From Crossiella sp. CA-258035 (GTDB lineage: Bacteria > Actinomycetota > Actinomycetes > Mycobacteriales > Pseudonocardiaceae), in NCBI RefSeq assembly GCF_030064675.1, contig NZ_CP116413.1, positions 8,089,501-8,153,500 on the forward strand: a DNA stretch of 64,000 nt, read 5' to 3'. The notes under the pieces are model-generated. The model worked only from the letters and a program-made list of their open reading frames with translations, was not told the origin of the DNA and did not search any database. The translations under genes and the position numbers were made by a program. Shown here piece after piece: positions 1-64,000 of this stretch (positions are counted from its first letter, which is position 1; each line of letters begins with the position of its first letter).

Positions 1-78
1 CGCGGCCATCAGCTCGGCCGGGGTGTCGGTCCCGTCGGAGGAGGTCGTGTGGGCGTGCAGGTCGATGAGCACACCCAC
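1..78 (-). CDS. PHP-domain metal-dependent phosphoesterase, N-terminal fragment (runs off the window)
   Basis: Only the first ~25 codons are inside the window, reading leftward. The peptide runs LIDLHAHTTSSDGTDTP, the first metal-binding motif of PHP phosphoesterases (the HxH pair followed by SDG). Two GTG codons (78 and 72) could start it. The upstream PH-domain gene stops at 92, so the two are probably cotranscribed. The substrate cannot be told from this fragment; the family includes nucleotide and oligonucleotide phosphatases. Confidence 0.8.
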   Translation of the reverse strand, partial: MGVLIDLHAHTTSSDGTDTPAELMAA

Positions 79-91
79 GAGTGTGGACCAT

Positions 92-652
92 TCAGCCGAT
101 GATCTTCTTACCGGCCGTTTGCTTCTTCGCCTTCATCATGGTGAAGCGCTCGGCCTGGGCCTTCTTGTCACCGAACACCAGCTCGGAGATGGCGTCGTTG
201 ATCTGCTCCGGCTTCGGCAGGTACTCGATCTTGTTGAGCGCCTGGATCTGACCGGCCGACTCGACCACGATCGTGCCGTAGCCGAGCATGCGCCCGGTCA
301 TGGTCCGCTCGAAGGTCAGGTCGGTCACCTTGGTCACCGGCATCATGGCCACCTTGGTGGTGAACACGCCGCTGGTGATCATGAAGCGCTTGTCCGTGAT
401 CACCAGCCGCTCGACCCACCAGTCGATGACGATGTAGGCGAACCGGAGCAGGATGACCAGCGCCGCGTACCACAGGAGGTTCTGGATGATCCAGGCGTCC
501 GGTGGCAGCAGGTAGGAGATCATCACTGCTCCGGCGAGCAGCGCCATCGCCTCGAAGATGTCCCAGAGCAGACTGGCCCAGTGCCGGCGCACGCGGATGA
601 CGCGTCGCTCGGTGTCGAGCAGGTACTCGTCGGAGTCACGAGGCGAGAACAC
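92..652 (-). CDS. PH-domain (bPH2/DUF304-like) membrane protein
   Basis: 186 aa. Residues ~25-75 hold two hydrophobic segments (SLLWDIFEAMALLAGAVM and the IIQNLLWYAALVILL stretch). They are followed by a bacterial pleckstrin-like fold region with the typical ITDKRFMITSGVF core, then a charged, Lys-rich tail. Membrane-anchored bPH2 proteins are widespread in actinobacteria and mostly uncharacterised. The GTG start at 652 has a GGAGGT ribosome site 8 nt upstream, at the end of the 53-aa membrane gene, and the PHP gene follows 14-20 nt downstream. The three probably form one leftward operon. The function is unknown. Confidence 0.8.
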   Translation of the reverse strand: MFSPRDSDEYLLDTERRVIRVRRHWASLLWDIFEAMALLAGAVMISYLLPPDAWIIQNLLWYAALVILLRFAYIVIDWWVERLVITDKRFMITSGVFTTKVAMMPVTKVTDLTFERTMTGRMLGYGTIVVESAGQIQALNKIEYLPKPEQINDAISELVFGDKKAQAERFTMMKAKKQTAGKKIIG

Positions 653-671
653 GTGTGGCTACCTCCGGCCG

Positions 672-833
672 CTAGTTGAACAGCGACCGGACGAAGGTGA
701 TGATCGACTCAGCCGCGCCACGAAGCGTGCCGAGGATGCCGGTGACGCCGTCGGCTGCTTGTGTTGGCTGTGTGACGAGCAAGAAGAGAACCAGAGCAAC
801 ACCTGCGAAGATCAGGATCTTCTTCAAGTTCAT
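672..833 (-). CDS. Small membrane protein, 53 aa
   Basis: ATG at 833 to TAG at 672. The peptide starts [11 protein letters not shown], continues with a strongly hydrophobic stretch to about residue 21 (LVLFLLV), then TQPTQAADG, and ends in an amphipathic segment rich in Ile, Phe and Arg. It could be a single-pass membrane protein or a secreted peptide with a signal sequence cleaved near TQA-AD. It ends 19 nt before the PH-domain gene, whose ribosome site lies in the gap, so it looks like the first gene of that operon. I recognise no family. The codon pattern and spacing make it a credible gene. Confidence 0.65.
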
Positions 834-881
834 GTAAACCAACCCCGTCCGCTAACGGCCTTGTTGGCGCCTGCGGAACCG

Positions 882-924
882 TTGTACCGCACTCCGCCGC
901 GCTATGGCAGATTTGTACCGCACT
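882..924. repeat. 12-bp direct repeat in the divergent promoter region
   Basis: TTGTACCGCACT occurs at 882-893 and again at 913-924, 31 bp apart start to start. It lies in the ~140 bp between the leftward membrane-protein operon and the rightward Nudix gene. A spacing of about three helical turns suggests two sites for one regulator. No regulator gene for it is recognisable nearby. Confidence 0.5.
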
Positions 925-973
925 TGGGGCAGCGGATCACGTGGCCTTCCCAGGTGAACTACTCTCCGTGTTC

Positions 974-1423
974 ATGCCGGAGGCCCAGGACCAGCGCGTC
1001 CGCTGTGTCGGCGCAGTCGTCTTCGACCCGATCGGACGCATTCTGTTGATACGCCGCGGCCGGCCCCCTTCGGCCGGTTGCTGGTCCATCCCCGGCGGCC
1101 GGGTGGACCCCGGCGAAGATGATCACAGGGCCGTGATCAGGGAGTTGTCCGAGGAGACCGGCCTGACCGGCACGATCGATCGCTGGATCGGTTCGGTAGA
1201 CCGGCCCTCACCGGCGGGTATCTACGAGATCCACGACTACTCCGTCCGCGCCGAACCCGGCCTCATCCGGCCTGGTGACGACGCCTCCGCGGTGGCCTGG
1301 ATCGACGGTGTGATCTTCGACGCACTGCACAGCGCAGGGTCCCTTTCGCCCGGTTTGGCGGAGGCGCTCGCCGAGTGGGGAGCGCTCCCCGCCGGAGCCG
1401 TGGCCGGGACCGTGCCGGCCTAG
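974..1423 (+). CDS. NUDIX hydrolase
   Basis: 149 aa from ATG 974. The Nudix box is visible as [23 protein letters not shown] (23 residues in the family pattern GX5EX7REUXEEXGU; here the first Glu lies in PGEDD and the metal-binding core is RELSEETG). The preceding [19 protein letters not shown] segment is typical of MutT/ADP-ribose-type members. The substrate, a nucleoside diphosphate linked to another moiety, cannot be read from sequence. I chose ATG 974 because TACTCT at 960-965 is a -10-like hexamer 8 nt upstream, the pattern of a leaderless transcript. GTG 941 and GTG 968 are alternatives. Its stop overlaps that of the convergent DUF2332 gene in a shared CTAG. Confidence 0.88.
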
Positions 1424-2511
1424 TTCGGACCGAGCCAGGTGAGTCCCCGGGTCAGCCGATCGGCGGTAGCCAGCCTGCGCACCCGGACCTCGCCGCCGGT
1501 CCAGTTGATCACGCTCAGCACTCGGTCCGCCTCGGCCAGGTGAGCCGCCCCGTCGCGCGGTTCGCCGGGAAACGCCTGGTAACCCTCTTGGCTGACCCAC
1601 CACAGTGGACGGTGACTCGCGAGCGTGCGCAAGGCGTCCAGCCAGGCCGCCGCGAACTCGGCCGGACGCCCGTCCAGCAGCCCGCAGCTTGTCACCACCA
1701 GCGGGTGCTCGGCCGGAATCCGGGCCGCCGCGTCCGCCAGTCCGGTGACCGGGTCGGCCCGCCGCAGCGGCGGCTTGGCCGCGACCACCTCGTCCGCGGC
1801 CAGCCGCAGCAGCCGCAACCGGCGCGGCTGGTCCGGCCAGACGCAGGCCTCCAGCCAGGTCAGCTCGTCCTCGTCGGCCACGTCCACCGGATCGGCGTCC
1901 AGGCCGATCCTGGCCGCGATGGCCGGCAGCTTGGCCTGCTTGCCGAAGCCGTCGGCCGGCTTGGCCGCCGCCTCGGTGACCTGGCAGTCCAGCACCAGCC
2001 GGGCGGTCTTCTTGCCCCGGCTGATGTCCGGGCCACCACCGGCCACCGCGTAGCGGAAGCCGTAGCGGTCCGGCACCAGCCGGAACCCGGCCCCCGCGCC
2101 GGCCTCCAGCAGGCCGATCGGGGCCTTGCCCGCCTCCTTGGCCACCACGGCCAGGCCCGGGTAGAGCAGCGCGGCCGGGCGGACCAGCTCCTCCCGGACC
2201 GAGCGCTCGGCCAGCAACGGGCGGATCGCCTCGGCCCGCTCCAGCACGAAGGCGCGGAACAGCGGCCACAGCTCGCCGTCCGGGCCGTCCGCGCCGCCGA
2301 GGGAGGAGTAGTAGCGGGTCAGCGGGTGCCAGGGCTCGCGGAAGAGCACCCGCTGGGCCGCGGCCAGGAACAGCTCCGGCGAGGCGTCCCCGACCAGGGC
2401 GCTCACCTCGGCGTCCCCGGCCGCACCGGCGCTCAGGCACTCGTACAGCGGGGAGGCCGCGGCCTGGGCCGCGGCGAACTCGCGCAGCCTCTCGGCGGCA
2501 GGCGCGCTCAC
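1420..2511 (-). CDS. DUF2332 family protein
   Basis: 363 aa, GTG start at 2511, 5 nt after the MaoC gene, so probably cotranscribed with it. The DUF2332 pattern is visible: an [12 protein letters not shown] segment near the N-terminus, a central [22 protein letters not shown] block resembling a methyltransferase-like GxGxG loop, and a conserved [15 protein letters not shown] motif. A second family member sits at 21407-22492. The biochemical function of DUF2332 is not established. The stop codon shares CTAG with the convergent Nudix gene. Confidence 0.8.
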
Positions 2512-2516
2512 CGCGC

Positions 2517-3020
2517 TCAGGCCTTCGGCTCGGGGCGGCCGGGCTGCTCGCCGCCGCGGGCCTCGCCGTAGGAGCGCTTGGGCACCATCACCTTGCGCCG
2601 GAACACGCAGACCACGGTGCCGTCCTGCTTGTAGCCCTTGGTCTCCACGTAGACCACGCCGCGGTCGTCCTTGGACTTGGACTCGGTCTTGTCCAGCACC
2701 TCGGTCTCGCCGTAGATGGTGTCGCCGTGGAAGGTCGGCTTGACGTGCCGCAGCGACTCCACCTCCAGGTTGGCGATGGCCTTGCCGGAGACGTCGGCCA
2801 CCGACATGCCCAGCAGCAGCGAGTAGATGTAGTTGCCGACCACCACGTTCTTGCCGAAGTCGGTGGTCTCCCCCGCGTAGTGCGCGTCCATGTGCAGGGG
2901 GTGGTGGTTCATGGTGAGCAGGCAGAACAGGTGGTCGTCGTACTCGGTGACCGTCTTTCCCGGCCAGTGCTTGTACACCGCGCCGACCTCGAACTCCTCG
3001 AAGTACCGCCCGAACTGCAC
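2517..3020 (-). CDS. MaoC family (R)-specific enoyl-CoA hydratase-like protein
   Basis: 167 aa. Hot-dog-fold MaoC dehydratase: FGRYFEEFEVG at the N-terminus, then the hydratase region with NHHPLHMDAHYAGETTDFG (the D-x4-H-like catalytic segment) and VVVGNYIYSLLLGMS. Members hydrate enoyl-CoA thioesters or act on mesaconyl-type CoA esters; the actual substrate is unknown. A longer frame begins at ATG 3053. I prefer GTG 3020 because GGGAGG lies just upstream and the encoded protein then begins at the family's usual VQFGRYFEEF. It is the first gene of a two-gene operon with DUF2332. Confidence 0.8.
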   Translation of the reverse strand: MQFGRYFEEFEVGAVYKHWPGKTVTEYDDHLFCLLTMNHHPLHMDAHYAGETTDFGKNVVVGNYIYSLLLGMSVADVSGKAIANLEVESLRHVKPTFHGDTIYGETEVLDKTESKSKDDRGVVYVETKGYKQDGTVVCVFRRKVMVPKRSYGEARGGEQPGRPEPKA

Positions 3021-3146
3021 GCTGCCTCCCAAAGGTGGTGGCCGATCGACCATGACCGGGGAGGACAGTCTTGCCCGGGTACGGGTAGTCTCGACAACCG
3101 GTCTGTGAGCGAATCCACCGTTCCGGCCATGGCCCCGAGGAGGTGA

Positions 3147-3230
3147 GACGCGATGGGTACAGACAGCAACCCTCCCAGTACCGACCGCGTCCTCGCCGGT
3201 GGGCTCGCTACAACGAGGTAGGACCCATCG
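3147..3230 (+). promoter_or_regulatory. corA: Alternative RNA pairings around the corA leader start codon
   Basis: Two pairings compete for the leader start region. CGATGGGT (3151-3158, containing the leader ATG) is perfectly complementary to ACCCATCG (3223-3230), just after the leader stop. GACGCG (3147-3152) is complementary to CGCGTC (3186-3191) inside the leader. They overlap at 3151-3152, so they exclude each other. A ribosome finishing the leader would cover 3223-3230. This is the layout of an attenuator or translation-coupled switch; the ligand and the readout (Rho access, ribosome access) are not visible. Confidence 0.5.
3153..3221 (+). CDS. Leader peptide upstream of corA, 22 aa
   Basis: ATG 3153 to TAG 3219-3221, preceded by an excellent ribosome site (AGGAGGTGA, 6 nt spacing from its end region). 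The peptide starts MGTDSNPPSTDRVLAGG and has an acidic/polar N-terminus followed by Pro-Pro-Ser. It ends exactly 96 nt before the corA ATG. A second short leader with the same ribosome site, a DPPS core and the same 96-nt distance precedes the ABC-MgtC operon at 21308-21343. Proline-containing leader peptides that sense Mg2+ through ribosome behaviour are known for enterobacterial mgtA/mgtC. This one is inferred by analogy and is not a known family to me. Confidence 0.65.
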   Translation: MGTDSNPPSTDRVLAGGLATTR

Positions 3231-3317
3231 ACCGGTCGGGACGCGCTATCGCGCCGGAGCCCCAGCCAGGTTCTGGCGGCACACCCGTGTTCGCGTCGCG
3301 TTCGACTGGAGCCTTCC

Positions 3318-4400
3318 ATGTCCGTTCTGCCCACGCTCGGCCTGCGCGGCCGTGCTCCTCGTAACGGAAGTGCCATGCCGCAGCAGATCCCGGTGCCGCT
3401 GTCTGCCTACGTGGTGGACTGCGGCGTGTACGTCGACGGCAAGCGCCTGCCCGGTCGCTGGACCCACACCGGCGCGGTGGAGGAGGTCCGCAAGCGCGGC
3501 TCCGGCTTCGTCTGGATCGGCCTGCACGAGCCGGACGAGCAGCAGATCCAGAGCATCGCGGAGACCTTCGGGCTGCACGAGCTGGCGGTGGAGGACGCGG
3601 TGCACGCGCACCAGCGGCCCAAGCTGGAGCGCTACGACGACAGCCTGTTCATGGTGCTCAAGACGGTGCGCTACGTCGCGCACGAGTCGCCGACCACGGC
3701 GAACGAGATCGTGGAGACCGGTGAGGTGATGGTCTTCGTCGGCCGGAACTTCGTGATCACGGTCCGGCACGGCAAGCACCAGGCGCTGGCCGGGCTGCGC
3801 GCCGAGCTGGAGCAGGACGAGGAGAAGCTCGCCCTCGGCCCGGCCGCGGTGCTGCACGCCATCGCCGACCACGTGGTGGACACCTACCTGGACGTGACCA
3901 GCGCGGTCGAGGACGACATCGACACCCTGGAGGTGGAGGTCTTCGACCCGCGCAGCGCGGTGGACCCCGAGCAGATCTACCTGATGAAGCGCGAGGTCAT
4001 GGAGCTGCGCCGGGCGGTGGGCCCGCTGGCCACCCCGCTGCGGCGGCTGGCCGAGGGCTACATCCCGCTGGTGCCGGACGAGGTGCGCACCTTCTTCCGG
4101 GACGTGGACGACCACCTGACGACCGTGCACGACCGGATCATCACCTTCGACGAGATGCTGACCACGCTGATCGACGCGGTGCTGGCCAAGATCACGCTGC
4201 GGCAGAACAACGACATGCGCAAGATCAGCGCCTGGGTGGCCATCATCTCGGTGCCGACGATGATCGCCGGGATCTACGGCATGAACTTCGACATCATGCC
4301 GGAGCTGAAGTGGACCTACGGCTATCCGGTCATCATGTCGGTGATCCTGGTGGCCTGCCTGGTCCTGTACCGCATCTTCCGCCGCAACCAGTGGCTGTGA
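3318..4400 (+). CDS. corA: CorA family magnesium/cobalt transporter
   Basis: 360 aa. It has the large N-terminal cytoplasmic funnel domain, a long helical stalk (residues ~180-290) and two C-terminal transmembrane helices. The signature YGMNFD places the selectivity motif GMN at residues 321-323, followed by an acidic/aromatic loop (IMPELKW) and a basic tail (RIFRRNQWL) as in the pentameric Mg2+ channels. A second ATG at 3375 is possible, since residues 1-20 are not conserved-looking. GGAG lies ~7 nt before ATG 3318. The 5' region carries the leader peptide and pairing described above, which suggests regulation by Mg2+ status. Confidence 0.93.
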   Translation: MSVLPTLGLRGRAPRNGSAMPQQIPVPLSAYVVDCGVYVDGKRLPGRWTHTGAVEEVRKRGSGFVWIGLHEPDEQQIQSIAETFGLHELAVEDAVHAHQRPKLERYDDSLFMVLKTVRYVAHESPTTANEIVETGEVMVFVGRNFVITVRHGKHQALAGLRAELEQDEEKLALGPAAVLHAIADHVVDTYLDVTSAVEDDIDTLEVEVFDPRSAVDPEQIYLMKREVMELRRAVGPLATPLRRLAEGYIPLVPDEVRTFFRDVDDHLTTVHDRIITFDEMLTTLIDAVLAKITLRQNNDMRKISAWVAIISVPTMIAGIYGMNFDIMPELKWTYGYPVIMSVILVACLVLYRIFRRNQWL

Positions 4401-4404
4401 CGAC

Positions 4405-4806
4405 ATGTTGCTGAAGGCAGTGCGCAGCCTGCGCACCTGGATCGTGCTCCTCGCCGCGGTGTGGATCACCGCGGTGATCATGATGATCAGCTCGCAGCCG
4501 GAGCGCGGCGCGGCGAGCGTGCAGGAGCTGGCCGAGCGGGTCACCGACGCGCTGCGCGCGGCCGACTCGGAGCGGCTGGCCGAGGTGGTCTCGCTGGCCG
4601 AGGGGGCCGAGGACGCCGCCCAGGCCACCGTGTCCGGCTTCGCCGAGGCCGGGGTGAGCGAGATCAGCACCAAGGCGGAGCTGTTGCGCGGGCGGATGCA
4701 GCTGACGGTCAGCTACCTGCGGCCCGACGGCGGGCGGGGCACCCTGCACCTGCCGACCGTGCACGCGGACAACCGGTGGCAGGTCACCCCCATCCCGCTG
4801 CCCTGA
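4405..4806 (+). CDS. Small membrane-anchored hypothetical protein
   Basis: 133 aa, ATG 4 nt after the corA stop, so certainly cotranscribed with it. Residues ~10-30 form one transmembrane segment (TWIVLLAAVWITAVIMMIS). The rest is a soluble domain with an Ala/Glu-rich helical part (residues 40-85) and a beta-rich end (MQLTVSYLRPDGGRGTLHLP). The layout resembles small extracytoplasmic domains of actinobacterial membrane proteins, but I recognise no family. Its position suggests a role with CorA or an adjacent cell-envelope function. Confidence 0.7.
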   Translation: MLLKAVRSLRTWIVLLAAVWITAVIMMISSQPERGAASVQELAERVTDALRAADSERLAEVVSLAEGAEDAAQATVSGFAEAGVSEISTKAELLRGRMQLTVSYLRPDGGRGTLHLPTVHADNRWQVTPIPLP

Positions 4807-4831
4807 GGGCTGTGTGACAGGACACCGCGGT

Positions 4832-4848
4832 CATCCGACCTTCGGATG
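4832..4848. promoter_or_regulatory. 7-bp inverted repeat before the MMPL gene
   Basis: CATCCGA-CCT-TCGGATG is a perfect inverted repeat with a 3-nt loop. It lies 25 nt after the stop of the preceding gene and 64 nt before the MMPL start. It could terminate the corA transcript, although no T-run follows, or act as an operator for the MMPL gene. Confidence 0.4.
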
Positions 4849-4911
4849 GTCTGTTGGTAGGTAGCGGCGCGCATCATCGGGTTTCCTCTCCCAGCCGCCA
4901 GGGGGTTCCCG

Positions 4912-6987
4912 GTGTCCCGACTTCGCCTTGTGCTGCCCGCGCTCGCCCTGCTCGCCTGGCTCGTGGTGGGCGCGATCGGGTGGCCTGACCTGGGGAAACT
5001 GTCCCAGGTACAGCGCAATGACAATGCCTCCTTCCTGCCTGCCAGTGCCGAGGCGACCAGGGCCGCGGACGAGCAGAAGCGGTTCACCGAGGCCGATGTG
5101 CTGCCCGCGGTGCTGGTCTTCGAGCGCGGCTCTGGGCTGACACCGTCCGATCAGGACGCGATCGCGCGCGCGGTGCAGCGGGTGTCCACTGTGGACGGGC
5201 TCAAGGGACCGGCTTCGCCGGTGGTGCCCGCGCCGGACGGCAAGGCGGCGCAGGCGCTGGTGCCGGTGGACGGCAGCGACGGGTTCCGGGCCGGTGAGAC
5301 GGTCAAGGTGTTGCGGGAGAAGGTCAGGGACGGCCTGCCGGAGGGGCTCAACGCGCACGTGACCGGACCGGCCGGGATCGTCGGGGACTTCGCGGCCACC
5401 TTCGGCGGGATCGACGGGCTGCTGCTCGGGGTCACCGCGGCGGTGGTGGCGCTGATCCTGGTGCTGGTCTACCGGAGTCCACTGCTGCCGGTGGTGGTGC
5501 TGGCCTCGGCCGGGCTGGCGCTGCTGGGCGCGGCGGCGGTGGTCTACCGGCTGGCCAGGGACGAGGTGCTCACGCTGAACGGGCAGAGCCAGGGCATCCT
5601 GTTCATCCTGGTCTTCGGCGCGTCCACGGACTACGCGCTGCTGCTGGTGGCGCGGTACCGGGAGGAGCTGCGGCAGGCGGGACCGAGGCTGGCCATGCGG
5701 CGGGCCTGGCGGGCCTCGCTGGAGCCGATCTGCGCCTCGGCCGGCACCGTGGTGCTGGGCATGCTGTGCCTGCTGTTCAGCGACCTCAACTCGAACAAGG
5801 GGCTCGGGCCGGTGGCCGCGATCGGCATCGGGACCTCACTCCTGGCCTCGCTGACCTTCCTGCCCGCCGCGCTGATGTTGCTGGGGCGCGGCGCTTTCTG
5901 GCCGCGGAAGCCGGTGGCGGCCAAGGACGGGATCTGGGGCAGGGTGGCCGGGCTGGTGGGTGCCAGGCCGCGCTGGACCTGGGTGCTGACCACCGCGGTG
6001 CTGCTGTTCGGGGTGGCGTTCGTGCCGCAGCTCAAGGCGGACGGGGTGGCCCAGACCGACGTGTTCCTGTCCACAGTGGACTCGGTGTCCGGTCAGCAGG
6101 CGCTCGGGCGGCACTTCCCAGGTGGCAGCGGCTCGCCCGCGGTCATCGTCACCGCGGAGAAGACGGCGGAGCAGGTGGTGTCGGCGGCCCGCGGGGTGCC
6201 GGGGGTGGCCGAGGTGGCCGCGCTGCCGAAGGTGGTCGACGGGCGGGTGGAGGTCAACGCCACCCTGCGGGACGCGGCCGACAGCGAGGCGGCGATCGAG
6301 GCGGTGCGGGCCCTGCGCACCGCGGTGCACGGGGTGCCGGGCGCGGACGCGGTGGTGGGCGGGCCGACCGCGGCCCAGCTGGACGTGCAGGACACCGCGT
6401 TGCGGGACCGGGCGCTGATCATCCCGTTGGTGGTGCTGGTGATCCTGGTGGTGCTGGCGCTGCTGCTGCGCTCGCTGCTGGCCCCGCTGCTGCTGATGCT
6501 CACCGTGGTGCTGTCCTTCGCGGCCACCCTCGGCGTCTCCGCGCTGGTGTTCAACCACGTCTTCGACTTCCCCGGCGCGGATCCCGGGGTTCCGTTGTAC
6601 GCCTTCGTGTTCCTGGTCGCGCTGGGCATCGACTACAACATCTTCCTGATGACCAGGGTGCGCGAGGAGGCCGCGCGCCGGGGCACCGAGGCGGGCACCC
6701 TGGTCGGGCTGTCGGTGACCGGCGGGGTGATCACCTCGGCCGGGGTGGTGCTGGCCGCGACCTTCGCCGCGCTGGCGGTGCTGCCGATCCTGTTCCTGGC
6801 CCAGATCGCGTTCCTGGTGGCCTTCGGCGTGCTGCTGGACACGCTGGTGGTGCGTTCGCTGCTGGTGCCCGCGCTCGCGGTGGACCTGGGGCGGGCGATC
6901 TGGTGGCCCAGCAAGCTATCCCGCGCGCGGAAGGTCTCGGTGCTCAGTGACGTCGCAGCAGTGCGGCGAGCGGCGCGCTCACGGTGA
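4912..6987 (+). CDS. MMPL/RND family lipid transporter
   Basis: 691 aa, GTG start. The family architecture is clear: one N-terminal transmembrane helix, an extracytoplasmic domain (residues ~30-170), a five- to six-helix block from ~170 to 330, a second extracytoplasmic domain (~370-500) and another helix block to ~660. The FGASTDYALLL and ALGIDYNIFLMTR segments match the paired Asp-Tyr proton-relay motifs of MmpL proteins. MmpL proteins export envelope lipids or siderophores in actinobacteria. The FAAL-PKS genes close by make a polyketide-lipid a plausible cargo (inference). The 3' end overlaps the convergent MFS gene by 44 bp. Confidence 0.88.
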   Translation: MSRLRLVLPALALLAWLVVGAIGWPDLGKLSQVQRNDNASFLPASAEATRAADEQKRFTEADVLPAVLVFERGSGLTPSDQDAIARAVQRVSTVDGLKGPASPVVPAPDGKAAQALVPVDGSDGFRAGETVKVLREKVRDGLPEGLNAHVTGPAGIVGDFAATFGGIDGLLLGVTAAVVALILVLVYRSPLLPVVVLASAGLALLGAAAVVYRLARDEVLTLNGQSQGILFILVFGASTDYALLLVARYREELRQAGPRLAMRRAWRASLEPICASAGTVVLGMLCLLFSDLNSNKGLGPVAAIGIGTSLLASLTFLPAALMLLGRGAFWPRKPVAAKDGIWGRVAGLVGARPRWTWVLTTAVLLFGVAFVPQLKADGVAQTDVFLSTVDSVSGQQALGRHFPGGSGSPAVIVTAEKTAEQVVSAARGVPGVAEVAALPKVVDGRVEVNATLRDAADSEAAIEAVRALRTAVHGVPGADAVVGGPTAAQLDVQDTALRDRALIIPLVVLVILVVLALLLRSLLAPLLLMLTVVLSFAATLGVSALVFNHVFDFPGADPGVPLYAFVFLVALGIDYNIFLMTRVREEAARRGTEAGTLVGLSVTGGVITSAGVVLAATFAALAVLPILFLAQIAFLVAFGVLLDTLVVRSLLVPALAVDLGRAIWWPSKLSRARKVSVLSDVAAVRRAARSR

Positions 6988-8128
6988 CGGCGGCCGCGGC
7001 CACCAGCACGGCGGTGTGCAGGCCGCTGGTGAAGCCGCGGCCACCGTCCAGGATCGAGCCGAGCACCGCGATGCCCACCAGCCCGCCGAGTTGACCGGCC
7101 ACCTGCTGCACCGCCGAGGCCAGCCCGGCCTCCGTCGGCGGCGCGGAGGCCAGGATCGCCTCGGTGGCGGCGACCAGGGCCAGCCCGCCGCCGAGGCCGA
7201 GCGGCACGGTGGCCAGCGCGACCGCGCCGGCGCCGGAGAGCACGTCCAGCGTGGTCATGGTGAACAGTCCGGCCGCGACCAGCAGCAGACCGGCGACCGC
7301 GGGCGGAACCGGGCCGTACCGGCGGGTCAGCGCGCCGCCGAGCGGAGCGCTGAGCACCACCACGCCGGTCACCGGGACCAGCCACAGCCCCGCGGTCACC
7401 GGGTCGAGGGCCTTGAGGTTCTGCAGGTACAGGGTGAGCAGGAACAGCACACCGAACAGCGCGCCGAAGGTCACCGCGACCAGCGCCACCCCGGCGCGGA
7501 ACTGCCTGGGGCGCACCAGGTCCAGCACCTGGCGCAGGCGCAATGCCTTGTCCGTGCGGGACTCCTGGACGAAGAGCAGGGTGAGCGCGATGGCCAGCAG
7601 GCCGACCGGCAGGTTGACGTAGAAGATCGCCGACCAGCCGCCCGCGGCCACCAGCAGGCCGCCGAGCAGCGGTCCGGCGGCCAGGCCGAGCGCGGCCACC
7701 GCGCTCCACACGCCGATCGCCGGAGCCAGCGTGCGCGGCGGGAAGCTGGCCCGCAGCAGGGCCAGCGCGGCCGGTTGCAGCATGGCGCTGAACACCCCTT
7801 GCAGCGCGCGCAGGGCGATCACCAGCCAGACCTGCCCGGCCAGCGCGATGGCCAGCGAGGTCAGGGTGAAACCGGCCACCCCGCACAGGAACACCGCGCG
7901 CCGCCCGTACCGGTCGGCCAGCGCGCCGGCCGGGAGCAGGGCGAGCGCGGTGGCCAGCAGGTAGGCGTTGGCCACCCACTGCAAGCCGGTGAGCGAGGCG
8001 CCGAGGTCGGCGGCCAGGTCGGGGCCGGCGATGGTGAGCGCGGTGCCGTCCACACCGGTCATCACCGAGCCGACCGCGACCGCGGTGAGCACGAGCCAGG
8101 GCGAACGGGTCAGTTCCTCGGTTTTCAC
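6944..8128 (-). CDS. MFS transporter, DHA2-like drug/metabolite exporter
   Basis: 394 aa with about 12 hydrophobic segments. The MFS motif A-like ALADRYGRRAVFL lies after TM2, and motif C-like GLAAGPLLGGLL follows in TM5, typical of proton-coupled exporters. The VVGSVMTGVDGTALTIA-like N-terminus (V-x-LDxTIVNVALP position) fits the EmrB/QacA group. It starts GTG at 8128, 33 bp from the divergent esterase gene, so the two share a promoter region. It may export a product of the adjacent cluster or confer resistance. The substrate is unknown. Confidence 0.85.
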   Translation of the reverse strand: MKTEELTRSPWLVLTAVAVGSVMTGVDGTALTIAGPDLAADLGASLTGLQWVANAYLLATALALLPAGALADRYGRRAVFLCGVAGFTLTSLAIALAGQVWLVIALRALQGVFSAMLQPAALALLRASFPPRTLAPAIGVWSAVAALGLAAGPLLGGLLVAAGGWSAIFYVNLPVGLLAIALTLLFVQESRTDKALRLRQVLDLVRPRQFRAGVALVAVTFGALFGVLFLLTLYLQNLKALDPVTAGLWLVPVTGVVVLSAPLGGALTRRYGPVPPAVAGLLLVAAGLFTMTTLDVLSGAGAVALATVPLGLGGGLALVAATEAILASAPPTEAGLASAVQQVAGQLGGLVGIAVLGSILDGGRGFTSGLHTAVLVAAAAVTVSAPLAALLRRH

Positions 8129-8161
8129 GAATTCCCACTAACGTCGAATTGAGGTTCTCGT

Positions 8162-9004
8162 ATGCACAGTGAACGCTGGCGCGACGACCGCGTGGTTGAC
8201 ATCCAGGTGAAATCTTCCGCGTTACGCCGGGAGGCCGAACTCACACTTCTGGTTCCCCGGCACTGGCGCGAAAGCAAACAGGGCTGGCCGACGCTGTACC
8301 TGTTGCACGGCGCGGGCGATGACCATACCTGCTGGCTCCGCTGGACAGATATCCTTCGGTTGGCCGACGAGGCCGGGATTCTGGTCGTGATGCCGCCGGG
8401 CGGCCGGGTCGGGCTGTACAGCGACTGGCTGGCGCCGGATCACGTGGGAACGATCCCACACTGGGATGAATTCGTTTTCAGTGAACTTCCGGAGCTGCTG
8501 GAAAAGCATTACTGGGCCAGCGAGGTCCGCGCCGGGGCCGGGGTCTCGATGGGCGGCTACGGCGTGCTGCGCGGCGCGCAGCGGCACCCCGGCTTCTTCC
8601 GCGCGGTCGCCTCCTTCAGCGGACTGCTGCACACCACCCGCCGCGGCATGCCCGCCTTCGCCCGCGCGATGCTCCGCCGCGAAGGGGAAAAGGCCAGCTC
8701 ACTGTGGGCCTCGCGGGCACACTGGCTGGCCGAGGACCCCTACCGCAACGCCGAGCTGCTGCGCGGCACCCCGCTGCACCTGTCCACCGGCGACGGGCGG
8801 CGCGGCCCGCTGGACCGGCGGTTCTCCGGCGGCTCGGTGCTGGAGTGGATCATCGGCCCCGGCACGCTCGACCTGGCCGCGCGACTGGGGCAGCTCGGCA
8901 TTCCGGTGAGCCTGCACGCCTACCCGGGAACGCACACCTGGCCCTATTGGCGGCGCGAACTGAACACTACCTTTCCTTTTCTGCTCTCCGCACTACGAAA
9001 GTAG
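8162..9004 (+). CDS. Alpha/beta-hydrolase, esterase D / antigen-85-like
   Basis: 280 aa. The nucleophile elbow is GVSMGG with Ser129, and the catalytic His is likely His258 in THTWPYW, matching the H-S/T-WPYW ending of mycobacterial antigen 85 mycolyltransferases and the S-formylglutathione-hydrolase-like esterase D fold. The oxyanion-type segment LYLLHGAGDD lies at residues ~45-54. No signal peptide is visible, unlike true antigen 85, so it probably acts in the cytoplasm. It lies immediately upstream of the FAAL and PKS genes in the same direction. It may release or transfer an acyl chain made by the cluster (inference). Confidence 0.85.
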   Translation: MHSERWRDDRVVDIQVKSSALRREAELTLLVPRHWRESKQGWPTLYLLHGAGDDHTCWLRWTDILRLADEAGILVVMPPGGRVGLYSDWLAPDHVGTIPHWDEFVFSELPELLEKHYWASEVRAGAGVSMGGYGVLRGAQRHPGFFRAVASFSGLLHTTRRGMPAFARAMLRREGEKASSLWASRAHWLAEDPYRNAELLRGTPLHLSTGDGRRGPLDRRFSGGSVLEWIIGPGTLDLAARLGQLGIPVSLHAYPGTHTWPYWRRELNTTFPFLLSALRK

Positions 9005-9009
9005 GGTCT

Positions 9010-9037
9010 GGCACGTGCCTGGGTTCACATACCCAGG
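9010..9037 (+). terminator. Hairpins between the esterase and FAAL genes
   Basis: GGCACGTGCC (9010-9019) is a 10-bp palindrome. CCTGGG (9018-9023) and CCCAGG (9032-9037) form a 6-bp stem with an 8-nt loop. They start just after the esterase stop codon (9004). They may partly terminate or process the transcript before the FAAL gene; no T-run follows. The remaining ~100 bp to the FAAL start show no clear promoter. Confidence 0.35.
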
Positions 9038-9141
9038 GAGGTTGCATTCCTAACGATCCGTTCGACAATGGATTCACACCGGCCATTCGACGACGCACGG
9101 CCGCTCCCCCAGCTCCCTTCCCCGAAAAGGGTGACTCCCCG

Positions 9142-10892
9142 ATGAACCACATCGAATTCGCCGTGCCGGCACAGCACGACTTCACCGGGTCGATGCCGCT
9201 CACCGGTTTTCTGCACCGAAACGCCAGCAGCGACCGCCCGGCATTCACCTTCGTCGACTACAACGAGGACCGGGCCGGGATCGCGCACACGCTGACCTGG
9301 CGCGAGCTGGACCAGCGGGCCCGCGCGCTGGCCGCGCAGCTGCGCCAGACCACCGCGCCGGGCGCCAGGGTGGCCATCCTGACCCCGCACGACCTCAACT
9401 ACGTGGTCGCCTTCCTGGGCTGCCTGTACGCGGGCGTGATCGGCGTGCCGCTGTTCGCGCCGGAGGTGAGCCTGCACGGGTCCCGGCTGGTCGGCGCGCT
9501 GGCCGACTGCGATCCCGAGGTGTGGCTGGCCACGGAGAACGCGCTGCCGCAGGTGCGCAAGCTGCTCGACGGCGAGCTGGCGCCCAGCCCCAAGCAGGTG
9601 CTCGCGGTGGACAAGGTGGATCCGTTGGCGGCGGCGGGTTTCCGGCCCGCGCTGGTGTCCATGGACGACCCGGCCTACCTCCAGTACACCTCCGGCTCCA
9701 CCAGGGCGCCCAGCGGCGCGGTGATCACGCACCGGAACCTGGTGGTGAACTCCGCGCAGATCGCCGCCGCCTACGGCATGGACGCCAGTTACACCTGCTC
9801 CGGCTGGATCCCGTTCTTCCACGACATGGGCCTGATGTCGATGCTCGCGGTGCCGGTGCTGCTGGGCGCGCACTCGGTGTTCTGCACCCCGTTCGCCTTC
9901 CTGCAACGGCCGGAGCGCTGGCTGCGCCAGCTGGCCGCGCACCAGAACACGCTGACCGCGGCGCCGAACTTCGCCTATGACTACACGGCCGCGCGCACCA
10001 GTGACGAGTTCAAGTCCACTGTGGACCTGTCCGGCGTCAAGATCATGATCAACGGCAGCGAACCGGTGCGGGCCAAGACGATCGAGCGGTTCAACGCCGC
10101 CTTCGGCCCGGCCGGGCTGGCCCCCGAGGCGCACCGCCCGTCCTACGGCCTGGCCGAGGCCACCGTGTACGTCACCGCCACCGGACCCGCGGGGCCGACC
10201 GTGCTGAGCGTGGACCGGGCCGAGCTCAGCGCGGGCAGGCTCACACCGTCCACTTCGGACACCGCGCTGGAGCTGGTCGGCGCGGGCACCGGCATCGCCT
10301 TGCAGGTCCTGGTGGTCGACCCGGCCACCGGCGCGGCGCTGCCCGAGGGCGCGGTGGGCGAGGTGTGGGTGCACGGGCCGAACGTGGCCGACGGCTACTG
10401 GCAGAAGCCCGAGGAGTCCGCGCAGGACTTCGACGGCCACCTCACCAGCGGCCCGGACTCCGCCCCCGAGCGCGGCTGGCTGCGCACCGGCGACCTGGGC
10501 GCGCTGCACGATGGCGAGCTGTTCATCACCGGCCGGGCCAAGGACCTGATCATCATCGACGGCAAGAACCACTACCCGCAGGACATCGAGGGCACCGTGC
10601 ACGAGGCGCACCCCGCGGTCCGGCGGGACTACGTGGCCGCCTTCGCGCTCACCGAGGGCGCGGAGGAGCGGGTGGTGGTGATCGCCGAGTACTCCCGGCA
10701 CGTGCCGGAGCCGGAGCGGGACCCGGCCGCGGTCGCCCTCGCGGTGCGCCAGGCCGTCTCGGCCCACCACGACCTGCGGCTGGCCGACTTCCGGCTGGTG
10801 CCGCCCGGCAAGGTGCGCCGCACCTCCAGCGGCAAGATCGCCCGCGGCGCGACCAGGGACCAGTACCTCAGCGGGGCATACGGAGAGCTGCT

Positions 10893-10896
<4 letters not shown>
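9142..10896 (+). CDS. Fatty acyl-AMP ligase (FadD32-like FAAL)
   Basis: 584 aa, ATG 9142 with AGGGTGA 8 nt upstream. It is an adenylate-forming enzyme: motif YTSGST at residues 182-187, the IPFFHDMGL segment, NGSEPVR (a hallmark of FAALs rather than acyl-CoA ligases), YGLAEATVYVT, and GWLRTGDLG. A FAAL activates a fatty acid as acyl-AMP and passes it to a carrier protein. The next gene overlaps it (ATGA) and starts with an ACP domain, so the enzyme very likely loads the PKS starter, as FadD32 loads Pks13 in mycobacteria. FadD32-like members take medium to long chains; the length here is unknown. Confidence 0.92.
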
Positions 10897-17410
<6,514 letters not shown>

Positions 17411-17411
<1 letters not shown>

Positions 17412-17502
17412 CGGCCAACACCCCGTCCCACAACGGCCAACACGCCGCAGGCTTCTCAAGCCCCGCGGCGTGTTGGCCGTTCTCGTACCGGGTGTTGGCC
17501 GT
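17411..17502. terminator. GTGTTGGCCG repeat cluster and strong hairpin between convergent genes
   Basis: AACGGCCAACACGCCGC (17432-17448) and its perfect complement at 17465-17481 form a 17-bp stem. It continues through an inner GGCTT-CTC-AAGCC stem, giving a near-continuous hairpin. Further copies of the unit flank it: ACGGCCAACACC at 17411 and GTGTTGGCCGTT at 17492. The element fills the gap between the PKS stop and the MgtC stop, so it is well placed as a bidirectional terminator. The same repeat family recurs at 55449-55550. Confidence 0.7.
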
Positions 17503-17507
17503 TGTGG

Positions 17508-18212
17508 TCAGACTTCCGGGTCGGACTCCACGACCCGCCAGCTGACCGAGCTGATGCCCGGTTCCAGGCTCAGGCGGCTGACCGCGGACTCCAGTTCGGT
17601 GCCCTGCTTGCCCTTGCCGGACAGCCGCGCGGTGACCTCCACCTTGCCGGAGGCGCCCAGGTCCTCGCTTTCCAGGCCCTGCAACACAAATCCGGCCGTG
17701 GTCACCGACTGCACGACCAGCGCGCGGATGTGCGCCTCCTCGGCGTCCCGGCAGACCGCCTTGAAGTCGTACAGGTAGCGCCGGTCGGTCTCGGACTGGG
17801 TGCGGTCGACCTTGCGGGCCAGCGAGCGCAGCACCACGTTGGCCAGCACGATCGCCGCCGCCCCCGCCGCGGCGTGCGGGAACAGCCCGGCGCCGGCCAG
17901 GCAGCCGACGCCCGCCGCGCCCCAGATGGTGGCCGCGGTGTTGATCCCGCGCAGGCTCACCCCATCCCGGATGATCACACCCGCGCCCAGGAAACCGATG
18001 CCGGAGACCACCTGGGCGGCGATCCTGGTCGGGCTGCCCTCGCCCGGGGTGAGCACGCTGAGCAGCACGAACAGCGCCGCCCCTGTGGCCACCAGCGCGT
18101 TGGTGCGCAGCCCGGCCATCCGGGCCCGCCACTGCCGCTCCAGCCCGATCACCGAGCCGAGCACCAGCGCCGAGCCCAGCCGGGCGGCGACCTCCCACCA
18201 CAGCAACGTCAT
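17508..18212 (-). CDS. MgtC/SapB family membrane protein
   Basis: 234 aa. The N-terminal MgtC domain has four to five helices with the family segments GSVIGLERQWRARMAGLRTNALVATGAALF and SGIGFLGAGVIIRDG, followed by GINTAATIWGAAGVG. A C-terminal ACT-like soluble domain (residues ~150-234) follows. MgtC proteins support growth at low Mg2+ by modulating the ATP synthase and phosphate balance in other bacteria. They are not transporters themselves. The ATG overlaps the ABC ATPase stop (ATGA), so it is translationally coupled to that transporter. Confidence 0.9.
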   Translation of the reverse strand: MTLLWWEVAARLGSALVLGSVIGLERQWRARMAGLRTNALVATGAALFVLLSVLTPGEGSPTRIAAQVVSGIGFLGAGVIIRDGVSLRGINTAATIWGAAGVGCLAGAGLFPHAAAGAAAIVLANVVLRSLARKVDRTQSETDRRYLYDFKAVCRDAEEAHIRALVVQSVTTAGFVLQGLESEDLGASGKVEVTARLSGKGKQGTELESAVSRLSLEPGISSVSWRVVESDPEV

Positions 18213-19474
18213 GACCGCTCTCCGTCCGCCAGCACCAGCTCCTGCGCCACCGCGTCGAAGTCGAACAGCTCGCCGTAGCGGCCCCAGTCCACCGCCACGG
18301 CGAGTTGCCGCATCGCCTCCTGTTGGGTGAACCCGCGGCGCAGCAGGTCGAGGAAGAAGGTCTGCCGCAGCCGTCCGGTGCGGCTGGTGCGCAGCGCGTG
18401 CGTGATCATCCCGATCAGCGGCGCGTGCGCCTCGGCCAGCTTGGCGAACTGCCGCTTGCTGGCCGGGATGTCCGCCTCGGCCCACACCTGCCCGTCCAGG
18501 GTCAGGTGCGCGCCCGCCCCGGCCACCTCGACCAGGCCGAGCATCCCGGCCGCGTCCACCAGCGGCATCAGGTCGTCGACCTCGAAGGACAGCTGCGCGG
18601 CCAGCTCGGGCAGCTCGGCCCGGCCGCCACTGCCCGCGACCAGCTCGACCAGGCCAGCCAGGCCGCCGACGGTGGCTTCGGGCAGCGGGCGCATCAGCGG
18701 GGTGCGCGGGTCCGGGACGGTGCGCCCCGCGGCGGAGCCGGTCAGGGCGGTGTAGATCTGGTCCACCACGGCCAGGAACCCCGCCCCGCGCCGATCCCTC
18801 GGCCTGGTCAGCGGCACCGTGATCTCCGCGGTGATCCGGCCGGGGTTCGCGCCCAGCACCAGCACCCGGTCGGCCAGCAGCACGGCCTCCTCGATGTTGT
18901 GCGTGACCACGCAGATCGCCCTGGTCGGGAACTTCGCGCTGCCCCACAGCGCCATCAGCTCGCCGCGCAGGTTCTCCGCGGTGAGCACGTCCAGCGCGGA
19001 GAACGGCTCGTCCATCAGCAGCGCGTCCGGTTCCAGCACCAGCGCGCGGGCGAAGCCGACCCGCTGCCGCATGCCGCCGGAGAGCTCCTTCGGGTAGGCC
19101 CCGGCGAAGCCGTCCAGACCGATCAGGTCGATCATCTCCTCGGCCCGCCGCCGCCGTTCCGCGGGCGCGACCCCGCGCGCCTGCAAGCCGAGCTCCACGT
19201 TCTCCCGCACGGTCAGCCAGGGCAGCAGCGCGAAGCTCTGGAACACCATGGCGGTGCCGGGGTTCGCCCCGCGCAGCGCCTGGCCGCGGTAGCTGACCCG
19301 GCCGCTGCTGGGCTCGACCAGCCCGGCGATGGTGCGCAGCAGCGTCGACTTGCCGGAGCCGGACTTGCCGAGCAGCGCGACCACCTCGCCCGCGCGCAGT
19401 TCCAGGTTGATGTCGGCCAGCACGGGCAGGCCGCTGAAGTTCTTGGAGACGTGCTCCAGTGCCACGATGGTCAT
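18209..19474 (-). CDS. ABC transporter ATPase, NitT/TauT type with C-terminal AAA-associated domain
   Basis: 421 aa. The ABC domain covers residues ~1-260: Walker A GKSGSGKST at 36-44, Q-loop VFQSFALLPW, signature LSGGMRQR, Walker B ALLMDEPF and switch His in VVTHNIEEA. Residues ~270-415 form the AAA-associated C-terminal domain (ELPELAAQLSFEVDDLMPLVDAAGMLGLVE and the FFLDLLRRGFTQQEAMRQL segment), seen in a subgroup annotated as nitrate/sulfonate/bicarbonate transporters. The gene lies between the fused permease and MgtC. No substrate-binding protein is encoded in the operon, so the annotated anion substrates are not supported here. Confidence 0.88.
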   Translation of the reverse strand: MTIVALEHVSKNFSGLPVLADINLELRAGEVVALLGKSGSGKSTLLRTIAGLVEPSSGRVSYRGQALRGANPGTAMVFQSFALLPWLTVRENVELGLQARGVAPAERRRRAEEMIDLIGLDGFAGAYPKELSGGMRQRVGFARALVLEPDALLMDEPFSALDVLTAENLRGELMALWGSAKFPTRAICVVTHNIEEAVLLADRVLVLGANPGRITAEITVPLTRPRDRRGAGFLAVVDQIYTALTGSAAGRTVPDPRTPLMRPLPEATVGGLAGLVELVAGSGGRAELPELAAQLSFEVDDLMPLVDAAGMLGLVEVAGAGAHLTLDGQVWAEADIPASKRQFAKLAEAHAPLIGMITHALRTSRTGRLRQTFFLDLLRRGFTQQEAMRQLAVAVDWGRYGELFDFDAVAQELVLADGERS

Positions 19475-19489
19475 GTCAGCACTCCGTTC

Positions 19490-21211
19490 TCAGAGGTGGT
19501 AGCGGCGCTGGGCGTGCGCCTGGAGCGGCCGCCAGCAGAGCCGGTTGAGGGCGACGACGTAGGCGCTCATGACCACCACGCCGATCAGGATGTGCGGCTG
19601 GTCGCCGCTCTCGGTGGCGGTCTTGATGTAGGCGCCCAGGCCGGTGGCGGTGAGCGTGTCGCCGCCGTAGGAGACGAACTCCGAGACGATCGAGGCGTTC
19701 CACGCGCCGCCGGCCGCGGTCAGCGCACCGGTCACCCAGGCCGGGAACACCGCGGGCAGGATCAGCCGCCGCCAGCGCAGCCAGCCGCGCAGCCGCAGGT
19801 CCGCGGCGGCCTCGCGCAGGTCGGCCGGGATCGCGCTGGCCCCGGCGATCACGTTGAACAGCACGTACCACTGCGCGCCCAGGCTCATCAGCAGGATGCC
19901 GCCCCAGTCCAGGGTGACGCCGGTGCCGATGAGCAGCGCGGTGACGAACGGGAACAGGAAGTTGGTCGGGAAGCTGGCCAGCACCTGCACCACCGGCTGG
20001 GCCAGCCGGGACACCCTCGGGTGCAGTCCGATCCACACCCCGACCGGCACCCACACCAGCGAGGACACCGCCACGATCAGCAGCACCCGGCCGAAGGTGA
20101 CCAGGCCCAGCCAGGCGGCCTCGCCGACATCGGCCCAGCTCGCGGTGCCCGCGAGGTAGCCGACCGCGGACACCGTGCCCCAGCCCAGCAGCGCCAGCAC
20201 CGCGACCAGCAGCGCCGCGTCGCCCAGCCCGCGACGGCCTGGCGAGGCCTGCCAGTGGTCCCTCGGCCTGCCGAAGACCCTGGCCGCCCGGTCCAGCCCC
20301 TCGCCGAGCGGGCGCAGCAGCGTGGCCAGGCGGCGGGGCAGGCTGGAGCGGCGCAGCAGGTCCAGCACCAGGCTGCGCGGCGCGGTGGCCGCCTCCGCCT
20401 CCTCGATCCGGAACCGCTCGGCCCAGGCCGTCAGCGGCCGCCAGAACAGCAGGTTCACCGCCAGCACCAGCAGCACCATGGCGCCGATGGCCAGCAGCAG
20501 CCGGTCGTCCTGGGCGCGTTCGGTGGCCGCGGCCACGTAGCTGCCGATGCCGGGCAGCGCGTAGCTCTGGTTGAGCACGCTGATCGCCTCGGCGGCCACC
20601 ACGAAGAACCAGCCGCCGCCGAAGCTCATCATCCCGTTCCACAGCAGCGGGATCACCGTGCTCGGCGCGTCCAGCTTCCAGAACCGCTGCCACCGGGTCA
20701 GCCGCAGCATGGTCGCCGCTTCACCCAGTTCCCTCGGCTGCGCGCGCAATGCCTGGTACCAGGCGAAGGTCATGTTCCACGCCTGCGAGGTGAAGATGGC
20801 GAATACCGACGCGCATTCCACCCCGAGCGTGGAACCCGGGAAAAGCGCGATGAATCCGGTGACCGTGACGGAGAGGAAACCCAGGATCGGCACCGACTGG
20901 AGAATGTCCAGTGCGGGCAGGATGATCTTTTCCGCGCGCCGGGACCGGGCCGCCAGCGTGCCCACCGCCATGGTGAAGACCAGGGAGAGCGCGAACGCGG
21001 CGAACATGCGCAGCAGCGTGCGGCCCGCGTAGTAGGGCAGCACCGAGGGATCGGTGCTGATCTGGTCCAGGGAATGGTCCGCGGGCAGCGGCGCGATGGC
21101 ACCCGCGCCGAGGCGGATGGCCAGGTAGAGCAGCAGGCCGACGCCCAGCGCGACGGCGGCGTCGGTCAGCACGGCGCGACGGCGTGCGGGCACGCCAAGG
21201 ACAGCGAACAT
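19490..21211 (-). CDS. ABC transporter permease, fused tandem BPD_transp_1 domains
   Basis: 573 aa with two permease halves in one chain. Half 1 (~55-265) carries the EAA-like loop ELGEAATMLRLTRWQRFWKLDAPS. Half 2 (~345-560) carries DLREAAADLRLRGWLRWRRLILPAVFPA. Each half has about five to six helices. The two halves substitute for a permease dimer. It is followed by the ATPase after 15 nt. Its 5' region contains a translated 11-aa leader and hairpin, and the operon ends with mgtC. That context points to divalent-cation uptake rather than nitrate or sulfonate (inference). Confidence 0.87.
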   Translation of the reverse strand: MFAVLGVPARRRAVLTDAAVALGVGLLLYLAIRLGAGAIAPLPADHSLDQISTDPSVLPYYAGRTLLRMFAAFALSLVFTMAVGTLAARSRRAEKIILPALDILQSVPILGFLSVTVTGFIALFPGSTLGVECASVFAIFTSQAWNMTFAWYQALRAQPRELGEAATMLRLTRWQRFWKLDAPSTVIPLLWNGMMSFGGGWFFVVAAEAISVLNQSYALPGIGSYVAAATERAQDDRLLLAIGAMVLLVLAVNLLFWRPLTAWAERFRIEEAEAATAPRSLVLDLLRRSSLPRRLATLLRPLGEGLDRAARVFGRPRDHWQASPGRRGLGDAALLVAVLALLGWGTVSAVGYLAGTASWADVGEAAWLGLVTFGRVLLIVAVSSLVWVPVGVWIGLHPRVSRLAQPVVQVLASFPTNFLFPFVTALLIGTGVTLDWGGILLMSLGAQWYVLFNVIAGASAIPADLREAAADLRLRGWLRWRRLILPAVFPAWVTGALTAAGGAWNASIVSEFVSYGGDTLTATGLGAYIKTATESGDQPHILIGVVVMSAYVVALNRLCWRPLQAHAQRRYHL

Positions 21212-21307
21212 GACGGGATCCGAACTGTGCGAATGCCGGAAAAAGGGCAGCAGAAGTCACCGGCTACGCCAGCTCAGGGCGCACCGGGAAATGAGGAAAG
21301 AAAGGAG

Positions 21308-21343
21308 TCAGAGACGACTACTAGGAGGATCACCGAGAGTCAT
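21308..21343 (-). CDS. Leader peptide upstream of the ABC-MgtC operon, 11 aa (MTLGDPPSSRL)
   Basis: ATG 21343-21341 to TGA 21310-21308. The ribosome site AGGAGGTGA (21358-21350) is as strong as that of the corA leader. The peptide MTLGDPPSSRL has the core Asp-Pro-Pro-Ser; the corA leader has Asn-Pro-Pro-Ser. The stop lies exactly 96 nt before the permease ATG, again as at corA. The Pro codons are CCT CCT, unusual in this very GC-rich genome, and they form the anti-Shine-Dalgarno arm of the hairpin described separately. Function is inferred. Confidence 0.65.
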   Translation of the reverse strand: MTLGDPPSSRL

Positions 21344-21361
21344 GGGCGATCACCTCCTAGT
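21320..21361 (-). promoter_or_regulatory. Hairpin pairing the leader ribosome site with its Pro-Pro codons
   Basis: ACTAGGAGG (21361-21353 on the minus strand) and CCTCCTAGT (21328-21320) are perfect 9-bp complements separated by 24 nt that include the start codon. In the RNA this hides the leader's ribosome site. Translating ribosomes would melt it, and a ribosome stalled on the two Pro codons would hold it open. The arrangement ties translation of the leader to the fate of the downstream operon. Confidence 0.55.
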
Positions 21362-21406
21362 GCGCGAAATCAAGCAAACCTTCAGCAGGCTAGCAGCGAT
21401 TCCGGA

Positions 21407-22492
21407 TCAGCTCCAGCGTTGTTCGTCCCATGTGAACGGGATCCCATGTCCGGAGCCACTGCCCAGGTGCAGCGAAATTCCGGCAGGCCACAACCGGAGC
21501 AGCAGGTCGAAGCGGAACAAACCGCCCACCCGTTCCCTGGGCTCGTAGACCAGCAGCGCCAGCGGGCTCTCCTCGGTGGCGCGGGCGGCCGCGTCGGCCA
21601 GCACGGTGCGGCCCTGCGCGCGCTGCGCGGGCGAGACGTACTGCCAGACCACCGAGTGCCAGACCACGGTGAGCACGCCCGGCCGCGGCTGGGCCAGCTG
21701 CCGCCGCAGCCACTCCGGCCCGGCGGCGCGCTCCACCTTCACCGGGTCGTCCACGGCCAGCCGCATGGCCCGCTGCAACCGGCGCCAGCGGTCCAGCTGG
21801 TCCGGCCAGATGAAGGAGGACAGCTGCCGCTGCCCGTCCAAAGTGGACACGTCCACCGGGTTGAGGTCGCAGCCCGCGCGCTCCACCAGCGCCAGCGGCA
21901 GGTCCAGGTCGACCGGCGGCAGGCCGGTCCACTCCGGGTCGAGCTGCAGGCGGCTGCGCTTGTCACCGAGCACCCGGCCGTCGGCCAGCCGGTAGCCGAC
22001 CCGGTGCGGGCGCAGGTTCAGCCCGCCGCTCGCGCCGATCTCCAGCAGCCGGACCGGATAGGGCTCGGCCCGGTCGACCGCGGCGGCGGCCCGGCTCGCG
22101 GCCACCAGCAGCCCGCCGTAGAGCGGGGCGGTGCGGCCGGGCTCATTGGTCTGCACGACCGTGGAGCGCACCAGCGCGCGCAGCTCGTCGGCGTGCTCGG
22201 CGAGCACCGGCTCGGCGTCCGACCAGAGCTTGCCCAGGTCGGTGGCGCCGCCGACGCTCGGGTAGTGCTTGGCCAGGCTGGGGGCCTTGCCCTCCAGCAC
22301 CAGCCGATGCAGTGAGCCTGCGAAACGCAGACCGGGCACGGTTCCGCGGCGGTCCCGCTCGGATCCGGCCATCACCGACGCCGTGACGCCACCGGCGGCC
22401 AGGTCCTCGGCCGCGGCGGTCAACAGGGCGTGGTTGAGCGGACTCCGCTGGCGGCAACCACGGGCGGCATCCTGGAACAGCTCCACGAGCAC
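21407..22492 (-). CDS. DUF2332 family protein (second copy)
   Basis: 361 aa, GTG start with TAGCCT (-10-like) 7 nt upstream at 22500-22505, so probably leaderless. It shares the DUF2332 layout with the protein at 1420-2511: YPSVGGATDLGKLW, RLLEIGASGGLNLRPHRVGYR (a GxGxxG-like loop), DLNPVDVSTLDGQRQLSSFIWPDQLDRWRRL, and a late VVWHSVVWQYV stretch. The identity to the first copy looks low, so they are ancient paralogues. Function is unknown. Confidence 0.8.
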   Translation of the reverse strand: MLVELFQDAARGCRQRSPLNHALLTAAAEDLAAGGVTASVMAGSERDRRGTVPGLRFAGSLHRLVLEGKAPSLAKHYPSVGGATDLGKLWSDAEPVLAEHADELRALVRSTVVQTNEPGRTAPLYGGLLVAASRAAAAVDRAEPYPVRLLEIGASGGLNLRPHRVGYRLADGRVLGDKRSRLQLDPEWTGLPPVDLDLPLALVERAGCDLNPVDVSTLDGQRQLSSFIWPDQLDRWRRLQRAMRLAVDDPVKVERAAGPEWLRRQLAQPRPGVLTVVWHSVVWQYVSPAQRAQGRTVLADAAARATEESPLALLVYEPRERVGGLFRFDLLLRLWPAGISLHLGSGSGHGIPFTWDEQRWS

Positions 22493-22610
22493 AGAGGCGA
22501 GGCTAGTCCTTCAAGAACCCTGATCGGCAGTCCCCCCAAGGGTTTTCACCCGGCTGCGGAAAGCCGCGGGCAGGAAGCTCGGCACCCGCGGCCCCCCGGC
22601 GAAGGCATCG

Positions 22611-23540
22611 CTACCGAATGTCGACCGCCACCGCGTTGTACGGCGTGGTCGGCGTGGGCGGAGTGGTGAAGCGGGCGTTCGGCAGGTACAGCCGGTGACC
22701 GAACTGGGCCACCGTGGCGGGCACGTCGAACCGCGGATCGGTGATGGACCGGGTCAGCTTGCCGCTGCCGCCGTCCTCGGCCAGCCGGAACTGGGTCACC
22801 ACGTTGAGCCGGTTCTGCACCACGAACAGCGTGCGGCCCAGCCGGAGCAGCCCGTCACCGTTGGTCAGCAGCGCGCCACCGAGGTCAACCGTCCTGGCCA
22901 CGCCGGTGCGCGGGTCGACCCGGAACAGCTTGCCGGTGTTGGACTGCACGACCAGCAGCGCGTCCTCGTCCGGCGTGGTGACCAGGCCGTTGGCGTTGAC
23001 CCCGGTGGCGCCCTGGACGAAGTCGCCGGTCAGCGGGATGGTGCTGAACTCACCGGCAGCGGGCAGCGAGCCGTTGCGGCCCAACGGCAGCCGGTAGAGC
23101 ACCGGCTTGAACGAGTCGGTGAAGTAGGCGGCCGAGCGGGTGAGCACAACATCGTTGACGAAGCTGGTGCCCGGCTCGGCGAAGGCGTAACTGGCAAGGA
23201 CCTTGCCCGTTCGGGTGTCCAGCACCCGCGCGTCCCCGCCGTTGCCGCCGGAGACGAACAGCCGCCCGCGCCCGTCCACCTTCAGCCCGAGCGACGGGGT
23301 GCCCGGCCCCTTGCTGAACACGCTGCCCCTGCCGGTGGCCAGGTCGACCTTGAAGATCGAACCGTCCACTCTGGACCCGAAGTAGGCGGAGGTCCCGCCG
23401 ATGGCGATGCCCTCCGGCTGGAACCCGTTCGGCAGCGGGAACTCAGCGGGGAACGGCGCGGTCCCCGCCACCGCGGCCGGCGCCCCGGCCAGCGCGGCCA
23501 CCAGCACCGCGGTCCCCGCCAGCAGTCTCCGAGCGCGCAT
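22611..23540 (-). CDS. Secreted SMP-30/NHL-like beta-propeller protein
   Basis: 309 aa from ATG 23540 (GAGAGGAA 5 nt upstream). Residues 1-26 form a Sec signal peptide (RARRLLAG, a hydrophobic Ala/Val core, then APAAVAG). The mature part has repeated blades such as GFQPEGIAIGGTSAYFGSRVDGSIFKVDL, GLKVDGRGRLFVSGG, NDVVLTRSAAYFTDS and GVNANGLVTTPDEDALLVVQ, typical of SMP-30/gluconolactonase-like or superoxide-dismutase-annotated propellers. Enzymatic activity is uncertain. It probably acts outside the cell. Confidence 0.8.
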   Translation of the reverse strand: MRARRLLAGTAVLVAALAGAPAAVAGTAPFPAEFPLPNGFQPEGIAIGGTSAYFGSRVDGSIFKVDLATGRGSVFSKGPGTPSLGLKVDGRGRLFVSGGNGGDARVLDTRTGKVLASYAFAEPGTSFVNDVVLTRSAAYFTDSFKPVLYRLPLGRNGSLPAAGEFSTIPLTGDFVQGATGVNANGLVTTPDEDALLVVQSNTGKLFRVDPRTGVARTVDLGGALLTNGDGLLRLGRTLFVVQNRLNVVTQFRLAEDGGSGKLTRSITDPRFDVPATVAQFGHRLYLPNARFTTPPTPTTPYNAVAVDIR

Positions 23541-23632
23541 CGCTGTTCCTCTCCCAAGCCGTGGTGAACCTGACCCAGCGACCCTGTCGGACCCAGCTGA
23601 TGACTTGCTGAAGATGTTGGTGGCAGACGGGT

Positions 23633-24298
23633 TCAGCGGTTCATGGTGCGTGGCCCGTTGCGCGGAACCACACCCCGCCGGATGGAGTCCTCGTGGGTGA
23701 GCCGCACCCACTCCTTCACGTGCGGGCGGCTGAGCAGGAAGAGCACCGCGCCGCAGACCGCGAGCATCAGGAAGGTGCCCAGCGCGGGCAGCAGCCCGAC
23801 CGAGACGCCGCGCATCAGCGAGCGGACCAGGCCGATCGAGCAGATCACGATCGGCAGGCCGGTGGCCATCTGCGACTGCTGGAGGTTGGGGAAGTCCTTG
23901 TGCGCGAGGGAGAGCGCGCCGATCAGGTTGAGCAGGCCGGGACCGGCCACGATGACCGAGATCGGGATCATCACGATCAGGCTGCCCTCGCCGCCGATGC
24001 TCATGGCCAGGATGACGGTGCCGAAGGCCAGCATGCCGACGGCCAGCAGGTAGTTGAGCACGATCGCGACGGAGACCTCGCTGGGCCGGTTCGCCTGACC
24101 GGGGAGCACCTGCTTGCCGGGGCCGGGGTGCGGCGGGCCGGGCTGGTAACCGGGGTGCTGCTGGTAGCCGGGCGGGTAGCCACCGGGCTGCTGGTAGCCG
24201 GGTTGTGGCTGGTAGGGAGCCTGCGGCTGCTGGTACCCCGGCGGTCCGTACGGCTGCCCCGGTTGCGGCGGCTGACCCCACTGCGGTGGCTGCGTCAT
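23633..24298 (-). CDS. Membrane protein with Pro/Gln/Tyr/Gly-rich cytoplasmic N-terminus
   Basis: 221 aa from ATG 24298, preceded by a GGGGGAG site. A longer frame from GTG 24319 is possible. Residues ~1-60 are low-complexity repeats of PxxYQQPGYQ type. The rest has four hydrophobic segments (VAIVLNYLLAVGMLAFGTVILAMSI, SLIVMIPISVIVAGPGLLNLIGAL, LPIVICSIGLVRSLM, LPALGTFLMLAVCGAVLFLL) and a basic tail. Similar proline-rich multipass proteins are common in actinobacteria and unassigned. It diverges from the phosphoesterase gene by ~70 bp. Confidence 0.75.
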   Translation of the reverse strand: MTQPPQWGQPPQPGQPYGPPGYQQPQAPYQPQPGYQQPGGYPPGYQQHPGYQPGPPHPGPGKQVLPGQANRPSEVSVAIVLNYLLAVGMLAFGTVILAMSIGGEGSLIVMIPISVIVAGPGLLNLIGALSLAHKDFPNLQQSQMATGLPIVICSIGLVRSLMRGVSVGLLPALGTFLMLAVCGAVLFLLSRPHVKEWVRLTHEDSIRRGVVPRNGPRTMNR

Positions 24299-24370
24299 CG
24301 TCTCCCCCTGCCTCGACACTGCCCCGGCAAGCTACCGCACCCTGCCGCTGAACGGCCTACTCTCGGCCCC

Positions 24371-25048
24371 ATGGCACGGGTGCTCGTGGTCTCCGACGAG
24401 GTGGTGGCCCAGCTGTGGACCGAGCAGGTCCGGCAGCACCGGGTCGACCTCATCCTGGGCGCGGGCGACCTGCCGTTCGACTACCTGGAGTACCTGGTCA
24501 GCACGCTGGACCGGCCGTGCGTGTTCGTGCCCGGCAACCACGACCCGGACCTGTCCGGCTACAGCAACGTGCGCGGCCTGTGGACCAGGGACGGCATGCC
24601 GGCGCGCTGGCCGGGACCCTCCGGTGCGGCCAACATCGACGGCGCGGTGGTGGACGTGGCCGGGCTGCGGATCGCCGGGCTGGGCGGCTCGATCCGGTAC
24701 AACGCCGGGCCCAACCAGTGGACCGAGCGGCAGCAGGCGCGCCGGGCCAGGCGGCTGGCCAGGCAGGCGAACTGGCGGCGGGTGCGGGACGGGAAATCGG
24801 TGGACGTGCTGCTCACCCACTCGCCACCCTTGGACTGCGGGGACCGGGAGGACCCGCCGCACCGGGGGTTCGCCTGCCTGCACGACACCGTGCACCGGCT
24901 GCGGCCCCGGCTGCTGCTGCACGGCCACATCCATCCGCACGGTGAGACGACACCTGATCGTCGGCTGGGCGACACGCTGGTGCGCAATGTTGTGGGCTAC
25001 CACCTGCTCGACATCGGATCCACCGAGGAGGTTCGGCGTGCGCGGTGA
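24371..25048 (+). CDS. Metallophosphoesterase, calcineurin-like
   Basis: 225 aa, ATG 24371, with TACTCT at 24358-24363 giving a leaderless arrangement. Motifs: VVSDEV (motif I, where the usual D-x-H has Val in place of His), LGAGDLPFDY, VPGNHD, DVLLTHSPP and LLHGHIHPHG. Five of six metal-ligand motifs are intact, but the first lacks its His, which may change the metal centre. The substrate is unknown; relatives act on cyclic nucleotides, phosphoproteins or nucleic acid. Its last 11 bases overlap the ParB-like gene. Confidence 0.83.
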   Translation: MARVLVVSDEVVAQLWTEQVRQHRVDLILGAGDLPFDYLEYLVSTLDRPCVFVPGNHDPDLSGYSNVRGLWTRDGMPARWPGPSGAANIDGAVVDVAGLRIAGLGGSIRYNAGPNQWTERQQARRARRLARQANWRRVRDGKSVDVLLTHSPPLDCGDREDPPHRGFACLHDTVHRLRPRLLLHGHIHPHGETTPDRRLGDTLVRNVVGYHLLDIGSTEEVRRAR

Positions 25049-25883
25049 CACCGGTTTCCCCCGGGCCGACGCGGAGAACGACTTCCTGCGCGCCCGGCGG
25101 CGGCAGGTGCTGGCCAGGCTGGCCGCCTGGCTGCGCAGGGAGCCCGACGACGTGAACATCATGCTGCCCTTCGACGAGGTGGTGGCCGCGCTGGGCCGGG
25201 AGAGCGAGCGGCGGCTCGGCCTCCAGGTCATCCGGCTGGATTCGATCGTCGGCAGCGTGGACCGGACCAGGGACTTCGACCGGCGGTTCCGGCCGACCTC
25301 GGCCAGGGTGCGGGAGCGCTGGCAGCGGCTGGCGCTGGCCCAGCGGCGCGGGGAGAGCGTGCCGCCGATCGAGGTCTACCGGATCGGCGACCTGCACTTC
25401 GTCAACGACGGGCACCACCGGGTCTCGGTGGCGCACGCGCTGGGCCTGCGCACCATCGAGGCCTACGTGACCGAGGTGCGCACCAAGCTCGACCCCTACG
25501 GCGTGCGGCACCGCGGCGACCTGATCGTCAAGGACTACCGGCGGATATTCCTGGAGCGGGTGCCGCTGGTCGGGCAGGCCAGGGCCGCGGTGGTGATGAG
25601 CGACCCGTGGGACTACGCCGAGCTGGGCGAGTCGATCGAGGCCTGGGGCTTCCGGCTGATGCAGGACGAGGGCGAGTTCCGGGACCGGGCGACCATCGCG
25701 CGGCGCTGGTTCGCCGAGGAGTTCACCCCGGTGGTGAGCATGCTGCGACAGGCCGACCTGGTCGGCGAGCGCACCGAGGCCGAGGCGTACCTGGTGGTCA
25801 GCGGCGAGCGCTACCGGCTGATCCGCACCCACCGGTGGAGCGATGAGGTGGTCAACGCGCTGCGGGACCGGATGCGGTCCTAG
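25038..25883 (+). CDS. ParB/sulfiredoxin-fold (ParB N-terminal-like) protein
   Basis: 281 aa, GTG 25038 with AGGAGG 6 nt upstream inside the preceding gene. The core FVNDGHHRVSVAHALGLRTIEAYVTEV (DGHHR motif, residues ~118-145) is the ParB/Srx nuclease-like fold. Preceding it is the RLDSIVGSVDRTRDFDRRFRP region. There is no HTH of a true ParB, so a role in chromosome partition is not indicated. The tight overlap with the phosphoesterase suggests a two-gene functional unit, perhaps nucleotide or phosphoprotein chemistry (inference). Its stop shares CTAG with the convergent STAS gene. Confidence 0.75.
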   Translation: MRGDTGFPRADAENDFLRARRRQVLARLAAWLRREPDDVNIMLPFDEVVAALGRESERRLGLQVIRLDSIVGSVDRTRDFDRRFRPTSARVRERWQRLALAQRRGESVPPIEVYRIGDLHFVNDGHHRVSVAHALGLRTIEAYVTEVRTKLDPYGVRHRGDLIVKDYRRIFLERVPLVGQARAAVVMSDPWDYAELGESIEAWGFRLMQDEGEFRDRATIARRWFAEEFTPVVSMLRQADLVGERTEAEAYLVVSGERYRLIRTHRWSDEVVNALRDRMRS

Positions 25884-26623
25884 CCAGAAGAAGTCCTGAT
25901 CGTCGCCCAGGCCACCCGCCTGCCGTCGCCGGTGGGCGTGTAGCCCCAGGTGTGCGCCACCGCGGCCAGCTCCCGGCCGCGGTCGAAGCCGCCGCCCAGC
26001 TGGGGCAGGAACGGGTCGTCCACCCGGACCGCCACGGTGAGCTGCCCGTCGCACAGCTCGACCCGCAGCAGCAGGCCCTCGCCCCAGGAGGAGTCCCCTG
26101 CCAGCGCCTCGAAGATCAGCCGCTCGGCCACCGAGGTGGCGGCCGCCGCCGAGGCGGGCACGCCCCAGTTCCGGCACACCTCGTCGACCACCTCGGCCAC
26201 CCACTGCGGACTGACCCGGCAGACCGGCACGCTGAAGCGCACCCGGTTGCGCGGCGGCGCGTCCAGCACCGAGGCCAGCGCGGCGGGCACGGTCGGGAAC
26301 ACCGGCACGAACTCCAGCACGGTGCTGCGGTCCATCACCGCACGCAGCTCCGGCCCCGGCTCGGCCAGCAGCAACGGCACCCCCGGCCAGCGGGCCACCG
26401 ACAGCCGGACCACGGCGAAGACCGACAGCGGCGCCGGGGTCAGCGCGGACAACCTGGACAGGTCGACCACCAGCGCGTGCGGGGCGGGGTCGACCGCGTG
26501 CAGCAGCACATCGCGCAGCTGCGGGTAGGAACTGGAGTCGAGCAGGCCCTCCACCCGCAGCACGGCGGCGTCGCCACCGGGTTCGACCCGCGTCGACAGG
26601 ACGCTGTCTTCGACCGACATCAT
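25880..26623 (-). CDS. STAS-domain anti-anti-sigma-like protein with C-terminal kinase-like (HATPase) domain
   Basis: 247 aa from ATG 26623 (ATG 26620 is equally possible). Residues ~5-100 form a STAS domain (VLRVEGLLDSSSYPQLRDVLLHAV then ALVVDLSRLSALTPAPLSVFA; the usual phospho-Ser position reads LTPAP, so it may lack the phosphorylation site). Residues ~125-245 resemble an RsbW/HATPase_c-type domain (PQWVAEVVDEVCRNWGVP, AERLIFEALAGDS, LTVAVRVDDPFLP). Such fusions act in partner-switch control of sigma factors. A 13-bp inverted repeat lies 57 bp upstream. Confidence 0.72.
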   Translation of the reverse strand: MMSVEDSVLSTRVEPGGDAAVLRVEGLLDSSSYPQLRDVLLHAVDPAPHALVVDLSRLSALTPAPLSVFAVVRLSVARWPGVPLLLAEPGPELRAVMDRSTVLEFVPVFPTVPAALASVLDAPPRNRVRFSVPVCRVSPQWVAEVVDEVCRNWGVPASAAAATSVAERLIFEALAGDSSWGEGLLLRVELCDGQLTVAVRVDDPFLPQLGGGFDRGRELAAVAHTWGYTPTGDGRRVAWATIRTSSG

Positions 26624-26679
26624 CTCCAGCCTCGCTCTTTCCGGCGGCCCGCGAGGACTCGGGAACAGGAGTAAGTGGC

Positions 26680-26723
26680 GGTGGCGTCGATGGTCGAGGG
26701 GGGAGTCAGACATCGACGCCACC
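26680..26723. promoter_or_regulatory. 13-bp perfect inverted repeat upstream of the STAS gene
   Basis: GGTGGCGTCGATG (26680-26692) and CATCGACGCCACC (26711-26723) are exact complements separated by 18 nt. The element lies between the LuxR gene end and the STAS gene start. It is either an RNA hairpin in the STAS 5' leader or an operator; no T-run is present. Confidence 0.45.
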
Positions 26724-26773
26724 CGCCTCCGGCGCGGCCACGCAGGGGTCAGCAAACGCGTCGCGCCGGTACG

Positions 26774-26801
26774 GAGGGCTCCCGGGGGGAGTGGAACCCT
26801 C
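26774..26801 (-). terminator. Probable terminator of the LuxR-family regulator gene
   Basis: On the minus strand GAGGGTTCC pairs with GGAGCCCTC across a 10-nt loop, with one U-G pair. It starts ~50 nt after the stop of the regulator. No U-tract follows, which is common for actinobacterial terminators. Confidence 0.45.
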
Positions 26802-26849
26802 TGTAGTCATCGTCGGCTGCCCGCGCCCGCGAGAGGACGGGATAAATAC

Positions 26850-29177
26850 CTATCTTTCGCCCGAACCGCCGTCCCGGTTGCGCCGTTGGGCCACCCAGGC
26901 CGCGATCCGGGCCCTGGAGCTGAAGCCCAGCTTCTGCAGGATCCGCTCCACGTGGCCTTCCGCGGTGCGCACCGCGATGACCAGGCGTTCGGCGATCTCC
27001 TTGTTGGACAGGCCCTCCGCGACCAGCTCGGCCACCTGCCGCTCCCGCCTGGTCAGCGCGTCCGGCTCGCCGGCCTTGACCGGCCGGGACCTGGCCGGTG
27101 GGCGCAGGTCCAGGGCCAGGTCGATGGCGGCCTCGGTGGTCAGGTCGCGGCCCCGGCCGTGCGCCGCGGTGTAGGCGGCCTCGCCGAGCACGGCCCTGGT
27201 GTCGGCCACGCAGCTGGTGTGCGGCTGGAGGAAGTGGCGGGAGCCGAACAGCGGGTAGCCGACCGCGCTCCACTGCGCCTCGGTCGCGCCGAGCAGCACC
27301 GCGGCCCGCTCCGGCCTGCCCTCGGCCGCGGCGGTCCAGGCCAGCAGCTCCACCGCGAGCACGATGCCGAGCAGGTCGTGGAAGTCCCGTTTGATCCGCA
27401 GCGAGGCCTGGGCGCCCGCGCGGGCCGCGGCCAGGTCGCCCCGGCAGAAGTCGACCAGGGCCAGGCAGAAGGTGGCGTAGGCCGAGGCCCACCGCTCACC
27501 GGCCGCCCTGCTCAGCCCGCAGGCGGCGTGGCAGAGCTGGGCGGCCCGGTCGAACTCGCCCTGGAAGCTCAGCGCCACGGCCATCTCCACGTAGCTCATC
27601 AGCACGTGCCCGTTGACCAGGCCGAGCCGGTTGTAGCGCTCGATCGCGGAGCCGAACAGCTCCACCGCGGCGTCCAGGTCGTCGCCGATCAGGCTCAGGC
27701 AGCCCAGCCGGTGCACCGCGTAGGCCAGCACCAGCTCGTCGCCGTCGCCCTCGGCCAGCTCCTTGACCTCGGTCAGGCAGTCCCGCGCGGCCGCCAGCCT
27801 GCCTTGCAGGGTGGCCACGTAACCATTGACCCACAGCGCCTTGCGCCGCGCGGGCTGGTCGGCCGGGTTCAGCTCCAGCGCCCGGCCCAGCCAGTAGCCG
27901 CCCTCGGCGAGGTAGCCGCAGCCCGCCCAGTAGCACCACAGCGCCCCGGCCAGCCGCAGGCCGCACTCCGCCCGCTCCGGCTCGGCCAGGCAGAACTCCA
28001 GCGCGACCCGCACGTTCGCGTGCTCGGACTCCAGCCAGCGGAAGGTCTCCAGCTGTCTCGGCCCGAACCACTCGTGCTCCGAGCGCTCGATCAGCCGCAG
28101 GTAGTGCGCGCAGTGCTTGCGCTGCACCACCGTCCGCGCCTCGCCGAGCTTCTCCAGCCCGAACTGGCGCAGGGTCTCCAGCAGCCGGTAGCGGGCGCCA
28201 GCGGGGTGGTCCTCGCGGCTGAGGATCGACTTGTCCACCAGCCCGGCGACCAGGTCGAAGACCTCCTCCACCAGCAGCCCGTCCCCGCTGCACACCGCGC
28301 CGGCCGCGGCCAGGTCGAAGCTGCCGGCGAACACCGAGAGCCGGGCCCACAGCAGCTGTTCGCGCGGCGCGCACAGCTCGAAGCTCCAGTCCACCGCGGC
28401 CCGCAGGGTCTGGTGCCTGGGCAGCGCGGCCCTGCTGCCGCCGGTGAGCAGGCCGTAGCGGTCGTGCAGCCGTTCCTCGATCTCGCCGACGGTCAGCGCG
28501 CGCACCCGCACCGCGGCCAGCTCGATGGCCAGCGGCAGCCCGTCCAGCTGCTTGCACAGCCTGGCCACCGTGGGCAGGTTCTCCGCGGTCAGGGTGAAGT
28601 CCGGGGCCACCGCGGCGGCCCGTTCGGCGAACAGGGTCAGCGCGGTGTCCTGCCGCCGTGCCGCGTCCGGCTCCGGCACCACCAGCGGCGGCACCGGCCA
28701 GACCTGTTCGCCTGCCACGCCCAGCGGCTGCCTGCTGGTGGCCAGCACCCGCAGGCCAGGGGCGGTGCGCAGCAGCCGGGCGACCAGGGCGGCGCAGGCG
28801 TCCAGCAGGTGTTCGCAGTTGTCCAGCACCAGCAACAGGCTCCGGGCGCGCAGCTGTTCGGCGAGCACCTCCAGGCGGTCCCGGCCGGTGTCGTCGTGCA
28901 GGCCGAGGGCGGTGGCCACCGCGTGCGGCACCAGCTCCGGGCCGGTCAGGTCGGCCAGCTCGACCAGCCAGACGCTGTCCCGGAAGGAGCGGCGCAGCTC
29001 GGCGGCGACCCTGGCGGCCAGCCGGGTCTTGCCGACGCCGCCCACACCGGTGAGGGTGAGCAGCCTGGTGCCGCTCAGCTGGCGTTTGACCTCGGCGATG
29101 TCCGGACGGCGCCCCACCAGAGTGTTCACCTCGGCCGGCAGGTTCCCCGCCGGTCGCGGTGACAGCGCGCTCCCCAC
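26850..29177 (-). CDS. LuxR-family transcriptional regulator with NB-ARC-like ATPase and TPR region
   Basis: 775 aa. The N-terminus has an ATPase with Walker A GVGGVGKT (44-51), LLLVLDNCEHLLDA (Walker B-like) and VLATSRQPLGVAGEQVWPVPPL (sensor motif). A winged-helix region follows, then a long helical TPR-like section (~380-690). The C-terminal LuxR/GerE HTH reads LTRRERQVAELVAEGLSNKEIAERLVIAVRTAEGHVERILQKLGFSSR. Such LAL/AfsR-like regulators activate metabolite or stress genes on sensing a ligand. GTG 29177 has TAGGGT (29184-29189) 6 nt upstream, so it is probably leaderless. The target is unknown. Confidence 0.9.
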   Translation of the reverse strand: MGSALSPRPAGNLPAEVNTLVGRRPDIAEVKRQLSGTRLLTLTGVGGVGKTRLAARVAAELRRSFRDSVWLVELADLTGPELVPHAVATALGLHDDTGRDRLEVLAEQLRARSLLLVLDNCEHLLDACAALVARLLRTAPGLRVLATSRQPLGVAGEQVWPVPPLVVPEPDAARRQDTALTLFAERAAAVAPDFTLTAENLPTVARLCKQLDGLPLAIELAAVRVRALTVGEIEERLHDRYGLLTGGSRAALPRHQTLRAAVDWSFELCAPREQLLWARLSVFAGSFDLAAAGAVCSGDGLLVEEVFDLVAGLVDKSILSREDHPAGARYRLLETLRQFGLEKLGEARTVVQRKHCAHYLRLIERSEHEWFGPRQLETFRWLESEHANVRVALEFCLAEPERAECGLRLAGALWCYWAGCGYLAEGGYWLGRALELNPADQPARRKALWVNGYVATLQGRLAAARDCLTEVKELAEGDGDELVLAYAVHRLGCLSLIGDDLDAAVELFGSAIERYNRLGLVNGHVLMSYVEMAVALSFQGEFDRAAQLCHAACGLSRAAGERWASAYATFCLALVDFCRGDLAAARAGAQASLRIKRDFHDLLGIVLAVELLAWTAAAEGRPERAAVLLGATEAQWSAVGYPLFGSRHFLQPHTSCVADTRAVLGEAAYTAAHGRGRDLTTEAAIDLALDLRPPARSRPVKAGEPDALTRRERQVAELVAEGLSNKEIAERLVIAVRTAEGHVERILQKLGFSSRARIAAWVAQRRNRDGGSGER

Positions 29178-29218
29178 GAGGAGACCCTAGGTCGCGCCGA
29201 GTAGCCAATCAACCGCGG

Positions 29219-29950
29219 TCAGCGTGGTGCGCCCGACCGGTCCACCGCTTCCTTGATCGCCCGGTCCACCGCCTGCTGGAACGCGGTGACCACGGCCCTG
29301 GTGGTGGCCGGGCGGAGCTTGCGCAGCGCGATGATCAGCTGCTCGCGTTCCTCCGGCGGCCTGCCGTGCTCCTGGTAGGGCCGCAACACCCTGGTGGAGA
29401 ACAGCTTGCGCAGATCGGCCGCGATCCGCTCGGCGTGCTTGTTGATCACCTCGCCGGCGTCCATCAGCAGCTCGAAGGGCATCGGCAGGTCGATCAGCTC
29501 CAGCGCGAGGGAGAACTCCACCGCGCTGGCCACCCGGAACTTGTCCTCGTCCACCATCTCCAGCACGTGCAGCATGAGCAGGCGGCCGAGCTCCTCGTCG
29601 GTGAGCCTGCGCCCGGCGCGGCGGTCCACCGCGTCCCGGTCCATCTCCTCGTACTCCCCGGCCCACGGCGCGACCAGCGCCCCGTGCAGCGCGATGTCCT
29701 GCACGGTGGCATCCGGTTCCAGCCTGGCCATGTAGCGCTCGACCGCGGCCAGGGTGAAGCCCAGGTTCTGCAGCTCGCGGATCAGGTCCAGCCTGGCCAG
29801 GTGCTCGGGCCCGTACAGCCCGACCCGGCCGCGCAGCGTCGGCGGCGGCAGCATGCCCTTGCCCGCGTAGAAGCGCACCGTGCGCACGGTCATTCCCGCG
29901 CGGGCGGCCAGCTCGTCCACGGTGAGCGTCGGATCGTCGGCGTCCAGCAC
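29219..29950 (-). CDS. MerR-family regulator, probably of fatty-acid degradation genes
   Basis: 243 aa from GTG 29950. The HTH reads LTVDELAARAGMTVRTVRFYAGKGMLPPP, followed by GLYGPEHLARLDLIRELQNLGFTLAAVERYM. A long C-terminal helical domain (~90-243) could bind an acyl-CoA-like effector. Starts at 30001 (ATG) are possible, but ACAATA/TATTGT at 29958-29963 lies 7 nt upstream of GTG 29950, the leaderless pattern, and the family alignment begins there. The 23-bp palindrome just upstream is repeated in front of fadA, so this regulator most likely controls itself, the divergent CoA-transferase operon and fadAB. Confidence 0.82.
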   Translation of the reverse strand: MLDADDPTLTVDELAARAGMTVRTVRFYAGKGMLPPPTLRGRVGLYGPEHLARLDLIRELQNLGFTLAAVERYMARLEPDATVQDIALHGALVAPWAGEYEEMDRDAVDRRAGRRLTDEELGRLLMLHVLEMVDEDKFRVASAVEFSLALELIDLPMPFELLMDAGEVINKHAERIAADLRKLFSTRVLRPYQEHGRPPEEREQLIIALRKLRPATTRAVVTAFQQAVDRAIKEAVDRSGAPR

Positions 29951-29974
29951 GGAGTGGACAATACACCCCAGTTG

Positions 29975-29997
29975 GTGTGACAGTAGTGGTGTCACAC
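29975..29997. promoter_or_regulatory. Inverted-repeat operator GTGTGACA-N7-TGTCACAC between MerR gene and CoA-transferase operon
   Basis: An 8-bp perfect inverted repeat with a 7-nt spacer, in the divergent intergenic region. The 7-bp core TGTGACA-N7-TGTCACA recurs before fadA at 33215-33235. In both, CACGTT/CACGAT follows 9-10 nt downstream, as a possible -10 element for the rightward promoter. The probable ligand is the adjacent MerR protein. Confidence 0.7.
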
Positions 29998-30035
29998 TCA
30001 TCACGGCACGTTCTCGCACCGGTGGAGGTACTCCG

Positions 30036-31139
30036 ATGGCTGGCCCGCTGAGCGGGATCAGGGTGGTCGAGCTGTCCGGGCTCGGGCCTGGCCCCTTCGC
30101 CGGCATGCTGCTCGCCGACCTGGGCGCGGACGTGGTGGTGGTGCAGCGGCCCGGCGGCTCCGTGCTGACCGGCACCGGCCGCTACGACGTGCTCAACCGG
30201 GGCAAGCGGTCCCTGGTGGCCAACCTCAAGGACCCGGCGGAGAAAGAGCTGGTGCTGCGCCTGGCCGAGCGCGCCGACGTGCTGCTGGAGGGCTTCCGCC
30301 CCGGCGTCACCGAACGTCTCGGCCTCGGCCCGGAGGACTGCTGGGCGCGCAACCCCAAGCTGGTCTACGGCCGGATGACCGGCTGGGGCCAGGACGGCCC
30401 GTGGTCGTCCATGGCCGGGCACGACATCGGCTACATCGCGGTCACCGGCGCGCTGGGCGCGATCGGCCGCGCCGGTGGGCCGCCGCAGGTGCCGCTGAAC
30501 CTGCTCGGCGACTTCGGCGGCGGCGGGATGTACCTGGTGGTCGGCGTGCTGGCCGCGCTGCTCAGCGCGAAGACCACCGGCAAGGGCCAGGTGGTGGACG
30601 CCGCGATCGTGGACGGCACCGCGCACCTGGCCACGCTGATCTTCGGCATGCTGGCCAGCGGCGGCTGGAAAGACGAGCGCGGGGCCAACATGCTGGACAC
30701 CGGCGCCCCGTACTACGACGTCTACCCCACCGCCGACGACCGGCACCTGGCCGTGGGCGCGATCGAACCCCAGTTCTTCGCCGAGCTGCTGACCAAACTC
30801 GACCTCGCCGACAAGGCCCCGCCGCAGCACGACACCGCCCGCTGGCCGGAGCTGCGCGCGCTGATCGGCGAGGCCGTCCGCGCCCAGCCGCTGTCCCACT
30901 GGGCCAAGGTCTTCGACGGCAGCGACGCCTGCGCCGCCCCGGTGCTGAACCTGGCCGAGGCCCCCGACCACCCGCACCTGGCCGCCCGCGGCACCTTCAC
31001 CGAACGCGACGGCGTGCGCCAGCCCGCCCCCGCGCCCCGCTTCTCGCACACCCCCAACGCCCCGGTCGGGCCGCCGCCCGCGCCGGGTGAGCACACCGAG
31101 GAAGTCCTGACCGACTGGGACGTGTCCCGCCCCGCCTGA
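30036..31139 (+). CDS. CaiB/BaiF CoA-transferase family protein (alpha-methylacyl-CoA racemase-like)
   Basis: 367 aa, ATG 30036 with GGTGGAGG 7 nt upstream. Class III CoA-transferase/racemase fold: GIRVVELSGLGPGPFAGMLLADLGADVVVVQRPGG at the N-terminus, YDVLNRGKRSLVANLKD, GFRPGVTERLGLGPEDC, YGRMTGWGQDGPWSSMAGHDIGYIAVTG. The Asp of AGHDIGY matches the racemase catalytic dyad (AMACR-type His-Asp) better than a CoA-transferase. It would convert (R)- to (S)-2-methylacyl-CoA so that branched chains can enter beta-oxidation. The next gene is an acyl-CoA dehydrogenase. Confidence 0.87.
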   Translation: MAGPLSGIRVVELSGLGPGPFAGMLLADLGADVVVVQRPGGSVLTGTGRYDVLNRGKRSLVANLKDPAEKELVLRLAERADVLLEGFRPGVTERLGLGPEDCWARNPKLVYGRMTGWGQDGPWSSMAGHDIGYIAVTGALGAIGRAGGPPQVPLNLLGDFGGGGMYLVVGVLAALLSAKTTGKGQVVDAAIVDGTAHLATLIFGMLASGGWKDERGANMLDTGAPYYDVYPTADDRHLAVGAIEPQFFAELLTKLDLADKAPPQHDTARWPELRALIGEAVRAQPLSHWAKVFDGSDACAAPVLNLAEAPDHPHLAARGTFTERDGVRQPAPAPRFSHTPNAPVGPPPAPGEHTEEVLTDWDVSRPA

Positions 31140-31174
31140 CCCCCCTGCCGCACACCCCATCCCGGGAGAGTTCG

Positions 31175-32317
31175 ATGCGCCGCGACATCTTCACCAGCGA
31201 GCACGAGGAGTTCCGCGAGCTGGCCCGCACCTTCATCGCCAAGGAGGTCGAGCCGAACCACGCCCGCTGGGAGGACAACGGCATCGTCGACCGGGAGGCC
31301 TGGCTGGCCGCGGGCCGGATCGGGCTGTTGGGCATGGCGGTGCCGGAGGAGTACGGCGGTGGCGGCGCGCCGGACTACCGCTTCAACCTGGTGCTGGCCG
31401 AGGAGCTGGTGCGCGCCGGCGCCAGCGGCCTGGCGCTGCCGCTGCACAACGACATCATCCTGCCGTACCTGCTGAACCTGGCCACCGAGGAGCAGAAGCG
31501 CCGCTGGCTGCCCGGCTTCTGCTCGGGCGAGCTGGTCAGTGCGATCGCGATGACCGAGCCCGGCACCGGCAGCGACCTGCAGGGCATCACCACCACCGCG
31601 GTCCGCGACGGCGACGAGTACGTGCTCAACGGGCAGAAGACCTTCATCAGCAACGGGATCATGGCCGACCTGGTGATCGTGGCGGCCAAGACCGACCCGG
31701 CCGCGGGCGCGCACGGGGTCAGCCTGCTGGTGGTGGAGCGCGGCATGACCGGGTTCAGCCGGGGCCGCAACCTGGACAAGATCGGCCAGAAGGCGCAGGA
31801 CACCGCGGAGCTGTTCTTCGACGACGTGCGGGTGCCGGCGAACAACCTGCTCGGCGAGGAGGGCAATGGCTTCGTCTACCTGATGCAGAACCTGCCGCAG
31901 GAGCGGCTGTCCATCGCGGTGGCCGCGGTGGCCGGGGCCGAGCGGGTGCTGGAGCTGACCAAGCAGTACTGCAAGGATCGCGAGGCCTTCGGCAGGCCGA
32001 TCGGCAAGTTCCAGCACAACCGGTTCCTGCTGGCCGAGCTGGCCACCGAGATCACCATCGCCAGGGTGTTCGTGGACCGCTGCGTCACCGAGCACACCAA
32101 GGGCGCGCTGGCCATCGACGAGGCCGCGATGGCCAAGTGGTGGACCACAGAACTCCAGACGAAGGTGGCCGACCGCTGCCTCCAGCTGCACGGTGGGTAC
32201 GGCTACATGACCGAGTACCCGGTGGCGAAGGCCTTCCTGGACGGCCGGGTGCAGACCATCTACGGCGGCACCACCGAGATCATGAAAGAGATCATCGGTA
32301 GAACAATGGGGTTCTAG
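31175..32317 (+). CDS. Acyl-CoA dehydrogenase
   Basis: 380 aa, ATG 31175 after GGGAGAG. Three-domain ACAD: N-terminal helices with IGLLGMAVPEEYGGGGAPDYRF, FAD-binding middle region AIAMTEPGTGSDLQGITTTAVRDGDEYVLNGQKTFISNG, and C-terminal helices ending LQLHGGYGYMTEYPVAKAFLDGRVQTIYGGTTEIMKEIIGR. The catalytic base is likely the Glu of YGGTTEIMK. It oxidises an acyl-CoA to the enoyl-CoA with FAD. It is second in the MerR-controlled operon. Chain length preference is unknown. Confidence 0.9.
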   Translation: MRRDIFTSEHEEFRELARTFIAKEVEPNHARWEDNGIVDREAWLAAGRIGLLGMAVPEEYGGGGAPDYRFNLVLAEELVRAGASGLALPLHNDIILPYLLNLATEEQKRRWLPGFCSGELVSAIAMTEPGTGSDLQGITTTAVRDGDEYVLNGQKTFISNGIMADLVIVAAKTDPAAGAHGVSLLVVERGMTGFSRGRNLDKIGQKAQDTAELFFDDVRVPANNLLGEEGNGFVYLMQNLPQERLSIAVAAVAGAERVLELTKQYCKDREAFGRPIGKFQHNRFLLAELATEITIARVFVDRCVTEHTKGALAIDEAAMAKWWTTELQTKVADRCLQLHGGYGYMTEYPVAKAFLDGRVQTIYGGTTEIMKEIIGRTMGF

Positions 32318-32332
32318 CGGGAGGGAAGTGCC

Positions 32333-33184
32333 ATGGCCCGATACCGGCGGCTGGAGGTCATCCGGGGACTGGACCCGGTCCGGGACCACTGGGAGATCTA
32401 CCGCCTGTCCGCCAGTTTCGAGTTTCCCTGGGACTACCGGAAAGCGTTGGAGTTCGCGCTGTTCCGCACCTACGCGGTGCCCAGCATCTCCGCGCTGCTG
32501 GACCGGACACGGGAGTTCGTCAAGCGCCCGCAGCGGCGCTACGACGACACCCTGCTGCTGATGGGCGCGCTGACCGAGCACGGCTACGACTCCGCGCACG
32601 GGCGGGCCGCGCTCAAGCGGATCAACCAGATGCACGGCCGCTACGAGATCAGCAACGACGACATGCTCTACGTGCTGTCCACCTTCGTCTACGAGCCGAT
32701 CCGGTGGCTGGCCAGGTACGGCTGGCGGCCGCTGCACGAGCACGAGCGGCTGGCCGCCTTCCACTTCTACCGCGAGGTGGGCAGCCGGATGGGCATCAAG
32801 CAGATCCCGGACGGCTACGGGAAGTTCGAGTCGTTCAACCGGGAGTACGAGCACGAGCACTTCCACTACCGGGACAGCAACCAGCGGGTCGGCACGGCCA
32901 CCGTGGACCTGTTCTGCTCCTGGTACCCAGCGCCCAGCAGACCCGCGGTGCGGCGCGCGCTGTACGCGGCCATGGACGAGCCGCTGCTGCGCGCCTTCGG
33001 CTTCCCGCGCCAGCCCGCCTGGCTGGAACGCGCGGTCGGGCTGGCGCTGGCCGGGCGCGGGAAGCTGGTCCGGCACCTGCCGGTGCGACGGCACTCCCGC
33101 AGTGCGGCCGACCCGCGCAACCGCAGCTATCCCGGCTACCCGGAGGGCTACCGGATCGCCGATCTGGGCGTTCACCCGGAGTGA
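32333..33184 (+). CDS. MpaB/rubber-oxygenase-like (DUF2236) protein
   Basis: 283 aa. DUF2236/MpaB-like oxygenase pattern: RDHWEIYRLSASFEFPWDYRKALEFALFRTYAVPSISALL, the KRPQRRYDDTLLLMGAL segment, and IKRINQMHGRYEISNDDMLYVLSTFVYEPIRWLARYGWRPL, then FYREVGSRMGIKQIP. Relatives (Lcp latex-clearing protein, fungal MpaB) bind b-type heme and cleave C=C bonds. It follows the ACAD by 15 nt, so it belongs to the lipid-degradation operon. Substrate and heme content are inferred. Confidence 0.78.
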   Translation: MARYRRLEVIRGLDPVRDHWEIYRLSASFEFPWDYRKALEFALFRTYAVPSISALLDRTREFVKRPQRRYDDTLLLMGALTEHGYDSAHGRAALKRINQMHGRYEISNDDMLYVLSTFVYEPIRWLARYGWRPLHEHERLAAFHFYREVGSRMGIKQIPDGYGKFESFNREYEHEHFHYRDSNQRVGTATVDLFCSWYPAPSRPAVRRALYAAMDEPLLRAFGFPRQPAWLERAVGLALAGRGKLVRHLPVRRHSRSAADPRNRSYPGYPEGYRIADLGVHPE

Positions 33185-33214
33185 GGTGGGTCTCAGGAGA
33201 CTCGCCCGCACCAC

Positions 33215-33235
33215 TGTGACATCATTACTGTCACA
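33215..33235. promoter_or_regulatory. Operator TGTGACA-N7-TGTCACA upstream of fadA
   Basis: Perfect 7-bp inverted repeat with a 7-nt spacer, 47 bp before the fadA start. It has the same half-sites and spacer length as the element at 29975-29997 in front of the MerR gene. CACGAT follows 9 nt later as a possible -10. It suggests that the MerR protein controls fadAB too. Confidence 0.7.
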
Positions 33236-33282
33236 TCACCAGTGCACGATTCACGAGCCGCGATCAGGGAGGCTCCCCGCCG

Positions 33283-34497
33283 ATGACGTCAGAGGCCTTT
33301 GTCTACGAAGCCGTGCGCACCCCGAGGGGTCGCGGCAAGAACACCGGATCGTTGCACGGCACCAAGCCGATCAGCCTGGTCGTCGGGCTGATCGACGAGC
33401 TGCGCGAGCGCTACCCCAGCCTGGACCCGAACTGGATCTCCGACGTGGTGCTCGGCGTGGTCTCCCCCGTCGGCGACCAGGGTTCGGTGATCTCCCGGAT
33501 CGCGGCGCTGAAGGCCGGCCTGCCGGACACCGTGGCCGGGGTGCAGATCGACCGCTTCTGCGGTTCCGGCCTGGAGGCGGTGAACCTGGCCGCGCAGAAG
33601 GTCCGCTCCGGCTGGGAGGACCTGGTGCTGGCCGGTGGCGTGGAGTCGATGTCGCGGGTGCCGATGGCCTCCGACGGCGGCGCCTGGTTCAACGACCCGG
33701 AGACCAACTACGCGGTGGACTTCGTGCCGCAGGGCATCAGCGCCGACCTGATCGCCACCATCGAGGGCTTCAGCCGCGACGACGTGGACGCCTTCGCGGT
33801 GGAGTCGCAGAGCCGCGCGGGCAAGGCGCAGGCCAACGGCTACTTCGACCGCTCGGTGGTCCCGGTGCGCGACCGCAACGGCCTGACCGTGCTGGAGCGC
33901 GACGAGTTCCTCCGCCCCGGCACCACCCCGCAGGCGCTGGCCGGGCTCCAGCCCTCCTTCGCCGGGATCGGTGAGCTGGGCGGCTTCGACGCGGTGGCGC
34001 TGCAGAAGTACCACTACGTGGAGAAGATCAACCACGTGCACCACGCCGGCAACTCCTCCGGCATCGTCGACGGCGCGGCGCTGGTGCTGATCGGCTCCGA
34101 GCGGGCGGGCACCGAGCTGGGCCTGACCCCGCGCGGGCGGATCGTCTCGGCTGCGCTCAGCGGCGCGGACACCACCATCATGCTCACCGGCCCCGCCCCC
34201 GCCGCGCGCAAAGCGCTGGGGCTGGCCGGGCTGACCGCGGCCGACATCGACCTGTTCGAGATGAACGAGGCCTTCGCCGCGGTGGTGCTGAAGTTCATGC
34301 GCGACCTGGACGTGCCGCACGAGAAGGTCAACGTCAACGGCGGCGCGATCGCGCTGGGCCACCCGCTCGGCGCGACCGGCGCGATGCTGCTGGGCACCGT
34401 GCTGGACGAGCTGGAGCGGCGCGGCGGCCGGTACGGCCTGGTCACCCTGTGCATCGGCGGCGGCATGGGCGTCGCGACCATCATCGAGCGACTCTGA
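33283..34497 (+). CDS. fadA: Acetyl-CoA C-acetyltransferase / 3-ketoacyl-CoA thiolase
   Basis: 404 aa thiolase. Nucleophilic Cys in [16 protein letters not shown] (residue ~89); the [10 protein letters not shown] and LCIGGGMG motifs near the C-terminus supply His and the second Cys. [17 protein letters not shown] and [22 protein letters not shown] also match the trifunctional FadA-type thiolases that pair with a FadB. It cleaves 3-ketoacyl-CoA with CoA to acetyl-CoA and a shortened acyl-CoA. It precedes fadB by 14 nt in the same operon. Confidence 0.92.
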
Positions 34498-34511
34498 GAG
34501 CGGAAGGCGAC

Positions 34512-36683
34512 ATGTCGGAACACACCTCCACCATCCGCTGGGACGTCGACGAGGACGGCATCGTCCTGCTCACCCTGGACGACCCGGAGCAGAGCGCGAA
34601 CACGATGAACGAGCGGTACCACCGCTCGATGGCCGAGACCGTCGACCGGCTGGAGGCCGAGCGCGAGCAGATCACCGGTGTGGTGATCACCTCGGCCAAG
34701 AAGACCTTCTTCGCCGGCGGCGACCTCAACGACCTGCGCCAGGTGACCCCGGCCGACGCGCAGCGGTTCTTCGACGGCCTGACCGAGGTCAAGGCGCAGC
34801 TGCGGCGGCTGGAGAAGCTGGGCCGCCCGGTGGTGGCCGCGCTCAACGGCACCGCGCTGGGCGGCGGCCTGGAGATCGCGCTGGCCTGCCACCACCGGAT
34901 CGCCATCGACGACCCCCGCAGCAAGTTCGGCCTGCCCGAGGTCACCCTGGGCCTGCTGCCCGGCGCCGGCGGGGTGACCCGCACGGTGCGCATGCTCGGC
35001 ATCGCCGACGCGCTGCTGAAGCTGCTGCTCCAGGGCCAGCAGCTGCGCCCGGCGCAGGCCAAGGAGACCGGCATCGTCGATGAGCTGGTGAGCAACCGGG
35101 AGGAGCTGATCGCCCGCGCCAAGGAGTGGGTGAAGGCCAACCCGGACGCGGTGCAGCCCTGGGACGTCAAGGGGTACAAGATCCCCGGCGGCACCCCGTC
35201 GAACCCGAAGTTCGCGGCCAACCTGCCCGCGTTCCCGGCCAACCTGCGCAAGCAGCTCAAGGGCGCGCACTACCCTGCCCCGCACAACATCCTGTGCGCC
35301 GCGGTCGAGGGCAGCCAGGTCGACATCAACAACGCGCTGGTGATCGAGAGCCGGTACCTGACCGAGCTGGCCGCCGGGCAGATCTCGAAGAACATGATCA
35401 AGGCGTTCTTCTTCGACCTGCAGCACATCAACGGCGGCGGCTCCCGGCCTGCGGGCGTGGCCAAGTACGAGCCGCGGAAGGTCGCGGTGCTCGGCGCGGG
35501 CATGATGGGCGCCGGGATCGCCTACGTCTGCGCCCGCAACGGGATCGAGGTCCTGCTCAAGGACGTCTCGGTGGCCGCGGCGGAGAAGGGCAAGGCCTAC
35601 TCCCAGACCATCCTGGACAAGGCGGTCTCCCGCGGGAAGCTCACCCAGGACAAGCGGGACGAGGTGCTGGCCCGCATCACGCCCACCGACAACGCCGCCG
35701 ACCTGGCGGGCGCGGACCTGGTGATCGAGGCGGTCTTCGAGGACGTCTCGTTGAAGCACAAGGTCTTCGCCGAGGTGGAGCCGGTGGTCGCGCCGGACGC
35801 GCTGCTGGCCTCCAACACCTCCACGCTGCCCATCACCGGCCTGGCCGAGGGCGTGTCCCGGCGGCCGGACTTCGTCGGCCTGCACTTCTTCTCCCCGGTG
35901 GACAAGATGCCGCTGGTGGAGATCATCCGCGGCGAGCAGACCAGTGACGAGGCGCTGGCCAAGGCATTCGACGTGGTGCTCAAGATCAAGAAGACCCCGA
36001 TCGTGGTGAACGACAGCCGCGGCTTCTTCACCAGCAGGGTGATCGGCACCTTCCTCAACGAGGGTGTGTCCATGCTCGCCGAGGGCGTGCCCGCGCCCAG
36101 CATCGAGCAGGCCTCGGCCCAGGCGGGTTACCCCGCCCCGGTGCTCCAGCTGATGGACGAGCTGACCCTCACCCTGCCCCGCAAGATCCGCAACGAGACC
36201 AAGGCCGCCATCGAGGCAGCAGGCGGGACCTGGACCTCCCACCCGGCCGAGGCGATCATCGACCGGGTGGTCGAGGAGTTCGACCGCAAGGGCAAGTCCA
36301 GCGGCGCGGGCTTCTACGACTACACCGACGGCAAGCGCACCGGCCTGTGGCCGGGTCTGGCCGAGCACTTCCCCGCCACGCCCAACGAGATTCCCTTCGA
36401 GGATCTCAAGGAGCGCATGCTCGTCATCGAGGCCATCGAGACGGTCAAGTGCTTCGAGGAGGGCGTGCTCACCTCGGTGCCGGATGCCAACATCGGTTCC
36501 ATCTTCGGCATCGGCTTCCCGGCCTGGACCGGCGGCGTGATCCAGTACATCTACGGCTACGAAGGCGGCGTGGACGGCTTCGTCGCCCGCGCCAAGGACC
36601 TGGCGGCCAAGTACGGCGACCGCTTCACCCCACCCGCCGTGCTGTCCGACCCCTCCGCCCGGGAAAAGCTGCTGGGCGCCTGA
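34512..36683 (+). CDS. fadB: Fatty acid oxidation complex alpha subunit: enoyl-CoA hydratase / 3-hydroxyacyl-CoA dehydrogenase
   Basis: 723 aa, ATG 34512 with GGAAGG 4 nt upstream. N-terminal crotonase domain (1-~190) with oxyanion segment FFAGGDLNDL and catalytic Glu in GLPEVTLGLLPGAGG. A linker follows to ~310, then the NAD-binding domain from ~318 (VAVLGAGMMGAGIAYVCARNG), and the dehydrogenase catalytic segment FVGLHFFSPVDKMPLVEII with the catalytic His. The C-terminal domain includes IGFPAWTGGVIQYIYGY. It performs the hydration and second oxidation steps of beta-oxidation with FadA. A strong terminator follows. Confidence 0.93.
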   Translation: MSEHTSTIRWDVDEDGIVLLTLDDPEQSANTMNERYHRSMAETVDRLEAEREQITGVVITSAKKTFFAGGDLNDLRQVTPADAQRFFDGLTEVKAQLRRLEKLGRPVVAALNGTALGGGLEIALACHHRIAIDDPRSKFGLPEVTLGLLPGAGGVTRTVRMLGIADALLKLLLQGQQLRPAQAKETGIVDELVSNREELIARAKEWVKANPDAVQPWDVKGYKIPGGTPSNPKFAANLPAFPANLRKQLKGAHYPAPHNILCAAVEGSQVDINNALVIESRYLTELAAGQISKNMIKAFFFDLQHINGGGSRPAGVAKYEPRKVAVLGAGMMGAGIAYVCARNGIEVLLKDVSVAAAEKGKAYSQTILDKAVSRGKLTQDKRDEVLARITPTDNAADLAGADLVIEAVFEDVSLKHKVFAEVEPVVAPDALLASNTSTLPITGLAEGVSRRPDFVGLHFFSPVDKMPLVEIIRGEQTSDEALAKAFDVVLKIKKTPIVVNDSRGFFTSRVIGTFLNEGVSMLAEGVPAPSIEQASAQAGYPAPVLQLMDELTLTLPRKIRNETKAAIEAAGGTWTSHPAEAIIDRVVEEFDRKGKSSGAGFYDYTDGKRTGLWPGLAEHFPATPNEIPFEDLKERMLVIEAIETVKCFEEGVLTSVPDANIGSIFGIGFPAWTGGVIQYIYGYEGGVDGFVARAKDLAAKYGDRFTPPAVLSDPSAREKLLGA

Positions 36684-36687
36684 GGCG

Positions 36688-36737
36688 ACGCGAAGCGGGG
36701 CGGGGACCGGTTTTCCGGTCTCCGCCCCGCTTCGCGT
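36688..36737. terminator. Bidirectional terminator between fadB and sugC
   Basis: A 23-bp stem (left arm 36688-36710, TTTT loop 36711-36714, right arm 36715-36737) with a single G-U mismatch. It begins 5 nt after the fadB stop and ends 6 nt before the sugC stop, so it can end both convergent transcripts. Confidence 0.85.
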
Positions 36738-36742
36738 TGTGC

Positions 36743-37933
36743 TCAGCTGGAGTACGTCAGGTTCTTGCCCGACTGCGGGTCGAACAGCTGGATCTTGTCC
36801 GGGTCGAACCAGACCTCCAGCTGCTGCCCCTCGCTCGCGCCGGAGGTCGCGGACAGCCGGGAGATGATCTGGCTGCCCTCGGCGCTGCTGGACCCGATGT
36901 CGGTCAGGCCCGCGTCAGCGGCCAGCTCCTCCAGGTCCGCCGAGCTGGCGCGCTCGCCGGAGACGGTGAAGTAGGCGTACTTGTCCGAGCCCATCGACTC
37001 CAGCACGTCCACGTGCGCGGTGAAGATCGCGCCGCGGGCCTTGGCCGCCGGGTCCACGATCGCGGCGTCCTCGAAGTGCTCGGGGCGCACGCCCACGATC
37101 ACCTCGCGGCCCGCGCCGGCCTGCGTGACCAGCGAGCGCACCCGGTCCGACAGCGGGATGTCGCCCAGGCCGCTGCGGACCGTGCCCTCCTCCAGGGTCG
37201 CCGGCACGAAGTTCATCGCCGGGGAGCCGATGAACCCGGCCACGAACAGGTTCGCCGGGTTCTCGTAGAGGAACTGCGGGGCGCCGATCTGCTGCACCAC
37301 ACCGCCACGCATGACCACGACCCGGTCGCCGAGGGTCATCGCCTCGGTCTGGTCGTGCGTCACGTACACCATGGTGGTACCCAGCTTCTTCTGCAGCCGG
37401 GAGACCTCGGTGCGCATCTGCACGCGCAGCTTGGCGTCCAGGTTGGACAGTGGCTCGTCCATCAGGAACGCCTTGGGACTGCGCACGATCGCCCGGCCCA
37501 TGGCCACCCGCTGCCGCTGGCCACCGGAGAGGTTGGCCGGTTTGCGGTCCAGGTGCTGACCAAGGTCGAGCACCTCGGCGGCCTCGTTGACCTTGCGCTC
37601 CACGGTGGCGTTGTCCACCTTGGCCAGCCGCAGCGGGAAGGCCATGTTCTCCCGCACGGTCATGTGCGGGTAGAGCGCGTAGGACTGGAACACCATGGCG
37701 ATGTCCCGGTCCTTGGGCGCCCGCTCGTTGACCCGCTCCCCGCCGATGCGCAGCTCGCCGGAGGTGATGTCCTCCAGGCCCGCGATCATGTTCAGCGTCG
37801 TGGACTTCCCGCAACCGGAAGGGCCCACCAGGATGATGAACTCTCCGTCGGAGATCTCGACGTTCACCTCCTGCACGGCGAGCGCGCCGTCCGGGTACTT
37901 CTTGGTCACCTTGTCCAACACGATGTCGGCCAC
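36743..37933 (-). CDS. sugC: Trehalose/sugar ABC transporter ATPase (SugC/UgpC/MsiK type)
   Basis: 396 aa. ABC domain: Walker A GPSGCGKST at 37-45, Q-loop VFQSYALYPHM, signature LSGGQRQR, Walker B AFLMDEPLSNLD and switch His VTHDQ. The C-terminal part (~240-396) is the MalK-like TOBE/OB regulatory region (VGVRPEHFEDA, QQLEVWFDPDKIQLFDP). In actinobacteria such ATPases serve CUT1 sugar importers. It is the last gene of lpqY-sugA-sugB-sugC, the order of the mycobacterial trehalose importer. GTG start at 37933 with GAGGTGA just upstream. Confidence 0.88.
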   Translation of the reverse strand: MADIVLDKVTKKYPDGALAVQEVNVEISDGEFIILVGPSGCGKSTTLNMIAGLEDITSGELRIGGERVNERAPKDRDIAMVFQSYALYPHMTVRENMAFPLRLAKVDNATVERKVNEAAEVLDLGQHLDRKPANLSGGQRQRVAMGRAIVRSPKAFLMDEPLSNLDAKLRVQMRTEVSRLQKKLGTTMVYVTHDQTEAMTLGDRVVVMRGGVVQQIGAPQFLYENPANLFVAGFIGSPAMNFVPATLEEGTVRSGLGDIPLSDRVRSLVTQAGAGREVIVGVRPEHFEDAAIVDPAAKARGAIFTAHVDVLESMGSDKYAYFTVSGERASSADLEELAADAGLTDIGSSSAEGSQIISRLSATSGASEGQQLEVWFDPDKIQLFDPQSGKNLTYSS

Positions 37934-37941
37934 GACTCACC

Positions 37942-38784
37942 TCACCCCTTCACGGCGCCGGACGTCAGCCCGGCGACGATGCGGCGCTGGAAGAACAACA
38001 CGAACAGAATGATCGGCACCGTGATCACGACCGCGGCCGCGGAGGTGGTGCCGGTGGGGTCCTCGAACTGCGAGTCCCCGGTGAAGAACGCCAGTGCCGC
38101 CGGCACCGTCCGCGAGGTCTCGGTGGAGGTCAGCGAGATCGCGAACAGGAAGTCGTTCCAGCAGAAGATGAACACCAGGATGGCCGTGGTGAACACCCCC
38201 GGCGCCGCCAGCGGGGCGACCACCTTGAAGAACGCCTGGCTCGGCGTGGCCCCGTCCATCTTGGCGGCCTTCTCCAGCTCCCACGGGATCTCCCGGAAGA
38301 ACGCCGAGAGCGTGTAGATCGCCAGCGGCAGGGAGAAGGTGATGTACGGCAGGATCAGGCCCGGCCAGGTGTCGAACAGCCCGAGCGAGCGCTCGATGTC
38401 GAACAGCGGCGAGACCAGCGAGACCTGCGGGAACATCGCGATCAGCAGCGAGACGCCGACCAGCGCCCGCTTGCCGGGGAAGTCCAGCCTGGCGATCGCG
38501 TAGGCCGCCATGGTGCCCAGCACCACCGCGATGGCGGTGGCGATGATCGCGATGCCGATCGAGTTGACCAGCGGCCGGAGGAACCCGGTGGTGTTGAAGA
38601 TCGCCTCGTAGTTGGCCAGCGTCCACTCACTGGGCAGCAGACCGCCGTCCTTGACCGCCTTGGGGGTCTTGAAGGACAGCGAGACGATCCACAGCACCGG
38701 GAACAGCGCGTAGATCACCACAACGGTGTTCAGCAGGCCCCAGCTCCACTTGCGGCCGGTCGTCTCGGCTCCACCGATGGCCAT
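37942..38784 (-). CDS. sugB: Sugar ABC transporter permease SugB (CUT1, inner component)
   Basis: 280 aa, ATG 38784 overlapping the sugA stop (TGATG). Six transmembrane helices; the permease EAA loop reads [26 protein letters not shown], typical of the MalG-like partner. The [18 protein letters not shown] segment precedes it. It forms the channel with SugA. The order in the operon matches mycobacterial sugB. Confidence 0.88.
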
Positions 38785-39686
38785 CAACGCCTCCCCTGCG
38801 GGTCGCTGCCGGGTGCCGCGGTGCCGAACACCTTGATGAACACGAAGGCGATGATCGCCACCGCGATGAAGATCAGCACCGACATGGTGGACCCGATGCC
38901 CAGGTTCAACCCCTTGATCAGGTTGTTGTAGGTCAGCATCGACACCGAGGACGTCTCCTGCGCACCGCCGGTGAGCACGAAGATGTTGTCGAAGATGCGG
39001 AAGGCGTCCAGGGTGCGGAACAGCAGCGCGACCAGGATGGCCGGCTTCATCATCGGCACGATGACCTTGGTGAAGCGCTGCCAGCCGGAGGCGCCGTCCA
39101 GCGCGGCGGCCTTGAGCAGGTCATCCGGCACCAGCGCCAGCCCGGCCATCAGCAGCAGGGCCATGAACGGCGTGGTCTTCCAGATCTCCGCCACCGAGAT
39201 GATCATCAGCGACTGGACCTTGTCGGTCAGTGGCGCGGCCTCCCCGGCGAACCACTCGGCCAGGTACCCGGTGCCGGGCGTCCAGGCGTAGCGCCAGGAG
39301 AACGCGGCCACCACGGTCACGATGCCGTAGGGGATCAGCGCCGAGGTGCGCACCAGCCCGCGCCCGACGATGGTGCGGTGCATGATCATGGCCAGCGCCA
39401 TGCCCAGCACCAGCTCGATCACCACGGTGATCAGGGTCAGCAGCGAGGTGATCCCGAACGCGGTCCACCAGTAGCTGTTGCCCAGCACGGCCACGTAGTT
39501 GTCCAGGCCGACGAACTCCCGCTTGTCCGGGAACTTCAGGTCGAACCGCTGCAAGGACAGCCAGACCGAGTAGATGATCGGCCAGCCGGTGACCGCGACC
39601 ATCACCAGCGCGGCGGGGGCGCACAGCAGCAGACCGAGCCTGCGCTCAGCCTTCTTCCCTTCGCTGAGCACTGCTTTGGTAGCCAT
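38784..39686 (-). CDS. sugA: Sugar ABC transporter permease SugA (CUT1, MalF-like)
   Basis: 300 aa, ATG 39686 overlapping the lpqY stop (TAATG). About six helices after a short cytoplasmic start; the EAA loop reads [28 protein letters not shown]. The sequence [27 protein letters not shown] is typical of MalF-like components. It pairs with SugB. Translational coupling to both neighbours supports one complex. Confidence 0.88.
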
Positions 39687-40966
39687 TACGGCATCACCCC
39701 CTTCGAGTCGAGAGCCTCCTGGACCTCGGTCCGCAGCCGGGCCGCGGTCTTCTCCGGGTCGATGGCCGAGGGCGGGGACAGGATGAGCGACATCACCGAG
39801 GCGACGTTCTGCCAGGCCGGCGTCATCGGCCGGTTCGAGGCGTCCCGCAGCTCCTCGCGGATGGTCTCCTTGAACGGGTACTCCTCGAGCATCTCCGGCC
39901 GGTCGTAGACCGAGTCGATGGTCGGCGGCACACCGTCGTTGAGCGCGGAGAACAACTGGCTCTCCGGGCTGCGCAGGCAGAGCGTGGCGGCGAAGGCCAG
40001 GTCGGGCTTGCGGGTGTACCGGCTCACGCCCCAGTTCGCGCCGCCGATGGTGACCCGGCTGGGCTTGTCCGCCGTCGCGCCGGGGAACCGCGCCCACTTG
40101 AACTTCTTGGCCAGCTCCGGGTTGCCCTTCTGCATGGCCGGGTAGACGAACGGCCAGTTCAGCTGGAAGGCGGCGTTGCCCTTCTCGAACTCCAGCCGGA
40201 CCCCGTCCTCCTTGGAGTTGGTCAGCGAGGCGCTGGCGATGCCGGAGGTGGCGAAGTCCTTGAGCAGCTGCAGGGCCTTGACCGCGCCCTCGTCCACCAC
40301 GGCCCTGGTGCCGTCGTCAGAGATGATCTTCCCGCCGAGCGAGGCGACCAGGGTGTTGTAGTGCACCACCAGTCCCTCGTACTGCGCGCCGGTGAGCACC
40401 GCGGTGTGCGGCTTGCCCTCGGCCTTGAGCCGCTGGGCCTGGGAGATCATCTCGCCCCAGGTCTTCGGCGGCGTGGACACCACGTCGTCGCGGTACCAGA
40501 GCAGCTGGACGTTGGTGTTCTTGGTGGCCGCGAAGGTCTTGCCCTTGTACCTGGTGGACTCCAGCGGGCCGGCCAGCACGTTGGCCTCGACCTCCGCCTT
40601 GTTCTGCCCGGTCCACTCCAGCAGCCAGCCCGCCTCGGCGAACTCGGCCAGCCACGGGCTGTCCAGGTAGACGATGTCCATCTCGTCGTCCTCGGCGGCG
40701 AGCCTGCGCACCTGCTGCTCGCGCTGGCCGTCCGCTTCCCGGGGCAGCTTGTTCCACACGATCTGGTACTTGCCTGCCGCCTGCTGGTTGCAGCGGTCGA
40801 CCACCTTCTGGAAGTTCTGTTCCGGTGCGCCGTAGAGGTTGATGATGTTGCCACCGGTCTCGCCGCCACCACACGCGGCCAGCACCGGTGTGGCGACCAC
40901 GGCGGCGGTGAGCAAGCTCAACGTCCGTACGCGTCTGGTCCGACTGCCTCGCCAGGGGCCATCCAT
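39686..40966 (-). CDS. lpqY: LpqY-like trehalose-binding lipoprotein
   Basis: 426 aa from ATG 40966 with GGGAGG 8 nt upstream. The signal peptide ends in the lipobox VLAAC (Cys ~31). The sequence shares distinctive segments with mycobacterial LpqY as I recall it: VDRCNQQAAGKYQI, LLWYRDDVVSTPPKTWGEMI, AQRLKAEGKPH, EGLVVHYNTL, FEKGNAAFQLNWPFVYPAM and SRVTIGGANWGVSRYTRKPD. LpqY binds trehalose for import by SugABC, recycling sugar released from envelope glycolipids. Here the ligand is inferred from gene order and motifs. A sigma-A-like promoter lies at 41085-41113. Confidence 0.87.
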   Translation of the reverse strand: MDGPWRGSRTRRVRTLSLLTAAVVATPVLAACGGGETGGNIINLYGAPEQNFQKVVDRCNQQAAGKYQIVWNKLPREADGQREQQVRRLAAEDDEMDIVYLDSPWLAEFAEAGWLLEWTGQNKAEVEANVLAGPLESTRYKGKTFAATKNTNVQLLWYRDDVVSTPPKTWGEMISQAQRLKAEGKPHTAVLTGAQYEGLVVHYNTLVASLGGKIISDDGTRAVVDEGAVKALQLLKDFATSGIASASLTNSKEDGVRLEFEKGNAAFQLNWPFVYPAMQKGNPELAKKFKWARFPGATADKPSRVTIGGANWGVSRYTRKPDLAFAATLCLRSPESQLFSALNDGVPPTIDSVYDRPEMLEEYPFKETIREELRDASNRPMTPAWQNVASVMSLILSPPSAIDPEKTAARLRTEVQEALDSKGVMP

Positions 40967-41084
40967 GCGCCCTGCCTCCCTTCCTGCTGAAACCCGGAAG
41001 GCAAGCCTGGACCGCGTGCAGACGACCTGGCCGACGAAGCGTGAGAACGGGCACCTCGTCGTGCCCTCCCGGAGTTGGGAACCG

Positions 41085-41113
41085 AACCTAGAGCCGCTGA
41101 TCAGTGGCCGCAA
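41085..41113 (-). promoter_or_regulatory. lpqY: Sigma-A-like promoter of lpqY-sugABC
   Basis: On the minus strand TTGCGG (41113-41108), 17-nt spacer, TAGGTT (41090-41085): a good -35/-10 pair. The spacer contains the CTGATCAG palindrome, a plausible repressor site. The predicted 5' leader is about 110 nt. Confidence 0.65.
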
Positions 41114-41148
41114 CCGGCAAGCAGCAACGATTCAGAAACACAGAAGTG

Positions 41149-41160
41149 GGAAAATTTTCC
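41149..41160. promoter_or_regulatory. AT-rich palindrome GGAAAATTTTCC
   Basis: A perfect 12-bp palindrome in a very GC-rich sequence, between the lpqY promoter and the end of the stress-protein gene. It could bind a regulator of the sugar operon. A hairpin without loop is unlikely, so an operator is more plausible than a terminator. Confidence 0.4.
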
Positions 41161-41186
41161 TACCCGTTCGGCGCAGCGTTACCCAG

Positions 41187-41702
41187 TCAGTCCGTCTTGG
41201 CGATCGGTCCGCGCATGGCGAGCTTGGCCAGCATGTCCCTGCCCTGCTCAGCGTTGCGCGGCGAGCAGAGCACGTCGTAGCGACCGGCCACCAGCTGGCT
41301 GGCCGAGACGAAGTCCCGCTTGCCGCGCTGGGTGGCGTACCCGGCCGCGGCGAAGATCATGAAGAACACCACGCCGGTGACCAGCGAGATCAGGATCGGG
41401 CCGAGCGCGAGCCCCTGCTGGTTGCTGAACAGGCTCACCAGCACGCCGACGAACAGGCCGAACCAGGCGCCGGAGGCCGCACCGGTGCCCAGCACCTTGC
41501 CCCAGGTCAGCCGCCCGGTGACGCGCTCCACCAGCATCAGGTCCACCCCGACGATGGTCACGTCCTGCACCGGGAAGGAGCTGTCGGCGAGGTAGTCGAC
41601 CGCCCGCTGCGCCTCCTCGTACTTGGCGTAGGAGCCGATCGGCCACCCGGTGGGCGGGGTGGGCAGGCCACCGGGCCGGGCACCGGAGAACGAACTGGTC
41701 AA
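41187..41702 (-). CDS. General stress protein 17M-like domain / Rv1234-like membrane protein
   Basis: 171 aa if translation starts at TTG 41702, which has GGAGG 8 nt upstream. A GTG at 41711 overlaps that site. The N-terminal YflT-like GS17M domain reads GSYAKYEEAQRAVDYLADSSFPVQDVTIVGVDLMLVERV. A membrane hairpin follows, with GAWFGLFVGVLVSLF and LISLVTGVVFFMIFAAAGY, and a soluble end. In M. tuberculosis a similar membrane gene (Rv1234) sits next to lpqY. Role unknown; perhaps envelope stress. Confidence 0.75.
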   Translation of the reverse strand: MTSSFSGARPGGLPTPPTGWPIGSYAKYEEAQRAVDYLADSSFPVQDVTIVGVDLMLVERVTGRLTWGKVLGTGAASGAWFGLFVGVLVSLFSNQQGLALGPILISLVTGVVFFMIFAAAGYATQRGKRDFVSASQLVAGRYDVLCSPRNAEQGRDMLAKLAMRGPIAKTD

Positions 41703-41778
41703 GACAAGCACCTCCGCAGGACTGAAGCCTCAATCCTGCCAAGGTTGCCCGGTTTGCGCTCCTCCGACGCGCGCGGAA

Positions 41779-42975
41779 TCAGCCGCGGAGACCGTAGTCA
41801 CGCAGCAACCCCCTGCTGATGATCGTCTTCTGGATCTCGCTGGTGCCCTCGCCGATGAGCAGGAACGGCGCCTCGCGCATCAGGCGCTCGATCTCGTACT
41901 CCTTGGAGTAGCCGTAGCCGCCGTGGATGCGGAAGGCCTCCTGGGTGACCTCCACGCAGTACTCGCTGGCGATCAGCTTGGCCATGCCGGCCTCGACGTC
42001 GTTGCGCGCGCCGGAGTCCTTGAGCCGGGCGGCGTTGACCATCATCAGGTGCGCGGCCTCGACCTTGGTGGCCATCTCGGCCAGCTTGAACGCGATCGCC
42101 TGGTGCTGGGCGATCGGCTTGCCGAAGGTGGTGCGCTGCTGGGCGTAGGAGACGGCCAGCTCGAAGGCGCGGATGGCGATGCCGCAGGCGCGCGCGGCCA
42201 CGTTCACCCGGCCCACCTCGACGCCGTCCATCATGTGCGCGAAGCCCTTGCCGGACTCGCCGCCGAGGATCGCCTCCGCGCCGATCCGGAAGTCGTCGAA
42301 GACCATCTCGGTGGTGTCGACGCCCTTGTAGCCCATCTTGTCGATCTTGCCGGGCACGGTCAGGCCGGGCAGCACCTCGCCGTAGCCGGTGGGCTTCTCC
42401 ACCAGGAAGGTGGTCAGGTTCTGGTGCGGCTTCTCCCGGCCCTCGTCGGTGCGCACCAGCACCGCGGTCAGGTTGGAGGTGCCGCCGTTGGTCAGCCACA
42501 TCTTCTGGCCGTTGATCAGGTAGCTGTCGCCCTCGCGCACCGCGCGGGTGCGGATCGCGGCCACGTCGGAGCCCAGTTCCGGCTCGGACATGGAGAAGGA
42601 GCCGCGCAGGTCGCCGGTGGCCATCCGGGGCAGCAGGTCCTGCTTCTGCTCCTGGGTGGCGTGCTGCTTGACCATGTGCGCCACGATGAAGTGGGTGTTG
42701 ATCACGCCGGAGACGCTCATCCAGCCACGGGCGATCTCCTCGACCACCAGCGCGTAGGTCAGCAGGGACTCGCCGAGCCCGCCGTACTCCTCGGGGATGG
42801 TGAGCCCGAACAGGCCCATCTCCTTCATGCCCTCGACGATGTCCGCGGGGTAGCTGTCACCGTGTTCCAGGGCCTGCGCGTGCGGGATGATCTCCTTGTC
42901 CACGAACGCGCGGACGGTGCTGAGGATCTCCTGCTGGATGTCGGTGAGACCGGCGGTCTGGGCGAGCCTGGCCAC
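41779..42975 (-). CDS. Acyl-CoA dehydrogenase (second)
   Basis: 398 aa, GTG 42975 with GGGGAG 4-5 nt upstream. ACAD signatures: GLFGLTIPEEYGGLGES, FSMSEPELGSDVAAIRTRAVREGDSYLINGQKMWLTNG, GKIDKMGYKGVDTTEMVFDDFRI and IHGGYGYSKEYEIERLMREAPFLLIGEGTSEIQKTIISRGLL. The catalytic Glu is likely in LIGEGTSEIQ. It is unlinked to the MerR operon. A palindrome CTACAGCACTGTAG lies just upstream. Short- or branched-chain substrate is likely but unproven. Confidence 0.9.
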   Translation of the reverse strand: MARLAQTAGLTDIQQEILSTVRAFVDKEIIPHAQALEHGDSYPADIVEGMKEMGLFGLTIPEEYGGLGESLLTYALVVEEIARGWMSVSGVINTHFIVAHMVKQHATQEQKQDLLPRMATGDLRGSFSMSEPELGSDVAAIRTRAVREGDSYLINGQKMWLTNGGTSNLTAVLVRTDEGREKPHQNLTTFLVEKPTGYGEVLPGLTVPGKIDKMGYKGVDTTEMVFDDFRIGAEAILGGESGKGFAHMMDGVEVGRVNVAARACGIAIRAFELAVSYAQQRTTFGKPIAQHQAIAFKLAEMATKVEAAHLMMVNAARLKDSGARNDVEAGMAKLIASEYCVEVTQEAFRIHGGYGYSKEYEIERLMREAPFLLIGEGTSEIQKTIISRGLLRDYGLRG

Positions 42976-42988
42976 GACGCTCCCCTTT

Positions 42989-43002
42989 CTACAGCACTGT
43001 AG
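42989..43002. promoter_or_regulatory. Palindrome CTACAG-CA-CTGTAG before the acyl-CoA dehydrogenase
   Basis: A 6-bp inverted repeat with a 2-nt spacer, 13 bp before the GTG start. It is well placed as an operator for a TetR-type regulator of acyl-CoA metabolism. No regulator gene is adjacent. Confidence 0.4.
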
Positions 43003-43074
43003 GCGCGGTTTGTTACCGGCGAGTATGGCTGCTTCGGGGTGGTCGCGCGCTGTGAAGGTGCTCACCACAGTGGG

Positions 43075-43215
43075 TCAGCCGGCCACCAGCTCCAGGCTCG
43101 CGCCGCAGTGCCGGCAGGTCTCGGCATAAACGTGGACATCCGCGGCACAACCCGCACAGGGGCGCAGACTGCGTTCCAAAAGATCATCGTCGGTGCGTTT
43201 CCGGAAAAAGAACAT
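43075..43215 (-). CDS. Small zinc-ribbon protein, 46 aa
   Basis: ATG 43215 to TGA 43075. The peptide begins MFFFRKRTDDDLLERSLR and then has two CxxC knuckles, PCAGCAADV and ETCRHCGASLEL: CxxC-x10-CxxC. That fits a double-knuckle zinc ribbon. It would be missed by a length cut-off of 60 codons. It lies in the 362-bp interval between the ACAD and patatin genes, whose remaining sequence holds a stretch of lower GC (43255-43330) without recognisable features. No strong ribosome site is visible. Function is unknown. Confidence 0.65.
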   Translation of the reverse strand: MFFFRKRTDDDLLERSLRPCAGCAADVHVYAETCRHCGASLELVAG

Positions 43216-43337
43216 GCCAGCAGACTCGCTGGTCAGCACCCCCGCAAAGCAAGCCAGGTTGCGTTTTCGTGTGCCATCTCACTGAATTCGACGACAATTA
43301 GTGCACGATCAATTCTGCCGCGTAGTTCGATCATGAA

Positions 43338-46300
43338 TTACCTGGAGAACTCGTGCGGGCGGCGTTCCGGGAGCGTGTCGGTGAGGCTGGCCAGCGCGGT
43401 GACCGCGTAGGTGGCCACCACGGCGCAGCTGGTGAACCACCAGCCGATGGGCAGCCCGTAGTCGGCGAAGAGCAGCGCGCCACCGGCGAAGACGGCCGCG
43501 CTGAGCAGGGCGGCCAGCACCCTGCGGTCCACCCGCATCCAGCAGGTGGCCAGCCAGGTGGTCAGCGCCGCGCCCACGGTGACCGCGGCCGGACCGAAGG
43601 AGAGCCCGGCCGAGGCCGCGTACAGGCCGCCCGCGCCGACCAGCACGCCGAGACCGGCCAGCGCGGCCGGCCGGCGCACCCCGCCCGAGGACTTGCGGCG
43701 CACCGCGCGGACCGCGGCCCTGGCCGCGAGGAAGATCACCAGCACGGTGGCCACCACCAGCGCCCAGCGGCCGAAGTCCCACACCGTCGGCCCGACCCTG
43801 GTCCACCAGGGGATGTCCGCCCAGTCGTCGGGGCGGTGCGCGGTGAGCAGCCCGGCCAGCGCGACCGAGGTGGTCAGCAGCGCGCGTTCCGGCGCGGTGA
43901 CGAAGAACAGCACGGCCAGCAGCAGCGGTTTCAGCGCGGACATGGCCGCGCGGGCGGCGACCATCGGCACCGTGCAGGACTCGGGCTTGATGGTGCGGTG
44001 CGCGAGCAGGCCGAGCCGGATCGCGGTGCGCGCCATCCGCACATCACCCAGGTCCCTGATCTCCTGGTGCCCCACCTGGTACTCGGCGACCTTCTTCTCC
44101 AGCGCGCCCGGCGGCACCGGCGCGGCGGGCTCCGGGCTGCCCGGGTTCGCGCCAAGTTCCACACTGTCCACAAAGGACATCTCAGCGGCCACGACCGCCC
44201 ACTGCACGCGTTCGGTGAGCGCGGCCCTGGTCTCGCGCAGCGCGGGCGGCACCGGGTTGGGCGCGAGCACCTCGGCCAGCTCGGCCCGCACCGCCTCCCG
44301 GCGGGTCTCGAACCGCCTGCCGAGGAAACGCCGCCATTCCTTGTCCGCCACCGGGTTCTCCGTGCCCAGCTCGGCCGGGCCGGGCGGGGTGGTGGCGATC
44401 CGCTCGATGTCGGCGAAGAGCTCGTCCAGCTCCCGGCCGCGGGCGAACTCACGCAGCCGGGCCGGATCGGTGAGCAGCGAGACCAGGCTGGCCGCGGCGT
44501 CCAGCCTGCCCCACATCCAGTCGTTCGCCCGCCACTTCGCCGAGCAGAACGCGGCGAACGCGCCCAGGTCGGTGCCGCAGAGCTTGTCGTCCGGACTGAG
44601 GGTTTCCTTGCCCGCCAACAGTTCCCGGAACTCGATCGGGGTGGGCGCGTCACTGGCGATGCGCATGAACCTGATCCGCCCGCCCGCGCTCTGCGCCGCG
44701 TGCAGCGGTGCGGTGAGCGCGACCACCTGGGCCAGCGTGATCGGCAGGTCGGGCGCGGTCTCCAGCAGCTGGTGCACCACGGCGTCCAGGTCGGTCTCGG
44801 TGCTGCGCGGGCGGCGCGGCGCGGCCTCGGCCAGCCGGGTGGCCGCGGTGTAGACGGCGGGCCAGGCCAGGCCGAGCGCGTCCACCGCCCTGGGTTCCAG
44901 GTCCTGCTCCCGCTCCTCCACACCGTCGGCTTCCAGCGCCTCGGCCAGTTCGAGCAGCCGTTCCTGGAACCGCTTGTTCGCCTCGACCTGCTCCCGCTCG
45001 TCACCGGGATCGGGGGTGAGCGCGGCCTCCAGCACCCAGCCCAGCGGCTCGCTCACCCCTGGCCCCAGCTCGCGCTGGGCCTGCCGGTACTCCTCGAAGG
45101 TGGTGCCGACCCAGGCCCGCAGGTCGGTGGGTTCGCCCGGCTCGGCCTCGGCCAGCGCCGGCCAGCGCCCGTCCGCGTGGTCGGCCAGCACGTCGGCGAT
45201 CTGGCGCAGCCGGTACAGCACCGCCTTGACCTCGCCAATCGCGGGCAGGTACGCCTCGTCGGCCCACAGTTCCAGTTCCCTGGCCCAGCGGATGCACAGG
45301 TCCACCGCCGCGCCGAGCGCGGTGACATCGGCGAACACGGTCTCCGGATCCGCGGCGGCCGCGGCGGCGAGCACCTCGGTCAGCCGCGGCGCGAGCGAGC
45401 GCCTGGCCTGCGGCGACCACCCGGCCACCGGATCGTCGTGCAGCGGGGCGCGGCGCAGCAGGCCGGGCGGCCGCTTGGCCGGGTCGAGCAGCGCGACGGT
45501 GATCCGCTCGGCGTCCAGGCAGGCCCGCAGGTGCGCGTGCGCCGGCCCGACCCGCCGAACCAGCTCGGTCAGCCCGGTCCCGCGCTCGGCGGCAGGCAGC
45601 GCGGTCAGCGGCGCGAACAGCGCCCGCCGCCGCAGCTCGATCCGCCGCACCTCGCGGTTGTGCGCGTCCAGCTCCTCGATGTCGGTGAGCAAGGACTCCT
45701 GGTTGTACCGGGCGGCCAGCGCCGCCAGCCCCACCGGCAGCCCGCGCCGCCGCTGGCTGACCGGCTTCGCGGTGGTGCCCACGATCGGTTCGGGGTTGAG
45801 GTAGACCAGCCACCGCTCGGTCGGCCCGTCCGCGGGCGAGGCCGCGATCGCCTTGATCGCCGCCCCCACCGGGATGTTGTCCAGCACCCCGCCGTCGATG
45901 ACCTGGAACGCCCTGCCCCCGGCGGGCGCGGTCTCGGAGAAGCAGCCGATCAGGTCCACCTCGCCGGAGGGGGTGTCCGGCTGCGCCCGCACACTCGCCG
46001 GCTCGAACGCCAACGGGAAGGAGGAGGTCGTCCGCGCCGCCTGCGCCAGCTGCGCCGCCGTCCGCCGCGCCTCGGTGCCCGCCGCGAAGTCCGACAACGG
46101 ATCCCCGGCACACCCCCGGTGCCGGAACCGGAACGCGGCCGAGCGCCGCCGCTCCCGGATGGTCGCCAGCCGGTCGTCCCACCGGGTCACCGTTATCGGG
46201 TCCAGCAGCGTCGCGGTCAGCAGCAGGTCCACCCGGTCCGCCAACGGTCCCCGGGCCGGTTCGGCCACCAGCTTCTGCAACCGCTGCCGCAGCTCCTTGC

Positions 46301-46718
46301 CGAAGTACCCGTCCCCCTCCAGCAACGAGGGCGGCTTCGCCTGGAGCATGGTCGGCGTCGCCCGGCACATCGCGTCCAGATCGCCCAACTGCACCCAGAG
46401 ATCCCGGATCGCGTCGAACCGGAACCCGTACACCAGGCTCGCCGCCATGATCGCGCTGTTCAGCCCACCCGCCGAGGCTCCGGTGAGCACATCGATCCGC
46501 ACCGACTCGTACCCGGCCAGCCCAGCCAGCCCCGCCCACGGGTTCCCGGGATCATCCGCCGCCAGCGCACACCGCAACCGCGCGATCTCCGAGGCCGCCC
46601 CACCGATCCACACGGCCAGCGACACCCCACCCCGCATGGACAGGGCAAGCCGCAACTCCTGGCGGTTGTGACCGGGCTCGGACGCGGCGGTCCCGGCAGC
46701 GGGGTCGAGTGGGCCCAT
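43338..46718 (-). CDS. Patatin-like phospholipase, large membrane form
   Basis: 1126 aa, ATG 46718. The N-terminal patatin domain has the RGGVSLAVWIGGA oxyanion segment, nucleophile Ser82 in GASAGG, and the catalytic Asp in VIDGGVLDNIPVG (~275). The middle is helical and charged (~330-850). The C-terminus has about six hydrophobic segments (~930-1110, e.g. PLLLAVLFFVTAPERALLTTSVALAGLL). Large actinobacterial patatin-related proteins of this build hydrolyse acyl esters at the membrane; substrates are unknown. No CBASS cyclase or other defence partner is adjacent on its own strand. Confidence 0.88.
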   Translation of the reverse strand: MGPLDPAAGTAASEPGHNRQELRLALSMRGGVSLAVWIGGAASEIARLRCALAADDPGNPWAGLAGLAGYESVRIDVLTGASAGGLNSAIMAASLVYGFRFDAIRDLWVQLGDLDAMCRATPTMLQAKPPSLLEGDGYFGKELRQRLQKLVAEPARGPLADRVDLLLTATLLDPITVTRWDDRLATIRERRRSAAFRFRHRGCAGDPLSDFAAGTEARRTAAQLAQAARTTSSFPLAFEPASVRAQPDTPSGEVDLIGCFSETAPAGGRAFQVIDGGVLDNIPVGAAIKAIAASPADGPTERWLVYLNPEPIVGTTAKPVSQRRRGLPVGLAALAARYNQESLLTDIEELDAHNREVRRIELRRRALFAPLTALPAAERGTGLTELVRRVGPAHAHLRACLDAERITVALLDPAKRPPGLLRRAPLHDDPVAGWSPQARRSLAPRLTEVLAAAAAADPETVFADVTALGAAVDLCIRWARELELWADEAYLPAIGEVKAVLYRLRQIADVLADHADGRWPALAEAEPGEPTDLRAWVGTTFEEYRQAQRELGPGVSEPLGWVLEAALTPDPGDEREQVEANKRFQERLLELAEALEADGVEEREQDLEPRAVDALGLAWPAVYTAATRLAEAAPRRPRSTETDLDAVVHQLLETAPDLPITLAQVVALTAPLHAAQSAGGRIRFMRIASDAPTPIEFRELLAGKETLSPDDKLCGTDLGAFAAFCSAKWRANDWMWGRLDAAASLVSLLTDPARLREFARGRELDELFADIERIATTPPGPAELGTENPVADKEWRRFLGRRFETRREAVRAELAEVLAPNPVPPALRETRAALTERVQWAVVAAEMSFVDSVELGANPGSPEPAAPVPPGALEKKVAEYQVGHQEIRDLGDVRMARTAIRLGLLAHRTIKPESCTVPMVAARAAMSALKPLLLAVLFFVTAPERALLTTSVALAGLLTAHRPDDWADIPWWTRVGPTVWDFGRWALVVATVLVIFLAARAAVRAVRRKSSGGVRRPAALAGLGVLVGAGGLYAASAGLSFGPAAVTVGAALTTWLATCWMRVDRRVLAALLSAAVFAGGALLFADYGLPIGWWFTSCAVVATYAVTALASLTDTLPERRPHEFSR

Positions 46719-46818
46719 GGGATCAGTGTCTGATCAACGGGACCCGGATGGGGCGGCGCGCGGGAAGTACACACGGTTGGCCGAGCGGGGTCGCGCCGAC
46801 GGTTGCCCGAACGGGCAG

Positions 46819-47454
46819 TCAGCGTGCGCGGCGGGCCAGCTCGGCGAGCCAGGCGTCGAGGTGGGGGCACTGCGCGCGGAGCGCGGGGAGACCGAGGTCC
46901 TGGATGGCCTTGGGGCCGTGCGCGGTTTTCAGGTAACCGGGGTGGTAGCGGAGCAGCCGCTTGGACGGCGCGGAATCCGGACCGTCGTTCACCAGTTCCG
47001 GCCCACCCGCTTTGGCGCAGTCCCGGCTGAGCTTGGTCGCTAGTTGTGGAGAGCGAACATGCGCGGCGAGTTGGTCTCCGGCGGCGAAGACCCAGCTCTC
47101 GGTCTCGTGCAAGACCAGGTGCGGCACGAACCGCGGATCGCCGATCGCCGCGGCGACCTGTTCCTCCACCTGACGGACCCGGCTGACCGGATCATTCGAC
47201 GCCCGCGAGGCCATTCCCGGAGCGTCGCCCGGGAATGCGTAGTAGTCGATGACAGTGGTCAGCACGGCGATGCTGCGATCGTGCAGCAGACGCCAGATGG
47301 TGTCCTGGACCCGCGCCCACCGGCTCACCCCGCGCAGCGAGGAATGGGTGACGCCGTAACCGAGTCCCGTCAGCTCGGGGCCGAGCAGTTCCCGTACCAG
47401 GATCTCCTCGGTCTGGCCTTCCACGAGCAGATGGATCCGCTGGTACTCAGCCAC
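46819..47454 (-). CDS. DUF4276 (TOPRIM-like) protein, partner of the AAA ATPase
   Basis: 211 aa from GTG 47454, which overlaps the ATPase stop (GTGGCTGA) and has GAGGGC upstream. HLLVEGQTEEILVRELL at the N-terminus is the TOPRIM-like Glu-containing strand. TTVIDYYAFPGDAPG contains the acidic Asp, and PHLVLHETESWVFA follows. DUF4276 proteins occur beside AAA15/OLD-like ATPases as split overcoming-lysogeny-defect modules, comparable to the AriA-AriB (PARIS) or GajA fusions. Together with the upstream ATPase it is a candidate nuclease/effector (inference). Confidence 0.82.
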   Translation of the reverse strand: MAEYQRIHLLVEGQTEEILVRELLGPELTGLGYGVTHSSLRGVSRWARVQDTIWRLLHDRSIAVLTTVIDYYAFPGDAPGMASRASNDPVSRVRQVEEQVAAAIGDPRFVPHLVLHETESWVFAAGDQLAAHVRSPQLATKLSRDCAKAGGPELVNDGPDSAPSKRLLRYHPGYLKTAHGPKAIQDLGLPALRAQCPHLDAWLAELARRAR

Positions 47455-48550
47455 GTGCCGAGCCCTCGTTGGTGGGACGGCCACCGATCAGGTTCATCTC
47501 CCAGATCTCGCCGAGGGAGTACTCGTCCAGCCAGATCCGCAGCGCTTCCGGATCCGGCCGGTGGAACCGCGAGGCGCCCTCCCCTCGCTCGACCACGATC
47601 AGGTCGTCCACCGTGAACTGGTTCATCAGGGTCACCGACTGGGTCGCGATCAGCACCTGGCTGCGGGTCGAGGCCGCCCGCAGCAGGTCGGCGAGCTGGA
47701 CGATCGCGAAGGGGTGCAGGCCGAGCTCGGGTTCGTCCAGCACCACCAGGGCGGGCAGCCTCGGATGCAGCAGAAGTGTGGCCAGGCAGACGAACCGCAA
47801 GGTGCCGTCGGACATCTGCCCGGCCGAGAACACCTCGTCAGATCCCTGCTGCCGCCAGCGGAGCAGCACCCGTTCTTCTTGGTTCGGCTCAAGCACGAAG
47901 TCCCAGAAGAACGGAGCAACCAGCTGGATCGCGTTGACGATCTGGTCGTAGGCGGCCGCGTAACCATTTTGCTGGTCGTCGCGCAGGGCGAGCAGCACAG
48001 CGGCCAGATTGCCCGCGTCCTGCCGAAGCATCAGATTGTCAGCGGTTGACGTCATGCGCTTCGGTGGCGCGCTCGCACCGGCGTCGTGGAAATGGAACAC
48101 ACGACAGCCGCGGAGCAGTTCGACCACATCAGCGTGCGCCGAGATTTCCCGATGCCGAGCATCCCGACGCATGCCGGTCTCTCGTCCGCCGTGACCGAGG
48201 GCGACGACCGAGTCCTTGGTGGAGAGAGCCTCGTGGAGAAGGACGAGGTAGTCCTCCCCCGCAGGCTCTAGCACGGCCTCATAGGTGATCGAGGTGGCAG
48301 TCAACCGGACGCGGATCTGGCCGCGGTCCGATCCCTCGTTGAGCAGAACAGCGGCGCCACCGTTCTTGCCGACGAAGTAGCCAAGCTCCTCATCGGCGAT
48401 CCGGCCCAGCATCTCGAATGCACGGATGAAGTTGCTCTTGCCCGCCCCGTTCGCACCGACCAGGACGTTGAGCTGACCCAGCTCGACCGAAGCTGACCTG
48501 ATCGAGGTGAACCCCTCCACCAGGATCTGCCGCACTCGCTGCTCGGTCAC
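47447..48550 (-). CDS. AAA15/OLD-like ATPase, AAA_21 family
   Basis: 367 aa, GTG 48550 with TAGAGT (48557-48562) 6 nt upstream (leaderless pattern). ABC/SMC-type ATPase: Walker A GANGAGKS at 32-39, a middle region including FHFHDAGASAPPKRM, signature-like AGQMSDGTLRFVCLATLLLHP, Walker B ALVVLDEPELGLHP, and the switch region VLIATQSVTLMNQF. The preceding and following strand-mates are unrelated metabolic genes. It is translationally coupled to DUF4276. The pair is probably an anti-phage module; I see no mobility genes around it. Confidence 0.87.
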   Translation of the reverse strand: MTEQRVRQILVEGFTSIRSASVELGQLNVLVGANGAGKSNFIRAFEMLGRIADEELGYFVGKNGGAAVLLNEGSDRGQIRVRLTATSITYEAVLEPAGEDYLVLLHEALSTKDSVVALGHGGRETGMRRDARHREISAHADVVELLRGCRVFHFHDAGASAPPKRMTSTADNLMLRQDAGNLAAVLLALRDDQQNGYAAAYDQIVNAIQLVAPFFWDFVLEPNQEERVLLRWRQQGSDEVFSAGQMSDGTLRFVCLATLLLHPRLPALVVLDEPELGLHPFAIVQLADLLRAASTRSQVLIATQSVTLMNQFTVDDLIVVERGEGASRFHRPDPEALRIWLDEYSLGEIWEMNLIGGRPTNEGSARG

Positions 48551-48605
48551 GCGATCACTCTACGGCCGGGCGCCGCGGCCGGTCAGCCGCGACGCCGCGC
48601 GCGCC

Positions 48606-49565
48606 TCAGCTCTCCGGCGGCGTCCACCGGTCCGTGCGCGACATCCCGGCCGCGCGCCCCTTCGCGCTGATCACCAGCGCCATCTTCCGCGAGGCCTCGT
48701 CGATCATCTCGTCGCCCAGCATCGCCGCGCCGCGCTTGCCGCCCGCCTCCGAGGTGAACCACTCGTAGGCGTCCAGGATGTTCTCCGCGTGGTCGTAGTC
48801 GGACTGGTTCGGGCTGTAGGCCTCGTTCGCGGCCTCCAGCTGGCCGGGGTGCAGGACCCACTTGCCGTCGAAGCCCAGTGCCGCGGACCGGCCGGCCACC
48901 CGGCGGAAGCCGTCCACGTCCTTGATCTGCAGGTAGGGGCCGTCGATGGCCTGCACGTCGGTGGCGCGGGCGGCCATCAGGATGCGCATCAGGATGTAGT
49001 GGTAGGCGTCGCCCACGTCGTAGCCGGGGGGTTGTTCGCCGACGACCAGGGACTTCATGTTGATCGAGGCCATGAAGTCGGCCGGGCCGAAGATGATGGT
49101 CTCGATGCGCGGGGAGGCGGTGGCGATGGCGTCCACCTCGACCAGGCCCTTGGCGTTCTCGATCTGGGCCTCGATGCCGATCTTGCCGACCTCGTAGCCC
49201 ATGGTCTTCTCGATCTGGGTCAGGGTCAGGTCCAGCCAGGCGACCTGGTCGGCGGTCTGCACCTTGGGCAGCATGATGCAGTCCAGGTTCGCGCCCGCGC
49301 CCTCGACCACCTCGACCACGTCGCGGTAGGTCCACTCGGTGGTCAGGTCGTTGACCCGGACCACCCTGGTCTTGCCCTCCCAGCCGCCCTCGTTCAGCGC
49401 CGCCACGATGGTCTTGCGGGCGGCCGGCTTGGCCAGCGGGGCGCACGCGTCCTCCAGGTCCAGGAACACCTGGTCGGCTGGCAGGGTGCGGGCCTTGTCG
49501 ATCATCTTCTGGCTCGAACCGGGAACGGCGAGACAGGAACGACGGGAACGCCTGCGGTCGACCAC
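48606..49565 (-). CDS. HpcH/HpaI aldolase, L-malyl-CoA/beta-methylmalyl-CoA lyase-like (CitE family)
   Basis: 319 aa from GTG 49565, with an AAGGAGGT site 5 nt upstream. A frame upstream of it has no site. Motifs: CLAVPGSSQKMIDKARTLPADQVFLDLEDACAP, VVRVNDL, IMLPKVQTADQV, IGIEAQIENAKGL, IIFGPADFMASI and GKWVLHPGQLEAANEAY. The Mg2+ ligands are the Glu of IEAQIENA and the Asp of FGPADFM. Family members cleave malyl-CoA or methylmalyl-CoA, or hydrolyse malyl-CoA. The degenerate palindrome TACCGACCAGTA lies 15 bp upstream. Confidence 0.87.
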   Translation of the reverse strand: MVDRRRSRRSCLAVPGSSQKMIDKARTLPADQVFLDLEDACAPLAKPAARKTIVAALNEGGWEGKTRVVRVNDLTTEWTYRDVVEVVEGAGANLDCIMLPKVQTADQVAWLDLTLTQIEKTMGYEVGKIGIEAQIENAKGLVEVDAIATASPRIETIIFGPADFMASINMKSLVVGEQPPGYDVGDAYHYILMRILMAARATDVQAIDGPYLQIKDVDGFRRVAGRSAALGFDGKWVLHPGQLEAANEAYSPNQSDYDHAENILDAYEWFTSEAGGKRGAAMLGDEMIDEASRKMALVISAKGRAAGMSRTDRWTPPES

Positions 49566-49579
49566 TGCGGACCTCCTTG

Positions 49580-49591
49580 TACCGACCAGTA
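49580..49591. promoter_or_regulatory. Degenerate palindrome TACCGACCAGTA upstream of the lyase gene
   Basis: The sequence reads TACYGRYCRGTA-like on both strands, 8 of 12 positions symmetric. It lies 15 bp before the lyase GTG, next to its ribosome site. Such TAC...GTA palindromes are typical operators of TetR regulators of acyl-CoA genes in actinobacteria. No cognate regulator is nearby. Confidence 0.4.
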
Positions 49592-49680
49592 ACAACGCGG
49601 CTTGGCCGAATGCTGGCACGCCGATCAAGACTCGGCCACTCCGCTGAGGTCTCTCTCACAACGCGTGCGATGCTGAACCG

Positions 49681-50016
49681 GTGGAGACCACCCGACTGCT
49701 GGACGCGGCCCTCCGCAAAGCGGCCGCGGTCTGGATCACCCCGGCCGGCGGCCGGGCGAGCCTGGTGTGGGCGCTGTGGCGGGACGGCGCGCTCTGGATC
49801 GCGGTCGGCGGCGCGGAGCAGACCGTGCCCGGACTGACCGACGGCGCCGCCTGCACGGTCACCGTCCGCTCCCCCAGCACGCACTCCCACCTGACCGAGG
49901 TGGCCGCGACCGCCCGGCTGACCGAGCCGGACCCGGACACCCGCACGGCGCTGGCCGCCGCCCGGCTGAACGCGGAGCTGCGCTGCGCCCAGGTCTTCCG
50001 GGTCGAACCAACGTGA
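49681..50016 (+). CDS. Small split-barrel (pyridoxamine-phosphate-oxidase-like) protein
   Basis: 111 aa, GTG 49681. The pattern LVWALWRDGALWIAVGGAEQTVPGLTDGAACTVTVRSP is compatible with a flavin-binding split-barrel fold. The match is weak, so a hypothetical protein is the safer reading. Its TGA overlaps the GTG start of the APH-like kinase, showing translational coupling. Confidence 0.6.
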   Translation: METTRLLDAALRKAAAVWITPAGGRASLVWALWRDGALWIAVGGAEQTVPGLTDGAACTVTVRSPSTHSHLTEVAATARLTEPDPDTRTALAAARLNAELRCAQVFRVEPT

Positions 50017-50909
50017 TCGCGGTACCCGCCCGGTTCGTCTCCGAGATCATCGCCAGGCAGGGCGACACCGCGCGGCCCTGGCTGGACCAGCTGCCCGAGC
50101 TGGTCCGCGACCTGTGCGAGTTCTGGCGGGTCGAGGTGGACGGCCCGCTCGCGCACGGCCGGTTCGCGCTGGTGGTGCCGGTGCGCAGCGGCGAGGACCG
50201 GTACGTGGTCAAGGTCTCCTGGCTGGACGAGGACACCAAGCACGAGTCCACCGCGCTGCAGCGCTGGGCAGGCTGCGGCGCGGTGCGGCTGCTCGCCGAG
50301 GACCCGGCCCGCGGCGCGATGCTGCTGGAACGCCTCGACGAGCAGCGCACGCTGGAGCGGGAGCCGCACGACGCGGCCTGCGAGATCGTCGGCAACCTGG
50401 CCAGGCGGCTGTGGGTGCCGCCACCGCCGAGCGTGCCCCGGCTGATCGACGACGCCCTGCTGTGGGCCGCCGACGCGCACCACGAGTGGGACCGGGTCGG
50501 CCAGCCCGTGCCGCACCGGCTGGTCGGCCGGGCGGTGCGCGCGCACATCGAGCTGACCTCCGGCGGCTACCGGCCCTCGCTGCTGCACCGCGACCTGGAG
50601 TTCGCCAACGTGCTGGCCGGCCGCCGCGAACCCTGGCTGGCCATCGACCCGAAGCCGATCTCCGGTGACCCGCACTACGAGCTGCTCCCGTTGCTGCGCA
50701 ACAGGTTCGGCGAGCTCGGCGGCGCGGCGGGACTGCGCAGGCGGCTGGCGCTGCTGACCGACGCGAGCGGGCTGGACCTGGCCCGCTCGCGGGAGTGGGC
50801 GCTGGCCAGGGCGGTGGACGAGTGGATCAGCGCGGTCGGGCAGGGGCCCGCGCGCCAGGAGCGGGCCGAGGTGGCCAAGACGCTGGCGGAGTGGCTGGCG
50901 GAGAGCTAG
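50013..50909 (+). CDS. APH(6)/streptomycin 6-kinase-like phosphotransferase
   Basis: 298 aa, GTG 50013 overlapping the upstream stop. Kinase-like motifs: YVVKVSWLDEDTKHESTALQRW (ATP-binding Lys and Glu), LLHRDLEFANVLAG (Brenner motif HxDxxxxN) and LAIDPKPISGDPHYELLPLLRNR (metal-binding Asp, as in StrB-type APH(6) enzymes). Actinobacterial homologues phosphorylate aminoglycosides or small metabolites; resistance is not proven here. The stop shares CTAG with the convergent phzF gene. Confidence 0.85.
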   Translation: MIAVPARFVSEIIARQGDTARPWLDQLPELVRDLCEFWRVEVDGPLAHGRFALVVPVRSGEDRYVVKVSWLDEDTKHESTALQRWAGCGAVRLLAEDPARGAMLLERLDEQRTLEREPHDAACEIVGNLARRLWVPPPPSVPRLIDDALLWAADAHHEWDRVGQPVPHRLVGRAVRAHIELTSGGYRPSLLHRDLEFANVLAGRREPWLAIDPKPISGDPHYELLPLLRNRFGELGGAAGLRRRLALLTDASGLDLARSREWALARAVDEWISAVGQGPARQERAEVAKTLAEWLAES

Positions 50910-51772
50910 TCCGGCACGCGCAGGCTGCCCTGGCCCACCTCGACGACCCCGCCCCACACCGTGACCTCCCGGGCCAGCCCACCGGCCGCGGTCACCGCGC
51001 AGTGCAGCTCGGACGGCCGCCCCACCCATTCCCCCTGCCGCACCAGGTACTCCGACCGCCCCTGCGCGGGCAGCAGTCCGCGCGCCACCAGCCACACGCC
51101 CAGCCCCAGCGCGGCCGAGCCGGTCGCCGGGTCCTCGCCGCCGGTGCCGCGGAACATCCGCACCGTCGCGGTCCGGGCCGCCGGGTCCCAGGCCACCGGC
51201 ACGATGCCGCGGCCGAGCACCGCGGCGAGCACCAGCTCCGGCCGGGCGGTGGCGGCGGGCAGTTCGGCCGGGTCGGCCAGGAAGTAGTTGAAGTCCAGGC
51301 CACAGCCCGCGATCCCGGCCTTGACCGAGGTCTCGGCCGGACGCAGGCCCACCGCCTCGGCCAGCACCTCGGCGTCCAGGTCCGCGCCGAGCACGGGGGT
51401 GCCGCCGGTGAGCCGGGCGCCGCGCTCGTCGACCGCCACCGGCAGCAGGCCCGCGCCGCACTCCTGCACCGCGGTGCCGTGCCCGAGCACCCCGTCCCTG
51501 GCCAGCACCCAGGCCGTGCCCACACTGGGGTGTCCGGCGAAGGGCAGCTCGACCAGCGGGCTGAACGCGCGCAGCCGGTAGTCCGCGCCGGGTTGGGTGG
51601 GCGGCAGCGGGAAGGCCGTCTCGGAGAGGTTCAGCTCGCGCGCGATGGCCTGCATGGACCGGGTGTCCAGCTCCTCCGCGCCGTGCACCACGGCCAGCGC
51701 GTTCCCGGCGTAGGGCGTGGCGGTGAACACGTCCACGAGGTCCATGCGGAGGGTCTTGCCCGGTAGTGCCAC
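50906..51772 (-). CDS. PhzF family isomerase/epimerase
   Basis: 288 aa, GTG 51772. TAACGT at 51785-51780 lies 7 nt upstream, indicating a leaderless transcript, so the longer start is preferred over ATG 51745. PhzF fold: VDVFTATPYAGNALAVVHGAEELDTRSMQAIARELNLSETAF (the catalytic Glu is in NLSETAF), FSPLVELPFAGHPSVGTAWVL and MFRGTGGEDPATGSAALGLG. The family includes phenazine-pathway isomerases and many of unknown substrate. No phenazine genes are here, so a general metabolic role is likely. Confidence 0.88.
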   Translation of the reverse strand: MALPGKTLRMDLVDVFTATPYAGNALAVVHGAEELDTRSMQAIARELNLSETAFPLPPTQPGADYRLRAFSPLVELPFAGHPSVGTAWVLARDGVLGHGTAVQECGAGLLPVAVDERGARLTGGTPVLGADLDAEVLAEAVGLRPAETSVKAGIAGCGLDFNYFLADPAELPAATARPELVLAAVLGRGIVPVAWDPAARTATVRMFRGTGGEDPATGSAALGLGVWLVARGLLPAQGRSEYLVRQGEWVGRPSELHCAVTAAGGLAREVTVWGGVVEVGQGSLRVPD

Positions 51773-51779
51773 GGCCGTG

Positions 51780-51789
51780 ACGTTAGCCT
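51780..51789. promoter_or_regulatory. Overlapping divergent -10 elements for phzF-like and MgtE_N/CBS genes
   Basis: TAACGT (minus strand, 51785-51780) precedes the PhzF GTG by 7 nt. TAGCCT (plus strand, 51784-51789) precedes the MgtE_N/CBS ATG by 6 nt. The two hexamers share two bases, so transcription of one should interfere with the other. Both genes would give leaderless mRNAs. Confidence 0.55.
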
Positions 51790-51795
51790 GCGGTC

Positions 51796-53106
51796 ATGCC
51801 AGGTCCGAACCGGGTTTTCGCCGCACAGCTGGCCGGCCTGACGGTCTTCGGACCGGACGGTGAGTCCATCGGCAAGGTCAGGGATGTGGTGGTGGGCCTA
51901 CGGGTGGACCGCTCGCCACCCAGGGTGCTGGGGCTGGTGGTGGAGCTGATCACCCGGCGGCGGATCTTCGTGCCGATGCTGCGGGTCACCTCGATCGAGT
52001 CCAGCGCGGTCGCGCTGGCCACCGGTTCGGTGAACCTGCGGCACTTCCACCAGCGGCCCAACGAGGCGCTGATCATCGGCGAGCTGCTGGACGCGCACGT
52101 GACGCTGGCCGACGGCGGCTCGGCGGTGGTGGTCGACGCCGGGCTGGAACCCACCCGCACCAGGGACTGGCTGGTCAACAAGCTGGCCGTGCGGCAGCGG
52201 TCGGGGCGGCTGGGCCGGCGCGGGCCGGTGCAGGTGCTGGCCTGGGAGAAGGTGGGCGGGCTGGCCCGCGCGCGGATCGCCGAGCAGCCGCAGGGCACCC
52301 AGCAGCTGCTGGCCGTCTTCGACGAGATGCGCGCGGTGGACGTGGCCTCCGCGCTGCACGAGCTGACGCCCAAGCGCCGGTACGAGGTGGCCGACGCGAT
52401 GGACGACGAACGGCTGGCCGATGTGATCGAGGAGCTGCCGGAGGAGGACCAGAAGTCGCTGCTGCGGCACCTCGGCGAGGAGCGGGCCGCGGACGTGCTG
52501 GAGGCGATGAACCCCGACGACGCGGCCGACCTGCTGGCCGAGCTGGACGAGGGCGACAAGGACCGGCTGCTGGAGCTGATGGAGCCGGAGGAGTCCGCGC
52601 CGGTGCGCAGGCTGCTGGAGTACTCCTACGACACCGCGGGCGGTCTGATGACGCCGGAGCCGATCGTGCTCTCCCCGGACGCCACCATCGCCGAGGCGCT
52701 GGCCAGGGTGCGCAACGGCGACCTGACCCCGGCGCTGGCCAGCATGGTCTTCGTCTGCCGCCCGCCCAGCGCCACCCCGACCGGCCGCTACCTGGGCTGC
52801 GTGCACTTCCAGCGGCTGCTCCGCGAACCACCCTCGGACCTGGTGGCCGGCCTGCTGGACAAGGACCTGTCCCAGCTCTCGCCGACCGCGACCCTGTCCG
52901 AGGTCACCCGCTACTTCGCCGCCTACAACCTGGTGTGCGCGCCGGTGGTGGACGAGGGTGAGCACCTGCTCGGCGCGGTCACCGTGGACGACGTGCTGGA
53001 CCACCTGCTGCCGGAGGACTGGCGGGCCAGCGGCCTGCCCGACACCGAGGTCACCGAGGAACCGAGCCCAGACGGACCGAACGCGGAGGACCGTTCCCAT
53101 GCCTGA
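51796..53106 (+). CDS. PRC-barrel / MgtE N-terminal / CBS-domain protein without membrane channel (Rv1232c-like)
   Basis: 436 aa. PRC-barrel-like N-terminus (AAQLAGLTVFGPDGESIGKVRDVVVGL), then the MgtE_N domain (residues ~185-270: LPEEDQKSLLRHLGEERAADVLEAMNPDDAADLLAELDEGDKDRLLELM) and two CBS domains (~270-400, with TAGGLMTPEPIVLSPDATIAEAL). The C-terminal transmembrane channel of MgtE is absent, so it is a soluble sensor rather than a Mg2+ channel. Its last 8 nt overlap the DUF1003 gene, a likely partner. A similar pair lies near mrp in M. tuberculosis. Confidence 0.85.
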   Translation: MPGPNRVFAAQLAGLTVFGPDGESIGKVRDVVVGLRVDRSPPRVLGLVVELITRRRIFVPMLRVTSIESSAVALATGSVNLRHFHQRPNEALIIGELLDAHVTLADGGSAVVVDAGLEPTRTRDWLVNKLAVRQRSGRLGRRGPVQVLAWEKVGGLARARIAEQPQGTQQLLAVFDEMRAVDVASALHELTPKRRYEVADAMDDERLADVIEELPEEDQKSLLRHLGEERAADVLEAMNPDDAADLLAELDEGDKDRLLELMEPEESAPVRRLLEYSYDTAGGLMTPEPIVLSPDATIAEALARVRNGDLTPALASMVFVCRPPSATPTGRYLGCVHFQRLLREPPSDLVAGLLDKDLSQLSPTATLSEVTRYFAAYNLVCAPVVDEGEHLLGAVTVDDVLDHLLPEDWRASGLPDTEVTEEPSPDGPNAEDRSHA

Positions 53107-53656
53107 GCTGCTGCCCCGCCGCAGGCTCGACCAGCCCCGCCAGCCGCGCAGGCTGTCCTTCGAGCTGGACCCGGAGGCCTTCGGCCGGTTCTCCGAACGG
53201 ATCGCCCGGTTCCTGGGCACCGGCACGTTCCTGTTCTGGCAGACCGTGCTGGTGATCGTGTGGATCAGCTTCAACCTGCTCGCGGTGTCCCTGCGCTGGG
53301 ACCCCTACCCGTTCATCCTGCTCAACCTGGCCTTCTCCACCCAGGCCGCCTACGCCGCGCCGCTGATCCTGCTCGCGCAGAACCGCCAGGACGACCGCGA
53401 CCGCATCTCCCTGGAAGAGGACCGGGCCCGCGCCGAACGCACCAAGGCCGACACCGAGTACCTGGCCCGCGAGCTGGCCGCGCTGCGCCTGGCCGTCGGC
53501 GAGGTGGCCACCAGGGACTACCTGCGCAGCGAGCTGGACCGCCTGCGCACCGACCTGGCCGCGCTGGAAGGCGACCGCAAACCCAAGCGGGACAAGCGCG
53601 ACAAAGCCGCGGACCGGGTCCGCGAGGATCCGCGCTGGGCGGATGACCGGGTCTAG
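53099..53656 (+). CDS. DUF1003 family membrane protein
   Basis: 185 aa, ATG 53099, coupled to the upstream MgtE_N/CBS gene. After a basic N-terminus, two helices are visible: TGTFLFWQTVLVIVWISFNLL and YPFILLNLAFSTQAAYAAPLILLAQNR, with the conserved W..D.YPF..LN..LS..A...P.I...Q segment of DUF1003. A charged coiled-coil-like tail follows (~110-185). The context suggests that the two proteins act together, perhaps sensing Mg2+ or envelope state (inference). Confidence 0.85.
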   Translation: MPELLPRRRLDQPRQPRRLSFELDPEAFGRFSERIARFLGTGTFLFWQTVLVIVWISFNLLAVSLRWDPYPFILLNLAFSTQAAYAAPLILLAQNRQDDRDRISLEEDRARAERTKADTEYLARELAALRLAVGEVATRDYLRSELDRLRTDLAALEGDRKPKRDKRDKAADRVREDPRWADDRV

Positions 53657-53678
53657 CGCACGGGCGGCGGGTCCCGCA

Positions 53679-54170
53679 CTAGGCCTGGGCGCGCCGGTTC
53701 GACGCGACGGGTAGCTCGCCGTCAGCGAGCTGGGAACACGTTCGTCCCAACGAGTCCAGCTCCGCGCTGCCCAGCAGCGAGACGAAGTGCCTGCTGATCC
53801 CGCTGAGGTGGGTGTCCGCGGCCGACCGGAGCCGGTCGAGGCCGCGGTCGGTGAGCACCGCGACCACTCCCCGGCCGTCGCCGTCGGCCCGCTCGCGGCA
53901 GACCAGTCCGGCGCGTTCCAGGCGGTCGACCAGGCGGGTCACCCCGGAGCGGGAGAGCAGCACGGCTTCGGCCAGCTCGGTCATCCGCAGCTGGCGCTCC
54001 GGAGCCTCGGCGAGCTGGACGAGGACGTCGTAGGCGGCAAGGGACAGGCGCTGTTCGGTGATGAGCTCGGCTTCCAGCCATCGGGTGATGCGGGCGTGGG
54101 CGCGCAGGAACGCGCGCCAGGTCGCCAGCTCACTGCTGGTCGGTAATCGAGCCGTACCGGGGTCCGACAC
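53679..54170 (-). CDS. MarR-family transcriptional regulator
   Basis: 163 aa from GTG 54170. TAACAT (54184-54179) lies 8 nt upstream, giving a leaderless start. Winged HTH: LSLAAYDVLVQLAEAPERQLRMTELAEAVLLSRSGVTRLVDRLERAGLVCRERADGDGRGVVAVLTDRG, with the wing Asp/Arg (ADGDGRG). Longer frames upstream have no ribosome site. It diverges from mrp, with which it may share regulation. Ligand unknown. Confidence 0.85.
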   Translation of the reverse strand: MSDPGTARLPTSSELATWRAFLRAHARITRWLEAELITEQRLSLAAYDVLVQLAEAPERQLRMTELAEAVLLSRSGVTRLVDRLERAGLVCRERADGDGRGVVAVLTDRGLDRLRSAADTHLSGISRHFVSLLGSAELDSLGRTCSQLADGELPVASNRRAQA

Positions 54171-54279
54171 GATCCACCATGTTACGGAGAGCTGCAAACC
54201 GGTCGCGGAGTGCCCCGGCAATTCGGTCAAAAAAGTTGGCGGAGGCTGCCGGTGGGCAGGGTGGATCTGCCGCTGGACG

Positions 54280-54285
54280 TAGCAT
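54280..54285 (+). promoter_or_regulatory. mrp: -10 element of mrp (leaderless)
   Basis: TAGCAT lies 6 nt before the mrp GTG at 54292. With transcription starting about 6 nt after the hexamer, the mRNA would begin at or near the start codon. Confidence 0.6.
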
Positions 54286-54291
54286 GGCCGG

Positions 54292-55437
54292 GTGACCCCT
54301 TCCCGTGTCAGCCCTTCCGTCGACGCCATCCGCGAGGCCCTGTCCCACGTCCAGGACCCGGAGATCCGCAAACCGATCACCGAGCTGGGCATGGTCAAGG
54401 ACGTCGAGGTGGCCGAGGACGGCTCGGTCGACGTCTCGATCTACCTGACGGTCGCGGGCTGCCCGCTCCGCGACAAGATCACCAGGGATGTCACGGAGGC
54501 GGTGTCCGCGGTCGCGGACGTCACCGGCGTGCGGGTGCACCTGGACGTGATGAGCGACGCCCAGCGCACCGAACTGCGCAAGAGCCTGCGCGGCGGCCAG
54601 GAGGAGCCGCGCATCCCGTTCGCCGAGCCGGGCTCGCTGACCAGGGTCTACTGCGTCGCCTCCGGCAAGGGCGGGGTCGGCAAGTCCAGCGTGACGGTGA
54701 ACCTGGCCGCCGCGATGGCCGCCAAGGGCCTGTCCGTCGGCGTGGTCGACGCCGACATCTACGGCCACTCCATCCCGCGCATGCTGGGCGCCACCGGCAA
54801 GCCGACCCAGGTGGAAAAGATGATCATGCCGCCGTCCGCGCACGGCGTGAAGGTCATCTCCATCGGCATGTTCACCCCCGGCAACACCCCCGTGGTGTGG
54901 CGCGGCCCGATGCTGCACCGCGCCCTCCAGCAGTTCCTGGCCGACGTGTTCTGGGGCGACCTGGACGTGCTGCTGCTCGACCTGCCGCCGGGCACCGGCG
55001 ACGTGGCCATCTCCATCGCCCAGCTGGTGCCGAACGCGGAGATCCTGGTGGTCACCACGCCGCAGCAGGCCGCGGCCGAGGTGGCCGAGCGGGCGGGCGC
55101 GATCTCGCTGCAGACCCGTCAGCGGGTGGCCGGCGTGATCGAGAACATGTCCTGGCTGGAGCTGCCCAACGGCGAGCGGATGGACATCTTCGGCACCGGC
55201 GGCGGCCAGATCGTGGCCGACTCGCTGAGCACCGTGATCGGTTCCCCGGTCCCGCTGCTGGGCCAGGTCCCGCTGGACCCGCGGCTGCGCGAGCAGGGCG
55301 ACGCGGGCGAGCCGATCGTGCTGGCCGAACCGGAGGCCGCGGCCGCCAAGGTGCTGCGCGGTATCGCGGAGAAGCTGAGCGTCCGCTCCCGCGGCCTGTC
55401 CGGCCGTCTGCTCAGCGTCAGCCCGGCAGGCCGCTGA
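54292..55437 (+). CDS. mrp: Mrp/ApbC family iron-sulfur cluster carrier ATPase
   Basis: 381 aa. The N-terminal MIP18 (DUF59) domain (~10-95: LSHVQDPEIRKPITELGMV, TVAGCPLRDKI) is fused to the P-loop ATPase. Deviant Walker A GKGGVGKSS is at 125-133, then VVDADIYGHSIPRMLG and LLLDLPPGTGDVAI. The C-terminal CxxC of some Mrp proteins is not seen. It transfers Fe-S clusters to apoproteins. The gene ends in the repeat-rich convergent region before tatB. Confidence 0.92.
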   Translation: MTPSRVSPSVDAIREALSHVQDPEIRKPITELGMVKDVEVAEDGSVDVSIYLTVAGCPLRDKITRDVTEAVSAVADVTGVRVHLDVMSDAQRTELRKSLRGGQEEPRIPFAEPGSLTRVYCVASGKGGVGKSSVTVNLAAAMAAKGLSVGVVDADIYGHSIPRMLGATGKPTQVEKMIMPPSAHGVKVISIGMFTPGNTPVVWRGPMLHRALQQFLADVFWGDLDVLLLDLPPGTGDVAISIAQLVPNAEILVVTTPQQAAAEVAERAGAISLQTRQRVAGVIENMSWLELPNGERMDIFGTGGGQIVADSLSTVIGSPVPLLGQVPLDPRLREQGDAGEPIVLAEPEAAAAKVLRGIAEKLSVRSRGLSGRLLSVSPAGR

Positions 55438-55448
55438 CCCCCACCCGC

Positions 55449-55550
55449 GTGTTGGCCGAACTTGTACGCGGTCTTGGCCGAACCCGTACACCAGGTTCGG
55501 CCAACACTGCGTCCATATCGGCCAACACTCTGTACGAGTTCGGCCAACAC
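55449..55550. repeat. Second GTGTTGGCCG repeat cluster, between mrp and tatB
   Basis: Forward units GTGTTGGCCGAACTTGTACG (55449-55468) and GTCTTGGCCGAACCCGTACA (55471-55490). Reverse units end in CGGCCAACAC near 55496-55507, 55517-55528 and 55532-55550. The outer pair is complementary over ~19 bp with two mismatches. The element abuts the tatB stop exactly as the 17411-17502 cluster abuts the MgtC stop, between convergent genes. A combined repeat and terminator role is likely. Confidence 0.7.
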
Positions 55551-55555
55551 GATGG

Positions 55556-55954
55556 TCAGGTGGCGTCCGGGTCGAACGGCGGGCGCTCGTTGTAGCCGAG
55601 CGGCCGCTGCACCGGGGGCTGGACCACGGGGGCGCCTGCCGGGCTCGGCGCGTGGCCGTTGGGCTTGTGGTGGAAGTCGTCTTCCACGTCGTTGAGCAGG
55701 TGCTTGGTCACCGCTCGGCGCGGGTCGAAGTCGCGGATCTTGCGCAGGTCCTCCAGCGGCTTGCGGAACTCCTCGAACTCCGGGCCGATCTCGGACTTGA
55801 GCTGCTCCCGCGCGCCGGTGGCGTACTCGCGCACCTTGCGCAGGGTCTTGCCCAGCCAGGCCGCGGCCTCCGGCAGGCGTTCCGGGCCGAGGATGAACAG
55901 GCCGGCGACGATGAGCACGAGGATCTCGGCCCAGCCAATGCTCTCGAACACCAC
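55556..55954 (-). CDS. tatB: Twin-arginine translocase subunit TatB
   Basis: 132 aa, GTG 55954 with GGGAGG just upstream. The N-terminus [41 protein letters not shown] is the TatA/B helix-hinge-amphipathic-helix unit. The FxLGPERLP hinge and long tail ([20 protein letters not shown]) fit TatB. It forms the receptor with TatC for folded twin-arginine substrates. It is separated by 30 nt from htrA; the order sigE-rseA-htrA-tatB is the mycobacterial one. Confidence 0.9.
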
Positions 55955-55984
55955 GCCTCCCAGCTGTTCTCCGTCGAGCCCAGA

Positions 55985-57496
55985 CTAGTCGGACTTCAGC
56001 GTCACGTTGAGGGTCAACTGGCGGCCCTGCCGGGCCAGCAGCACCGGCACCGTCTCGCCGATCTTGTGCTGCTGCACCGCGACCAGCAGCTCGTCGGCAT
56101 TCTTCACGGTGCGCTCGCCCAGCTTCAGGATGACGTCGCCCTCCTGGATGCCCGCGGCGGCCGCCGAGCCGTTCTGCACCACGTTCTGCACCTGGGCGCC
56201 GCTGACGGTGGCGTTCATCACCGACTTGAGGTTCAGGCCGATGTCGGGGTGCTTGACCACCCCGCTGCGGATGAGCGCCTCGGCGATGCCCTTGGCGTCG
56301 TCGATCGGGATGGCGAAGCCGAGGCCGACCGAGCCGCCGCTGCGGGAGACGATGGCGGTGTTGATGCCGATCAGCGCGCCGGTGGAGTCGACCAGCGCGC
56401 CGCCGGAGTTGCCCTGGTTGATCGCGGCGTCGGTCTGCACCGCGTTGAACACCACGTCCTCGATCCGGAACGGGCGGTTCACCGCGGAGACGATGCCCTC
56501 GCTGACCGAGCCGGCCAGGCCGAGCGGGTTGCCGATGGCGATGACCTTGTCCCCGACCTGCAGGTCACCGGACTTGCCGATCTGCGCCACGGTCAGGTTG
56601 GACACCTCGACCTTGAGCACGGCCAGGTCGTTCTTGGGGTCGCGGCCGACGATCCGGGCCGGCGCGCGCTGGCTGTCGTGGAAGACGACCTCGACCTTGG
56701 CGTTCTGCGCGTTGGCGGCCATCTCGACCACGTGGTTGTTGGTGATCACGTAGCCCTTGCCGTCGATCACCACGCCGGAGCCGAGGCCGCCGCTGTCGCC
56801 GAGGCGGACCTCGATGGAGACCACCGAGGGCAGCACCTTCTTGGCCAGGCTGGCCAGCGAGCCGGGTTCGCGCTCCTTGCCGGGGGCCACCTCGGCCAGG
56901 GTGATGTCCGGGTCGTTGAGCGGGTTCGCGCCCTCCGCGGTGAGCCTGCCGATGACCCCGCCGACCAGGCTGACCACCAGCACGAACCCGACCAGGCCGA
57001 GCAGCGCGGCCGGGGTCAGGCGCTTGCCGAAGGCCAGCTCACGCAGGCTGAGCCGGGGACCGGGGCCGGTGATCCGGGGGCCGGTGTCCACGGGCCGCTC
57101 GCTGACCGCGGTGGCGGGCGGGCCGAGCACAGCTCCCGCGGCCGGGTCGCGCCAGGCAGCGCCTTCCGGCTGGCCGTTGGCCGACCACAGCACCGGATCG
57201 GGCTCGGGCCGGGGGTCCGCCGGCTGGTCGCCGGGCGGGCGCTGGAGCAGCTCCGGGGAACCCTCCGGGCGGCCGAACGCCTTGGTCAGCGCCTCCGGCG
57301 GGGGCGTGGCCAGGTGGATGCCGTTGCCGGGGGTCTCCGGCCGGTGCGGGTCGAAGGCGCTGTCCACGCCGGTGGGGCGGCTGAACACCGCGGACTGCGC
57401 GGGGTCGACAGCGGGCCGGTGCAGCGGACGCGGCTCCAGCCGCGGCCGCTCATCCGCGCCGGGCTGACCAGGGCTGGACTGCTGCTCGCTCATCAT
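55985..57496 (-). CDS. htrA: HtrA/DegP-like membrane-anchored serine protease with PDZ domain
   Basis: 503 aa from ATG 57496 (ATG 57493 also possible). A long Pro-rich cytoplasmic N-terminus (~1-150) is followed by one transmembrane helix (ALLGLVGFVLVVSLVGGVIG), then a trypsin-like domain: YVITNNHVVEMAA (His), GRDPKNDLAVLKV (Asp) and NQGNSGGALVDS (Ser). A PDZ domain is C-terminal (~410-503: AGIQEGDVILKLGERTV). Mycobacterial HtrA1 (Rv1223) has the same build. It handles extracytoplasmic protein quality control and would be induced by SigE. Confidence 0.92.
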   Translation of the reverse strand: MMSEQQSSPGQPGADERPRLEPRPLHRPAVDPAQSAVFSRPTGVDSAFDPHRPETPGNGIHLATPPPEALTKAFGRPEGSPELLQRPPGDQPADPRPEPDPVLWSANGQPEGAAWRDPAAGAVLGPPATAVSERPVDTGPRITGPGPRLSLRELAFGKRLTPAALLGLVGFVLVVSLVGGVIGRLTAEGANPLNDPDITLAEVAPGKEREPGSLASLAKKVLPSVVSIEVRLGDSGGLGSGVVIDGKGYVITNNHVVEMAANAQNAKVEVVFHDSQRAPARIVGRDPKNDLAVLKVEVSNLTVAQIGKSGDLQVGDKVIAIGNPLGLAGSVSEGIVSAVNRPFRIEDVVFNAVQTDAAINQGNSGGALVDSTGALIGINTAIVSRSGGSVGLGFAIPIDDAKGIAEALIRSGVVKHPDIGLNLKSVMNATVSGAQVQNVVQNGSAAAAGIQEGDVILKLGERTVKNADELLVAVQQHKIGETVPVLLARQGRQLTLNVTLKSD

Positions 57497-57548
57497 CGAT
57501 GAGCCTGCCAAACCGGTGGTGAAGTCCTCGTACGAGGAGAAGTCTTGA

Positions 57549-58166
57549 TCAGCGGCCGGTCAGCTGCGCGGGCACGCCCGCGGGGACCTGGCCGATGATG
57601 CCGCCCTGCGAGGGCGTCTGCTTGACCTCGGCGGTGGGCGCGGAGGCGGCGGGCACGGCCAGGGCGAGCGCGCCGAGCATGAAGCCGGAGACGACCATGC
57701 CCGCGCCGTTGCGCACCCGGCGGTTGCCGAGGCCGTAGCGGCGCTGGCTGCCGAATGCCGGGCCCGCGCCGAAGGGGGTGCTGCCGCCCAGCACGGGGCC
57801 GGAGCCGAAACCGCTGGCCGGACGCGCGGCCGCGGCGGCCCGTGCCGCGTTGGGCCGCTGCACGGTGACCAGCTGACCGTCCTCGGTGACCGCCAGCTCC
57901 TCCGGCATGGCCGGCAGCTCGACCTCCTGCGGGATCGCGCACAGGGAGGCCATCAGGCGGTTGGAGATGCCAGGGGTGCCCGCGGACCGGACCGCGGACT
58001 GGGCGGAACGCTGAGCGGAGACCTCGGCCGCGCACCGTGGGCACTTGGCCACGTGCGCGGACGCTCGGTCGTGGGCCACCGGCGACAGCTCCCCGTCGAC
58101 GAACGCGACGATCGCGTCCGGGGTGAGGTGCTGTTCCGACCTGACCCAACCGCGCAGGTCCGTCAT
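57549..58166 (-). CDS. rseA: RseA-type anti-sigma factor for SigE
   Basis: 205 aa, ATG 58166 overlapping the sigE stop (ATGA). The zinc-binding anti-sigma domain is at the N-terminus: [23 protein letters not shown] carries the H-x3-C-x2-C motif. One possible membrane segment lies near the C-terminus ([20 protein letters not shown]). Like Rv1222 it should bind SigE and release it on envelope or redox stress. Gly/Ala-rich linkers fill the middle. Confidence 0.88.
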
Positions 58167-58759
58167 CCGTTCTCCTCCAGTGCCGCAGCGAGTTCGCGGT
58201 GCCGCTCCAGCGCCGCCTTCATTGCCTGCCGTCCCCGGTGGATCCGGCTGCGCACGGTGCCGAGCTTCACGCCCAGCGTCGCGCCGATCTCCTCGTAGGA
58301 CAACCCCTCCACGTCGCAAAGCACAACAGCGGCGCGAAACTCCGGCGGGACCTCGTCCAGCGCGGCCTGCAGCTCGGGGCTGAGGTGGGTCTCCTCGTAC
58401 ACCTCTTCCGGCGTGGGGCCGTCGTCGGCGATCCGGTCCTGGTCGTCGGGCAGGCCCTCCATCTTGACCCGCTGCTTGCGGCGGACCATGTCCAGGAACA
58501 GGTTGGTGGTGATCCGGTGCAGCCAGCCCTCGAAGGTGCCCGGCTTGTACGCGGTCAGGTGCCGGAAGACGCGGATGAACGTCTCCTGCGTCAGGTCCTC
58601 CGCGTCGTGCTGGTTGCCGGTGAGCCGGTAGGCCAGCCGATAGACCCGGTCGGCGTGCTCCCGCACGACCTCGTCCCACGTGGGGACCTTCCACTCGGCC
58701 ACCTCAGCCGGGACGGCCGTGGCCGTGCCGGTGGCCAGGCTTCTCTCCTGGGTACGCAT
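58163..58759 (-). CDS. sigE: ECF RNA polymerase sigma factor SigE
   Basis: 198 aa, ATG 58759. Region 2: [38 protein letters not shown], then the [23 protein letters not shown] region 2.3/2.4 segment. Region 4: [51 protein letters not shown]. The operon sigE-rseA-htrA(-tatB) matches mycobacterial SigE, a cell-envelope stress regulator. An ECF-type promoter lies at 58806-58834, so autoregulation or SigH-type control is likely. Confidence 0.93.
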
Positions 58760-58805
58760 CGTGCGGGTGGCACCTCCTGCGGGCGGTTCGCTCCGCCCTG
58801 TCGGA

Positions 58806-58834
58806 TCAACGTGTCAGGGTTGGTCTTTAGTTCC
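58806..58834 (-). promoter_or_regulatory. sigE: ECF-type promoter of sigE
   Basis: On the minus strand GGAACT (58834-58829), 17-nt spacer, CGTTGA (58811-58806). This fits the GGAAC-N16/18-CGTT consensus of mycobacterial SigE/SigH. Predicted transcription starts ~40 nt before the ATG. It supports self-activation or SigH control. Confidence 0.7.
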
Positions 58835-59052
58835 CAGGACGCGCCACGGGCACTTCTGGTTCACCCCTCGACTTCTGTTCGACCTACTGTGTCCGAGGCC
58901 GGTGAGGGCGGGGTTAGAGCGAGCTGAGAGCAGCCTGAGAATCCGCCGGAACCGCCGTCCGGGTGTACTTGCCCACTGTGTCCTGCCCCGATGGGCGTTC
59001 GATACGGCGCGTACACCCACGCGGTGAGTGGCTGCCAGTAACCTTCCCGCTC

Positions 59053-59703
59053 GTGACACCGGAGACGCCGACCACCTCAGCTTCGGCCGTGCGGGACTAC
59101 GTGGAGGACTACCTCGCCGAGGACGAGGTGCTCGCCGCGGCCAGGGCCCGGGGGCGCGAGCTGGGCTGCATGCCGATCGCGCCCAGCGGCGGCTCGGCGC
59201 TGCGCTTCCTCGCGGCCGCGCTGCAGGCCAGGGTGGTGGTGGAGATCGGCACCGGCGCCGGGGTGAGCGGGGTGTGGCTGCTCCGCGGCATGGCCGCCGA
59301 CGGCGTGCTGACCTCGATCGACCTGGAGCCGGAGCACCAGCGGGCGGCCCGACGGGCGTTCGTGGCGGCCGGGATCAGCCCCGGCCGGACCCGGCTGATC
59401 CTGGGCCAGGCCCTGGACGTGCTGCCCCGGCTCACCGACGGCGGCTACGACCTGGTGTTCGTGGACGCGGCCAAGGCCGAGTACCCGCGCTACCTGGAGG
59501 AGGGCGTGCGGCTGCTGCGCCCCGGCGGCGTGATCGCCTTCGACAACGCGCTCTGGCACGGCCGGGTGGTCGACCCCGCGCACAAGGACCCGGACACCAA
59601 CGGCCTGCGCGAGGTGGCCAGGCTGGTCCGCGCGGACGAGCGCCTGGTCCCGGTGCTGCTGCCGCTGGGCGACGGCCTGCTGCTGGCCGCCAAGACCGGC
59701 TAG
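59053..59703 (+). CDS. SAM-dependent O-methyltransferase (Rv1220c-like)
   Basis: 216 aa from GTG 59053, with TAACCT (59039-59044) 8 nt upstream (leaderless). Class I methyltransferase: [42 protein letters not shown] contains motif I (ExGTGxG) and the acidic SAM-binding Asp. [44 protein letters not shown] is the metal-binding caffeoyl-CoA OMT region (DAAK, DN). It acts on a catechol-like or other O-nucleophile. It diverges from sigE and ends in a CTAG shared with glgC. Confidence 0.9.
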
Positions 59704-60914
59704 TCGGCCCGCACGCCCTTGCCCAGCACCACGATGCCGCCCGCGCTGACCGTGTAGCGCTCGCGGTCGGCCGCCTGGCTGACCCCGATGCCCGCGCCCG
59801 GCGCGACCACCACGTTCTTGTCCAGGATCGCGCCGCGGACCATCGCGCCGCGGCCGATCCGGACGCCGGGCATGAGCACGCTGCCCTGCACCTGGGCGCC
59901 CGGCTCGATGATCACGTCCGAGCTGATCACCGAGTTGCTGACCAGGCCGGAGACGATCGAGCCCGGTCCGACCACGGACTCCTGCGCGGTGCCGCCCTGG
60001 ACGAACTTGGCCGGGGCCAGCGGCGGGGTGGCGGTGCGGATCGGCCAGGCCTGGTTGTAGAGGTTGAACACCGGGTGGATGGACACCAGGTCCATGTGCG
60101 CGTCGTAGTAGGCGTCCAGGGTCCCGACGTCCCGCCAGTAGCCGCGGTCCCGGTCGGTGGCGCCGGGCACGTTGTTGTCGGCGAAGTCGTAGACCGCGGC
60201 CTGGTCCCGCTCGACCAGCATGGGGATGATGTCGCCGCCCATGTCGTGGTCGGAGTCCGGGTTGGCCGAGTCCTGGCGCAGCGCTTCCAGCAGGGTCTCG
60301 GTGCGGAAGATGTAGTTGCCCATCGAGGCGAAGGTCACCTCTGGGTCGTCCGGGGTGCCCGGCGGGTCGCTGGGCTTCTCCAGGAACCGGGTGATCTTGC
60401 CGCTGGCGTCGGCGTCGATGCAGCCGAAGGCCTTGGCCTCCGCCCGCGGCACCCTGATCCCGGCCACGGTGACGCCCGCGCCGGAGTCGACGTGCTGGCG
60501 GATCATCTGCGCCGGGTCCATCCGGTACACGTGGTCGGCGCCGAAGACCACGATGTGGTCCGGCCGCTCGTCGTGCACCAGGTTCAGCGACTGGTAGATC
60601 GCGTCCGCGCTGCCGGTGTACCAGCGCGGACCGAGCCGCTGCTGGGCGGGAACCGGGGTGATGTACTGCCCGAGCACGCTGGACAACCGCCAGGTGGTGG
60701 AGATGTGCCGGTCCAGCGAGTGCGACTTGTACTGGGTGAGCACGCAGATCTGGGTCAGGCCCGCGTTCACCAGGTTGGACAGCACGAAGTCGATCAGGCG
60801 GTAGTTGCCGCCGAACGGCACCGCGGGTTTCGCCCGGTCCGCGGTCAGCGGGAACAGCCGCTTGCCTTCCCCGCCGGCGAGCACGATTCCGAGAACGTGC
60901 GGCTGGCCTCTCAC
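59700..60914 (-). CDS. glgC: Glucose-1-phosphate adenylyltransferase
   Basis: 404 aa. Start GTG 60914 is preferred because the -10 hexamer TAGGGT (60928-60923) is 8 nt upstream; GTG 60920 is too close to it. Nucleotidyltransferase motifs [48 protein letters not shown]-like [12 protein letters not shown] and HVYRMDP. A C-terminal left-handed beta-helix ([26 protein letters not shown]) follows. It makes ADP-glucose for glycogen/maltosyl synthesis. Confidence 0.93.
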
Positions 60915-60922
60915 GATCACCG

Positions 60923-60955
60923 ACCCTATATGTGACGCCCTTCGCCGACTAGCCT
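60923..60955. promoter_or_regulatory. Divergent leaderless promoters of glgC and glgM
   Basis: TAGGGT on the minus strand (60928-60923) and TAGCCT on the plus strand (60950-60955) each lie 8 nt from their start codons. Both genes appear to have leaderless transcripts from one ~50-bp region. Confidence 0.6.
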
Positions 60956-60963
60956 CCCGAAGC

Positions 60964-62139
60964 GTGCGAGTTGCGTTGCTGACACGGGAATTTCCGCCGG
61001 AGGTCTACGGCGGGGCTGGTGTGCACGTCGGGTTCCTGACCCCGGAGCTGCGGTCCCTGGTGGACGTTGACGTGCACTGCTTCGGCTCCGCGCGGCCGGA
61101 TGCGGTCGCGCATTCCGCCCCGCCGGGCCTGGAAAACGCCAACCCGGCGCTGAGCACGCTGGGCGTTGATCTGTCCATGGTGGACGCCATCGGCAACGTG
61201 CAGCTCGCGCACAGCCACACCTGGTACGCCAACATGGCCGGGCACCTGGCCAAGCTGCTGCACGGCATCCCGCACGTGGTCACCGCGCACTCGCTGGAGC
61301 CGCGCCGCCCGTGGAAGGCCGAGCAGCTCGGCGGCGGCTACCGCCTGTCCAGCTGGGTGGAGCGCACCGCCTACGCCGCCGCGGACGCGATCATCGCGGT
61401 CAGCGAGGGCATGCGCGCCGACGTGCTGGACTGCTACCCGGAGCTGGACCCGGCCAGGGTGCACGTGGTGCGCAACGGCATCGACAGCCAGCGGTACCAC
61501 CCGGTCACCGAGACCGGCGTGCTGGAGCGCTTCGGCATCGACCCGGCCCGGCCCACGGTCGCCTTCGTCGGCCGGATCACCCGGCAGAAGGGCGTCGGCC
61601 ACCTGGTCGCGGCCGTGCACCAGATCGACCCGGAGGCGCAGCTGGTGCTGTGCGCGGGCGCGCCGGACACCCCGGAGATCGCCGAGGAGACCGCGGCCGC
61701 GGTTGCCGAGCTGTCCGCGGTCCGGCCGGGGGTGTTCTGGATCCAGCAGATGCTGCCGCAGGAGGAGGTGCGGCAGGTGCTCTCGCACGCCAGCGTGTTC
61801 GTCTGCCCCTCGGTGTACGAGCCGCTGGGCATCGTGAACCTGGAGGCGATGGCCTGCGGCACCGCGGTGGTGGCCTCCGACGTCGGCGGCATCCCCGAGG
61901 TGGTGGCGGAGGGCGAGACCGGTCTGCTGGTGCACTACGAGGAGGCCGAGCCGACGGCCTTCCGGGCTGGTCTGGCCGCCGCGGTGAACGAGCTGCTGGC
62001 CGATCCCGCCCGCGCGCGGGCCATGGGCGAGGCCGGGCGGCGGCGGGCGCGGACCGAGTTCTCCTGGGCCGCGATGGCCGCGCAGACCGTGGACGTGTAC
62101 CGATCCGTGCTGGGCGAGGACTACGCCGGACGGTCGTGA
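60964..62139 (+). CDS. glgM: Glycosyltransferase GT4, alpha-maltose-1-phosphate synthase (GlgM-like)
   Basis: 391 aa, GTG 60964. GT4 fold: [21 protein letters not shown] at the N-terminus; [36 protein letters not shown]; and the nucleotide-binding [33 protein letters not shown] (E-x7-E). In M. tuberculosis Rv1212c, next to glgC, is the enzyme now called GlgM, which makes maltose-1-phosphate from ADP-glucose. A glycogen synthase role is an alternative. Divergent from glgC, which supplies its substrate. Confidence 0.87.
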
Positions 62140-62240
62140 CGCTGATCACAGTTTGATCTTTCCGTAACCATACAACCCCGCAAGGCGATTCTGCGCCTTA
62201 GCCGGTAGTGGGACTTGATCTCCTATCGGAGGGGTTTTTT
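62140..62240 (+). promoter_or_regulatory. Intergenic region upstream of the lipoprotein gene
   Basis: 101 bp. It ends in GGAGGGG followed by TTTTTT and the GTG start, which looks like a hairpin (CTCC-TATC-GGAG) and T-run but is the ribosome site. Upstream a lower-GC stretch GTTTGATCTTTCCG...CATACAACC probably holds the promoter; its elements are not clear. Confidence 0.4.
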
Positions 62241-63704
62241 GTGGCGGTGTGTGCCGACTGGGGCCGGAGCTCGGCCGTGCTGGCCGTGCTGCTGGTGAGC
62301 ACCGCCTGCGGCGCGCAGCCCGAGCAGCCGAAGCCGGAGCCCGCGCCGATTCCAGTGGACGTGGCCATCGGCGGCAAGCGGCTCAACGGCGGTCAGCACC
62401 TCCAGTCCGCGGCGGAGGCCTCCATCACCAGGGCGCTGGCCCAGCAGAAGGTGGCCAGGTCGGGGGACGGCAGCGTGCACTGCTGGTTCGCCAAGGTGGA
62501 CCCGAACGTGCAAGCCCAGGGCGGCCGCGCGGTCGACGTCACCGACACGCTGTGGTGCGGCCCGGTGCAGGTGCCGGGCACCGGACCGGCCCCGGACTGG
62601 ATCCCGGTGCCGCTGGCCCAGCGGGACGGCCAGTTCTCCGTCGGCGAGCCGAAGCTGCCCGAGCCGGGCACCTCCAGCACCCCGTCCACCGAGATGGTGC
62701 GGGTGGACGGCACCGTGGCCAAGCCGGGCGGCGAGGAGCAGCGCAGCGCCGGTCCCGGCTTCTTCGCGGTGGTCGCGGACAACGGCGGCAGGTCCAACGG
62801 CGACCTCGGCCTGATCCCGGCCGACGCGGTCCACCTCAGGGACGACTTCCTCACCGTGCGGGCCACCGGCTGGGGCAACCCGCAGCGGTTCACCCTGCCC
62901 GACGGGGGCGTGCTCAGCCCGGAGTCCGGCAGCAGGCTGGCGGTGCTGCGGCTGCACAGCGACCGGGTCAGCCAGCTGGAACAGGAGCTGACCGACCTGA
63001 GCTGGACCCGGGGCGCGCCGCCGCGGCCGGAGCTGGCGCTGGACCTGCCGGACGGCTGGCACGACGTGCCGGACTCCCAGCTGCCCCAGTTCGGCTCCTT
63101 CTTCCTGGTCTTCACCGTGCCGGTCAAGGACACCGGCCAGGCCGCGCCCCGGCTGGTGCTGCGCTCCAAGACCGGCCCCGGCCTGGAGCAGCAGGTCGAG
63201 CTGCCCACCGGCAAGGCCGCCTACCCACTGCCGCCCGCGCTGCGCCGGGCCTCCGGCGCGGCGGCCCAGCTCACCGCGAGCCAGGCGCTGACCTTCCAGC
63301 ACGCGGGCAGCTCCGGCACCGCGAAGCTGACCGTGCAGGGCGTGCGCCTTGGCATGCAGCGGCCGGTGCTGGACAGCGCGGGCAGGCTGGACCTGGAGTC
63401 CGCGGCGCCGGGCAAGGCGCTGCTGGAGATCCGGCTCAAGGGCGAGGGCGGGCTGCCGGAGGCCCTCGGCGGGCCGAGCACCGCCGAGCACATCCAGGTC
63501 AAGCTGCCCAGCGGGGCGAAGGCGCCGCTCAAGGGCGTGCGCTACGGCGGCGACGTCTTCCCGACCGCGCTGGTGGTGGAGGTGCCGTCGAACGTGCCCT
63601 CGGTGACGGTGTCCCTGGCCCCGGCCACGGTGACCCTGCCCAGCCGCGGCCCGTTCACCTTCGCGCCTGCCGCGCCCGCGATGACCCTGCCCCTGAACTT
63701 CTGA
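62241..63704 (+). CDS. Secreted lipoprotein of unknown function
   Basis: 487 aa, GTG 62241 with GGAGGGG 6 nt upstream. The signal peptide ends in the lipobox LLVSTACG, so Cys ~23 would be lipidated. The mature protein begins PEQPKPEPAP and is beta-rich (IPVDVAIGGKRLNG, DGTVAKPGG, ALVVEVPSNVPSVTVSLAPATVTLPSRG). I recognise no family. The 3' 163 bp are antisense to the open frame of the following MFS gene. Confidence 0.78.
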   Translation: MAVCADWGRSSAVLAVLLVSTACGAQPEQPKPEPAPIPVDVAIGGKRLNGGQHLQSAAEASITRALAQQKVARSGDGSVHCWFAKVDPNVQAQGGRAVDVTDTLWCGPVQVPGTGPAPDWIPVPLAQRDGQFSVGEPKLPEPGTSSTPSTEMVRVDGTVAKPGGEEQRSAGPGFFAVVADNGGRSNGDLGLIPADAVHLRDDFLTVRATGWGNPQRFTLPDGGVLSPESGSRLAVLRLHSDRVSQLEQELTDLSWTRGAPPRPELALDLPDGWHDVPDSQLPQFGSFFLVFTVPVKDTGQAAPRLVLRSKTGPGLEQQVELPTGKAAYPLPPALRRASGAAAQLTASQALTFQHAGSSGTAKLTVQGVRLGMQRPVLDSAGRLDLESAAPGKALLEIRLKGEGGLPEALGGPSTAEHIQVKLPSGAKAPLKGVRYGGDVFPTALVVEVPSNVPSVTVSLAPATVTLPSRGPFTFAPAAPAMTLPLNF

Positions 63705-64000
63705 GCCGGTCGCTCCGCCCGCCAGGCCAGTCCGGCGGCCACCGCGGCGGCACCGGCGGCCAGCACCCAGCAACAGGACATGGCGACCACGCCGAGCCAG
63801 CCGAAGGGCGCGTAGACCAGGCCGCCGAGGGTGCCGCCCACGCTGCTGCCCAGGTAGTAGCAGAGCAGGTAGATCGCCGAGGCCTGGCCGCGCGCGGCCG
63901 AGGGGGCGCGGGCGCCGACCCAGCCGCTGGCCACCGCGTGCACCGCGAAGAACGCGCCGGTGAGCACCACCAGGCCGATCACGATCAGCACCAGGTCCTC
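63542..64000 (-). CDS. MFS transporter, C-terminal part (truncated by the window end)
   Basis: About 150 codons are visible, no stop before 64000. Helical MFS segments IVIGLVVLTGAFFAVHAVASGWVG, AIYLLCYYLGSSVGGTLGGLVY and VVAMSCCWVLAAGAAAVAAGL are followed by a hydrophilic tail. The frame stays open 163 bp into the 3' end of the convergent lipoprotein gene, ending at 63542. A real protein end near 63700 would need a frameshift; I see none. The family position of the helices fits the last third of a 12-TM carrier. Confidence 0.72.
   Translation of the reverse strand, partial: EDLVLIVIGLVVLTGAFFAVHAVASGWVGARAPSAARGQASAIYLLCYYLGSSVGGTLGGLVYAPFGWLGVVAMSCCWVLAAGAAAVAAGLAWRAERPAQKFRGRVIAGAAGAKVNGPRLGRVTVAGARDTVTEGTFDGTSTTSAVGKTSPP

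What the first reader, a model, noticed from the sequence alone, without database searches (positions are those of the whole stretch)
21308..21361. Second leader of the same design before the ABC-MgtC operon, with ribosome site hidden by its own Pro-Pro codons
MTLGDPPSSRL has the same AGGAGGTGA site, the same xPPS core and the same 96-nt distance to the first structural gene as the corA leader. Its two CCT Pro codons lie in the arm that is perfectly complementary (9 bp) to the ribosome site. Two unlinked operons with this match point to one undescribed regulatory class controlling cation transport genes.
Basis: partly seen in the sequence, partly recalled or inferred. Interest (0 to 1): 0.82.

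Follow-up and report, generated by a model that had tools for sequence, protein, structure and literature searches.

The report
Magnesium-gene leader peptide family in Actinobacteria
A tiny 11-residue peptide gene in front of a transporter operon belongs to a family of short leader peptides found before many unrelated magnesium-uptake genes in Actinobacteria, and probably lets the ribosome itself act as a magnesium gauge.

Summary
AGGAGGTGATC plus MTLGDPPSSRL (21343-21308, minus strand) lies 96 nt before an ABC permease-ATPase-MgtC operon; the corA leader (3153-3221) also lies 96 nt before its gene. The genome is probably Crossiella. A sequence model built from 40 leaders (both included) finds only these two clear of noise in 9.17 Mb, a genome with one CorA, one MgtC, no MgtE, no NRAMP and no close MgtA.

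Elsewhere in Actinobacteria such leaders precede corA, mgtA-type ATPases, mgtC, mgtE, NRAMP and this ABC operon, and follow M-box Mg2+ riboswitches (25 of 32 loci at E<=0.1). The M-box ones fit the mycobacterial uORF2 (Rv1805A), described as mycobacteria-specific. Marks: extended ribosome site, acidic residue, Pro/Ser core, and rare AGT codons (167 of 270 serines; 4 of 288 in corA genes).

Hiding of the ribosome site by Pro-Pro codons is predicted for most DPPSS-type leaders but is no class feature; spacing varies.

Best reading: Mg2+-responsive leader-peptide attenuators that work like MgtL/CorL. Regulation is untested. Weakest link: kinship of the ABC leader with the corA/M-box types (only a leave-out model, E 0.0014, supports it without circularity).

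The parts
21308..21343 (-). leader ORF, MTLGDPPSSRL, codons ATG ACT CTC GGT GAT CCT CCT AGT AGT CGT CTC TGA
   Evidence: same peptide or last residue L/F in the five genomes of the genus; R1 match 25.9 bits, E 4.9e-7 in the window, but the sequence is in R1's training set
21348..21358 (-). extended Shine-Dalgarno AGGAGGTGATC, 11-nt match to the 16S 3' end (anti-SD recalled, not fetched)
21320..21361 (-). predicted hairpin (arms 21361-21345 and 21334-21320) pairing the SD with the Gly-Asp-Pro-Pro-Ser codons
   Evidence: similar SD-occluding folds in most ABC-type leaders; not better than synonymous recodings by folding
21286..21308 (-). 23-nt G-free pyrimidine-rich tract right behind the leader stop, longest G-free run on either strand of the window; candidate Rho loading site (inference)
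   Evidence: kept (21-23 nt) in four genus loci compared and in L015, absent in L007, L213, L216, L218
19490..21211 (-). ABC permease, two BPD_transp_1 domains; no SD before the ATG, start codon uncertain
18209..19474 (-). ABC ATPase with C-terminal AAA-associated domain (PF09821)
17508..18218 (-). MgtC/SapB family protein (PF02308 + PF21770), the only MgtC of the genome
3138..3146 (+). SD AGGAGGTGA of the corA leader
3153..3221 (+). corA leader ORF MGTDSNPPSTDRVLAGGLATTR
   Evidence: found by model R3, which was built without Crossiella: 27.2 bits, E 2.6e-7
3186..3245 (+). corA leader hairpin, arms CGCGTCCT 3186-3193 and GGGACGCG 3238-3245, the 5' arm inside the leader ORF about 6 nt behind its AGT codon
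   Evidence: covariation in 26 corA leaders
3318..4400 (+). corA (PF01544), the only CorA match of the genome at E<=0.001

Best explanation
MTLGDPPSSRL is a cis-acting leader peptide of a family that precedes Mg2+-uptake genes in Actinobacteria. A ribosome recruited by an extended SD translates a short core (acidic residue, Pro and/or Ser-Ser written with the rare AGT codon). Inferred: at ample Mg2+ it passes the core and leaves the RNA behind the leader open to early termination, most likely by Rho (G-free tract behind the stop here; a covarying hairpin overlapping the leader at corA); at low Mg2+ it stalls or falls off at the core, the RNA folds otherwise, and the transporter genes are transcribed. 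In the DPPSS type the SD hairpin may add control over how often the leader is translated. Shown here: the leader, its recurrence before Mg2+ genes and behind M-box riboswitches, the AGT bias, and the corA hairpin. Inferred: translation in Crossiella, Mg2+ dependence, stalling or drop-off, and Rho.
For: Own genome: R1 hits corA (1.3e-6) and ABC (7e-5), next 0.029. That genome has 1 CorA, 1 MgtC, 0 MgtE, 0 NRAMP, and only partial P-type ATPase matches to MgtA, best 31% identity. 20 genomes: 21 of 21 hits at E<=1e-3 precede a Mg2+-type gene or follow an M-box; 12 of the 21 are not training rows, some close kin of them. 296 class genomes: the first 23 of 48 hits (E<=8.8e-5) hold 17 behind M-boxes, 4 before corA/ABC/mgtC, 2 mycobacteria-like leaders with neither. 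M-box loci: 25 of 32 with an R1 hit behind the aptamer, 7 of the 32 being training loci. corA: leader-like ORF in 28 of 30 family loci, a 29th degenerate. AGT 167 of 270 Ser codons in 81 leaders versus 4/288 and 3/98 in genes. corA hairpin: 95.2% paired, 5 of 8 pairs with double changes, covariation reached in 0 of 500 shuffles. Non-circular links: R2 (M-box leaders only) hits 16 of 30 corA loci; R3 (corA only) hits 13 of 32 M-box loci; HMM without the four DPPSS rows ranks the ABC leader second in the window, E 0.0014, next best 6.2 bits. Literature: uORF2 is translated in reporter fusions (PMC12810186) and an M-box-coincident uORF before mgtE is ribosome-protected in M. abscessus (PMC4974804).
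Against: R2 finds neither window leader and none of 6 ABC-type loci; R3 does not find the ABC leader. Several R2 hits cover little more than the SD. Outside the family only 6 of 40 corA loci show a leader, and about 20 of 296 class genomes hold a genuine hit at E<=0.003, so the family is patchy or the model weak. 13 of the 48 hits are not leaders (11 looked at, 2 not). No intrinsic terminator or sigma-70 promoter match in 21180-21480. The G-free tract is missing in 4 of 9 ABC loci. No expression data.
Confidence: 0.6

Rival explanations
1. SD-sequestration switch: the leader's own Pro-Pro codons hide its ribosome site, and opening of this hairpin (by ribosome, ion or temperature) is the regulated step; the peptide matters only as RNA.
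For: 15-pair hairpin over the SD in Crossiella; SD occluded in 9 of 12 ABC-type leaders; duplex stronger than 99-100% of synonymous recodings in Crossiella.
Against: Absent in most corA, all mgtA and all M-box leaders folded; M-box leaders rather keep the SD open (median fraction 0.92); by folding even Crossiella is ordinary (0.29, 0.49): Pro-Pro codons opposite GGAGG give occlusion by themselves.
Confidence: 0.12
2. The peptides are small functional proteins acting in trans, as proposed for Rv1805A (modulating or joining a transporter complex).
For: Mycobacterial peptides are conserved and highly expressed (PMC12810186, passages); two mycobacteria-like leaders lie away from an M-box or a recognised Mg2+ gene.
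Against: Conservation falls mostly on residues 2-11 and on codon choice; the corA leader's second half overlaps a covarying RNA hairpin; the same core precedes proteins with no common fold.
Confidence: 0.12
3. Codon-level sensor: the ribosome slows at AGT (tRNA-Ser wobble reading) or at Pro codons through Mg2+-dependent tRNA modification (TrmD m1G37, recalled), with the peptide itself irrelevant.
For: AGT in 78 of 81 leaders and 62% of their Ser codons; Pro in 72 of 81.
Against: The acidic residue (73 of 81) would be unexplained; Pro is missing in most mgtA leaders (7 of 10).
Confidence: 0.25
4. Convergence: corA/M-box leaders are one family and the ABC DPPSS leader is a separate short ORF that only resembles it.
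For: Models R2 and R3 miss the ABC leader.
Against: Leave-DPPSS-out HMM, E 0.0014; bridging corA leaders MSSGDPSSTCS and MSPGDPCSTAEV beside ABC leaders MTLGDPPSSR and MLYGDPPSC; both only beside Mg2+-type genes in this genome.
Confidence: 0.25
5. Chance short ORF behind a strong SD.
For: 13 of 48 model hits are not leaders, mostly ordinary gene starts with a strong SD.
Against: Kept in all five genus genomes and two further genera in front of the same permease, and in Dactylosporangium, a Micromonosporaceae MAG and Streptomyces celluloflavus.
Confidence: 0.03

Closest known systems
Mycobacterial M-box uORF2 (Rv1805A, Rv1535 uORF2, Rv0115A; related to VcgB of Rhodococcus equi according to PMC4974804)
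   Same: Short ORF with a strong conserved SD before Mg2+-linked genes, conserved N-terminus with Pro 7 (21 of 29 M-box leaders and both window leaders here), AGT-rich; a model from M-box leaders recognises 16 of 30 Pseudonocardiaceae corA leaders.
   Different: Window loci have no M-box; ABC and corA leaders of the window are not hit by the M-box-only model. The paper calls the peptide mycobacteria-specific; its letters were not seen by me (figure not held).
Enterobacterial MgtL / CorL / MgtP-MgtM leader peptides
   Same: Short ORFs before mgtA, corA, mgtCBR; acidic and Pro codons make translation Mg2+-sensitive; Rho decides (PMC11282234, PMC11552253, passages seen).
   Different: Other phylum, other core sequence, AGT bias; regulation and Rho untested here; no homology test was possible on so few residues.
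MgtQ, Salmonella mgtC-mgtB intergenic ORF
   Same: 8-residue ORF whose acidic codons free a Mg2+ transporter ribosome site (PMC8092293, passages seen).
   Different: Intergenic, acts on the next gene's ribosome site; here the occluded site is the leader's own.
M-box riboswitch (RF00380)
   Same: Precedes the same kinds of gene and often lies directly before such leaders.
   Different: Not present at either window locus.

Membership tests
Actinobacterial Mg2+ leader family (as defined here; includes M-box uORF2) | Short ORF behind an extended SD | tested here: met
   11-nt match to the anti-SD, 11 codons
Actinobacterial Mg2+ leader family (as defined here; includes M-box uORF2) | Acidic residue plus Pro/Ser core with AGT codons | tested here: met
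   GDPPSS, AGT AGT
Actinobacterial Mg2+ leader family (as defined here; includes M-box uORF2) | Precedes a Mg2+-type transport gene | tested here: met
   ABC-MgtC operon; same permease lies behind an M-box in G216 and behind mgtA in relatives; that the ABC system carries Mg2+ is inferred
Actinobacterial Mg2+ leader family (as defined here; includes M-box uORF2) | Recognised by a model that did not see its own type | tested here: inconclusive
   R2 and R3 no; HMM without DPPSS rows yes, E 0.0014 in 64 kb
Mycobacterial M-box uORF2 (Rv1805A) | Lies behind an M-box aptamer | tested here: not met
   no Rfam match in the window, none at E<=5 in 21100-22100
Mycobacterial M-box uORF2 (Rv1805A) | Conserved Pro at position 7 | tested here: met
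   MTLGDPPSS and MGTDSNPPS both have Pro 7
MgtL/CorL-type Mg2+ leader peptides | Downstream expression inverse to leader translation and Mg2+-dependent | not testable with these tools
   needs reporter fusions
MgtL/CorL-type Mg2+ leader peptides | Rho-dependent termination behind the leader | not testable with these tools
   only a G-free tract and no intrinsic terminator match
SD-sequestering RNA switch | Pairing kept by selection beyond what the codons force | tested here: inconclusive
   duplex test yes for Crossiella, folding test no; one compensatory A-T to G-C change in L007, pairing broken by an A-C mismatch in L015 and L165 (sequences, read by eye)

The most novel reading that the evidence does not exclude
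One old family of ribosome-sensing leader peptides is the common Mg2+ gauge of Actinobacteria, placed before at least six unrelated uptake systems, alone or behind M-box riboswitches, and it senses Mg2+ through slow wobble reading of AGT serine codons next to an acidic/proline core. Rv1805A and VcgB would then be regulatory leaders and not effector peptides.
Probability: 0.33. Interest if true: 0.9.

Novelty: new variant of a known kind. Interest (0 to 1): 0.77.

Why it matters
Mg2+ leader peptides are known mainly from enterobacteria. A sequence-recognisable actinobacterial family would show that using the ribosome as a Mg2+ sensor is more widespread, would give a cis-acting role to peptides of unknown function in mycobacteria, and makes one sharp test possible: whether a synonymous AGT-to-AGC change alone breaks Mg2+ control. 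It also marks an uncharacterised ABC system as a candidate Mg2+ importer.

Tried and rejected
Rfam on the window: no match at gathering scores, none at E<=5 around the leader, so no M-box explanation here. Promoter and terminator scan of 21180-21480: 0 and 0. SD hiding as class feature: rejected. 96-nt spacing as class feature: rejected. M-box-only and corA-only models do not reach the ABC leader. Class-wide corA loci: only 6 of 40 fetched show a leader under a filter that asked for AGT or PP/SS/DSP. Covariation inside the SD hairpin of DPPSS leaders: the MAFFT alignment misplaced L218, so I did not count pairs on it.

Cautions on counts. The 81-leader catalogue was picked by hand: L046 and L067 (corA), L031 (mgtA region), L004 (near-duplicate) and three M-box loci without a start my filters accept (L080, L082, L087) were dropped. 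Two ABC rows (L213, L265) came from a filter that itself asked for AGT and five or so came from R1; the 28 corA and 29 M-box rows were not selected on AGT (63 of 110 and 57 of 101 Ser codons). The corA alignment A1 uses 26 of 30 loci and its 3' ends were cut at an arm found by script, two of them by hand, so the pairing percentage leans towards that hairpin.

Papers: PMC12810186 passages and section 9; PMC8092293, PMC11282234, PMC11552253 and PMC4974804 passages only; all others search listings only. That no paper describes the wider family rests, open-licence full text only. TrmD and the anti-SD sequence are recalled.

Full report
What is there. On the minus strand at 21358-21308 a strong ribosome site (AGGAGGTGATC) is followed by an 11-codon ORF, MTLGDPPSSRL, 96 nt before the ATG of an ABC permease (19490-21211); an ABC ATPase with an AAA-associated C-terminal domain and an MgtC follow. 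18 kb away on the plus strand MGTDSNPPSTDRVLAGGLATTR (3153-3221) stands 96 nt before corA. The genome is probably Crossiella: the closest named permease (98% identity) is in Crossiella sp. SN42, on a contig of the same length as that of the genome listed as the same species.

The leader is kept. In 16 of 150 family genomes with a full-length permease, the five of this genus carry MTLGDPPSSRL/F; G010 has MTLGDPPSSCR, G068 MSLNPCDPPSSRRG, G057 MTGDGSSPRSAATRVQFT. In the other eight, mgtA and/or mgtC stand before the permease, and the leader has moved with them: MTG[DE]xSS or MIGEGSS before mgtA in seven of eight regions, MPDDSPDLTG... in the eighth. DPPSS-type leaders precede the same permease in Dactylosporangium sucinum, a Micromonosporaceae MAG and Streptomyces celluloflavus, and looser forms in Bifidobacterium and Gardnerella. 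Of 80 related permease loci, 14 have a model hit at E<=0.5, 12 of them upstream of the operon; none is among the 37 loci whose titles name other phyla.

corA has it too. A leader-like ORF lies before corA in 28 of 30 fetched family loci (MSSGDSPLPSST, MSNDPHPAST, MSSSDSALPCST and others), with a degenerate 29th. Behind its AGT codon begins a hairpin (GCGTCCC / GGGACGC) that covaries: 95.2% of cells paired, 5 of 8 pairs changed on both sides, covariation score above all 500 shuffles, slid controls at most 67.9% paired. Its 5' arm is coding, so the ribosome's position decides whether it can form (inference). Beyond the family the trait is rarer: 6 of 40 corA loci.

Unbiased searches. Model R1 (sequence only, 40 leaders) finds in the own genome corA (1.3e-6) and ABC (7e-5); the next match is at 0.029. 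The same genome has one CorA, one MgtC, no MgtE, no NRAMP and only partial, about 30-44% identical matches to MgtA: the two leaders stand before nearly all the Mg2+ uptake genes I could recognise. In 20 genomes 21 hits reach E<=1e-3: 9 before corA, 5 before ABC, 2 before P-type ATPases, 1 before mgtC (MSLADPPSSPR), 4 behind M-boxes. In 296 class genomes 48 hits reach E<=0.003: 23 behind an M-box, 7 before corA/ABC/mgtC/P-type ATPase without one, 1 before a DUF1003 gene, 2 before a 60-residue membrane protein, 2 mycobacteria-like with neither, and 13 others, of which 11 were looked at and are mostly ordinary gene starts or chance. All 13 have E of 1.2e-4 or worse. CorA for L139, L175, L179 and NRAMP for L141 rest on sequence resemblance, the others on Pfam.

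Link to the M-box. Of 32 M-box loci, 25 have an R1 hit directly behind the aptamer (seven of the 32 were training loci); the other seven also carry a short ORF behind an SD there. Downstream are CorA, MgtE, NRAMP and, in G216, this ABC permease. The mycobacteria-like ones fit the uORF2 of the M. tuberculosis M-box paper: conserved SD, conserved N-terminus, Pro 7 (PMC12810186, passages and section 9). That paper finds uORF2 highly expressed, a translational platform plus Rho-dependent termination, and calls the peptide specific to mycobacteria, function unknown. Ribosome profiling in M. abscessus shows protected uORFs before mgtC and mgtE (PMC4974804, passages).

How independent is the link? 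R2, from 16 M-box leaders only, hits 16 of 30 corA loci and 7 of 8 other non-mycobacterial leaders, but 0 of 6 ABC loci and neither window leader; several hits cover little beyond the SD. R3, from 17 corA leaders without Crossiella, hits the window's corA leader (2.6e-7) and 13 of 32 M-box loci, not the ABC leader. A profile without the four DPPSS rows ranks the ABC leader second in the window (14.7 bits, E 0.0014; third place 6.2 bits). So corA and M-box leaders are tied firmly, the ABC leader more loosely.

The mark of the family. Across 81 leaders 167 of 270 Ser codons among the first 12 are AGT; in corA genes it is 4 of 288, in genes behind M-boxes 3 of 98. 78 leaders have an AGT, 73 an acidic residue at 2-9, 72 a Pro at 2-12. 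Peptide selection alone does not explain a preference for one rare codon.

SD hiding. Crossiella's SD sits in a 15-pair hairpin. SDs are occluded in 9 of 12 ABC-type leaders, 5 of 19 corA, 0 of 9 mgtA, 0 of 8 M-box. Against synonymous recodings, the duplex is exceptional only in Crossiella, and by folding no ABC-type leader is (median 0.29). It follows largely from CCN CCN lying opposite GGAGG.

Mechanism. By analogy with MgtL, whose EPDP motif makes ribosomes drop off at low Mg2+ and thereby blocks Rho (PMC11282234, passages), and CorL (PMC11552253, passages), I take the D-P/S(AGT) core as the Mg2+-sensitive step. Here the longest G-free run of either strand of the window (23 nt) begins at the leader stop, a plausible Rho site; it is kept in five of nine ABC loci. 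A TAGCCT hexamer kept upstream of the SD in the genus and L015 (by eye) could be a -10 box, but the promoter scan found nothing. Function remains to be tested.

Noticed in passing
L278, L280, L290, L291: A 60-residue membrane protein (MTITI.VPF..LPQ) follows the leader in four genomes of one genus; an M-box lies upstream in two of the four. No Pfam match for L280. Possible new small Mg2+-linked protein.
   Followed up: partly
window 17508-21211 and relatives: The permease/AAA_assoc_C-ATPase pair travels with mgtC and mgtA; an M-box lies directly upstream in G216, upstream in Nocardia seriolae (L205), and flanks the operon (other strand and downstream) in Streptomyces orinoci (L210). Candidate Mg2+ ABC importer.
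   Followed up: partly
L183 1301-777: A DUF1003 protein stands behind a leader (MSPCHSSRPPALVHQRSH), hinting at a Mg2+ role for DUF1003.
   Followed up: no
G034:C1:5319939-5320641: Leader-like match (E 0.19) before what look like remains of the ABC permease with a stop inside. Described only.
   Followed up: no
L039-L068, 5' of the corA leader SD: A block near AACCGGTNTGTGAGCGAATCCACCG recurs before many corA leader SDs in the family; possibly promoter or further RNA element.
   Followed up: no
L284, L285: Two mycobacteria-like leaders (MSPSDGPYPSS, MSSSDGPHPYPCST) without an M-box call; near one lies a small ORF resembling one that also precedes NRAMP in L088.
   Followed up: partly
window 10365-17411: A large modular polyketide-synthase-like gene lies next to the operon on the other strand (by eye).
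   Followed up: no
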